Below are positions 1-40,333 of a stretch of DNA of 40,333 nt, piece after piece. Below the pieces are notes generated by a model. It did not search any database and was not told the DNA's origin. It saw nothing but the letters and a program-made list of their open reading frames with translations. The translations under genes were made by a program, and so were the position numbers. How positions within the stretch are numbered: the first letter of the stretch is position 1; every line of letters begins with the position of its first letter. The DNA comes from an uncultured Bacilli bacterium (lineage in GTDB: Bacteria > Bacillota_I > Bacilli_A > RF39 > UBA660): positions 1 through 40,333 of the forward strand of contig CANQCI010000015.1 of the NCBI GenBank assembly GCA_947589675.1. Reading direction: 5' to 3'.

Positions 1-74
1 CCGATTAGCTCAGTCGGTAGAGCGCACGGCTGTTAACCGTTAGGTCGTAGGTTCGAGTCCTACATCGGGCGCCA
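1..74 (+). tRNA. tRNA-Asn (GTT), 5' end clipped by the window edge
   Basis: Cloverleaf is readable: D-arm GCTC...GAGC, anticodon loop CTGTTAA (bases 30-36) with anticodon GTT at 32-34, T-arm GTAGG-TTCGAGT-CCTAC, acceptor 3' strand ATCGGGC, discriminator G and an encoded CCA at 72-74. The 3' acceptor strand calls for GCCCGAT on the 5' side, but the window begins at CCGAT, so two 5' bases lie outside. The outermost anticodon-stem pair (27-43) is a C-U mismatch; the other four pairs are sound. Confidence 0.96.
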
Positions 75-84
75 TTTGAAAATT

Positions 85-109
85 AACTTCCTATTTTAGG
101 AAGTTTTTT
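85..109 (+). terminator. Rho-independent terminator after tRNA-Asn
   Basis: A 9-bp stem (85-93 with 97-105) with a TTT loop runs straight into a T tract 11 bases past the tRNA CCA. It faces the convergent minus-strand gene ending at 120, whose transcript would also cross the hairpin, but the T run on that strand is weaker. Confidence 0.85.
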
Positions 110-119
110 ATATATTAAT

Positions 120-557
120 TTACAAATATTTTTTTAATTCTCTTTCATTCTTTTCTAAAACTTTATTTAAATCTTTTAAAATAGCCGTAATTTTCTTGTT
201 ATCATAAGCTTGGCTATGAATTAAACTGGTAATTTCTAAAATTCCTTTTGTTGTTCCCTCTAACATCATTTTAGCTATTTCTTCATCATTTTCATTTTTT
301 AATAATTGCATATTAGTATATAAATCATTACTTAGACGCATCATTTTACTAATTCTTTTTGGTTCTTCACCATATGTGGCCAATAACTTTTCAATTTCTT
401 GACGAATAATTAAATATTCCTTTTTTTGATCTAACATAATTTTTTCTAAACAAGCATTTTCGACTTTCTTAATAACTTCGACAATCCCAATAATTCCTAT
501 ATCAACAACTCGATAGGCTTTATTTAAAGTTTCAATATCATTTTTCAAAAAAATCAC
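120..557 (-). CDS. Hypothetical helical protein, about 145 aa
   Basis: I do not recognise this protein. It is rich in charged and aliphatic residues with heptad-like spacing and no signal peptide or membrane segment; the sequence reads as three or four long alpha helices, so a helical-bundle or coiled-coil fold is likely. It lies 30 bases downstream of the RNase J gene in the same direction. The start is uncertain: the longest frame opens with GTG at 557, but that codon sits in the 3' arm of the hairpin that terminates the RNase J transcript and has no convincing Shine-Dalgarno. A TTG three codons in, or the ATG at codon 41, are alternatives. Its function cannot be inferred from the neighbours. 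Confidence 0.6.
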   Translation of the reverse strand: MIFLKNDIETLNKAYRVVDIGIIGIVEVIKKVENACLEKIMLDQKKEYLIIRQEIEKLLATYGEEPKRISKMMRLSNDLYTNMQLLKNENDEEIAKMMLEGTTKGILEITSLIHSQAYDNKKITAILKDLNKVLEKNERELKKYL

Positions 558-579
558 CCATCTTTAGTATGAGTGATTT
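547..579 (-). terminator. Rho-independent terminator of the RNase J gene
   Basis: On the minus strand a 10-bp stem (579-570 with 560-551, one G-T pair) closes a 9-base loop and is followed by seven T (553-547). It begins nine bases past the RNase J stop and overlaps the annotated start of the next gene. Confidence 0.75.
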
Positions 580-587
580 CTAATTAT

Positions 588-2222
588 TTATACTTCTTGA
601 ATAACCGCAATAATCATTGGCTTACATTCAGTTTCTTGATATAAATAATCACTTAATTCTTGTCTAATTTCTAATTTTATTTGATTATAATCTACAAACT
701 TTGGTGTAATATTCCGATTAATAATTTCTTCACATATTCTTTTTATTTCTACAATCATGTCTTGGGAATCTTTAATATAAATAAAGCCCCTAGTGGTTAC
801 TTCTGGTCCCACAATTAAAACTTTATCTCTTTTATCTAAAGTCGCACTAATTAACACAATTCCATTTTCACTTAGCATTTCACGGTCTTTAATAACTAAA
901 TCCCCAACATCATCATTACTTTTGCCATCTATTAAAACATCGCTAACTTTAATGTGTTCAAAATTATCTATTAATTTACCATCAATAAATGTAACAACAT
1001 CACCATTTTGTTTTAAAATAATATTTTCTGCTTCAATTCCTAACATACTAGCTAAATTAGCATTATTAACCATATACCGGTATTCCCCTTTAACTGGCAT
1101 ATAATACTTTGGATTATTAAGTTTTATCATTAGCATTAAATCTTCCCGAGAGGCATGATGAAGAATTTCTTTATCTTTTGGGATAGTTACAATATTACAA
1201 CCAAACTTAGCTAATTCATTTTGTAATTTTACTAAAACTTTTTCGGTACTATCATAACCTGGTTCAGCAAAAACTACGGTATCATCTGCCTTTAATGTAA
1301 CATATTTATCATAATTATTAAGAATCCGATTTAATGAAGCATATGGGGTTGCTTTATCATCCATGATTAACAAAATGGAGTTTTCATCATTAACATTACT
1401 TAAATCCCCGATTATTTCATCATTATAATTTAAATACTTTTCTTTATGAGCAAAAGAGATTACATTTTGAAGTCTTTTTCCCATAATAACAATCTTCCGA
1501 TGGCGATTACTCGCCGCTTCAATAATTTCGCTAATCGTATATAAATGATCTGGTAAAACCGAAAAAAGGATTCGTTTTTCATTATGATTTATCACATCTT
1601 TAAAATAATCTACTAACCGATGTTTGGGCGATGTATGACCATTTTTTTCAGCAAAACTCGATTCACATAATAAACATAAAACCCCTTGCTTGCCAACATA
1701 AGCTATTTTACCTAAATCCATATCATAAGCTCCCCGCATGCTTGGATCAATAATAAAATCACCGGTATAACATATCGCCCCATCCTTAGTATTAACTACA
1801 TACATAACCGCATCAGGGGTACTATGCGATACCGTAATTGGAAATATAGAAACTAATCCAAAATTTAATTTTTTATGAGGCTTAATTAATATAATATTAT
1901 CCTCATTTACCCCATCTTCCTTTAATAAAAATTTTGTAAACTTTGTAGCATATACTTTTAAGTTGGGAATTTCTCTTAATAAATCATTAACACTTCCCAT
2001 ATTTTCTTTATGACCATGGGTTATAAAAAGTCCTTTTATCCGATTTTTATTTTTAATTAAATAAGTAAAATCAGGCATAATATAATCTATACCTAGTAAA
2101 TTACCACTGGCAAATTTTAAGCCGCAATCAAAAACAAATAAATCATTATCAACTTCAATTACATAACAATTCTTCCCACTTTCGGCTAAACCACCTAAAC
2201 CAAATATTTTTATTTTAGACAT
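588..2222 (-). CDS. rnjB: Ribonuclease J paralogue (J2-like) with degenerate metal site
   Basis: A 544-aa protein with the RNase J layout: beta-lactamase fold, inserted beta-CASP domain and C-terminal domain. RNase J is a two-metal endo/5'-exoribonuclease of mRNA decay and rRNA maturation. The signature HxHxDH reads H69-G-H71-K-E73-N74 here, so the Asp and last His are replaced. The His of the usual HGEYR motif is Lys378 (VKGEYR). His133, Asp155 and His356 are kept. B. subtilis RNase J2 shows comparable loss and is a weakly active partner of J1, so this is most likely a J2-type subunit, with an active J1 expected elsewhere in the genome. The start is ATG with a GGTGATTTTTT leader. An inverted repeat lies just upstream and its terminator overlaps the start of the next gene. 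The family is certain; the J2 assignment is an inference. Confidence 0.9.
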   Translation of the reverse strand: MSKIKIFGLGGLAESGKNCYVIEVDNDLFVFDCGLKFASGNLLGIDYIMPDFTYLIKNKNRIKGLFITHGHKENMGSVNDLLREIPNLKVYATKFTKFLLKEDGVNEDNIILIKPHKKLNFGLVSIFPITVSHSTPDAVMYVVNTKDGAICYTGDFIIDPSMRGAYDMDLGKIAYVGKQGVLCLLCESSFAEKNGHTSPKHRLVDYFKDVINHNEKRILFSVLPDHLYTISEIIEAASNRHRKIVIMGKRLQNVISFAHKEKYLNYNDEIIGDLSNVNDENSILLIMDDKATPYASLNRILNNYDKYVTLKADDTVVFAEPGYDSTEKVLVKLQNELAKFGCNIVTIPKDKEILHHASREDLMLMIKLNNPKYYMPVKGEYRYMVNNANLASMLGIEAENIILKQNGDVVTFIDGKLIDNFEHIKVSDVLIDGKSNDDVGDLVIKDREMLSENGIVLISATLDKRDKVLIVGPEVTTRGFIYIKDSQDMIVEIKRICEEIINRNITPKFVDYNQIKLEIRQELSDYLYQETECKPMIIAVIQEV

Positions 2223-2236
2223 AAAAAATCACCTTG

Positions 2237-2281
2237 TATAATATAGTTTGTTACTAATTAGAGACTTACTACTATATTATA
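2237..2281. repeat. 11-bp perfect inverted repeat in the RNase J gene leader
   Basis: TATAATATAGT at 2237-2247 is matched by its exact complement at 2271-2281 with 23 bases between. It sits 15 bases upstream of the RNase J start. It could be a 5'-UTR hairpin or an operator; the left arm also contains -10-like sequence on the minus strand. Function unknown. Confidence 0.5.
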
Positions 2282-2315
2282 TCCTTTCTATTAAATTTTT
2301 TTAATTTGGAGTCGT

Positions 2316-2384
2316 TTATTTGTTGATATAGCTAAAAGCCTCTGCTGGTGTTAACAACTCCTCTTTTAATTCAAATTGTATACA
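2316..2384 (-). pseudogene. Possible transposase C-terminal remnant (IS3-like)
   Basis: A short frame closed by TGA upstream and TAA downstream reads CIQFELKEELLTPAEAFSYINK. The pattern Q(F/W)xLK...LTPxE followed by an aromatic residue resembles the last residues of IS3-family OrfB transposases (…LKxLTPVEYR). There is no start codon, no upstream coding and no IS end that I can see, so at most it is a decayed fragment. The match is weak and could be chance. Confidence 0.25.
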
Positions 2385-2536
2385 TCATTGTGCCAAACTT
2401 TACTATTTCATATAATATTTCAAAATGTTTCAATTCTTTATTGAGACATTATAGTTGGCTTTGTTTTTATTTTTCTTCTAATTATTTATCCTGAATACTT
2501 CTAACAAATTAGCTATATACTATTAAAAACATAATA

Positions 2537-2565
2537 TTGACAAATATATAATATTTCGCTATATT
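2537..2565 (+). promoter_or_regulatory. Consensus housekeeping promoter for the orphan small RNA
   Basis: TTGACA (2537-2542), 17-base spacer, TATATT (2560-2565). A start around 2572-2574 is expected. There is no + strand gene downstream until 20521, so it evidently drives the short structured RNA that follows. Confidence 0.7.
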
Positions 2566-2572
2566 AATTATG

Positions 2573-2645
2573 TAAAAGCAATTTTGCTTTGGGGTTCGTG
2601 GTATCACGGACGGTAAGAACTGGTTTATCCAGTTCTTATTTTTTA
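2573..2645 (+). ncRNA. Candidate structured small RNA, about 70 nt, unknown family
   Basis: Starting just after a consensus promoter there are three tandem hairpins: 2575-2590 (7-bp stem, TT loop), 2595-2610 (6-bp stem, GTAT loop) and 2615-2637 (9-bp stem, TTTAT loop), the last followed by six T and so a rho-independent terminator. The linkers are GGGG (2591-2594) and CGGT (2611-2614). GGTTC (2593-2597) could instead pair with GAACT (2617-2621), breaking hairpins 2 and 3, which would be attenuator-like. No reading frame of note is present (the ATG at 2570 is followed at once by TAA), and the next + gene is far away. I could not match it to a known riboswitch or small-RNA family. Confidence 0.55.
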
Positions 2646-2689
2646 TTTTAAGGAAATGTTTTTATTTTTTTAATTACTACTATTTTCAT

Positions 2690-2749
2690 CTATCCCATAT
2701 CTTTATCAATAGATAAAAGTTTCGTAGGTTTATCACACCATTTTGACAT
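2690..2749 (-). CDS. Micro-ORF, 19 aa, with its own promoter and Shine-Dalgarno
   Basis: Reads MSKWCDKPTKLLSIDKDMG. It has a good Shine-Dalgarno (GAGGTG, five bases before ATG) and sits about 36 bases downstream of the expected start of a promoter at 2792-2820, after the ATPase terminator. It is too short for family assignment. It may be a small peptide, a regulatory leader peptide, or the 5' stub of a gene truncated by past rearrangement (a possible transposase remnant lies further downstream). No terminator is seen directly after it. Confidence 0.4.
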   Translation of the reverse strand: MSKWCDKPTKLLSIDKDMG

Positions 2750-2791
2750 TATTTCACCTCATATAAAATAAAAAGTCTTATTGCTTAATAA

Positions 2792-2820
2792 ATTATATCA
2801 AAAAAAGCTTAATCAATCAA
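2792..2820 (-). promoter_or_regulatory. Promoter upstream of the 19-aa ORF
   Basis: On the minus strand TTGATT (2820-2815), 17-base spacer, TATAAT (2797-2792). The -35 box and spacer overlap the terminator hairpin of the ATPase gene, so the end of one unit and the start of the next share sequence. Confidence 0.5.
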
Positions 2821-2845
2821 GCACCATTTAATGCCCGGTTAAGCT
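2800..2845 (-). terminator. Terminator of the DUF4143 ATPase gene
   Basis: Seven-bp stem AGCTTAA/TTAAGCT (2845-2839 with 2812-2806) with a long loop and a T tract of seven, ten bases past the stop codon. Confidence 0.6.
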
Positions 2846-2854
2846 CTTATTTTC

Positions 2855-4111
2855 CTAATTTTTTAGGGTACCAATAGACACAACATACACTCCATCATCA
2901 CGCTTATAAGAATAGCTTGTGCCTGTAAGTACAACCAAAAATGTCGGTTCACCACATTTTTTAATATCTATACGTTCTTTAAACTTTAATAAATTTTTTG
3001 CCGCTTCATCTATATAACCGCCACCCAGTTTGATTTCAATTGCTCCCCATTTTCCATTACTGGTTCTAAGGATAGCATCAATTTCAAAATCTTTTTCATC
3101 ACGATAAAAAGTAATTTCTCCATATTGTTGCGTATATATTTTTAAATCTCGCATACAAAGTGATTCAAATAATAATCCAAATGTGTTTAAATCATTTATT
3201 AAATCTTGGGGTTTCATATCTAGGATTGCCGTTGCAAGTGAGGGATCAACAAAATATTTTTTAGGCTTAGTTCGTAATGAATATTTACTTCTAAAATTTA
3301 AATTAGTGGCATTAACATTTTCAATCACAAATAGTTTTTCTAATACATTTAAATAGTCATTTAAGGTTGGTCTTGATATATCAATGGCAAAGTTATTTTT
3401 AACATCTTCCTCAATTGTCGAAAGAGCCACTGGAGAAGCAATATTTCGAGCTAAACTTCTTAAAACATTTTGCATTTTTTCGGGATTTCTTTTGCCACCA
3501 CCAACACGATTAACTTCTTCATGCACTAAAGCTTTAACATATTCTTTAGCAAATCTATACTTAGCATCACTTTTAACTTCTAAAGACGCTGGCCACCCAC
3601 CTCTTACTATTATAGATGCTAAATCTTCTAAAGATAATGATGATACGCCGGAAATATTATTACCTTTTATTATATCGGAAAATGATACTTCACCCGTAGA
3701 TTCACTAGACTCATATAAGCTCATAGGTCGCATTAATACTCTCGATATTCTTCCCGTTCCAGTATGCATTACTTTTCCTTCACTTGGTTTGGCTGAGCCG
3801 GTAAGAATATATTGTCCTTTTTGCCGAGAATGATCAACATCTGTTCTGATAGAATCCCAAACAACAGGATACATCTGCCATTCATCAAACATTCTAGGCT
3901 TTTCGCCAATTAAGAATAATGATGGCTTGGTATTATTTATTTCATCAAATTCTGCCTTTCGATCAGGATTTTGAAATTCTATAAAGCTTTTGGCATGATG
4001 AAACCCCGTGGTAGATTTTCCACACCATTTACACCCCTCGATTAAGACAGCTCCCATGATTTCCATAAGTTCATCTATTTCGGCATCTATAACTCTTGGT
4101 AAATATTTCAT
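2855..4111 (-). CDS. AAA_14/DUF4143 ATPase with PD-(D/E)XK-like C-terminus
   Basis: A 418-aa protein of the widespread family with an N-terminal P-loop ATPase domain (AAA_14) and a C-terminal DUF4143 domain. The Walker A is GCKWCGKST (about residues 26-34). A second conserved strand reads YILTGSA. The C-terminal third has FEIDAIL then AIEIKLG, the D...ExK arrangement of PD-(D/E)XK nuclease folds. Members are common accessory genes in gut bacteria; their cellular role is not settled, so I give none. It is a single-gene unit: promoter at 4138-4166, three 23-bp-spaced repeats just upstream of it, and its own terminator. The ATG at 4111 is chosen because no earlier in-frame start exists; AAAGGAG lies about 11 bases upstream, rather far. 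The P-loop ATPase and family call are firm. Confidence 0.9.
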   Translation of the reverse strand: MKYLPRVIDAEIDELMEIMGAVLIEGCKWCGKSTTGFHHAKSFIEFQNPDRKAEFDEINNTKPSLFLIGEKPRMFDEWQMYPVVWDSIRTDVDHSRQKGQYILTGSAKPSEGKVMHTGTGRISRVLMRPMSLYESSESTGEVSFSDIIKGNNISGVSSLSLEDLASIIVRGGWPASLEVKSDAKYRFAKEYVKALVHEEVNRVGGGKRNPEKMQNVLRSLARNIASPVALSTIEEDVKNNFAIDISRPTLNDYLNVLEKLFVIENVNATNLNFRSKYSLRTKPKKYFVDPSLATAILDMKPQDLINDLNTFGLLFESLCMRDLKIYTQQYGEITFYRDEKDFEIDAILRTSNGKWGAIEIKLGGGYIDEAAKNLLKFKERIDIKKCGEPTFLVVLTGTSYSYKRDDGVYVVSIGTLKN

Positions 4112-4137
4112 AGCTTCAACAGCTCCTTTATTTAAAA

Positions 4138-4166
4138 ATTATAAATTAGGTTATCAAAAAAAGCAA
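4138..4166 (-). promoter_or_regulatory. Promoter of the DUF4143 ATPase gene
   Basis: On the minus strand TTGCTT (4166-4161), 17-base spacer, TATAAT (4143-4138), giving a leader of about 20 bases before the ATG at 4111. The repeat array begins seven bases upstream of the -35 box. Confidence 0.6.
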
Positions 4167-4172
4167 ATTTTA

Positions 4173-4235
4173 TTTTACATTTTGAGAAAAAATCATTTTA
4201 CATTTTAGGAAAGATTTATTTTACATTTTGAGAAA
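4173..4235. repeat. Three direct repeats at exact 23-bp period (candidate operator)
   Basis: Three copies of the 17-mer TTTTACATTTTGAGAAA begin at 4173, 4196 and 4219; the middle copy has AGG for GAG. The constant 23-bp step puts them nearly on the same helical face. They lie between the MITE-like element and the -35 box of the DUF4143 ATPase gene, where an activator or autoregulator would bind. They are not part of the MITE inverted ends. Confidence 0.7.
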
Positions 4236-4250
4236 ATAAATCTTTAAAAA

Positions 4251-4626
4251 AGGGGCTGTTGGGAAATTAAATAATTAATAATTTCTTAACAGTTTTTTTG
4301 TGTGATATTTAAAAACCTAGAAAATATAACACTTTCTAGGCATTTTGGGATACAATTATCTCGCTTAAGAAGTTGTATCACATAGGATATTTTAACATAA
4401 AAAGTTTACTTTTCATAATACTTTCAGAAAAGCGTATTGTAGAATTTGAAAAAACAGATAAATTTTTGTTTTTTTAGAAATTTCTGATGTTGAAAAAATA
4501 ATTAAAAATATAATAAATTATTACAGGAAAATACACTATATTTTGCATAAAATTAAAGTTATTATATACCAAATTAAAATAAAAAGGCTATTAAGAAATT
4601 AATCACTTAATTTCCCAACAGCCCCT
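4251..4626. mobile_element. MITE-like non-coding element with 20-bp perfect inverted ends
   Basis: AGGGGCTGTTGGGAAATTAA at 4251-4270 is exactly complementary to 4607-4626, and similarity continues imperfectly another ~25 bases inward. The 376-bp interior has no coding frame of note but further hairpins: CCTAGAAA/TTTCTAGG near 4316-4340 and GATACAA/TTGTATC near 4350-4380. Each terminal repeat, with its inner partner, folds into a ~14-bp stem followed by T, acting as a terminator directed inward. No clear target-site duplication is visible and the parent IS family is not assignable from this copy. The right end supplies the last two bases of the TAG stop of the surface-protein gene. Confidence 0.7.
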
Positions 4627-6133
4627 AATAAGTTAAAAGCATCGGACTTTCATATGTTCCATCACCACTTACATAGGTGATATCACTGGTTAAATAAAAT
4701 ACTGGTCTAACACTTTTTAATTCATTCACACTAGCTTTATTTACACCACTAGAATTAACATTAATAGCTTGATTGGTACTTTCAGCATCTCTAGTTAAAG
4801 TCCACATTCCGGCATCACTTAGTAACCAGTTATTGTTGTAATAATTATTATTTATCCATTCATCTTTATTAGAAGCAAAAGCAACATCACTTAAATATAA
4901 TAAACCAAATTTACTAATTACTTCTAAATTGTCATTCGTGCAAAGTGAAACATTACTTATGCCATCATTATCTAAGCATTTTAATTCATCAGGTTGAATT
5001 TTTCTTTCCCCGACTTCCTCAGCATATATATCATTTGGCTTTAAATCGGTATTACTTATTCCCCCGATATACCAAGTAGCATCGAAAATTTTGGTTTGCC
5101 AACTTTCCGGAATAGTATTTAAAAAGGAACTATCATCACTATTATTTAAGGTTGTGAGTAAAGAACTTTTTTCCCAACCATTAGAACCATTACTATTCCA
5201 ATAGTCCGTTTTAAATTCCGCATCAGTAATTAATTTAAGATGATTATCAATAACCCCAATTATCCGATAACGATTATTATTTAGACAAGCTGTACCATCA
5301 GAAAAACAGACATAATTATTAGGATTACTTCCCGCATAGCGATAACTATTATCATTAGCATCTACACTATTTCCATAAATATCCGTATTACTACCATCAT
5401 GATAATATAAATTGTTTTCCCCTGGAGTTTTATAGGTACTAGCTATTTTATCAACAATACTTTTATTTTTCTTTTCCGGTTGAATTAAAGCTTGAGCTCG
5501 AAATTCTTTGCCTATATTTTGGGCTTGGTCAGTATTTAGATTAACTAATGTAACTTTTATATGCCATTCTTGTTCACTATTTCTAGCAATATCCCCGCTT
5601 GCTTCAATACTATGGGCTTCATCAATTGCTACCAAACCTTGTTTAGTAGTAATATCAAAACCTTGAATTGAACCAGTTGGAGCATCAACTGTAACATAAT
5701 CAATTGTCTTATCAGCAATTTCCGTAACTAAATTACCATCTGGATCTTCAATTTGCAAAAGTAATTCTGGTTTTTCGGAATTTACGGTATATATAAAGGG
5801 ATTATTTAAAATATTAAAATAGACAAAGTAATCTTGGCTTTCTATATCTTCACCATCTACTCTATTTAATATAGCTTTAACACTTGTTTCACTTACAAAA
5901 TTTTTAGAACTACTTTTAAAATTTTCGTTAGTATCAATTGTAATAGCACTTCCCGCTTCAAAAGTTAAAGCATCAGTTGAATCAACTTCCATGTCTAAAT
6001 TACCCCTAATACTATCACCATTTTGAGAGGCAAAGTAAGCATAAGTGGCACTCAAAACAGTTACTAATAACAACATTAAACAACAAATAATCACAACAGT
6101 CTTTTTCTTATTTTCTATATCAGTTTTATTCAT
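4625..6133 (-). CDS. Membrane-anchored modular surface protein, 502 aa
   Basis: N-terminal charged stretch and one hydrophobic segment (about residues 10-32) ending ATYAYF, like the exported TasA/camelysin-type proteins, then an Ig-like beta domain to about residue 215. From about 260 a second domain begins with NSYRYAGSNPNNYVCF, continues RYRIIGV...LKLI and ends SVRPVFYL, a layout reminiscent of C-type-lectin/formylglycine-enzyme-like folds used for display. It is homologous at both ends to the 958-aa protein at 37420-40296, but lacks that protein's middle FN3 and beta-repeat modules and keeps an AT-rich 3' end. It has its own promoter (6164-6192). The stop codon TAG is completed by the inverted end of the MITE, so the original C-terminus may have been altered. 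Ligand unknown; adhesion is a guess. Confidence 0.8.
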   Translation of the reverse strand: MNKTDIENKKKTVVIICCLMLLLVTVLSATYAYFASQNGDSIRGNLDMEVDSTDALTFEAGSAITIDTNENFKSSSKNFVSETSVKAILNRVDGEDIESQDYFVYFNILNNPFIYTVNSEKPELLLQIEDPDGNLVTEIADKTIDYVTVDAPTGSIQGFDITTKQGLVAIDEAHSIEASGDIARNSEQEWHIKVTLVNLNTDQAQNIGKEFRAQALIQPEKKNKSIVDKIASTYKTPGENNLYYHDGSNTDIYGNSVDANDNSYRYAGSNPNNYVCFSDGTACLNNNRYRIIGVIDNHLKLITDAEFKTDYWNSNGSNGWEKSSLLTTLNNSDDSSFLNTIPESWQTKIFDATWYIGGISNTDLKPNDIYAEEVGERKIQPDELKCLDNDGISNVSLCTNDNLEVISKFGLLYLSDVAFASNKDEWINNNYYNNNWLLSDAGMWTLTRDAESTNQAINVNSSGVNKASVNELKSVRPVFYLTSDITYVSGDGTYESPMLLTY

Positions 6134-6163
6134 TAAATCAAATCCTATCTTATTCTTAATCTA

Positions 6164-6192
6164 ATTTTACACCAATAAAAATAGAAATTCAA
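6164..6192 (-). promoter_or_regulatory. Promoter of the 502-aa surface-protein gene
   Basis: On the minus strand TTGAAT (6192-6187), 17-base spacer, TAAAAT (6169-6164), downstream of the rpoC terminator, so the surface gene is a separate unit. Confidence 0.5.
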
Positions 6193-6217
6193 CTAAAACT
6201 GATTTCTAAAGAGGATA

Positions 6218-6253
6218 TAAAAAAAGAAAGTAATCAACAATCTTACTTTCTTT
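6218..6253 (-). terminator. Terminator of the rpoBC operon
   Basis: Eleven-bp stem AAAGAAAGTAA/TTACTTTCTTT (6253-6243 with 6233-6223), nine-base loop, followed by T's on the minus strand; begins ten bases past the rpoC stop. Confidence 0.9.
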
Positions 6254-6262
6254 CCTATATTT

Positions 6263-9200
6263 TTAACCTTCATTAAATAATGTGTCTGGTTCAATTTTAA
6301 GTTCATCATTATCCATTAATTTATCTTCTAAAGCTTCACTAGCATCATCATCAATTAAACCTTTTTCAAGTTCCAACTTTATATCACTATATTGTTTATA
6401 GCCTGTACCAGCTGGAATAAGTTTACCAATGATAACGTTTTCTTTTAAGCCTTGAAGATGATCTACTTTACCACGAATAGCTGCATCCGTTAAAACACGG
6501 GTGGTTTCTTGGAATGAAGCGGCAGATAAGAATGAATCGGTTTCGAGAGAACTCTTAGTAATACCTAACATAATTGGATTACCTTTCGCTGGAACTTTAC
6601 CAGCCAAGATCACTGGTTTATTACCATCAGTAAATTCTCTTAAAGAAACGGTTAAACCTTCCACAAAGTCGGAATCACCAGCATCAGTAATTCTTACTTT
6701 ATTAATCATTCTTTTAACTATAATTTCAATATGTTTATCAGAAATATCAACACCTTGAAGTTTATAAACTTTTTGAACTTCTTTTAAGATATATTCTTGA
6801 GCTGTAAGTGGGTCAGTAACAGCTAATAATTCTTTTGGAGCAATAACCCCTTCGGTTAATTTATCACCAGCTTCTACTTTATCACCAACACTTACCCGAA
6901 CTTTCATATTGTAATTAGTTATATGTTCGTGACAACCAGCTTCATTTTCAATGGTAATATTATGTTTACCATTTTGTTCTTCAATTCCAATAACAGTTCC
7001 TGAAACTTCGGCAATCGTGGCTTTTCCTTTTGGTGTCCGAGCTTCAAATAATTCTTCAACTCTTGGAAGCCCTTGCGTAATATCATCACCTGTTGCAACA
7101 CCACCGGTATGGAATGTTCGCATGGTAAGTTGGGTACCTGGTTCCCCAATTGATTGAGCTGCCATAATCCCAACCGCTTCGCCTTTTTCCACAATGTTAC
7201 CAGTAGCCAAGTTACGACCATAACATTTTTGACAAACACCATTATTAGATTTACAAGTTAATACACTTCGAATTTCGACTTTTTTAATTCCTGCTTTTTG
7301 AACTTTGGCTACCACATTTTCGGTAATCATTTCCCCAGCTTCCAAAATAACTTCTTTAGTTTCCGGATTAACAATCCGCTTAGAAGCAAAACGACCTAAA
7401 ATTCTTTCCGCTAAAGGTTCAATAACAGAATTATCTTTATCATTTAATAAATCATATACAACTAAACCTTGAACTGCTCCACAATCATAATCTTTAACAA
7501 TTATATCTTGAGCAACATCAACTAGCCGTCTTGTTAGATAACCTGAGTCGGCTGTTCTAAGAGCTGTATCCGCATCTCCTTTTCGAGCCCCATGGGTTGA
7601 TAAGAAGAACTCGGATACTGATAATCCTTCAATGAATGAAGAAGTAATCGGAATTTCGACGGTTGAACCATCTGGTTTAGCCATTAAGCCTCTCATCCCA
7701 GCTAATTGAGTAAAGTTAGAAATTTTTCCACGAGCTCCACTATTCATCATCATAAATAATGGATTATCATAGTTATTTTCACTAATAGCTTTTAATTCAT
7801 CTTTAATATCATCAGTGGCTTTATTCCAAATTTCGATAACACTTGTATATCTTTCTTGTTCGGTAATTAAACCTCTTTGATATTGTTTATTAACTTTATC
7901 AACGCGAGTGCGAGCTGCTTCAATGATTTCTTCTTTTTTATCACTCCGAATTACATCAGCAATCGAAACCGTAATTCCAGCAATCGTCGAATATTTAAAC
8001 CCTAAATCCTTTAATTTATCAAGCATTATAGATGTTTCTGTTGTTTTATATCTTTTAAATACTTGAGCAATTAATTGTCCTAATGTTTTTTGAACAAAAG
8101 GTTGAACTAAAGGCATCTTCGCAATTTCCTCAGGAATATTAACTCCCATCGGTAAGAAATATTTACTTGGTGTTATACCTTCAATATTTTCCTTAGTTCC
8201 TTCATTTACATAAGGAAAGGTATCTGGTAAAATTTCATTAAATTTAATTTTACCAACAGTTGTAACTAGATATTTATCTTGTTGTTCTTCCGTAAATAAT
8301 TTATATTTAAAAGATTTTGCGGGAATAGCAATTCTGGTATGTAAAGTAATTTCTTTTCTTTCATAAGCCATTAAAGCTTCAAAAGGATCTTTATAAACAT
8401 GACCTTCATAAGGTTCCCCAGCTTTTTCAATCGTTAAATAACAGTTTCCTAAAACCATGTCTTGGCTTGGAGTAACAATTGGTTTTCCATCTTTAGGATT
8501 TAAAATATTATTAGCACCTAACATTAAAATACGAGCTTCGGCTTTAGCTTCTTCTGATAAAGGAACATGGACAGCCATTTGGTCACCATCAAAGTCGGCG
8601 TTAAAAGCGGTACAAACAAGTGGGTGTAGACGAATAGCTTTCCCACCTACTAAAACTGGTTCAAAAGCTTGAATCCCTAAACGGTGTAAAGTTGGTGCCC
8701 GGTTAAGTAAAATTGGGTATTCGGTAATTACATCTTCAACAATATCCCAAATTGATTCATCCCGCATTTCAATTAATTTTTTAGCACCTTTAATATTGTG
8801 AGCTAAACCACGTTCAACAATCCCATTAATAACATGTGGTTTAAATAGTTCAATTGCCATTTCTTTTGGTAAACCACATTGATACATTTTTAAATTTGGA
8901 CCAACAACAATAACGGAACGCCCTGAGTAATCCACCCGTTTACCAAGTAAGTTTTGACGGAAACGACCTTGTTTACCTTTTAACATACTAGATAAACTTT
9001 TTAAAGGTCGATTGCTAGCGGCGGTAATACTCCGACCCCGACGCCCATTATCAAGTAGAGAATCCACAGCTTCTTGAAGCATTCTCTTTTCATTTTGTAC
9101 AATGATAGTTGGTGCTCCTAATTCTAATAATTTTTTTAAACGATTATTCCGATTAATAATTCGGCGATATAAATCATTTAAATCACTGGTAGCAAAACGT

Positions 9201-9940
9201 CCCCCATCAAGTTGAATCATTGGTCTTAATTCGGGTGGAATAACTGGTAAGACATCTAAAACCATCCATTCTGGACGATTACCAGATTCTTGGAAAGCTA
9301 CTAAGCAATCTAAACGTTTAACTAACCGGATTCTTTTTTGACCAGTTGCGTTTTCTAATTCTTGGCGTAAATCTTCAACTTCTTTATCAATATCAACCAA
9401 ACTTAACAATTCTTTAATAGCCTCAGCACCCATACCAACTTTAAAAGTATTACCATACTTTTCATAATAAGTTCGATATTCTTTATCTGATAATGTTTGT
9501 TTTCTTTCAAGAGGAGCTTGCCCTGGGTCAATTACCACATAACTAACAAAATATAATACTTCTTCTAAGTCCCGAGGTGACATATCAAGAACTAGTCCCA
9601 TTTTAGAAGGAACGCCCTTGAAGAACCAAATATGGCTACAAGGAGCTGCTAATTCGATATGTCCCATTCTTTCTCGTCTTACTTTAGACCGAGTAACTTC
9701 AACCCCACAACGATCACAAATAATATTTTTGTATCTTAAGCGTTTATATTTACCACAACTACATTCAAAATCCTTAGTAGGGCCAAATATTTTTTCGCAA
9801 AACAAACCATCTTTTTCGGGTTTTAAAGTCCGATAGTTAATAGTTTCGGGCTTTTTTACTTCACCATAAGACCAACTACGAATTTTTTCCGGTGAAGCTA
9901 TACTAACCTTTATTCCTTTAAATTTACTTACATCGATCAT
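6263..9940 (-). CDS. rpoC: DNA-directed RNA polymerase subunit beta'
   Basis: A 1225-aa beta' subunit, the usual Firmicutes size. The N-terminal zinc site is CSCGKYKRL...CDRCG (about residues 60-78). The catalytic loop [12 protein letters not shown], whose three Asp bind the active-site magnesium, is near residue 450. Bridge helix and trigger-loop region motifs ([29 protein letters not shown]) are intact, and the second zinc site [13 protein letters not shown] is present. It follows rpoB by nine bases and ends in a strong terminator. Nothing truncated or frameshifted was seen. It ends in an acidic tail. Confidence 0.99.
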
Positions 9941-9949
9941 TTAAATCAC

Positions 9950-12900
9950 CTACTCCCCATCTTCGATATCATTTATGGCGATATCACCAGGAAATTCTAA
10001 ATCATCTAAACTAGATTCTTCTTCTTCGTCTTCCTCATCTTCATAAGGTGGATTTTCCGGTTCACTATATATAGGTTCTGAAACTATTTCATCATCTTTT
10101 TTAGGTGAATTAATTTCAATTTCATTTATACTGAAAGCCTCAGTATCATCGTCATCCTCTTCAATATCTTTAAATTCCACAACTTCATCATCATTATTTA
10201 TTACTTGAACATCTAAACCTAAAGCTTGAAATTCTTTAACTAATACTCTAAAGCTTTCTGGTACTCCAGCTTGATTAATAACTTTACCTTTTACTAAAGA
10301 CTCATAAACTTTAACTCGACCAACAATGTCATCAGCTTTAACAGTTAAAATTTCTTGTAAAACATGGCTAGCACCATAAGCATATAATGCCCAAACTTCC
10401 ATTTCTCCAAATCTTTGTCCACCAAATTGAGCTTTACCACCTAAAGGTTGTTGCGTGACTAAAGAGTATGGACCAGTTGCTCTCGCATGTAACTTATCAT
10501 CAACCATGTGATGTAATTTAACCATGTACATTATACCAACATTAACTCGGTTATCAAAAGCTTCACCAGTTCGTCCATCATATAAAGTAACTTTACCATC
10601 TTCACTCATGTTAGCATCTTTCATTTCAGCGGAAATATCATCCCAAGTGGCACTATCAAATACTGGGGTAGCATAATGAACGCCTAATTTTTTACCAGCC
10701 ATTCCTAAATGTAATTCCAAAATTTGCCCAATGTTCATCCGTGATGGCACCCCAAGAGGGTTAAGCATAACATCAACTGGACGTCCATCTGGTAAATAAG
10801 GCATGTCTTCTTCTGGTAAAATCAAGGAAATAACCCCTTTATTACCATGCCGTCCAGACATCTTATCACCAACTTGAATTTTCCGTTTTTGAATGATATA
10901 AACCCGAATTACTTTTGATACACCAGCTGGTAGTTCATCACTATTTTCTTTAGTATAAACTTTAATATCATGAACTATGCCGCCAGCTCCGTGTTCAACT
11001 CTAAGTGAAGTATCCCGTACTTCCCGAGTCTTTTCGCCAAATATGGCATGAAGTAATTTTTCTTCACTAGTTAATTCTTGAACACCTTTTGGAGTAACTT
11101 TACCAACTAAAATATCCCCTTCACGAACTTCGGTTCCAATCCGAACAATACCACTAGCATCAAGATTTTTCCGAGCATCATCCCCAACATTAGGAATATC
11201 TCTTGTAATTTCCTCAGGTCCTAATTTTGTATCTCGACAATCAATATCGTAATGAGCAATATGTAAAGATGTATAAACATCATCTTTGACTAAACGTTCA
11301 TTTAATATAACGGCATCTTCATAGTTATAACCATCAAAAGTCATGAATGCAACTGTTAAGTTTTTCCCTAAAGCCAGTTCCCCTTTATCAGTTGATGGTC
11401 CATCAGCAATAACTTGACCACGATGCACGACATCTCCTTCATGAACTAAAGGATGATGATTAACACAAGTAGAAGCATTACTTCTTTCAAAATTAGCTAA
11501 ATAATAGGTATCTTTTCCTTTAGCAACTTTAACCACTATTTTTAAGCCATCGGCATATTCAACTACCCCATCAGCTTTACAAACAATGGTCGAACCAGAA
11601 TCTCTGGCCGCAATATATTCTACACCGGTTCCAACAATTGGTGCCTCAGGTACTAATAATGGCACGGCTTGCCGTTGCATGTTAGCTCCCATTAATGTCC
11701 GATGGGCATCATCAAATTCCAAGAATGGAATACAACTTGTAGTAATAGAAACTACTTGACTTGGAGCCACATCCATGAAATTAACATTTTCTCTTTTAGC
11801 ATAAACGTTATCACCATTAATCCGAACAATTACTTGATCTTCGGCAATTTTATTACCATCTAATTTGGTTGTTGCTTGAGCTATATAGAAGTCTTTTTCT
11901 TCATCTGCAGTTAAATAAACGATTTCCTCAGTAGCTTCGCCATTTATCACTTTACGATATGGTGTCATAATAAAACCATATTCATTAACTTTCGCATAAC
12001 CAGCTAAAGATGTAATTAACCCAATATTTTGTCCTTCGGGAGATTCAATTGGACAAATCCGTCCATAGTGAGAGGCATTAACATCTCGAACATCCATCCC
12101 AGCTCGATCTCTTGACAAACCACCTGGTCCTAAGCTTGATAAACGTCTTTTATCAGTTAATTCGGCAATGGGATTAACTTGATCCATGAATTTGGACAAT
12201 TGGCTAGACCCAAAAAATTCTTTTAAAGCTGCAGTTACTGGGCGAATATTAATTAAGGTTTTTGGTGTTACAACGTCTAATTCTTGAGTTGTCATTCTTT
12301 CCCGAATAACTCTTTCCATTCTTGCCATACCAGTTCTAAATTGATTTTGAATTAATTCGCCAACTTGTCTTACCCGTCTATTACCTAAATTATCTATTTC
12401 ATCAACACTACCAATATTACTATGTAAACCAATATAATAAGATAGGGAAGCATAAACATCAGGAATAGTTAAACGTTTAATATCAACAGTAGTATCAACA
12501 CCAATTAAATTAATAGTTTTCTTATCATCGGCTGGATCAACTACTTTAACTGTTTGAATAGTATCAATATCATCTAATTCTTCATTAATACTTATTTTCT
12601 TGACATTTAATCCTTTTTCAAATAAAGGTCTAATTTTTTCTAATATATCTTTAGTTATTACTGTATTACTTTCCACAATTACTTCATCATTATCAATAAT
12701 TGGTTCAGCTAAAGTTAATCCAAGTAATCTATCTAAAACGTTAAGTTTTTTATTAAATTTATAACGGCCTACTTTAGCTAAGTCATAACGGAAACGATCA
12801 AAGAACCGGGTAATTAATTGGTTCTTAGCTGAATCTAACGTTGCTGGTTCCCCTGGTCTTAATTTTTCATATATTTCAATTAAGGCTTCATCAGTATTTT

Positions 12901-13579
12901 TTGTGCTATCCTTTTCTAAGGTATTTTTAATATAATCATTATCCCCAAAGGTATTTAAAATATCTTCATCACTTGATAAACCTAAAGCCCGAAGTAAAGT
13001 CGTCACAGTTACTTTTCTTGTCCGGTCAATTCTGACATATAAAACATCCCGAGCATCAGTTTCATATTCAAGCCATGTCCCCTTATTAGGGATAATTTCC
13101 CCACTTACAATCCGTCGGCCATTTTTATCTATTTCTCTTTTAAAATAAACACTTGGACTCCGAACTAATTGCGAAACAATTACTCTTTCTGCCCCATTAA
13201 TGATGAAGGTTCCTGCTTCTGTCATTAATGGCATATCACCTAGGAAAATAGTTTGTTCTTTTACTTCCCCAGTTTCATGGATGAATAACCGAGCTTCCAC
13301 TTTAAGTGGTGCCGCATAATTCACCATTCTTTCCTTTGCTTCCTTAATGGAATATCTAGGTTCATCAAAATAATAATCCCCAAATTCTAAGGAAATATTG
13401 CCCGTAAAACTTTCCACGGGAAAAAGTTCATCAAAAATTTCTTTTATTCCATCAGTTAAAAATTCTTGATAACTCTTTTTTTGAATTTCTAATAAATCAG
13501 TTAATTCTAAAGTATTTTTCGTCTTGGAAAAACTTCTTCTTTCACGATAGTCGCCAAATTTTTGGACTTTATAAGCCAT
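9950..13579 (-). CDS. rpoB: DNA-directed RNA polymerase subunit beta
   Basis: A 1209-aa beta subunit of the core polymerase, complete through the conserved C-terminal region ([13 protein letters not shown]). It ends in a roughly 80-residue Asp/Glu-rich extension, longer than in most relatives. In the rifampicin pocket the usual THKRRLSALGPGG reads [13 protein letters not shown]: the His at E. coli position 526 is Asp476 here, and the later conserved PEGPN is PEGQN. Both are positions where changes give rifampicin resistance in model bacteria, so intrinsic insensitivity is likely. The ATG is preceded by GGGGTGAT. A promoter (13650-13678) lies between it and ybxB; rpoC follows nine bases later. 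Confidence 0.99.
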
Positions 13580-13649
13580 GATATCACCCCATACACAATT
13601 TTTTTAAGACTATTTTTATTTATAAAAATAAATACGCCACCAATTTAAA

Positions 13650-13678
13650 ATTCTAATTTAAGTCGCTCTTTTTGTCAA
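13650..13678 (-). promoter_or_regulatory. Promoter of rpoBC
   Basis: On the minus strand TTGACA (13678-13673), 17-base spacer, TAGAAT (13655-13650). The -35 box contains the TGA stop of ybxB. The leader before rpoB holds a TTTATTT/AAATAAA hairpin of unknown role. Confidence 0.65.
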
Positions 13679-14265
13679 CAAATTTCTGCTTTTACGACAT
13701 AAAAACCTTTATTTTTTTCCATAATCGCCATTTTATATGTTGGTTCTAATTCTTTCATCAAAGATTTCACCCCTTGATCCTTGCGAACCACAAACCACAA
13801 CTCACCCGATTTATTTAAATAAGTTTTCGCATTTATTAATATATCTAAGACAACTTTTTTCCCCGCTCTAATCGGCGGATTAGTGATGATTAAATCATAA
13901 TGTTCCTGCACATTTTCGTAAATATTACTTATAAAAGCCGTGCTATTTACTTTATTTTCTTTTATATTCCTCATTGCGAGGTGCACCGCTCGTTTATTTA
14001 CATCAATTAAATCAAAATTAACATTTAAAAGTTTACTTAAAACAATTCCGATAAAACCGTAGCCGCAACCAACATCTAAACCATTCTCAATTTCCTTTTT
14101 ATTTTTTAAATAACTATCAATTAACACTCGCGAGCCATAATCAATCTTACTTTTGGAAAAAACACCATTATCACTGAAAAAAGTAAAAGGAGTTCCCTTT
14201 TTTTCAAATTTTAAAATCTTTATTTCACTCTTTAAGTATGGGTCATTTGTAAAATAGTGTTCCAA
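13675..14265 (-). CDS. ybxB: Class I SAM-dependent methyltransferase, RsmC/YbxB family
   Basis: A 196-aa methyltransferase with SAM-binding motif LDVGCGYGFIG (about residues 63-73), an acidic residue at the end of strand 2 (DLIDVNKRA) and the target-base motif NPPIRAGK, as in 16S rRNA G1207 methyltransferase RsmC. B. subtilis has the same gene (ybxB) directly upstream of rpoB, and the order ybxB-rpoB-rpoC is kept here. Specificity for 16S rRNA guanine is inferred from family. It has its own promoter at 14297-14326 and its stop overlaps the rpoB -35 box. Confidence 0.93.
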   Translation of the reverse strand: MEHYFTNDPYLKSEIKILKFEKKGTPFTFFSDNGVFSKSKIDYGSRVLIDSYLKNKKEIENGLDVGCGYGFIGIVLSKLLNVNFDLIDVNKRAVHLAMRNIKENKVNSTAFISNIYENVQEHYDLIITNPPIRAGKKVVLDILINAKTYLNKSGELWFVVRKDQGVKSLMKELEPTYKMAIMEKNKGFYVVKAEIC

Positions 14266-14296
14266 AGGCTCTTCCCCTTTTCCTGCGTATGTAGTT

Positions 14297-14326
14297 AGTA
14301 TAGCAAAAATCGCCCTGAAAAGTCAA
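14297..14326 (-). promoter_or_regulatory. Promoter of ybxB
   Basis: On the minus strand TTGACT (14326-14321), 18-base spacer, TATACT (14302-14297), about 30 bases before the ybxB start. Confidence 0.65.
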
Positions 14327-14345
14327 TGTTTTTTTGGCACTTTTT

Positions 14346-15392
14346 TCACTTACATATTTTTACAAAATTATCTTTATTTTTATTACTAAAATAAGTTTTA
14401 TTTTCCTTATTACAAACCACAACATTAAATTTTTCTAACTCATAATATTTACCAATAAGATTTTTTTCTTGGTCAAAAATATCTTTACTTTCCTCATTTA
14501 AAAGTAAATCAGCCAAAGTCAAACGAGTATCACTTATAACATACTTTAATTCATAAATATTATTCGCATCATATTTAATAAATATATCATCTAATCCATA
14601 TAAATAATATTTTTTATCTATTACATAATCTTTAGCTTTATCTTCTTCATTATTAATTACTTCAATACTATATTTACTATAATCTTTTGGATACAATTTC
14701 GTATTATCTAAATTAATATAATTTATCCCTTTTTCTTCGCTTAAACTTTTAACTCTTCCCACCACGATTAAATCATCATAAATTCGATAATTTTTTAAAT
14801 TATCTTTAGTTTTAATTCTAACTATCGATGATTGGCTAAACAAAACATGACCATTTAAAGAACTATTACCATTTTCATAAAAACTCATTTCAATCGTATC
14901 TATCCCAACAATTTTACTAACTTTTCCTTCTATTTTAACAAATCTATTTTTATAATCGGCAAATGATTCTAAAGCTTCCGATAAAAAAGAATTAACATTT
15001 ATTAAATCTAAATCATCTTGAGCACAAACATAATTTTTTTCATAACCAACATCAACAACTAATTTTTTACCACAATCAAATAATCGATAAAAAATACTAT
15101 CAAAAGTAATTACCTTTTTACTACTTACCACTTTTTTAGCATAAATAGGTATTCTTTTTAAGGTTATAGTTAAAAAATTATCAACCACAAAAGTACTTAC
15201 CAGTATTAAAAATATACATATTATAGAACATATCATCTTATTTTTAAAAAGCTTTAATGTATTTAGAAAAATTACTATCAATCCTATAATAATTAAAATT
15301 AATCTTATTACAGAATAATTATTAATTAAAAATGCTCCCAAAATAAATAATAATCCCATTACAATTCCTAAATATTTCTTCATTTGCACCAT
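14346..15392 (-). CDS. Membrane protein of unknown function, 348 aa
   Basis: I do not recognise this protein. Two or three hydrophobic segments lie in the first ~75 residues (IVMGLLFILGAFLI, LILIIIGLIVIFL, IICIFLILVSTFVV), followed by a soluble domain of about 270 residues. Its middle (FVKIEGKVSKIVGIDTIEMSFY ... IYDDLIVVGRVKSL) has the strand pattern of an OB-fold. The last part carries a few scattered cysteines. It is downstream of hup and upstream of ybxB, separated from both by terminators or promoters, so it looks monocistronic. Start is ambiguous between ATG 15392 and the ATG three codons later; neither has a strong Shine-Dalgarno. Confidence 0.7.
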   Translation of the reverse strand: MVQMKKYLGIVMGLLFILGAFLINNYSVIRLILIIIGLIVIFLNTLKLFKNKMICSIICIFLILVSTFVVDNFLTITLKRIPIYAKKVVSSKKVITFDSIFYRLFDCGKKLVVDVGYEKNYVCAQDDLDLINVNSFLSEALESFADYKNRFVKIEGKVSKIVGIDTIEMSFYENGNSSLNGHVLFSQSSIVRIKTKDNLKNYRIYDDLIVVGRVKSLSEEKGINYINLDNTKLYPKDYSKYSIEVINNEEDKAKDYVIDKKYYLYGLDDIFIKYDANNIYELKYVISDTRLTLADLLLNEESKDIFDQEKNLIGKYYELEKFNVVVCNKENKTYFSNKNKDNFVKICK

Positions 15393-15434
15393 TCTTTCTT
15401 ACTTTTATTATAACCTTTTTAACTATTAAAAAAC

Positions 15435-15466
15435 ATTAAAAAATTGGTGAAATAAACCACCAATTT
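15435..15466 (-). terminator. Terminator of hup
   Basis: Nine-bp stem AAATTGGTG/CACCAATTT (15466-15458 with 15449-15441), eight-base loop and T tract, 23 bases past the hup stop. Confidence 0.9.
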
Positions 15467-15488
15467 CTTACTTCATTAATTATTTTAA

Positions 15489-15761
15489 TTAATTTAAAGC
15501 ATCTTTTAATTTGCTTCCAGCTTTGAATGAAGCAACAGTCTTTGCTGGAATTTTGATAGCTTCTTTTGTTAAAGGATTAATACCTTCTCTAGCAGCTCTT
15601 TTTTTAGCACTAAATGTACCAAAACCAACTAAAGAAACTTTGCCATCTTTTTTAAGTCCAGCAGTAATTCCTTTAATAGTAGCATCTAAGGCACGAGCAG
15701 CATCAGCTTTAGTTAAGCCAGCTTCTTTTGCTATCATTTCTACTAATTCTACTTTAGACAT
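15489..15761 (-). CDS. hup: HU-family DNA-binding protein
   Basis: A 90-aa histone-like HU protein that bends and compacts DNA as a dimer. Visible features are the N-terminal helical dimerisation part (MSKVELVEMIAKEAGLTKAD), the VSLVGFGTF signature near residues 43-51, the DNA-binding arm around the conserved NPLTKE, and the closing FKAGSKLKDAL. Full length. Start is ATG after GGGAGG. The order hup next to spoIVA is as in B. subtilis. A perfect palindrome lies in its leader. Confidence 0.98.
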   Translation of the reverse strand: MSKVELVEMIAKEAGLTKADAARALDATIKGITAGLKKDGKVSLVGFGTFSAKKRAAREGINPLTKEAIKIPAKTVASFKAGSKLKDALN

Positions 15762-15794
15762 GTTTCTTACCTCCCATACATTCTAAATTTATCT

Positions 15795-15811
15795 TAAGGA
15801 CATTGTCCTTA
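15795..15811. promoter_or_regulatory. Perfect palindrome in the hup leader
   Basis: TAAGGACA and TGTCCTTA flank a single base, 34 bases upstream of hup. It may be an operator or an mRNA hairpin (7-bp stem). A possible -35/-10 pair (TTGATT, 17 bases, TAATCT) lies just upstream, placing it near the transcript start. Confidence 0.45.
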
Positions 15812-15847
15812 CATATTAAGATTAGCAAATCTTGTTTTTAAAATCAA

Positions 15848-15886
15848 TAAAAAATAGTAATTTCCTTAAAAAATTACTATTTTTTG
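15848..15886 (-). terminator. Terminator of spoIVA
   Basis: A stem of about 12 bp (15882-15871 with 15863-15852) followed by T-rich sequence on the minus strand. It lies 42 bases past the spoIVA stop and keeps spoIVA transcription out of hup. Confidence 0.8.
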
Positions 15887-15924
15887 TCTAATTATACACA
15901 TTTTTTTGACTATTATTTGACATT

Positions 15925-17403
15925 TTAAAGCACTATGGCTATTAAAGTATTTGATCCTTTATTCACTATTTTAGTTACAGTATCTTTTAATTTATAACGA
16001 GTATTATCGGGCATCATACTAAGTTTAGCTTGAATGCCTTCTTGAACAATATTTTCTAAGCTGCGACCAAAAATTTCACTTTTCCAAATACTTGTGGCAT
16101 CTTTTTCATAATCTTGCATTAACCGATTAATTAATTCTTTAGATTGAACTTCACTCCCAATAATGGGTTCAAATGTTGATTCAACATCCACTTTGATCAG
16201 ATGAATACTTGAAGCTAAAGCTTTTAATTTAACACCATAGCGATTACCTTGCTTTACTAATTCGGGAGTATTAAGTTTAAGTTCCCGGGTGGTCGGATAA
16301 ACAATGCCATAACCAGTTGACTTAGCCATCTTAAGGGCTGACTTAATATTATCCATTTCTTCTTTATCAGTACTATAAGTAGAAAATATTTTCAAAAGTC
16401 CAGCTTTAGTTGTAACTGTATCACCCATGATAGATTTTAAAGTTTCCGTATATAATTCGTTCGAACTTTCCAAATTAACTGTAACAGTTCCTGTTGAAGC
16501 ATCAAGTTCACTAATATAAGCTTTATTAATGTATGGGGAATCTTCAAAATGTTCTAAAATATAATCAACATCTTTAACTTTTTCCACACTAACCACACTT
16601 TCCCGAATCTTTTCCATATAATGATTTTTAATTTCATGCTTTATTGGTAAAACATGAACCCAATCGGGTATTGATACTTTAATATCTAAAACTGGAAATT
16701 CGTATAATGCAGCCTTTAAAATTTCCATTATTTCTTTTTCATTCATTAATTCGGCACTTATTGGCATAACAGGAACTTCGTAATTTTCACTTAAACTTCG
16801 GGCTAAGGCAACAGTTTCGGTATTAGTTGGATGCACACTATTTAAAATAACGATAAAAGGTTTACCAATTGTTTTAAGTTCATTAATAACTTTAGCTTCT
16901 GCTTCTAAATAAGCATCCCGTTTGATTTCACCAAAAGAACCATCAGTTGTTACCACAATCCCTATTGTTGCATGATCTTTAATAACCTTTTCCGTGCCAA
17001 TTTCTGCTGCTTCGACAAAAGGAATAGCATCTTCAAACCAGGGACTTTTCACCATACGCGGATTTCCTTCTTCATCAACAAACCCATTGGCCTCCGGTAT
17101 AACATACCCAACACAATCCACTAATTTAACATTAGTTGAAAATTCATTAATCTTGATATTTGCCCCATTACTAGGAACAAACTTAGGCTCGGTTGTCATA
17201 ATTGTTTTACCTTGGGCACTTTGAGGAATCTCATCTAAACACCTTTTCTTTTCATATTCATCAGTAATATTAGGAACAATTAAATTTTCAATAAACCTTT
17301 TAATAAAAGTTGATTTACCAGTCCGCACTGCTCCTACGATACCTAAATAAATTTCACCATTACCCCTCTTGGCAATTGAAGATATTATTTTTTCTTTTTC
17401 CAT
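15925..17403 (-). CDS. spoIVA: Stage IV sporulation protein A (spore coat basement ATPase)
   Basis: A 492-aa homologue of SpoIVA, the ATPase that polymerises on the outer forespore membrane and forms the base layer of the coat. The P-loop GAVRTGKST is at residues 24-32. The typical GTPase-derived middle with the TEPKFVP and VDCVGYV motifs, and the conserved C-terminus (FGRSLENIVQEGIQAKLSMM ... LIAIVL) are present, so the protein is full length and looks functional. It marks the organism as a genuine endospore former. A candidate SigE-type promoter is at 17426-17454, matching its mother-cell expression in B. subtilis. It is directly upstream of hup. Confidence 0.98.
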   Translation of the reverse strand: MEKEKIISSIAKRGNGEIYLGIVGAVRTGKSTFIKRFIENLIVPNITDEYEKKRCLDEIPQSAQGKTIMTTEPKFVPSNGANIKINEFSTNVKLVDCVGYVIPEANGFVDEEGNPRMVKSPWFEDAIPFVEAAEIGTEKVIKDHATIGIVVTTDGSFGEIKRDAYLEAEAKVINELKTIGKPFIVILNSVHPTNTETVALARSLSENYEVPVMPISAELMNEKEIMEILKAALYEFPVLDIKVSIPDWVHVLPIKHEIKNHYMEKIRESVVSVEKVKDVDYILEHFEDSPYINKAYISELDASTGTVTVNLESSNELYTETLKSIMGDTVTTKAGLLKIFSTYSTDKEEMDNIKSALKMAKSTGYGIVYPTTRELKLNTPELVKQGNRYGVKLKALASSIHLIKVDVESTFEPIIGSEVQSKELINRLMQDYEKDATSIWKSEIFGRSLENIVQEGIQAKLSMMPDNTRYKLKDTVTKIVNKGSNTLIAIVL

Positions 17404-17425
17404 AAGCCACCAATCTTTCTTTTAA

Positions 17426-17454
17426 ACTTTATGATAATTAAATAAAGTTTATTC
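17426..17454 (-). promoter_or_regulatory. Candidate SigE-type promoter of spoIVA
   Basis: On the minus strand GAATAAA (17454-17448), 14-base spacer, CATAAAGT (17433-17426), close to the known SigE -10 CATACAAT and its short spacing, with about 22 bases to the ATG. It sits within an inverted repeat AAACTTTAT/ATAAAGTTT. No housekeeping-type boxes are evident. Confidence 0.4.
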
Positions 17455-17457
17455 CAA

Positions 17458-17482
17458 AAGTGAAAAGGACTCGAATGAGTCC
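17458..17482 (-). terminator. Possible terminator of the small ORF
   Basis: GGACTC/GAGTCC stem (17482-17477 with 17472-17467) with an ATTC loop and TTTTCACTTTT following on the minus strand. Confidence 0.5.
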
Positions 17483-17529
17483 CAGAAATGTATATAAATT
17501 AGTTTTTTTAAATCGTCATAGATTTTCTT

Positions 17530-17694
17530 CTACGACTCCACGACAACATCTTCAATGTCATCAGTGTTTGTTGGTGGTAAATAAATTGCCATATGCCCAT
17601 CTATGTGGTCTTCCGCATAGATATAATTTAAATTATAATATCGATCCTTTCCTTGGCATGACAAATTATATCCCATAAAAATCTGTTTTTTCAT
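17530..17694 (-). CDS. Small ORF, 54 aa, possibly broken by an in-frame TAG
   Basis: Begins MKKQIFMGYNLSCQGKDRYY and has a coding-like composition with acidic clusters (PPTNTDDIEDVVVES) before a TAG stop. Reading past the TAG, the same frame continues 27 codons (KKIYDDLKKLIYIHFWDSF...) to TAA at 17449, with equally protein-like content. It may therefore be an 81-residue gene with a nonsense mutation. A terminator-like hairpin lies in that extension. There is no good Shine-Dalgarno. No family recognised. The opposite-strand frame over the same bases looks like a shadow. Confidence 0.35.
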   Translation of the reverse strand: MKKQIFMGYNLSCQGKDRYYNLNYIYAEDHIDGHMAIYLPPTNTDDIEDVVVES

Positions 17695-17886
17695 TTTTTA
17701 TACGAATGAAACTCTCTACCCTACCTTTCTTCATTTTTAATATATCCCAATTTTATTTTCGCAAAATATGAGTCCTATTTTAGGATTTTTAATTTAAATT
17801 CTATTTGAATTTTTGTGAGCATTACCTTTTGTTTTAATTCTTATGTTTTATCGGATTTTATAAGCATTGTAACATTTTTTCTATAG

Positions 17887-17970
17887 TTTTATTTTAGATA
17901 TTTTTAGCATTACTGCTGTTTTTGTCTTTAACTTTATTTTAGATATTTTTAGACACTACTGCTGTTTTAT
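17887..17970. repeat. Two tandem copies of a ~36-bp AT-rich repeat, 45-bp period
   Basis: TTTATTTTAGATATTTTTAG followed by ...TACTGCTGTTTT occurs twice, starting near 17889 and 17934, differing by one inserted base and a few changes. It lies in the ~350-base non-coding tract between the secreted-protein gene stop (18041) and the small ORF. I see no gene or terminator in the rest of that tract, which is strikingly T-rich on the + strand. Confidence 0.6.
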
Positions 17971-18040
17971 ATTTTTGTTTTACTTTGATGGATTTCATCT
18001 AAATACTTTTAAATCCCTTTTTGTTTGTTTTAGTTTTGGT

Positions 18041-18874
18041 TTAATAAGGTAATTCTGTCATAACGCCTTGCATACCGTCATACTTTAACGTTAATTCTGG
18101 TGCAAAGTTAATAACATTGCCTAATCCAGCGGCACTAATAGTATAATCTTGCGATTGAGCAAAACTTACATTACTTGCTGCATGTTGATAGCTTCCCCAG
18201 ATTTGTCCATAGTCGGAATAAAGCAACGTTTCTGCATCAATAATAAGTTCTAAAGCATCAATACTATCATTAACTAAATTCATTGATATACCAAAACCTT
18301 GGTCTTGTACTGAAACATGCGAACTTGTTGGTGCATAATCGACATAACTATAATTTGAGGCTCCCTTTTTTCTATAAACTTGGGTTCCAGATTGCGAATC
18401 TTCAAGAAGAGCCACATTCCAAAAACGCATACCCATGACATCATAAGATCGAACAGCTGGCGACCTTTTCCAAGTCGCATTAAAAGTAACTGAATAGCGA
18501 TTATTACCAAGAGGAACTGCTGATAAATGAATTTTTTTATAATTTGTTTCATGTGAGGTACTTGCCTCAGCTACTTCATCAGCTAAATTATATTCATCTT
18601 CGGTAATTTCCGTCCAAGTATAACTATCATTATTTGGATTTAAACTAACACCTTTATAGTAAGTTGTCGTATTATTTGCTTTTTCCAAATCCATGGCTAA
18701 GTACTTTTTAATTTGTTCATCAGTCATGATGCTAATATGAGCTTCACTAAATACATTACGTAAGCGAATATATTCATCCGTCGTTAAGTCGTAAGCTTTT
18801 ACTTTGGTCGTAAATAATGAAAAACCAACCGCACTTATAGCCAATGGTATTTGCCATTTTTTCACATCTATCAC
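18041..18874 (-). CDS. Secreted protein of unknown function, 277 aa
   Basis: N-terminal signal peptide (hydrophobic LAISAVGFSLFTTKVKA, cleavage likely near KAYDL), no other membrane segment and no sortase motif, so probably released or loosely bound. The mature part is acidic and aromatic-rich with beta-strand character (RYSVTFNATW, GFGISMNLVNDSIDALELIID). No cysteines were noted in the mature part. I do not recognise a named family. It starts 88 bases downstream of a membrane-tethered XRE regulator gene in the same direction, so it may be that regulator's target or operon partner. Its bases are visibly richer in G and C than the regulator's, suggesting a different recent history. Confidence 0.7.
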   Translation of the reverse strand: MIDVKKWQIPLAISAVGFSLFTTKVKAYDLTTDEYIRLRNVFSEAHISIMTDEQIKKYLAMDLEKANNTTTYYKGVSLNPNNDSYTWTEITEDEYNLADEVAEASTSHETNYKKIHLSAVPLGNNRYSVTFNATWKRSPAVRSYDVMGMRFWNVALLEDSQSGTQVYRKKGASNYSYVDYAPTSSHVSVQDQGFGISMNLVNDSIDALELIIDAETLLYSDYGQIWGSYQHAASNVSFAQSQDYTISAAGLGNVINFAPELTLKYDGMQGVMTELPY

Positions 18875-18961
18875 TCCTTTCCGTCATTCATCATAAAATA
18901 AAATTGGGTGATAAGCAAGCTACAAAATGGCGAATTGAAATTCTCCAGTTCAGAGAACTAA

Positions 18962-20089
18962 TCATTTTATTGATTTTAAGACGCTTAACGCATATTCCGA
19001 CTGTTCAAGAAAATCATCACATTTACCCTTATAACAATCTAATCTTTGACTTTTAAAATAATATTTATAATAATTATTTATTTTATTTTCGTTACTATAA
19101 ATATAAGTAACAAAATTATATTGATAATTAATCTTATACACTTTATTTTGATTTTCAAGAGAAATAGTAAGGATTTTATTCTTTAAATCAAATTGTAAAA
19201 ATATTTCTTTAGTTTCTTTTTCAAAATAATTGCTTTTTTTATTATAGACAAAGCCGTTATTTAATAATTTAATTTCATTAAAATTATTTATATTCCACTC
19301 ATCATTAATACTCTTTTTATGTTTCAAATATAGCAAATTAATATTAGCAAAACTTTTCTCTAAAGATAATTTATTCTCATACTTATGTTTTTTATTATCC
19401 TCATCAACATTCTCAATTACTAAATATAAATTTTTCTTTAATGCTTTAATAGTTCTTTCCGTAAATATTTCATCATAACCGTATAGTTCTTCTACCATAA
19501 TACTTTCGGTTAATTCATCGCTTTCATAAAGAATAACTTTATCACCATTAAAAATCGTATATAGAATAACTTTGGTTTCTACTGGTTCATAATCAACATT
19601 ATAAAGTTGTATACCATGAAGAAACAAAACGTTCTGAACTTTGGATTGCATAAAAATTCCACTTTTCACCAGTATTGTTTTATTATCAGATTTTATATCA
19701 TAAACAATAATCGTATTAAAGTTAGCTTTAAAATATAGTACTAAGTAAATAAAGAAAATGAGAATTAAAATTTTAATGATGTTATTCCAAATGAATTTAA
19801 TACACCTAATAAACTGTTTTCTAAAATTAAATTTCTTCTTGGGAATTGTTCCATCTAAGAAAATTTGTACATTAATATCTAAGGCTTTCGCTATATCTCT
19901 TAAAACTTCTAAGTCAGGTCTACTTGTACCTCGTTCCCATTTAGATATAGTTTTATTGGAGACATGAATAATCTCAGCTAATTGAGCTTGAGTTAAACCT
20001 TTTTCATTTCGATATTTGGAAATTATTTGTCCAATATTATTGTTAATTATCGCTTTATCAGTATTATTACCCTTTTTATCCACTTTCAC
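18962..20089 (-). CDS. Membrane-tethered XRE-family transcriptional regulator, 375 aa
   Basis: A Cro/C1-type helix-turn-helix occupies about residues 19-70 (KGLTQAQLAEIIHVSNKTISKWERG). A single transmembrane segment follows near residues 95-115 (IIKILILIFFIYLVLYF), then a ~260-residue presumably extracytoplasmic domain of unknown fold with a C-terminal CYKGKC pair. This is a one-component sensor layout: signal outside, DNA binding inside. The start codon is GTG at 20089 with weak GGTG spacing; the second GTG two codons later is equally possible. It precedes the secreted 277-aa gene. A second XRE-TM regulator is at 25796-26359. Confidence 0.85.
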   Translation of the reverse strand: MKVDKKGNNTDKAIINNNIGQIISKYRNEKGLTQAQLAEIIHVSNKTISKWERGTSRPDLEVLRDIAKALDINVQIFLDGTIPKKKFNFRKQFIRCIKFIWNNIIKILILIFFIYLVLYFKANFNTIIVYDIKSDNKTILVKSGIFMQSKVQNVLFLHGIQLYNVDYEPVETKVILYTIFNGDKVILYESDELTESIMVEELYGYDEIFTERTIKALKKNLYLVIENVDEDNKKHKYENKLSLEKSFANINLLYLKHKKSINDEWNINNFNEIKLLNNGFVYNKKSNYFEKETKEIFLQFDLKNKILTISLENQNKVYKINYQYNFVTYIYSNENKINNYYKYYFKSQRLDCYKGKCDDFLEQSEYALSVLKSIK

Positions 20090-20152
20090 ATCGCTTCACC
20101 GCTTCTAATTTTATCATAAATTACAATATTTTAGCAAATTTTACCAATTGTA

Positions 20153-20181
20153 AATAAAAACAGAAAGCATTAACTTTCCAT
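20153..20181 (-). terminator. Terminator of spoVIF
   Basis: Eight-bp stem with two wobble pairs (20181-20174 with 20167-20160), six-base loop, then TTTTTATTT on the minus strand, just after the spoVIF stop. Confidence 0.65.
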
Positions 20182-20189
20182 TTTAAAAA

Positions 20190-20432
20190 TCAAAACATTT
20201 TTTCAACATTATTAGGTACTTTATCTTCGACTATTTTACTAATTATCCGATCACTTTGTTCTTTACTCACCTTTTTACCAGTCATTTTACTTAAAGTATC
20301 AATGACTTCTCTTAAAGTAGCTTCATCTTTCATATTACCATTTTGTAATTTTTGAGCTAAAGATAAAATGGTATTTTTATCGACCTTGGTTTTCCTTTCT
20401 ACTTTTTTAAAAAAATCGTCCCCAAATTTCAT
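20190..20432 (-). CDS. spoVIF: Stage VI sporulation protein F
   Basis: An 80-aa protein matching the SpoVIF family: FFKKVERKTKVDKNTILSLAQ, then LREVIDTLSKMTGKKV and KIVEDKVPNN, the same helical pattern and length as B. subtilis SpoVIF, a late mother-cell protein needed for spore-coat assembly with GerE. I place the start at ATG 20432 because AGGAGG lies five bases upstream; an upstream in-frame ATG at 20459 would add nine residues and lacks this site. It is divergent from sigK, fitting shared sporulation control. Confidence 0.85.
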   Translation of the reverse strand: MKFGDDFFKKVERKTKVDKNTILSLAQKLQNGNMKDEATLREVIDTLSKMTGKKVSKEQSDRIISKIVEDKVPNNVEKMF

Positions 20433-20520
20433 TGTTCCTCCTAGCATAATTATATGCACCTTAAAAAAATACGTTAATTAAAAAATAAAAAATTACATAT
20501 ACATTAGTAGGAAGTGAATT

Positions 20521-21216
20521 ATGTTTATAAATTTTTTTAATATAATTAAAGACATGTTATTTTTTACGGGAAGTTATTCGAATAATGTTTTTCCCGAACC
20601 TCTTACAAGTGAAGAAGAAAGTAAATATATTGATTTAATGCTTAAGGGTGATAAAGAGGCTCGCAATAAACTTATTGAACACAACTTAAGGTTAGTTGCT
20701 CATATTGTCAAAAAATATGAACCTAAAAGTGGCGATACTGATGATTTAATTAGTATTGGTACTATTGGTTTAATTAAGGGAATTGATACTTATAAGAATA
20801 ATAAAAAAACCAAGATTACTACGTATGCAGCTCGGTGCATTCAAAACGAAATATTGATGCACTATCGCAGTAATAAAAAAATGGGAGCTACCGTTAGTTT
20901 AAATGATTCAATTGGCTTTGATAAAGAAGGACAAGAAATAAGCTTAATTGATATCTTGAAAGATAAAAGTCCGGACATTAGTGATGAATTACAAATAAAA
21001 GATAATATTAATTTATTAGCTAAATATATAAAACTTTTAAATCCCAGAGAAAAAGAAATTATTGAAAAAAGATATGGTTTATATAATCATCCCGAACAAA
21101 CTCAAAAAGAAATTGCTAAAGAATTAAAAATTTCAAGGAGTTATGTTTCCCGCATCGAAAAAAGAGCACTAACTAAAATGCTCCGTGAGTTTATTAAAAA
21201 TAAGAATATTAGTTAA
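20521..21216 (+). CDS. sigK: RNA polymerase sporulation sigma factor SigK
   Basis: A 231-aa sigma-70-family factor that aligns throughout with B. subtilis pro-SigK. It has a hydrophobic N-terminal pro-sequence (about the first 20 residues), then FPEPLTSEEE, the region 2 core ARNKLIEHNLRLVAHIVKK and GTIGLIKGI, and region 4 with QKEIAKELKISRSYVSRIEKRAL as the DNA-binding helix. SigK directs late mother-cell transcription after removal of the pro-sequence by SpoIVFB. The gene is continuous, with no skin-type intervening element. The Shine-Dalgarno is AGGAAG. A CATATACAT -10-like sequence lies upstream but very close. It converges with khpA; their stop codons overlap by two bases. Confidence 0.96.
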   Translation: MFINFFNIIKDMLFFTGSYSNNVFPEPLTSEEESKYIDLMLKGDKEARNKLIEHNLRLVAHIVKKYEPKSGDTDDLISIGTIGLIKGIDTYKNNKKTKITTYAARCIQNEILMHYRSNKKMGATVSLNDSIGFDKEGQEISLIDILKDKSPDISDELQIKDNINLLAKYIKLLNPREKEIIEKRYGLYNHPEQTQKEIAKELKISRSYVSRIEKRALTKMLREFIKNKNIS

Positions 21217-21458
21217 AATGAATCGATATTTATTTTAACCCTATTTAGTTTTTTTAAATAAGCAAAGGCTTGCACTAAAGTTCTAATTGCTCCGGCGGTA
21301 CGCCCATTTTGACCAATCACGGTTCCCATATCGCTATTATGCACAATGATTTCCAAAATTTCGGTATCTTCATCCGCAGCAAAGCTTTCAACTTTAACCA
21401 TTTCAGGTTCTTTAACAATACTTTTAACTAAAAATTCTGTATAACTAACTATATCCAT
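21213..21458 (-). CDS. khpA: KH-domain RNA-binding protein KhpA
   Basis: An 81-aa single KH-domain protein (YlqC family). The GxxG loop appears in VIGQNGRTAGAIRTLVQAF. KhpA pairs with KhpB as a global RNA-binding complex linked to cell elongation in other Gram-positives. It lies two bases downstream of rpsP, the conserved Firmicutes order, and is co-transcribed with it. Its end overlaps the end of sigK on the other strand. Confidence 0.95.
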   Translation of the reverse strand: MDIVSYTEFLVKSIVKEPEMVKVESFAADEDTEILEIIVHNSDMGTVIGQNGRTAGAIRTLVQAFAYLKKLNRVKINIDSF

Positions 21459-21460
21459 AA

Positions 21461-21751
21461 TTATTTTTCCTTTTTAGTAGCTTTTTTAGCTTTACTTTCA
21501 GCATATTCTTTTAATATACCTTCATTTTTTAAAATATTACGAACGGTTTCAGTTGGTTCAGCTCCATTATTAAGCCAAGTTAAGATTTTATCTTTTTTTA
21601 AAGTAATTACGGCTGGATTTTTAACAACATCATAAGTTCCCACTTCATCAATAAAACGTCCATCTCTTGGGCTTCTCGCATCAGCTACAACAATCCGATA
21701 AAAAGGTTTTTGCTTTGCTCCCATTCTTTTTAATCTAATTTTAACTGCCAT
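21461..21751 (-). CDS. rpsP: 30S ribosomal protein S16
   Basis: A 96-aa S16 with the diagnostic start [24 protein letters not shown] and FIDEVGTYD, plus a lysine-rich C-terminal tail. It binds 16S rRNA and helps assemble the 30S body. It has a strong Shine-Dalgarno (GGAGGAGG) and consensus promoter, and leads the rpsP-khpA operon. Confidence 0.99.
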
Positions 21752-21776
21752 GATATCCTCCTCCTTCTTAATTTTT

Positions 21777-21805
21777 AATATACTATAATTAATTTATGGT
21801 GTCAA
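21777..21805 (-). promoter_or_regulatory. Consensus promoter of rpsP-khpA
   Basis: On the minus strand TTGACA (21805-21800), 17-base spacer, TATATT (21782-21777), about 25 bases before the ATG. Confidence 0.8.
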
Positions 21806-21839
21806 TAAATTTTAGTTGATTTAATTCATTTTTTACCGA

Positions 21840-21867
21840 AAATAAAAAGAAGGATTAAATCCCTCTT
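21840..21867 (-). terminator. Terminator of the beta-helix surface-protein gene
   Basis: Eight-bp stem with one wobble pair (21867-21860 with 21854-21847), five-base loop, T-rich tail. It overlaps the stop codon of the gene. Confidence 0.7.
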
Positions 21868-23335
21868 AATCGACCATAACTTTTTTAATAGCAACAGCTA
21901 AAATTCCGGTGCTAAGTAAAGCAAGTCCTGCGATAATCGCCGCATTATCAAATGTATCTGGATTGGTTGCTAAAACTTCATCTAGTACTATTGTTTTATA
22001 AGTTACAGTAACTAATACATTTCCCTCAGGCATAACAAAGGTATTATCAGCACTTACTGGAATAACTGTACCATCTTCGGTCGTAATTTTTATTTCGCCT
22101 ACTTCATAACCAGCACTTGGAGTTAAAGTAAGAGCTACTACTTCGCCAACCGCAGCATTACTATTAACAGCAATGGTTCCATTTTCAGTTGGTCCAGCCG
22201 TAATATTATAAACTTTACCAACTACACCAGAAACAGATTGACTAGTTTGGGCACTTAAATATTTTTTACCTACATCTTGGTTGAATTTTCCACCTATAAC
22301 CACGATTTCATCAGTAGCATTATCACTTTCATCGCCATAAGCAAGAACTCCGCCATCATTTGTGGTAAAATCGCCGCCTTTAACTTCAACTTTAGCTACA
22401 TTAGGATATGTACTTTCGGTATTATCAACAATTATTCCCACACCAGAAGGTATATCAATTTTTTTACCATCTTTTACAGCATCGCCGGTATTAATTGTTT
22501 CACCCGCGGTACCATTGGCTGTGATATTACCGTTAACAACACTTACTGTTCCTTGACGAGCAACAATACCAACTTTACCAGTAATATTACCATTATTTAT
22601 AGTAAGCGTTCCAGTTTGAGGTTGATAAATTGCCGCATTACCAGTACTAGTTAAGTTACCACCATTGATAATTATTGTTGAGTTTTTCGTATCTCTTCCA
22701 TTACCGGCAACAGCAAAAGCTTCAGCTTTAATTACGCCGCCATTGACCGTTAATTTTTGATTTTCACCAAAAACGCCAATACCATAACTTCCGTCTACCG
22801 TAGCACCATCTTCAAAGACTAAACTAGCTTTACCATCATACTCAGTATGATTAACTAATCCAACCGCAATCGTAGATTGAGTGGTATTAGTAGTAGTATA
22901 AAGTCCACCTTTAATAATACCGGTTCCTTCTTGAACTACAAGGGCTGGTAATTGATTGGTGTTTTCAATTTTACCTGTTTTTTCAACACTAGTATCAACA
23001 ATAGTTAAGGTAACACCTTTAGCAATGTAAAATGTTCCATACGTTGCAATACTAGATGTAATGCTATGTCCATTTAAATCAAATGTTAAATTAATAGGAC
23101 TATTATTTTTAACAGCTGTTACTTCTGTATTAGTTATATTTTCTAATAACTTAACTGTCGCTCCTTCAGTTGATTCTGAGAAAGCATCATTAATTGCCGT
23201 ACAATATTTTTTACTTCCATTGCTAAAATCAATTTCAGCTTGAGCACCAGCACTATCTTCGGTACAATTAGCTGCGAAAACATTTGGTAAAAATAACATA
23301 CTAGCCATTAAACCAACAAACAATTTTCTTCCCAT
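21866..23335 (-). CDS. Beta-helix surface protein with sortase-like NPDTFD tail
   Basis: A 489-aa exported protein: signal peptide (LFVGLMASMLFLPNVFA, cleavage near VFAAN), then repeated turns rich in Gly/Asn/Thr with strands such as LTINNGNITGK, VSVVNGNITAN and VEVKGGDF, typical of a right-handed parallel beta-helix adhesin. An InlB-like segment follows (GEVVALTLTPSAGYEVGEIKI). The C-terminus has NPDTFDN, a hydrophobic segment (AAIIAGLALLSTGILAVAI) and a KK-containing tail, the order of a sortase substrate with NPxT in place of LPxTG. The promoter is at 23361-23389. Attachment by a sortase is an inference; no sortase gene is in the window. Confidence 0.85.
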   Translation of the reverse strand: MGRKLFVGLMASMLFLPNVFAANCTEDSAGAQAEIDFSNGSKKYCTAINDAFSESTEGATVKLLENITNTEVTAVKNNSPINLTFDLNGHSITSSIATYGTFYIAKGVTLTIVDTSVEKTGKIENTNQLPALVVQEGTGIIKGGLYTTTNTTQSTIAVGLVNHTEYDGKASLVFEDGATVDGSYGIGVFGENQKLTVNGGVIKAEAFAVAGNGRDTKNSTIIINGGNLTSTGNAAIYQPQTGTLTINNGNITGKVGIVARQGTVSVVNGNITANGTAGETINTGDAVKDGKKIDIPSGVGIIVDNTESTYPNVAKVEVKGGDFTTNDGGVLAYGDESDNATDEIVVIGGKFNQDVGKKYLSAQTSQSVSGVVGKVYNITAGPTENGTIAVNSNAAVGEVVALTLTPSAGYEVGEIKITTEDGTVIPVSADNTFVMPEGNVLVTVTYKTIVLDEVLATNPDTFDNAAIIAGLALLSTGILAVAIKKVMVD

Positions 23336-23360
23336 TCTATTCTCCTCCTATCCTAATAAT

Positions 23361-23389
23361 AGGATACCATGCCACACCAATAATATCAA
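23361..23389 (-). promoter_or_regulatory. Promoter of the beta-helix surface-protein gene
   Basis: On the minus strand TTGATA (23389-23384), 17-base spacer, TATCCT (23366-23361). The -10 box is the first arm of a TATCCTA/TAGGATA hairpin at 23349-23366 that abuts the GGAGGAG Shine-Dalgarno. Confidence 0.5.
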
Positions 23390-23409
23390 GCACTAAATTT
23401 TTTATTAGA

Positions 23410-23441
23410 CAAAAAAATGTCCCATTAATTTTAAGGACATT
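23410..23441 (-). terminator. Terminator of the 516-aa gene
   Basis: AATGTCC/GGACATT stem (23441-23435 with 23422-23416) with a T tract of seven on the minus strand, ten bases past the stop. Confidence 0.85.
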
Positions 23442-23450
23442 CTTTTAATA

Positions 23451-25001
23451 TTATCTTTGTTTCGTTAATTTATCTTCCTTGATTAAATCATTGATATAAT
23501 CTATAACTTCTTCTGTATAATCATCACCATTTATTAAGGCTAATACTCGATTTTGCCAAGCTTCAACTGTGCTATGGTAAACTCTTCGCACTGGAAAATC
23601 TGGTTCTTCTTTGATTAATTTTATTATTTGTTGCCGATCTAAATGACAAACTTCTAAGAAATTATTTAAATTAACAACATAAGTTGCGACATATTTTTCT
23701 CTTTTTTCTTTATTAAGATATTCAAATATAACTACTTTATTAGCATAAATTAAACCATGAAATCCCGTGAATTTATCAATTCCATAAACTTTATATAAAT
23801 AAGGTGTACTTTCTAAAAAATCCCGACATTCATGTCTTTTTAAAGCATAATTAACCCCATCTATTTTTCTAGCCTCAGTATTTTCTTCGCTTTCCCTATC
23901 ATTACCACTTGTATTTTCACGGTGCCCATGTGGAAAAATATTAAACTTCGTAAATAACTCTTGTTCTTCTTCTAATCTTTTTTGTAAATTATTAATTAAA
24001 TTAATATTATCTTTATTTAAATAATTAAAGTTTTCATAATTATATCCATATCTTTTTAAAAGACGATTAAATTCTTCTTTTTTAGTATTGATATCTATTA
24101 CTTTTATTTCAGGATGACTTTCTAAAAATAAATTATATTGTCTAACTAATTCATTAAAATCTATATTTCTAACTTTACTTAATTCATTATAGATAGCACA
24201 ACTAGTTTTATATTTTCTTTTATTAGTTTTTATTTTATTAACCGCTTCAATATATTTATCAAGATAATGAAGATATTGAACTACACTTGGGTCATACTCA
24301 TAATTTGTCATAACCCCATTTAAGATATTATAGGCAATGGCCAAACAAAGATTATCGTAAGGAATAAAAGCTTCGATGTCTTGAATAGTAAATTCTTTAT
24401 CTAAAATTCGTTTTAAATATTTAACTCCATTTAAAGCGATGTTGGTTCTTTCTCTAGCTATTTTTAAATAAGTATTAAAATCAATGGCATTATAATATTT
24501 TTTATAAGCAACACTAGTACTATCATAATAAAGAGAATCTTTTCCCTTTATTTCTAAATCATTAAGCCGGTTTATTTCCTCTTTTAAATATTCACTGATA
24601 TTCCCAATTATCTCATCCTCAGTTGTTCCCTCAGGATTATTATGACAAAATTCTACAAACCGTTTATCAAAATCCCCCGTATGGGTATTAACTAAAAGAT
24701 AATTTTGCACAAAATCATAAAACGAAAATTTAATAACTTTCTTAGTATTATCTTGATTATAATCATAGGCTAAAGCTGGATTATAAAACTCATATGGATA
24801 AAATTCTTTTAACACCGTAAAAAAATTCTTTTGAACAAAATCTTTATATAAATTAACCTTTTTTCGATACAAAGAATTTAAAGAAAAATCAGCATTTAAT
24901 TTGCGAGCATCCACATCATTACTACAATTAATAGTTATTTCGGAATTACAAAAGCATTCATTTATAACCTCTTCTATGGAAAATATGTCTTTTAAAATCA
25001 T
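23451..25001 (-). CDS. Hypothetical large helical protein, 516 aa
   Basis: I do not recognise this protein. No signal peptide or membrane segment. It is mostly alpha-helical with abundant Lys, Glu, Tyr and Asn; a polar low-complexity linker (HGHRENTSGNDRESEENTE) near residues 368-386 separates a long N-terminal helical part from a C-terminal part with beta character (GFHGLIYANKVVIFEYL) and a terminal helix pair. Cysteines and histidines show no metal-site pattern. The AAGGGGG Shine-Dalgarno lies in the 3' arm of the upstream gene's terminator hairpin, so its translation depends on that hairpin being open or on a separate transcript. Confidence 0.7.
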   Translation of the reverse strand: MILKDIFSIEEVINECFCNSEITINCSNDVDARKLNADFSLNSLYRKKVNLYKDFVQKNFFTVLKEFYPYEFYNPALAYDYNQDNTKKVIKFSFYDFVQNYLLVNTHTGDFDKRFVEFCHNNPEGTTEDEIIGNISEYLKEEINRLNDLEIKGKDSLYYDSTSVAYKKYYNAIDFNTYLKIARERTNIALNGVKYLKRILDKEFTIQDIEAFIPYDNLCLAIAYNILNGVMTNYEYDPSVVQYLHYLDKYIEAVNKIKTNKRKYKTSCAIYNELSKVRNIDFNELVRQYNLFLESHPEIKVIDINTKKEEFNRLLKRYGYNYENFNYLNKDNINLINNLQKRLEEEQELFTKFNIFPHGHRENTSGNDRESEENTEARKIDGVNYALKRHECRDFLESTPYLYKVYGIDKFTGFHGLIYANKVVIFEYLNKEKREKYVATYVVNLNNFLEVCHLDRQQIIKLIKEEPDFPVRRVYHSTVEAWQNRVLALINGDDYTEEVIDYINDLIKEDKLTKQR

Positions 25002-25003
25002 TT

Positions 25004-25026
25004 AAAAACCCCCTTAAGACAAGGGG
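25004..25026 (-). terminator. Terminator hairpin of the DUF4097 unit, overlapping the next ribosome-binding site
   Basis: CCCCTT/AAGGGG stem (25026-25021 with 25015-25010), five-base loop GTCTT, followed by GTTTTT. The 3' arm AAGGGGG is also the only Shine-Dalgarno for the ATG at 25001. Confidence 0.7.
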
Positions 25027-25059
25027 TATTATAGCATCTTTACCTAGATGTGTCAAATT

Positions 25060-25815
25060 TTAGTGAACAATAATATTTTTGGAACTTTCTAGTTGCAAAA
25101 CAATCTTGGCATCAGGATTATGATGAAGAATTTCTTTTTTGCCATCGGTATCAGCATCAATATAAACATCATTAACATTATTAATTTCAATACTACCTAA
25201 TAAGGTTTTAATAACCGAATTATTTTTTATATTTACATTTTTAAGAGCAATATCTCCCTGAATATTATTTACTGATATTTTATCAGTTACCTCAAAAATA
25301 TTAATATCACTATCGACGGCTCTAATATCCGCATTTTCAATACTGCCCAAATCAACATTTCCCTCATCGGCTAAAATAGTTAAATTACTAACCTTTAAAC
25401 TCGAAGCAATAATATCTCCAAAACTAGAATAAATTTTTAAATTTTCTAAATAATCATCAGGAACAAATATTTCGACATAATCATTATAATCACAAAAACC
25501 ATAACAAAAATCGAGATCATTATACGTTACATTAAGAGCATTATCCTCTAATTTAATTTTGCCTTTTTCCCGAGGACTATAAATATTGACCGTGATTAAA
25601 TCATCACTTGCTCGACTAAACTTAATATCAGCACCATAAATATCTAAATTTAAATCTTTAACTTCATCTTGTGAAAAACTTTGACTATTAATTAACTTTT
25701 CTTGAAAATAATAATGGTCTGATGTTACTAAAGCTAAAACTAAACTTCCACTTAAAACTATAATACTTAGAAATATAATGATAGCTAAATATATTTTAAT
25801 TCTCTTCTTCTTCAT
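25060..25815 (-). CDS. DUF4097-type beta-repeat membrane-anchored protein, 251 aa
   Basis: One N-terminal membrane segment (IYLAIIIFLSIIVLSGSLVLALV) and an outside domain of repeated short strands (LKIYSSFGDIIASSL, LTILADEGNVDLGSI, ISVNNIQGDIALKNV), the single-stranded beta-helix pattern of DUF4097/LiaG-like proteins often tied to envelope stress. Its start overlaps the end of the upstream XRE regulator gene by 20 bases, so the two are translationally coupled, as is usual for HTH-DUF4097 pairs. Family call is good; function is not established. Confidence 0.85.
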   Translation of the reverse strand: MKKKRIKIYLAIIIFLSIIVLSGSLVLALVTSDHYYFQEKLINSQSFSQDEVKDLNLDIYGADIKFSRASDDLITVNIYSPREKGKIKLEDNALNVTYNDLDFCYGFCDYNDYVEIFVPDDYLENLKIYSSFGDIIASSLKVSNLTILADEGNVDLGSIENADIRAVDSDINIFEVTDKISVNNIQGDIALKNVNIKNNSVIKTLLGSIEINNVNDVYIDADTDGKKEILHHNPDAKIVLQLESSKNIIVH

Positions 25816-26359
25816 TTCTTATATCCTTTACTATGTCACCAAAGGCTAAAACGGCTATATAGATTAACCAAACTAACCAAGTAGTCCTAACACTTTTACT
25901 AATTATACTTAAAATACCAAAAATAAAGGTGGCAATAACTCCTGAGATAATAATAAATTTTAAACTTAAATTACTACTTTTCTTATTGATATTAAGAACA
26001 AAATAAGTAATAAAAGCAAAAGCTAATAAAAATAAAGTCAGAGCAATTATAATCATAAAACCTGAACTAATTATATTTATTTTTTCACAATAAATACCAA
26101 AGATTACATCAATAATAATTAAGAAAATACCCCCGACTAAATAAAGTGGTTTACCCGTTTTAACTTTCTTATTATCACTATTTTCTAAGGGCATATCTAA
26201 AACTTTACTAATATTTATTAAAACATCAGAACTAGGTTTAATGACCCCCATTTCCCATTTAGCTATTGTTTTATCACTAACATGAATTAACTCAGCTAAT
26301 TTCTTTTGGGTTAAATTATTTTTAAGGCGATATTCTCTAATTAACTTTCCATAATTCAT
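25796..26359 (-). CDS. XRE-family regulator with four membrane segments, 187 aa
   Basis: The Cro/C1 helix-turn-helix occupies residues 5-60 (NNLTQKKLAELIHVSDKTIAKWEMG). The remainder holds about four hydrophobic segments (PLYLVGGIFLIIIDVIFGIY, SGFMIIIALTLFLLAFAFI, IIISGVIATFIFGILSII, WLVWLIYIAVLAF), so it is a membrane-embedded repressor or activator with almost no outside domain. It overlaps the DUF4097 gene and lies two bases after the 333-aa gene, making a three-gene operon. Its HTH closely resembles that of the 375-aa regulator. Confidence 0.9.
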   Translation of the reverse strand: MNYGKLIREYRLKNNLTQKKLAELIHVSDKTIAKWEMGVIKPSSDVLINISKVLDMPLENSDNKKVKTGKPLYLVGGIFLIIIDVIFGIYCEKINIISSGFMIIIALTLFLLAFAFITYFVLNINKKSSNLSLKFIIISGVIATFIFGILSIISKSVRTTWLVWLIYIAVLAFGDIVKDIRNEEEEN

Positions 26360-26361
26360 TT

Positions 26362-27363
26362 TTATTCACTCCTATTATACATTCTTTTAACTCTTGCTAT
26401 ATTTTCCTCAGTATACCCTGCTAATGCTTTAGGACATTTAATTACTAATGATTCAAAAATTTGTTGAATTAAAAAGGTATTCTTTTGATTATCTGCTAAA
26501 GATAACCCCGTATAAACTTTCCCATCTTGACTAACAATATATAAAGTTTTGGACATAATGCCCTTTATTTTAAATTCTTTTATATAAAGCCAAACTATAT
26601 CTTTATAAGGAATTATTTCTAAACCATAGGAATTATTAATAAAATAATTAGGAGTTAAATAAGTTTCTTCTTTATTATATATTATTGTATCTTTACTATT
26701 TAATTCATAATCTATATCTTTTAATTTTTCTTTATATAAAGCAAAATTTCCTTCATGTTGTTTTTTATAAACAAAATAACCATATAAAAATATAACACCT
26801 ATAACAACTAAAATTAACGAAATAATAATATTAATTAATAACCCCGAATTAAAAGGATTAGATATTGTATCTAAATAATAATCTCCAAATAAATTACTAA
26901 ATTCTTCTTTCGTTATCTTTTTATCAGGATACATTTCGTTATAACTTTCTAAAGCTAAGTCTTTTAAATCCTCGGGGATTAACTCACTCATCCCATAAAT
27001 AGGAATCGGAGCCGGAGCATTAGTGATATCTTCATCATGGGAAAATTCATAAATCATATTTAAGTTTTTTCGCCCATTGTCATTCATCTTGGCAATATAA
27101 ACATAATCACTATCAAAAATCATATACATCTTGGCATCAGTTTTATCTTCCTCCGCAAAATAATCCGTCATAAGGGAAACATCCACAAAGGCATAGGTTC
27201 CCTCTTTATTTACTTCGTTAAACTTAAGGGGCAAATGACTCTTTTCTTTATAGACATAATAACCACTTGAAAGAATTATAATGGCACTGACTAATAAAAA
27301 AAGGCTTAAAACAAGAAGGCTAGTACCCTTTTTGACTAACTTCATAATTTTAATTTTTTGCAT
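26362..27363 (-). CDS. Membrane protein of unknown function, 333 aa
   Basis: Two membrane segments: residues about 14-36 and 175-198 (LLINIIISLILVVIGVIFLYGYF). Between them is an outside domain with many acidic residues; after them a cytoplasmic domain with beta strands (YGLEIIPYKDIVWLYIKE, KTLYIVSQDGKVYTG) resembling PH-like membrane-protein tails. No enzyme motif. It is co-transcribed with the XRE and DUF4097 genes. Family not recognised with confidence. Confidence 0.75.
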   Translation of the reverse strand: MQKIKIMKLVKKGTSLLVLSLFLLVSAIIILSSGYYVYKEKSHLPLKFNEVNKEGTYAFVDVSLMTDYFAEEDKTDAKMYMIFDSDYVYIAKMNDNGRKNLNMIYEFSHDEDITNAPAPIPIYGMSELIPEDLKDLALESYNEMYPDKKITKEEFSNLFGDYYLDTISNPFNSGLLINIIISLILVVIGVIFLYGYFVYKKQHEGNFALYKEKLKDIDYELNSKDTIIYNKEETYLTPNYFINNSYGLEIIPYKDIVWLYIKEFKIKGIMSKTLYIVSQDGKVYTGLSLADNQKNTFLIQQIFESLVIKCPKALAGYTEENIARVKRMYNRSE

Positions 27364-27420
27364 ATTTATCCACCTATCCCAATTATATATTGAAATTTAA
27401 ATTATTTAAAGTAATAATTT

Positions 27421-28188
27421 TTATGATATTTTTTCAATACTTTCTAAATAATAATTATCATTTATAATTTGATAATTATATTGATATGTATCATATTTGT
27501 CCCATTCAATTTTGTCAAGGTCTATTTTTGCTAACCGTTCCCCAATTTCTTTTTCATCAACATCTTTATAATAATCAAAGTATGTTTCTTCTTGTTCTTC
27601 TTTTTTAACTCGATAAGCCATTTTTAATGTAATTCTAAGGTTGGTACTATTGGCATCAGCACTAATTAATTTATAAAGGATAGCTTCTCTATCATCATCT
27701 TCTTGGCAATTTCTTTTTAAAGTTATATCTTCCCCATTATACCGAATATTATAAATTGCCCCGAGAGCATCACTCCCAATAAGATTATTTATATCTTCTT
27801 CTTTTAAACTAAAATCTAAGAAACTTTTAGCTAAGATATTATTTAATTCTTCTAAATTATAGGTAGTTTCCTCTTCCTCAGTACATAAAGAAACTGGTTC
27901 TTTTTCTAAAGCAATATATACTTTTTCTAAAGTACTTAAATCTCCTTTAAAATCCTTTAAATATATCTTATCTTTTAATGAGGGAATATCCCCAAAATCA
28001 TCTACATATCCTTTTAAAGTCAAATTTATTCTGGTATCATTTATTTTAATTTCTTTAAAAGGTTCTTCGACATGGCGATTACTTCTTATTTGTCTAATCA
28101 TTAAAATCGCTAAAATTATAAATAAAATCCATAATATAAATAAACAAACATTTTGCGTTTTACTAAGAAGAGGTCTTTTCTTTTCCAT
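27421..28188 (-). CDS. Membrane-anchored protein of unknown function, 255 aa
   Basis: One hydrophobic segment at residues 13-33 (VCLFILWILFIILAILMI), preceded by a positively charged start, so the remaining ~220 residues should face outside. That part is acidic, with two cysteines (about residues 101 and 160) that could form a disulfide. No family recognised. It has its own promoter (28205-28233) after the terminator of the preceding gene and lies 57 bases upstream of the 333-aa gene, which may be co-transcribed. Confidence 0.7.
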   Translation of the reverse strand: MEKKRPLLSKTQNVCLFILWILFIILAILMIRQIRSNRHVEEPFKEIKINDTRINLTLKGYVDDFGDIPSLKDKIYLKDFKGDLSTLEKVYIALEKEPVSLCTEEEETTYNLEELNNILAKSFLDFSLKEEDINNLIGSDALGAIYNIRYNGEDITLKRNCQEDDDREAILYKLISADANSTNLRITLKMAYRVKKEEQEETYFDYYKDVDEKEIGERLAKIDLDKIEWDKYDTYQYNYQIINDNYYLESIEKIS

Positions 28189-28204
28189 TTACTTCACCAT
28201 TAAC

Positions 28205-28233
28205 AGAATATCATAAGTCGAATATTTATTCAA
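28205..28233 (-). promoter_or_regulatory. Promoter of the 255-aa gene
   Basis: On the minus strand TTGAAT (28233-28228), 17-base spacer, TATTCT (28210-28205). Confidence 0.45.
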
Positions 28234-28239
28234 TAATAT

Positions 28240-28260
28240 AAAAAAATGATATTTCTATCA
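28240..28260 (-). terminator. Short terminator after the BIG2 surface-protein gene
   Basis: TGATA/TATCA stem (28260-28256 with 28251-28247) and seven-base T-rich tail; it overlaps the TGA stop codon. Confidence 0.5.
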
Positions 28261-29007
28261 CTTTTCTAACTCTTTTATAACGACAGTTGCCGGCACAATT
28301 TGGGTATTATTTAAGGTAATTTCCGCACTAGTAGTTTTTAGTTTTTCCACCCAACTAACCGGAATAGTCCCTTGGTTATAATGGACTACTTCTCCACCTA
28401 AAGTAAAGGTTTGATATTTAGTATATTTTTTACTATTTTTAGTTACTTTAAATTTATATTGGATTATATCCGTGCCATTATAAACAATAGGTTCAAGTAC
28501 AATTTTATAGGAAGCAACTACTTTAATTTGATAAGATGCTAAAATTTCTTTTTTATCTTTCACGGTAATGGTAACATTTCCTTCTTTTAATCCCGTTACT
28601 TCTCCTAAATTAGTTACTTTTGCTAAATTTTTATCACTACTTTGCCAAGTTAGTTTAGCATCATCTTTTGGAGGTGTTTCTAAAGTAAGAGATTCCCCCA
28701 CCATTACTTCCTTTATCTTTGCCTCTTCAATTTTTTCCCATTTAGCTTTTAACGTTATATTATCTTCCACAGGCTTTTTAAAATCATATTCTTGATTATT
28801 ATAATACCAAGCTATAAATTTATAGCCATCTTTAATTGGGTCTTCTGGCTTAGTTAAAAGCTCGCTTTTTCTTATCTTACTAGAATTAACCTGACTTCCT
28901 CCTAAACTATCAAAAGTAATAGTATATTCTTGATGATAATTGTGATAGATTATTACACTACCAATTAGGAATATTCCCAAAAAGATTTTCCAACCAATTT
29001 TTTTCAT
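28258..29007 (-). CDS. Membrane-anchored InlB-repeat/BIG2 surface protein, 249 aa
   Basis: N-terminal membrane anchor (IFLGIFLIGSVIIY), then one Listeria-Bacteroides (InlB B-type) repeat, residues about 28-90, with the hallmark FDSLGGSQV, DGYKFIAWYYN and ITLKAKW. A bacterial Ig-like group 2 domain follows to about residue 165 (LTWQSSDKNLAKVTNLGEVTGLKEGNVTITV, split here by family hallmarks). The last third is a beta-rich domain without a name. It lies 19 bases after the calcium-pump gene and is probably co-transcribed with it. Likely a cell-surface display protein. Confidence 0.88.
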   Translation of the reverse strand: MKKIGWKIFLGIFLIGSVIIYHNYHQEYTITFDSLGGSQVNSSKIRKSELLTKPEDPIKDGYKFIAWYYNNQEYDFKKPVEDNITLKAKWEKIEEAKIKEVMVGESLTLETPPKDDAKLTWQSSDKNLAKVTNLGEVTGLKEGNVTITVKDKKEILASYQIKVVASYKIVLEPIVYNGTDIIQYKFKVTKNSKKYTKYQTFTLGGEVVHYNQGTIPVSWVEKLKTTSAEITLNNTQIVPATVVIKELEK

Positions 29008-29026
29008 CTTGACCTCCCTGGTTTAT

Positions 29027-31645
29027 TTAATTGCTTTTCTTTAAACGTCTAAATAATTTAGTTATTTCCATGACAATTATAACGGTTAAAGAAAGGATAA
29101 ACAAGACAAATATATCATTTAAAGGAATACTACTAGTTTCTAAAATAGTACTTAAAAAAGGGACTTCCATAACTAAAAATTGTAAAATAATACAAAGAGA
29201 AATAGCAATAGGGACAAATAAATTTTTGTTTCGATAAACTACTATTGATTCTTTTTCACTGCGACAATTTAAAACATGAACATTTTGGACAAAAACCATT
29301 AAACATAGAATATAACCACGAGCGACAACAGGATCCATCTTGACTTTATTAATTAAGATTACCCATAAAACTAAAACAATCGCACTAATGTAAAGACTAG
29401 ATACTAAGATTTCTCTAATCATTTCTTTATTAAATAAGCTTTCTAAAGGATTTCTAGGGGGTTCATCCATAATGCTATCGGTTGCTAGTTCAAAAGACAA
29501 GGCGATATCTTGAAGCCCATCGGTAACAACATTAAGCCATAGTAATTGAATAGCAATAAGGGGCATTGGTAAATTAAATAAGATAGCTAAGATAAAGAAG
29601 AACACTTCGGCAAAGCCACAAGAAACTAACATATAACAAATTTTCCGAATATTATTATAAGCATTTCTGCCTTCTTTTACCCCTTCCACAATCGATAAAA
29701 AGTTATCATTCATTAAAATCATTTTCGCATTTTCTTTGGCAACATCTGTGCCACTTCCCATGGCAACTCCGATATTCGCCGTCTTTAATGCGGGAGCATC
29801 ATTGACACCATCCCCTGTAACGGCAACAAACTCACCTCTTGCCTTTAAAGCTTCGATGATAGCATATTTATCCATGGGACTAACTCGAGCAAATATCTTT
29901 TTTTGAACAATAAATTCTTGGAATTTTTGACTTTTTTTATCTTTAAATTGATCTAAATCTTCTTTGGTCGCTAGTTCATCAGGGCTATTAATTAATTCTA
30001 AATCTTTTCCTATTTTATAAGAGGTAAGTGGATGGTCACCTGTAATCATTAAAACTTTTATCCCTGCCTTTTGGCAAGTTTTAATCGCATCAATGGACTC
30101 TTCACGAATTGGGTCAATGAAACCAACCAAGCCATCAAATTCTAAATCATGTAAATCGGCAACCGTATATTCTTTTTGTTTTTTTAATTTGCCACTGGCA
30201 ACAGCAATTACTCGGTAACCATCACGAGCTAAATCTTCATTCATTTTACTAATTTGTTTTTTTGGTTCTTTTTTATTTAGCATTTTTAAAATAACTTCTA
30301 ATGAACCTTTTACCGTACAATAAACTTGATTTTTCTCTTGATAAAAAACGGCGGAATATTTATTTTCTGATTCATAAGGAATCATATTAATAATTGAAGT
30401 CTGATCATCTTTTTTAATTTTAGCCTTTAATCCTAAATATAAAAAGGCAATATCAATGGAATCTCCATGGTCATTTCCATTTTTTATATCAATAGTTGCT
30501 TCATTATTTAAAACCCCATGAAAAACTAATCGTTCAATTTGGTCATTGTAGCCGACAATTACCCCTTTCGCATTATAACCACTTCCCGTTACTTCATGAT
30601 GAGTTCCATCTTTTAAAACTAAAACTTTCGCTGTTTGTTCATTTTTAGTCAGAGTTCCCGTTTTATCGCTCGCAATAACTGTACAACTTCCCAAGGATTC
30701 CACCGCATTTAAATTTTTAACTAACACTTTCTTTTTAAACATCCGATTAGAACCAATCGTTAAAGCCATAGTTTTAGCAAGCGGTAACCCCTCGGGCATG
30801 GCTGAAACGGCTAAAGCTACCACGACTAAAAATATTTCACTAACCTTGGTTCCTTTACTTACCAAAATAAGAGCTAAAACAAGCGAAATAAGCACAATCG
30901 CCACACTAATTTGTTTGGTAAATTTATTCATTCTAATTTCTAAAGGTGATGGAGCTTCTTCGACGGCATTGACCGCCTCAGCAATTTCCCCAAGCATGGT
31001 ATTAACACCAGTTTTGACAACCACAGCTAAAGCTCGACCACTTAAAACACTACTTCCCGCATAAAGCATATTGGGATAAGATAATTCATTACCTTTAGCA
31101 TTTTTTAAAACAATATTTTCTTTACTAATAGCGACACTCTCGCCAGTTAAAGAAGATTCATCCACGGTTAAATTTTTGGCTTCAATAAGCCGCATATCAG
31201 CAACAATCTTATTTCCACTAGTAAGAACGACTATGTCCCCAGGAACTAAATCACTCGAAGCCACCACCACTTCTTCATTATCTCTTCGCACCGTTACTTC
31301 AACTTTTAACATATTTTGAAGAGCTAAAGCATTTTTCTTCGCCTTTAATTCTTCAATAATCCCAATTATTAAATCAACTGCAATTATAAAAAGAATTGCT
31401 AAAGCATCAACATACTCCCTTGTAAAAAAAGAAATAAGTACTGTTGCTAACAAAATAAGAACTATTGGTTCTTTAATTTCTCTAATTAAAATATCAATTA
31501 CCGTATCTTCTTTAGCTTTGGGCAATTCATTTTTGCCATACTTCGCCCTTAGCTTTTCAACTTCTTCTTTTTTTAACCCCGTTTCTCTTGTCTTTAAGTT
31601 CTTCAAAACTTCTTTAATATTTTGCTTATGAAATGTATTATTCAT
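29027..31645 (-). CDS. Cation-transporting P-type ATPase, P2A calcium-pump type
   Basis: An 872-aa P-type ATPase. The phosphorylated Asp is D327 in SDKTGTLTK; TGES (actuator domain), MITGDHPLT and TGDGVNDAPALK are present. Residues that bind calcium in SERCA site II are conserved: PEGLP in M4 and NVVTDGLQD in M6, so Ca2+ export is the best substrate call. The N-terminal cation ATPase domain and the C-terminal four-helix part are complete. It heads a unit with the BIG2 protein; a CaCA exchanger 2.8 kb away may share the calcium-handling role. Start ATG at 31645 with GGTGAT about ten bases upstream. Confidence 0.95.
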   Translation of the reverse strand: MNNTFHKQNIKEVLKNLKTRETGLKKEEVEKLRAKYGKNELPKAKEDTVIDILIREIKEPIVLILLATVLISFFTREYVDALAILFIIAVDLIIGIIEELKAKKNALALQNMLKVEVTVRRDNEEVVVASSDLVPGDIVVLTSGNKIVADMRLIEAKNLTVDESSLTGESVAISKENIVLKNAKGNELSYPNMLYAGSSVLSGRALAVVVKTGVNTMLGEIAEAVNAVEEAPSPLEIRMNKFTKQISVAIVLISLVLALILVSKGTKVSEIFLVVVALAVSAMPEGLPLAKTMALTIGSNRMFKKKVLVKNLNAVESLGSCTVIASDKTGTLTKNEQTAKVLVLKDGTHHEVTGSGYNAKGVIVGYNDQIERLVFHGVLNNEATIDIKNGNDHGDSIDIAFLYLGLKAKIKKDDQTSIINMIPYESENKYSAVFYQEKNQVYCTVKGSLEVILKMLNKKEPKKQISKMNEDLARDGYRVIAVASGKLKKQKEYTVADLHDLEFDGLVGFIDPIREESIDAIKTCQKAGIKVLMITGDHPLTSYKIGKDLELINSPDELATKEDLDQFKDKKSQKFQEFIVQKKIFARVSPMDKYAIIEALKARGEFVAVTGDGVNDAPALKTANIGVAMGSGTDVAKENAKMILMNDNFLSIVEGVKEGRNAYNNIRKICYMLVSCGFAEVFFFILAILFNLPMPLIAIQLLWLNVVTDGLQDIALSFELATDSIMDEPPRNPLESLFNKEMIREILVSSLYISAIVLVLWVILINKVKMDPVVARGYILCLMVFVQNVHVLNCRSEKESIVVYRNKNLFVPIAISLCIILQFLVMEVPFLSTILETSSIPLNDIFVLFILSLTVIIVMEITKLFRRLKKSN

Positions 31646-31738
31646 CTCCTAGTATCACCTTTTAAAATTTTATCATAATAAATAGGTATAATCAATTTAC
31701 ATTTTAGCAATAATAATTTACGAAAGGACTGATAAAAA

Positions 31739-31951
31739 ATGAAAGATTTACCCCAAATGATATCCACGAAAGATGCGGCTTACTTAAACGATATGTTCAA
31801 CTGGAATATAGTTACTGCTAAAAAATTTGACCATTATCTTGATTTAGTAAGTGATGAGGAACTAGAACAAAAACTAGATGAACTCATTGAAATGCATTTA
31901 GCTTTCGCGGAAGAAATCATTCAAATTATGGAGGGAGGCTTAAGCCAATGA
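31739..31951 (+). CDS. Small spore-coat-associated protein, CotF-like partner, 70 aa
   Basis: Two predicted helices with STKDAAYLNDMFNWNIVTAKK, the opening pattern of small proteins usually encoded next to CotF-family coat proteins in Clostridia and Bacilli. The TGA stop overlaps the ATG of the next gene by four bases (ATGA), so the two are coupled. A TATAAT at 31687-31692 lies upstream but without a -35 box; sporulation-sigma control is likely yet not proven. Divergent from the calcium pump. Confidence 0.65.
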   Translation: MKDLPQMISTKDAAYLNDMFNWNIVTAKKFDHYLDLVSDEELEQKLDELIEMHLAFAEEIIQIMEGGLSQ

Positions 31952-32214
31952 ATGATAAAGAAATAATCATGGATGCCTTAGAATGTGAAAAGAATATGGC
32001 GGTTAATATGACTTATGCTTTAAATGAAGCAAGTGGTGAAAAATTATATAATGAACTTTTTAATATGTTTGAAGAAATAAGTGAAAGTGCTAAAGAATTA
32101 TATAATCTCGCTTATAAGTTAAATTATTATACTTTAGAAGCCGAAAAAACTACCAAGCTCGAAAAGAGCATTAAAAAACTAACGCAAGACTTGGAGGCTT
32201 TTAACGAAGAATAA
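31948..32214 (+). CDS. CotF-family spore coat protein, 88 aa
   Basis: Helical protein beginning NDKEIIMDALECEKNMAVNMTYALNEAS, the pattern of the Coat_F (ferritin-like helical) family, where a short two-helix unit is paired with a second small gene. It overlaps the upstream 70-aa gene by four bases and ends at a bidirectional terminator. Family assignment is by pattern; a direct role in the coat is inferred from other sporulation genes nearby. Confidence 0.65.
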   Translation: MNDKEIIMDALECEKNMAVNMTYALNEASGEKLYNELFNMFEEISESAKELYNLAYKLNYYTLEAEKTTKLEKSIKKLTQDLEAFNEE

Positions 32215-32251
32215 AAAATCACTAAGTAATCGCTTACTTTAGTGATTTTTT
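32212..32251. terminator. Bidirectional terminator between convergent genes
   Basis: AAAAAATCACTAA...TTAGTGATTTTTT with an inner GTAA/TTAC stem and one bulged base, flanked by A and T tracts on either side, serving the coat genes (+) and the 164-aa gene (-). Confidence 0.85.
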
Positions 32252-32728
32252 ATTATCTATAAAATTAATTTGAGCTTCTTTTATCTTCTTTAATCTGGTT
32301 ATTTTTAATTTTTTATTACCAATTACAAATAAATAATTGCTAGTTGACTCCCAAATAGCTAGCCAACCTAAAATTAGGATAATTTCTGAAAATAATACAA
32401 CTTTATTAAAAATAATATAATATAAAACTAATAAAATTATCCCTACTCCAAATAACATAATTTCTTTCCCATACTCTTGATTTAAATAAAATTCTTCATC
32501 TTGAATATACATTTGATAATTAGTTCTAATCATATTTATCATTTTTTCTTCATCAGCTTTAGTTATCTTAAAATCACAATAAATATTAATAACAATATTA
32601 TTTTTTATTGGTTCCCCATAACACTCATGAATGATATAATCACTTAAACTCCGTGATAATTTTTGATCATTATATTCACTATAAAACATTTCTTCTTTAT
32701 CTAAATTAATATTAATAAGGGTCTCCAT
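32234..32728 (-). CDS. Small membrane protein of unknown function, 164 aa
   Basis: A soluble N-terminal half of about 88 residues, then two adjacent membrane segments (EIMLFGVGIILLVLYYIIF and VVLFSEIILILGWLAIW) and a Lys-rich cytoplasmic tail. No motif recognised. Its ATG follows the stop of the 555-aa gene with no gap, so the two are almost certainly translated together and may act together. Confidence 0.7.
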   Translation of the reverse strand: METLININLDKEEMFYSEYNDQKLSRSLSDYIIHECYGEPIKNNIVINIYCDFKITKADEEKMINMIRTNYQMYIQDEEFYLNQEYGKEIMLFGVGIILLVLYYIIFNKVVLFSEIILILGWLAIWESTSNYLFVIGNKKLKITRLKKIKEAQINFIDNKKSLK

Positions 32729-34396
32729 TTATCTACTTAATCCTTTCGTCTCAGTAGATACTTCATAAGTAACAAAATCTCTTGGACTATAATCATAAGC
32801 TACGAATTGTCCTTCTTCATTCTTGCCAATCCATAAATCATCCACAATAACTAACTCATTATTTTGCTGAACAACTGCCCCAGCATCAATTAGTTCTTGC
32901 ACCGGAACAACCGAACCATATACATCATAATCACTAGCCACTGAAAATTTCATTGGTAAATCAACATAGGTACTATTTAAATAATATTTATCTTGGATCA
33001 TCATCGTATTATATGCGGCTAATTGTTGTTTTTTTGGATCAGTAAATAATTGTTTACTTAAATTTTCTAAAAATAAATCTTGATTATACCAATACATAAA
33101 TACGTCATTATTTTCAATTTTATCATTTTTAGCACTTTCATAGAATTTTTTTAAATATCCTAAAATTTTATTTTCATTTTCTTCTAAAAAATCTAAAGTA
33201 TCCTCTGACCAATCATTCACACTCATAAATATGGCATTATAAGCATCAAAACTTGTAATAAAATCAATTGCTTCTTCACTGGTTGCTCCCAGATTTTGCA
33301 ATTTTTCTTCCAAAAGCGAAGAATTACAACTAGCATGAAGCTCCCTGATATCACTTGGTTCTAATATTTCACAAAGTAATTTTAAAAATCTTGTATCCCA
33401 TGAATAAGACATATCATAAATTTGGGTAGGATCATTACGCCCAAAATATTCATTATTAAATAATGTATTTAAAGATTCCCAAAAAGCTCGCCCATATGAA
33501 GAATAATTTTCACAATGGGTAAAAGAATGAAGAACTTCATGAGTAAATATACTTTGATTATCACTAGTTAATTCATTAGCATTATATATTGTACACATAT
33601 TCTTATTAGCTTCATAAATTCCATTATAATCATAATCAGACTTATCTCTAGTATATACTACTTGCAAAGTTCTGATTCTATCCATTATCTCATTATCAAA
33701 ATCAGCTAAATTATCTAAAAAATATAAATCATTAGCTAATAAAACTTGTTTTTCTTTTTCCGTTAAATTAGGATTTTCATTAATAGCTTTTTTTATTTCT
33801 TCTAACTTTATTTCTTCACTGGAGGGAGTATTTTGTTCTTCTATAACGACTTCTTCTTCATAATTACTACTCGCACTAGCACTAGCACTGGTACTAATAG
33901 ATGTCGAAATATCACTTTCATGAGGAAGAGCTTCAATTCCATAATTAACAAGATAAGGACTTACTAAGATGGCTCCCACCATTACTAAAACCATGATAAC
34001 ATTAGAACCTACTTTAACTTTCCGTTTATAATATCTTTTTTTCGGTCTATTTTCTTCATTTGGCATTGTTACAAACTCCGGTTCATCATTATAAATTAAA
34101 TTAAAAAATGCCATAGCTTCCTTATCCGGCCAATAATACTTATTATCTCTTATTTCATAAAAGATATGAAAGTGATTTGACTTAGCAAATTGATGTAAAT
34201 AAACTTTCCCCCGATAATTAACATTTGGTAACGTAACAATATTTTCAAAAGTTGTTATCTTTTTTAAAACTTGATTAATTATTTTTTGGTCTTCTTCATT
34301 ATCAACTTTCTCTTTATTTTTTAAACAAACTAATTCCTTATTTTCATAATTAATTTCAAAATTATTATTATCTATTGTAAATTTAAATATATTCAT
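32729..34396 (-). CDS. Membrane protein with zincin-like HExxH domain, 555 aa
   Basis: Residues 1-~125 form a cytoplasmic part; a single membrane segment (VIMVLVMVGAILVSPYLV) lies near residues 133-150, then a Ser-rich linker (STSISTSASASASS). The outside domain has FTHEVLHSFTH, an HExxH zinc site at H286-E287...H290, with a Glu-containing helix (FWESLN) some 20 residues on as a possible third ligand (gluzincin style). It is therefore a candidate membrane-anchored metallopeptidase; substrate unknown. It sits ten bases after the CaCA exchanger gene and abuts the 164-aa gene. Confidence 0.75.
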   Translation of the reverse strand: MNIFKFTIDNNNFEINYENKELVCLKNKEKVDNEEDQKIINQVLKKITTFENIVTLPNVNYRGKVYLHQFAKSNHFHIFYEIRDNKYYWPDKEAMAFFNLIYNDEPEFVTMPNEENRPKKRYYKRKVKVGSNVIMVLVMVGAILVSPYLVNYGIEALPHESDISTSISTSASASASSNYEEEVVIEEQNTPSSEEIKLEEIKKAINENPNLTEKEKQVLLANDLYFLDNLADFDNEIMDRIRTLQVVYTRDKSDYDYNGIYEANKNMCTIYNANELTSDNQSIFTHEVLHSFTHCENYSSYGRAFWESLNTLFNNEYFGRNDPTQIYDMSYSWDTRFLKLLCEILEPSDIRELHASCNSSLLEEKLQNLGATSEEAIDFITSFDAYNAIFMSVNDWSEDTLDFLEENENKILGYLKKFYESAKNDKIENNDVFMYWYNQDLFLENLSKQLFTDPKKQQLAAYNTMMIQDKYYLNSTYVDLPMKFSVASDYDVYGSVVPVQELIDAGAVVQQNNELVIVDDLWIGKNEEGQFVAYDYSPRDFVTYEVSTETKGLSR

Positions 34397-34406
34397 AAAA
34401 CCTCAC

Positions 34407-35351
34407 TTAAACTAAAATCATTGTATAATAAAATACAAACATTAGTAATAAAACTATTCCTTCACTTCTTCTTAACTTATAATCACGGGCGGCAAAGATA
34501 AACAAAGTAAAGGCGGAAAGGAATAAAAAGACTAAATCAAGAGCATTAAAAGTGCCAACTGGAATATTGCCAAAAATGGCAACCGGAACTCCTAAAACTA
34601 TTCCCATGTTAAAGATATTACTGCCAACTACATTACCAATAGCAATATCATATTCACCCTTACGAGTCGCAACTACGCTGGTAACTAATTCGGGTAAAGA
34701 TGTTCCTAAAGCAATAATGGTTAAACCAATTATTCTTTCACTAACCCCAATACTTTTTGCAATAAAAGTGGCACTATCAACTACAAAGTTACTACCTAAA
34801 ACAATGGCAATAATCCCTCCAGCGGTAAACACTAACGATTTAAAAACAGAATATTTTACTTCTTCATTATCATCATCAATTTTATTACGCATCATACTAA
34901 TTAAGTAATAAATAAATACCCCAAAGAATAACAATAAAGCAATCCCATCACCCCGAGTTAGGATATTTTCAGCTCCATTTAAAAATTTATCACTCATTAA
35001 AACAATTAATAAACTAGTAATAAGTAAAGTTATGGGTAATTCTTTTTTAACGGTATTATTTTTAACATTTAAATCATGAACTAAACTACTTACACCTAAG
35101 ATAAGTAAAATATTTAATATATTACTACCAACCACATTTCCAATGACTATTTCACCACTTCCCGCCAAAATCGACTTAATACTAACGGCAAATTCGGGAG
35201 CACTCGTCCCAAAGGAAACAATGGTAAGACCAATTAACATTTTCGATACTTTAAAATTCTGAGCTAAATTACTGGCTCCATCAACAAAGAAATCAGCCCC
35301 CTTAATTAAGACAATAAAACCAATAACTAATAAAATAATATTTAATATCAT
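34407..35351 (-). CDS. CaCA-family Na+/Ca2+ exchanger (YrbG-like)
   Basis: A 314-aa polytopic protein with the two inverted alpha repeats of the family: FGTSAPEFAVS with GNVVGSNILNI in the first half and LGTSLPELVTS with GNVVGSNIFNM in the second. The acidic residues in each repeat bind the cation. About ten membrane segments. It exchanges Na+ (or H+) for Ca2+ across the membrane; exact ion coupling is not visible. First gene of a unit with the HExxH protein and the 164-aa protein. Confidence 0.95.
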   Translation of the reverse strand: MILNIILLVIGFIVLIKGADFFVDGASNLAQNFKVSKMLIGLTIVSFGTSAPEFAVSIKSILAGSGEIVIGNVVGSNILNILLILGVSSLVHDLNVKNNTVKKELPITLLITSLLIVLMSDKFLNGAENILTRGDGIALLLFFGVFIYYLISMMRNKIDDDNEEVKYSVFKSLVFTAGGIIAIVLGSNFVVDSATFIAKSIGVSERIIGLTIIALGTSLPELVTSVVATRKGEYDIAIGNVVGSNIFNMGIVLGVPVAIFGNIPVGTFNALDLVFLFLSAFTLFIFAARDYKLRRSEGIVLLLMFVFYYTMILV

Positions 35352-35384
35352 TTAATTTCACTCTCCCACTTTTCAATATTCTAT

Positions 35385-35418
35385 CAAAAAAATAAGGAGA
35401 TAACAAGCTACTATCTCC
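35385..35418 (-). terminator. Terminator of thrS
   Basis: GGAGATA/TATCTCC stem (35418-35412 with 35402-35396), nine-base loop, then TTATTTTTTT on the minus strand. Confidence 0.9.
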
Positions 35419-35432
35419 CCATTTTCTTTAGG

Positions 35433-37163
35433 CTATTTTTTATTAACAATTACATCCTTTAAATATTCTAAAAATTCTGATTGGGAAACTGTAATAGTTT
35501 CTTCTTTTCCAAGTAACCGATAACTAATATTTTTAGCATCTACTTCTTTTTGCCCAATTATTACCGTGATTGGCATTTTTTTAACAACGCTTTCTCTTAA
35601 CCGATAACCAAGTTTTTCTTCCCGATCATCTAGTTTTACACGAATATCATTTTCTTCTAACATCTTAGTTATTTCTTTTGCATATTCTAAATGATATTCA
35701 TTATTAACAGGAATAACATTAACTTGAACTGGACTTAACCAAACTGGGAAAGCTCCGGCATAGTGTTCAATTAAAATGCCAATAAATCTTTCAATCGAAC
35801 CAAAGATAACTCGGTGTAACATTACAGGTCTTTCTTTTTTTCCATCTTTATCAATATAAGTTAAGTCAAATCTTTCTGGTAAATTCATATCGAGTTGAAT
35901 GGTTCCACATTGCCATACTCGTCCTAAAGAATCTTTAATATGGAAATCTAATTTAGGTCCATAGAAAGCCCCATCACCTGGATTAATCTTGCAATCATGC
36001 CCAGACTTATGACAAGCTTCTTCTAAAACTCGTTCTGATTCATTCCAAACTTCGATATCACCGATATACTTTTCAGGACGAGTTGAAAGTTCAATATCAT
36101 ATGATAAATTAAAGACTTTATAAACTCGGTCAATAAAATTAATTAACCGGATAATTTCTTCTTCAATTTGATCTTTTCGCATAAATAAGTGAGCATCATC
36201 TTGTGTAAAAGTCCGAACTCGAAATAAACCATTTAAAGCTCCACTGGCTTCATGACGATGAACTTGGCCTAATTCACCGACCCGAAGTGGTAAATCTTTA
36301 TAAGAATGTAAACTATTTTTATAAACAAGCATTCCCCCAGGACAATTCATTGGCTTAATGGCAAAAGTTTTATCATCTATTTCTGAGGTATACATATTTT
36401 CCCGATAATTAAACCAATGTCCTGATAATTCCCACAATTCTTTATTTAACATAATTGGGGTTTTAACAAATTCATATCCTTCTTTTGTATGTTCTTTATA
36501 CCAATAATTAACTAATTCATTATAAATAACCATGCCATTATTTAAGAAGAATGGAAACCCTGGACCATATTCACTAATCATAAATAAACCTAATTCTTTT
36601 CCTAGTTTTTTATGATCTCTTTTTTTAGCTTCTTCTAAAAAGTTTAAATGTTCATCTAAAGCTTCTTTCGTATCAAAACAAATTCCGTAAATTCTTTGAA
36701 GCATTTTATTATGAGCATCACCTTTCCAATAAGCTCCACTTACTTTAAGTAATTTAAAATACTTTAGTTCTTTAACACTTTCCACATGAGGACCTCGACA
36801 AAGGTCAGTGAAATCCCCTTGGCTATAACAACTAATAACGGTATCATCGTCCATATTATTAATTAAATCTATTTTATAAGGATCATTTTTAAACTTTTCT
36901 AAGGCTTCTTCCCGACTTAACTCTTGTCTTACAATTCTTTTGCCATCCTTACTTATCTTTTTCATTTCTTTTTCGATTTTTTCTAAATCTTCTTCTTTTA
37001 TTACTTCATCACCTAAATCAATGTCATAATAAAATCCTTCTTCAATAACTGGGCCTACCCAAAATAAAGCTTTAGGGTATAGATGTTTTACTGCTTGAGC
37101 TAGTAAATGAGCACAGCTATGGTTCATCATGCTTAATTTTTCATTTTCTTTAATATTTATCAT
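35433..37163 (-). CDS. thrS: Threonine-tRNA ligase lacking the TGS domain
   Basis: A 576-aa class II synthetase that charges tRNA-Thr. The N-terminus begins at the editing domain (MNHSCAHLLAQAV, with the HxxxH zinc/editing pair; later DLCRGPHVES), so the ~60-residue TGS domain of most bacterial ThrRS is absent, as in some Mollicutes. The catalytic core is intact: MNCPGGML (zinc Cys), motif 2 VRTFTQDDAHLF (zinc His), HRVIFGSIERF (zinc His), then the anticodon-binding domain to the C-terminus. It is controlled by a T-box leader. The ATG at 37163 has GGAAGGGAAG upstream; no in-frame extension would restore a TGS domain because T-box sequence begins there. Confidence 0.97.
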   Translation of the reverse strand: MINIKENEKLSMMNHSCAHLLAQAVKHLYPKALFWVGPVIEEGFYYDIDLGDEVIKEEDLEKIEKEMKKISKDGKRIVRQELSREEALEKFKNDPYKIDLINNMDDDTVISCYSQGDFTDLCRGPHVESVKELKYFKLLKVSGAYWKGDAHNKMLQRIYGICFDTKEALDEHLNFLEEAKKRDHKKLGKELGLFMISEYGPGFPFFLNNGMVIYNELVNYWYKEHTKEGYEFVKTPIMLNKELWELSGHWFNYRENMYTSEIDDKTFAIKPMNCPGGMLVYKNSLHSYKDLPLRVGELGQVHRHEASGALNGLFRVRTFTQDDAHLFMRKDQIEEEIIRLINFIDRVYKVFNLSYDIELSTRPEKYIGDIEVWNESERVLEEACHKSGHDCKINPGDGAFYGPKLDFHIKDSLGRVWQCGTIQLDMNLPERFDLTYIDKDGKKERPVMLHRVIFGSIERFIGILIEHYAGAFPVWLSPVQVNVIPVNNEYHLEYAKEITKMLEENDIRVKLDDREEKLGYRLRESVVKKMPITVIIGQKEVDAKNISYRLLGKEETITVSQSEFLEYLKDVIVNKK

Positions 37164-37183
37164 TTTCTTTCTTCCCTTCCTTT

Positions 37184-37382
37184 AAGCAATAAAAAAGAAC
37201 GATACAGGAGTGCCTAACAGCACGGTACCATCCTTTATTTTTCTTAATTAAGCTAACGGTCTTACCCGTGGTTTATTAACCCTCTTAGAAAGTAGTAACT
37301 TTTAATTTAATTATTAGTTCGCACCAACCACTAACTCTCTTAAAATTAATTATTAAAAATCATGTCTTTCCTCATCGATTTC
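37184..37382 (-). promoter_or_regulatory. T-box leader of thrS
   Basis: The T-box core GGATGGTACCGTG is at 37233-37221 on the minus strand, the Stem I apical motif GGTGCGAA near 37326-37317, and a GTGC/GCAC hairpin with TTCTTTTTT follows at about 37221-37186 as terminator. Uncharged tRNA-Thr would stabilise the antiterminator and switch thrS on. ACT (Thr) triplets occur in the Stem I 3' region at 37287-37300, a plausible specifier, though I could not fold the loop exactly. Confidence 0.88.
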
Positions 37383-37388
37383 ATCAAT

Positions 37389-37417
37389 ATCATAGCATAT
37401 CTCTTATGAAAATGCAA
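37389..37417 (-). promoter_or_regulatory. Promoter of the thrS T-box transcript
   Basis: On the minus strand TTGCAT (37417-37412), 17-base spacer, TATGAT (37394-37389). The -35 box lies three bases past the stop of the 958-aa surface gene and no terminator separates the two genes, so thrS may also receive read-through. Confidence 0.6.
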
Positions 37418-37419
37418 TG

Positions 37420-40296
37420 CTATACAACAATGCGGAATGGTTTAGAAACTGAACCATCTCGATCATCAACTTTAATCTTCACATCAGACTTCAGATAAAA
37501 GGACGGCCGAACCCCGTTCACATAGCTGTTGACGTTGTTGACGCGCACATTCCCGTCACGGTAGACATAGAACGCATAGTTGGAATTGCTGTAGTAGCGC
37601 GATATTGTCCATTCATTTACATTATTATATAACCAGTTATTTTCTCGGTTGTTATTGTTTGTATTATCATAATTATATAAGGTTGATGTCCAACTTTTTT
37701 GTTCGCTTGCAAATACATAGTCCGAAGCATACATCAAACCAATTTGAGCGGGTACTGTTGGGGTTGAGTTTATTTCCGCATCATACATTACTTTTGGCGT
37801 TACTTCTCTTGTACTATGACCTCCTACATGCCACGTTGTTGTCGCTATTTTATCTGTCCACGTTGTACCCAAAAAAGTTAAATAACCTCCATTTAATGCT
37901 TGATATAAGGTGCTACTTCCCCATGTATTATCAGCTGTTTTATTCCAGTAAAACCCTTCACTTGGTGCTACTTTTACTCTTTTCAAAGTATCGTAACTTC
38001 CTTTGTATGGCGTACCATTACTAGCTATTCCTAATTCGGTACTTTTTATGTATTCAGACTTGATTAATTTGACTTGATTATTAAAGACGCCTATTATCCG
38101 ATACAAATTAGTGTCTGGGCATGAGGTTCCTCCATTATTATAGGTTTCACTACCACTTCCAAAACAAACAAAGTTATTTGGGTTATTTCCGGAATACCGA
38201 TAGCTATTATCTTGTGCACTATTAGCTAAACTTGTTGTATGTTGAGCTAGTGTTCCTGAGCCTGATGCTCCTACTTTACTGATTACAAATTCATGGGCTA
38301 GTTTTCCAGCTAAATTTAATACTACTGTACAGGTTCTGGCACTTGTTACATTACTAGCTGTTAACGTTTTATTACCATTGCTTAAAGTACAACCAGTTCC
38401 ACCTGTTACTTTGGCGGTCGTTATATCATAACCATTACTAGCTGTAATAGTAAATGTTACACTTTCATTATATTTTACTGACTTTGGTGATTTATCAACT
38501 GTTCCACCTGTAATATTTACGGTGACATTATATTCTAATTTAGGAATTGTAACTGTACAGGTTGTTGCCGCTGTCACATTACTTACTGTTAATTTGGTTT
38601 TATCTGTATTAAAAGTACAACCAGCTTCTGACACAGTCGCGGCACTTAAATTATATCCTGTGGTTGCTGCTATCGCAAAAGTTGTACTTTTACCATGGTC
38701 AACTGTTGCTTGCGTAGGTGTAGCCGTTCCCCCTGATACAGTAGCTTTGACTAAATAATTATTTAATGTCGTTCCTTTATAATTGGCATTTTCTAATATT
38801 TTAGTACGATTATTACTATCTGTTACTCGTATTTTAAATGTATATGCTGTTGCCTTGGTTAAACTTCCAAATGAATATGAATAAGTTCCATTAGTATTAG
38901 TTCCTTGATACCAATTAGTATCACCATTTCTCTGATACTCAACTTTACTAACAGTTCCTGTACCATTATTAAATGTTCCATTTACTTTTATAACACTTGA
39001 GGTTATATCTGATACTGTAAAAGATTTCACACTTGGATAAACATAAGTTTCTGTACTTTCTTCTTTATCAAAACTATCTACTGATTCTCTTTCTAATTCA
39101 TCTCTTACTTTTACTTGAATATTATATGTTGTTGTATCAACTAATCCAGTAAATTCAAATTCATCACTTGTTTGCCATGCACTCCAGTTACCGTATGTAT
39201 CATTATTTTCTATTTTAAAAGCATATTCTTTTACATTCTTAGTTCCAGCCTCAGTAATCGCCTTTACTTTAATACTTGTTAAAGTTTTACTCACTAAAGT
39301 TAAATCTGTTACTTTAACATTTAAATATTCATCTGTTTTAATAATCGCTGTTTTTATAGCACTCATTATACCTTGCACATCTTTTTCATAAGCATAAATT
39401 TTATAATTTTGATTATCTTTTAAAGGTTCCCCGTTTAATTCTCGAAATGTATAAGTTGGTTCATCTGACTCAACATAGGTTGGTTCTAACTTTTCGGCGA
39501 TACTCATTATACTAGCTGTGGCTGGTTCTTCATCGGTTTCTTCAATTGCATAATAGTATTTATCTATTGCTTCGGTATGGTTATCATTTTCAATTAAATT
39601 AATTGTTATACTTTCATAATCTTTAGAGTTTTCAATAATACTATTTATTTCAGGCATAACATAAGTTTCTTTTTCTTCTGTCGTAATTAAAACTTTACCT
39701 TGAAAAGTTTTACCGGTATTTTCTTGTTGATTAGTAGTGAGATTGCGAAGTATGACTTCAAACTCCCATGTTTCTTCGGTTCCATCTTGAGAGTTAGCAC
39801 TTATTTCTTCATCAACAGTAATTTTAAAGGTGCCATGCCGCATTGTTATATCAAAACCCTGTAAGTCCTCTTTGTAAATTAATCCTTCAATACTTGTTAC
39901 TTCCCCTTGGTCAGGATTTTTGACTTTTAATAAAAGTTCAACTTGTTTATCGAGAGTTGAATAAGTAAAATCATTTTGATCAATAATAAAATAAACATTA
40001 TATTTATCTTGGGCTTGTTTCGTATTATTATTGGGTACTAATTTCGCCATGGCTGTCGTCGTTCCTGATTTATCACTGGCTCCTTGATAAAAATCATCGG
40101 CTGATGCTGTTATATTAATCGGTGTTCCAGCATGAAAAGTTAAAGAGTCAGTTGTCCCAGCTCCAACTTCAATCTCCGCATTTCCACCTGTTCCCTTTTG
40201 GGCTTGAAAGAAAGCATAAGTTGCCCCAATCACGACAAGCAAAAGTGTAAACAATGTAAACAAAATTAAAGTCTTTTCTTTTCTAGATTTTTCCAT
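37420..40296 (-). CDS. Large modular surface protein with a GC-rich C-terminal cassette, 958 aa
   Basis: N-terminal membrane segment (about residues 10-28, ending ATYAFF) and an Ig-like domain to ~215, homologous to the 502-aa protein at 4625-6133. Then three fibronectin-type-III-like modules (~220-510), two ~70-residue beta repeats (~514-655: YLVKATVSGG..., YNVTVNITGG..., each with a Cys pair), and a C-type-lectin/FGE-like domain from ~690 (NSYRYSGNNPNNFVCF, YRIIGVFNN) ending NGVRPSFYL. Codons 899-935 form a block with different base composition (see the feature at 37492-37602). The whole layout is a stalk displaying a binding domain outside the cell. The start ATG 40296 has GAGGGTG upstream. 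The ligand is unknown. Shorter paralogue at 4625-6133 lacks the stalk modules and the cassette. Confidence 0.85.
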   Translation of the reverse strand: MEKSRKEKTLILFTLFTLLLVVIGATYAFFQAQKGTGGNAEIEVGAGTTDSLTFHAGTPINITASADDFYQGASDKSGTTTAMAKLVPNNNTKQAQDKYNVYFIIDQNDFTYSTLDKQVELLLKVKNPDQGEVTSIEGLIYKEDLQGFDITMRHGTFKITVDEEISANSQDGTEETWEFEVILRNLTTNQQENTGKTFQGKVLITTEEKETYVMPEINSIIENSKDYESITINLIENDNHTEAIDKYYYAIEETDEEPATASIMSIAEKLEPTYVESDEPTYTFRELNGEPLKDNQNYKIYAYEKDVQGIMSAIKTAIIKTDEYLNVKVTDLTLVSKTLTSIKVKAITEAGTKNVKEYAFKIENNDTYGNWSAWQTSDEFEFTGLVDTTTYNIQVKVRDELERESVDSFDKEESTETYVYPSVKSFTVSDITSSVIKVNGTFNNGTGTVSKVEYQRNGDTNWYQGTNTNGTYSYSFGSLTKATAYTFKIRVTDSNNRTKILENANYKGTTLNNYLVKATVSGGTATPTQATVDHGKSTTFAIAATTGYNLSAATVSEAGCTFNTDKTKLTVSNVTAATTCTVTIPKLEYNVTVNITGGTVDKSPKSVKYNESVTFTITASNGYDITTAKVTGGTGCTLSNGNKTLTASNVTSARTCTVVLNLAGKLAHEFVISKVGASGSGTLAQHTTSLANSAQDNSYRYSGNNPNNFVCFGSGSETYNNGGTSCPDTNLYRIIGVFNNQVKLIKSEYIKSTELGIASNGTPYKGSYDTLKRVKVAPSEGFYWNKTADNTWGSSTLYQALNGGYLTFLGTTWTDKIATTTWHVGGHSTREVTPKVMYDAEINSTPTVPAQIGLMYASDYVFASEQKSWTSTLYNYDNTNNNNRENNWLYNNVNEWTISRYYSNSNYAFYVYRDGNVRVNNVNSYVNGVRPSFYLKSDVKIKVDDRDGSVSKPFRIVV
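37492..37602 (-). other. GC-rich codon block, candidate DGR variable region
   Basis: Counting 37501-37602, 55 of 102 bases are G or C, against 11 of 60 in the adjacent 37621-37680. In codons 899-935, 28 of 37 end in G or C and half end in C (TAC, AGC, TCC, AAC, GTC, TTC), the codon set expected if AAC codons of a template were randomised at A. It encodes the lectin-like tail RYYSNSNYAFYVYRDGNVRV...NGVRPSFYL, 22 codons before the stop. Borders are abrupt. No template repeat or reverse transcriptase lies in this window. Confidence 0.5.
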
Positions 40297-40333
40297 AAAA
40301 TAGACACCCTCATTCTAAGGCATTTTACTAAAA

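Follow-up and report, generated by a model that had tools for sequence, protein, structure and literature searches.

A GC-rich patch in a surface-protein gene of an uncultured Bacilli bacterium is very probably a remote variable region of a chromosomal diversity-generating retroelement

The window analysed here (40,333 nucleotides) is the entire contig C15 of a 1.46-Mb draft MAG of an uncultured Bacilli bacterium, an assembly of 60 contigs that is 95% complete with 2.76% estimated contamination. The feature of interest is a predicted surface-protein gene (Table 1) whose product carries a hydrophobic N-terminal signal with a GATYAFF motif, an Ig/Fn3-like middle part and a C-terminal DUF6273 domain. 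The Ig/Fn3-type Pfam matches are weak and under the cut-off, as is a weak SipW-type signal match on a paralogue of this gene. Directly downstream of the gene, and upstream of a thrS-like gene (35433-37163), lies a T-box leader (37203-37384, minus; RF00230, 80.2 bits, E = 6e-18, just under the Rfam gathering score). The window also encodes a protein of 489 aa in which a divergent InlB B-repeat domain was recognised (21866-23335, minus), possibly another surface protein, and a full-length SpoIVA homologue (15925-17403, minus), which suggests that this Bacilli lineage with its reduced genome is capable of sporulation. Because rpoB/rpoC and the RNase J gene lie near spoIVA, we regard the window as core chromosome.

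Table 1. Features of the window (contig C15) and of the elements related to it on other contigs of the same assembly.
Feature	Location	Strand	Description
DGR target gene	37420-40296	minus	958-aa ORF, predicted secreted/surface protein, remote from TR
VR	37503-37601	minus	99 bp, 80% identity to TR
DUF6273 domain	37486-37962	minus	PF19789 over cut-off; VR at its C-terminal end
Weak inverted repeat	37437-37457	minus	46 bp downstream of VR, 9-bp arms, 3-nt loop
VR-less distant paralogue	4625-6133	minus	C-terminal domain 30.5% identical to that of the window target
TR	C37:15239-15337	minus	99 bp, outside any target ORF
MutS-I-like gene	C37, between TR and avd		124 aa; MutS domain I match, E = 1.4e-4
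Avd-like gene	C37		121 aa; PHROG 3206, E = 2.5e-9; NF033474, E = 4e-9; Pfam bAvd, E = 7e-5
Reverse transcriptase	C37		358 aa; IGNMTSQ at residue 202, YMDD at 234
Second DGR	C55:2218-4136 and C19:3861-4871		own TR, two VRs, RT apparently split

The gene contains, in frame, a block at 37492-37602 with a GC content of 51.4%, compared with 30.1% for the window. An earlier note on this DNA had put the GC content at ∼54%, which is slightly high for the block (the exact variable region, VR, within it has 53.5%); the rest of what it saw was right: G or C fills 28 of 37 third positions, and NNC codons number 19. Upstream of the block, GC3 falls to 18% and NNC codons to 9%, and no other 37-codon stretch of the gene has more than 13 third positions with G or C, against 28 in the block. 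When windows overlapping the block were excluded, only two 111-bp windows in the 40 kb were equally GC-rich, both near 29733.

A DNA search of the genome with the block returned 12 further convincing copies. One of these, on contig C37, is the template repeat (TR), which is placed between a truncated local target gene (C37:15561-16484) and genes for a MutS-I-like protein, Avd and a reverse transcriptase (RT). The sharp borders that the earlier note had seen in the block are the ends of this 99-bp match, and the second copy near an RT for which it had proposed a search is thus found, next to an RT of the type known from diversity-generating retroelements (DGRs), an Avd and a local target. The RT matches PHROG 1423 (reverse transcriptase) with 237 bits, and both its motifs agree with the DGR pattern [ILV]GxxxSQ plus YxDD; its top PDB match is 8ub7 (E = 9.5e-26), which we take to be the Bordetella phage BPP-1 DGR RT complex. 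For the Avd-like protein, the Pfam and NCBIfam scores are under the curated cut-offs, and size and position fit. Reading of the other ORFs on this contig suggested pyruvate phosphate dikinase-like, rRNA methyltransferase-like and RimM-like proteins, and the cassette is therefore probably chromosomal.

In the frame of the VR, the TR reads CGC AAC TCC AGC AAT TCC AAC AAT GCG TTC AAT GTC AAC AAC AAC GGG AAT GTG AAC AAC AAC AAC GTC AAC AAA ATT GCG TTC GGG GTT CGG CCG. It is rich in AAC/AAT codons, and 32 of its 33 adenines occupy codon positions 1-2. At their 3′ ends, TR and VR have GGGGTTCGGCCGT in common. The spacer after the TR (C37:15115-15236, minus) gave a full-length match to RT-14 RNA (RF02921) below threshold (35.4 bits compared with a gathering score of 48.1, E = 0.006). 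No relative reached the gathering score either, and we do not claim this identity for the spacer; RT-14 may represent DGR template-RNA spacers.

The mismatches between TR and VR are strongly biased towards adenine. The window VR differs from the TR at 20 positions, comprising 14 of the 33 TR A's and six of the 66 other sites (hypergeometric P = 2e-4), as expected from the proposal that differences would fall mainly where the template copy has A. Each of the 13 altered codons now specifies a different amino acid, and 13 of 14 TR AAY codons have retained their third base; the NNC run in the block is thus explained by AAC/AAT codons of the TR that were changed only at their A's. The same bias was seen in each of the 12 VRs that match this TR (p ≤ 0.0015 individually). 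Pooled, these VRs differ from the TR at 223 of 393 A sites as compared with 69 of 786 others (odds ratio 13.6, P = 4e-70), the substitutions at A's being to G (95), T (84) and C (44). Over the 743 bp ahead of the VR, the window gene is 91.7% identical to the local C37 target; within the VR, identity of the two is 33% at TR-A sites and 89% at non-A sites. The other tabulated pairs of VR genes gave 73-89% for the flanks, 15-48% for A sites and 82-95% for other VR sites; C6 was left out of this comparison, its upstream sequence of just 238 bp being uninformative.

The 12 VRs lie on 11 contigs (C15, C37, C43, C40, C8, C6, C29, C7 with two, C34, C4 and C23), an inventory that comes from DNA searches of a draft assembly and may miss diverged VRs; those on C23 and the second on C7 are the more diverged of the set. 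All are situated about 58-66 codons ahead of the stop, in the 3′-terminal part of paralogous genes for surface proteins that end in a DUF6273-type, C-type-lectin-like domain. The full-length targets are roughly 715-970 aa long, and most have GATYA(F/Y)F or a close variant in the N-terminal hydrophobic signal. DUF6273 matches were found at 13 places in the genome, several of them (C35, C12, C34:16735, C8:40162 and C5) with no TR match, so the family extends beyond the genes that bear a VR. One distant paralogue is present in the window itself. As the earlier note had observed, it has the same domain without the GC-rich block, and DNA searches with the block and the TR found no TR match in it. 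Its further proposal, that the duplication separating this paralogue preceded the arrival of the block, is not supported: there are 12 paralogues with a VR and several without, a distribution that may stem from gain of the VR by some members or from its loss by others.

An AlphaFold2 model of the window domain, built from an alignment of 12 sequences, reached a mean pLDDT of 75.8 and a pTM of 0.82. The model matched a structure of the T. ramosa IgA peptidase (9qa6) with Z = 15.2 over 195 residues, which was also the one significant match given by Foldseek alone. A second tier with modest Z followed, headed by T. denticola variable protein 1 (2y3c; Z = 7.0), itself a DGR target, and continuing with formylglycine-generating-enzyme-type and C-type lectin chains. 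The domain is thus predicted, on the basis of this model, to be a C-type-lectin-like fold that displays the VR. Two studies of gut phages describe DUF6273 as a DGR target (PMC10743442, PMC11792537), and the first of them reports a C-type-lectin-like fold for it.

The genome contains a second DGR. Its TR (2730-2814) and one of its VRs (2218-2302) are on contig C55, together with genes for a MutS-I-like protein and Avd and with the 5′ portion of an RT gene; the second VR that this TR matches is at C8:9539-9623. Mismatches in the two VRs fall on A in 9/9 and 14/14 cases (23/23 in total). The RT frame on C55 ends on entering sequence that begins GTTCGGAAACTAA, and the 3′ part of an RT, at the end of C19, begins after TTAGTTTCCGAAC. 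Judging from these contig ends, the RT is likely to be a single gene interrupted by an insertion element. Another RT of the genome (C5:1267-2574), considered as a source and rejected, is of the group II intron type (QGGNLSP, YADD) and unrelated to the two DGRs.

In BPP-1, the VR must be followed by an inverted repeat whose loop is GRNA (PMC3240598). The inverted repeat downstream of the window VR is a doubtful counterpart of this homing hairpin: its shuffle p is 0.055, its loop is not GRNA, and it is not conserved in relatives. The C37 (15581-15608) and C23 targets share an identical 12-bp inverted repeat with a GGAA loop, ∼36 bp downstream of the VR, which fits the GRNA-loop consensus of BPP-1, was equalled in 0 of 200 shuffles and is absent from the other targets. 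Striking at C37 and C23, such a hairpin did not hold up as a sign by which active targets can generally be told, the local targets of relatives being mostly without one.

Matches to the RT (E ≤ 1e-30) were obtained in 96 of 291 sampled genomes of the family, about a third. Those that are named come from MAGs of uncultured Bacilli or Tenericutes, of which several trace back to rabbit (‘Lapin’) and ruminant samples, and A-biased VR/TR pairs adjoin most of the related RTs examined. TR-like DNA was present in 21 of 30 genomes of the genus. In another species of the genus (G310), a TR 89% identical to that on C37 adjoins MutS-I-like, Avd and RT genes, and mismatches in the four VRs that belong to this orthologous DGR are again biased towards A. 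A scan of a viral collection with the RT gave two matches only, each 31% identical.

Collectively, the features recognizable in sequence by which DGRs are known are present, namely the RT motifs, a TR beside the RT, a VR at the 3′ end of its target, mismatches at A, an Avd and a predicted tolerant fold, whereas the picture for the downstream hairpin is mixed. We are therefore confident that the GC-rich patch is a remote VR of a chromosomal DGR whose RT/Avd/MutS-I-like cassette lies on C37, the VR and the RT being linked as different contigs of one draft MAG. The proposal of the earlier note that the gene is a DGR target with a remote template is borne out by the TR next to the DGR-type RT and by the A-specific mismatches; the uncultured Bacilli lineage that hosts it carries spoIVA. 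By analogy with known DGR biochemistry, the RT-Avd complex would reverse-transcribe the TR RNA and place random bases opposite A, and the cDNA would take the place of the VR in trans, leaving the TR as it was. AAY codons would in this way give rise to codons for about 15 amino acids and never to a stop. The outcome would be a repertoire of surface proteins in which the predicted ligand-binding face is randomised separately in each paralogue. DGR activity, homing in trans and a ligand are what we infer here. That one intact RT/TR acts in trans as the central generator for a dozen dispersed surface lectin-like proteins, and that VRs written at different times keep a dated record of template evolution, including changes in the length of AAC units, is a proposal to which we give an even chance.

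Traces of such a history are seen when VRs and TRs are compared. The window VR has six non-A mismatches to the present TR, the local C37 VR one. Where the present TR has AAA ATT, that of G310 has AAT AAT, and most VRs of our genome fit an AAY codon at that place. At the TR codon TTC, which is likewise present in the TR of a related species, 9 of the 12 VRs have AAC, TGC, AGC, ATC or TAC, as if derived from an AAC template. There are also differences of 3 to 12 bp in VR length, and TRs of other species do not all contain equally many AAC units. The window VR, with its six non-A mismatches, has the older states, so that its latest writing probably goes back to an earlier version of the TR or to one missing from the assembly. 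This lowers our confidence in present activity, not in the writing of the VR by this DGR lineage.

Two alternatives bear on how the window VR acquired this state. The gene may have been written in the past, or duplicated from a written gene, and no longer be a homing target, its variation being inherited; we regard this as a serious possibility, though not the favoured one. Several of the six non-A mismatches do fall on sites (AAA ATT, TTC) at which the change was apparently in the TR itself, and the gene is without the canonical hairpin, whereas the C37 target combines a single non-A mismatch with the 12-bp stem and GGAA loop. However, the absence of a hairpin proves little when hairpins are not general among the local targets of relatives, and non-A sites that are 83-92% identical to those of other VRs, next to near-random A sites, do not resemble long neutral drift. 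It is less probable, and in our view rather unlikely, that the window VR was written not from the C37 TR but from another TR of the same lineage, in a third cassette that was lost or unassembled. The NNC codons of 9 of 12 VRs at a position where the TR of a related species also has TTC would fit such a source, as would the incompleteness of the MAG, but the DNA search of the assembly gave no further TR, and an older C37 TR accounts for AAA ATT given the AAT AAT of the sister species. Finally, a cassette from a GC-richer donor, which the earlier note had offered as an alternative, or gene conversion between the paralogues with no DGR involved, would suit GC-rich non-A sites that look foreign to a 30% GC genome and the similarity of the paralogues, yet is dismissed here as exceedingly improbable: the mismatches concentrate on A's of a template that sits beside RT and Avd, a pattern that rejects a donor, and conversion would make VRs alike, whereas A sites are 15-48% identical against 73-92% for the flanks (tabulated pairs, C6 excluded).

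The remote variable region of a chromosomal DGR that we favour has parallels in several known systems. In T. denticola, one TR serves seven VRs that deviate mostly at A sites (PMC4891356). That DGR (TvpA family) likewise combines a single TR and core cassette with remote VRs in surface targets, and its variable protein 1 is the structure matched by our domain model; here there are twelve VRs, in DUF6273 targets with a Gram-positive-type signal, an extra MutS-I-like gene between TR and avd, and a Bacilli host. Trichodesmium erythraeum IMS101 has 18 loci with TR/VR homology and two DGRs (PMC8867640), 76 remote DGR targets have been reported from cyanobacteria overall (PMC7517822), and Thiohalocapsa has 15 target genes across nine loci, some inferred in trans (PMC10907252). 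The cyanobacterial multi-target DGRs (PMC8867640, PMC7517822) resemble ours in their many dispersed CLec paralogues, of which some only have a VR, in the occurrence of more than one DGR per genome and in nearby insertion elements; their targets, however, are mostly predicted to be cytosolic with signalling domains, those described here to be secreted or at the surface. The DUF6273 targets of gut phages (tentaclins, PMC10743442; Faecalibacterium prophages, PMC11792537) share the Pfam domain and the C-type-lectin-like fold, and in the Faecalibacterium prophages also the position of the VR at the C-terminal end of DUF6273, but are phage proteins, whereas our genes occupy bacterial chromosomal loci. 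With BPP-1, the present DGR shares the RT-Avd-TR-VR logic, A-specific substitution and RT homology (8ub7); unlike in BPP-1, the target is remote and chromosomal, and conservation of a GRNA-loop hairpin close to the VR is not general.

DGRs, remote targets and DUF6273 targets were thus already known; what is new, and striking, is a DGR with 12 VRs in a 1.46-Mb Bacilli genome. In our literature search, which mostly did not extend to subscription papers and is weak evidence of novelty, RF39 was not found named together with DGRs, and Tenericutes only incidentally. With this finding, a cellular DGR that is heavily multi-target becomes known from an uncultured family of gut-type Bacilli. The Trichodesmium genome measures about 7.8 Mb. 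With 12 VRs of one TR and two of another in 1.46 Mb, the number per megabase here is well above that of the multi-target examples compared (Trichodesmium). The genome thereby offers a natural setting for two questions: can a single DGR serve a large number of unlinked genes in trans, and by what is a paralogue marked as a target?
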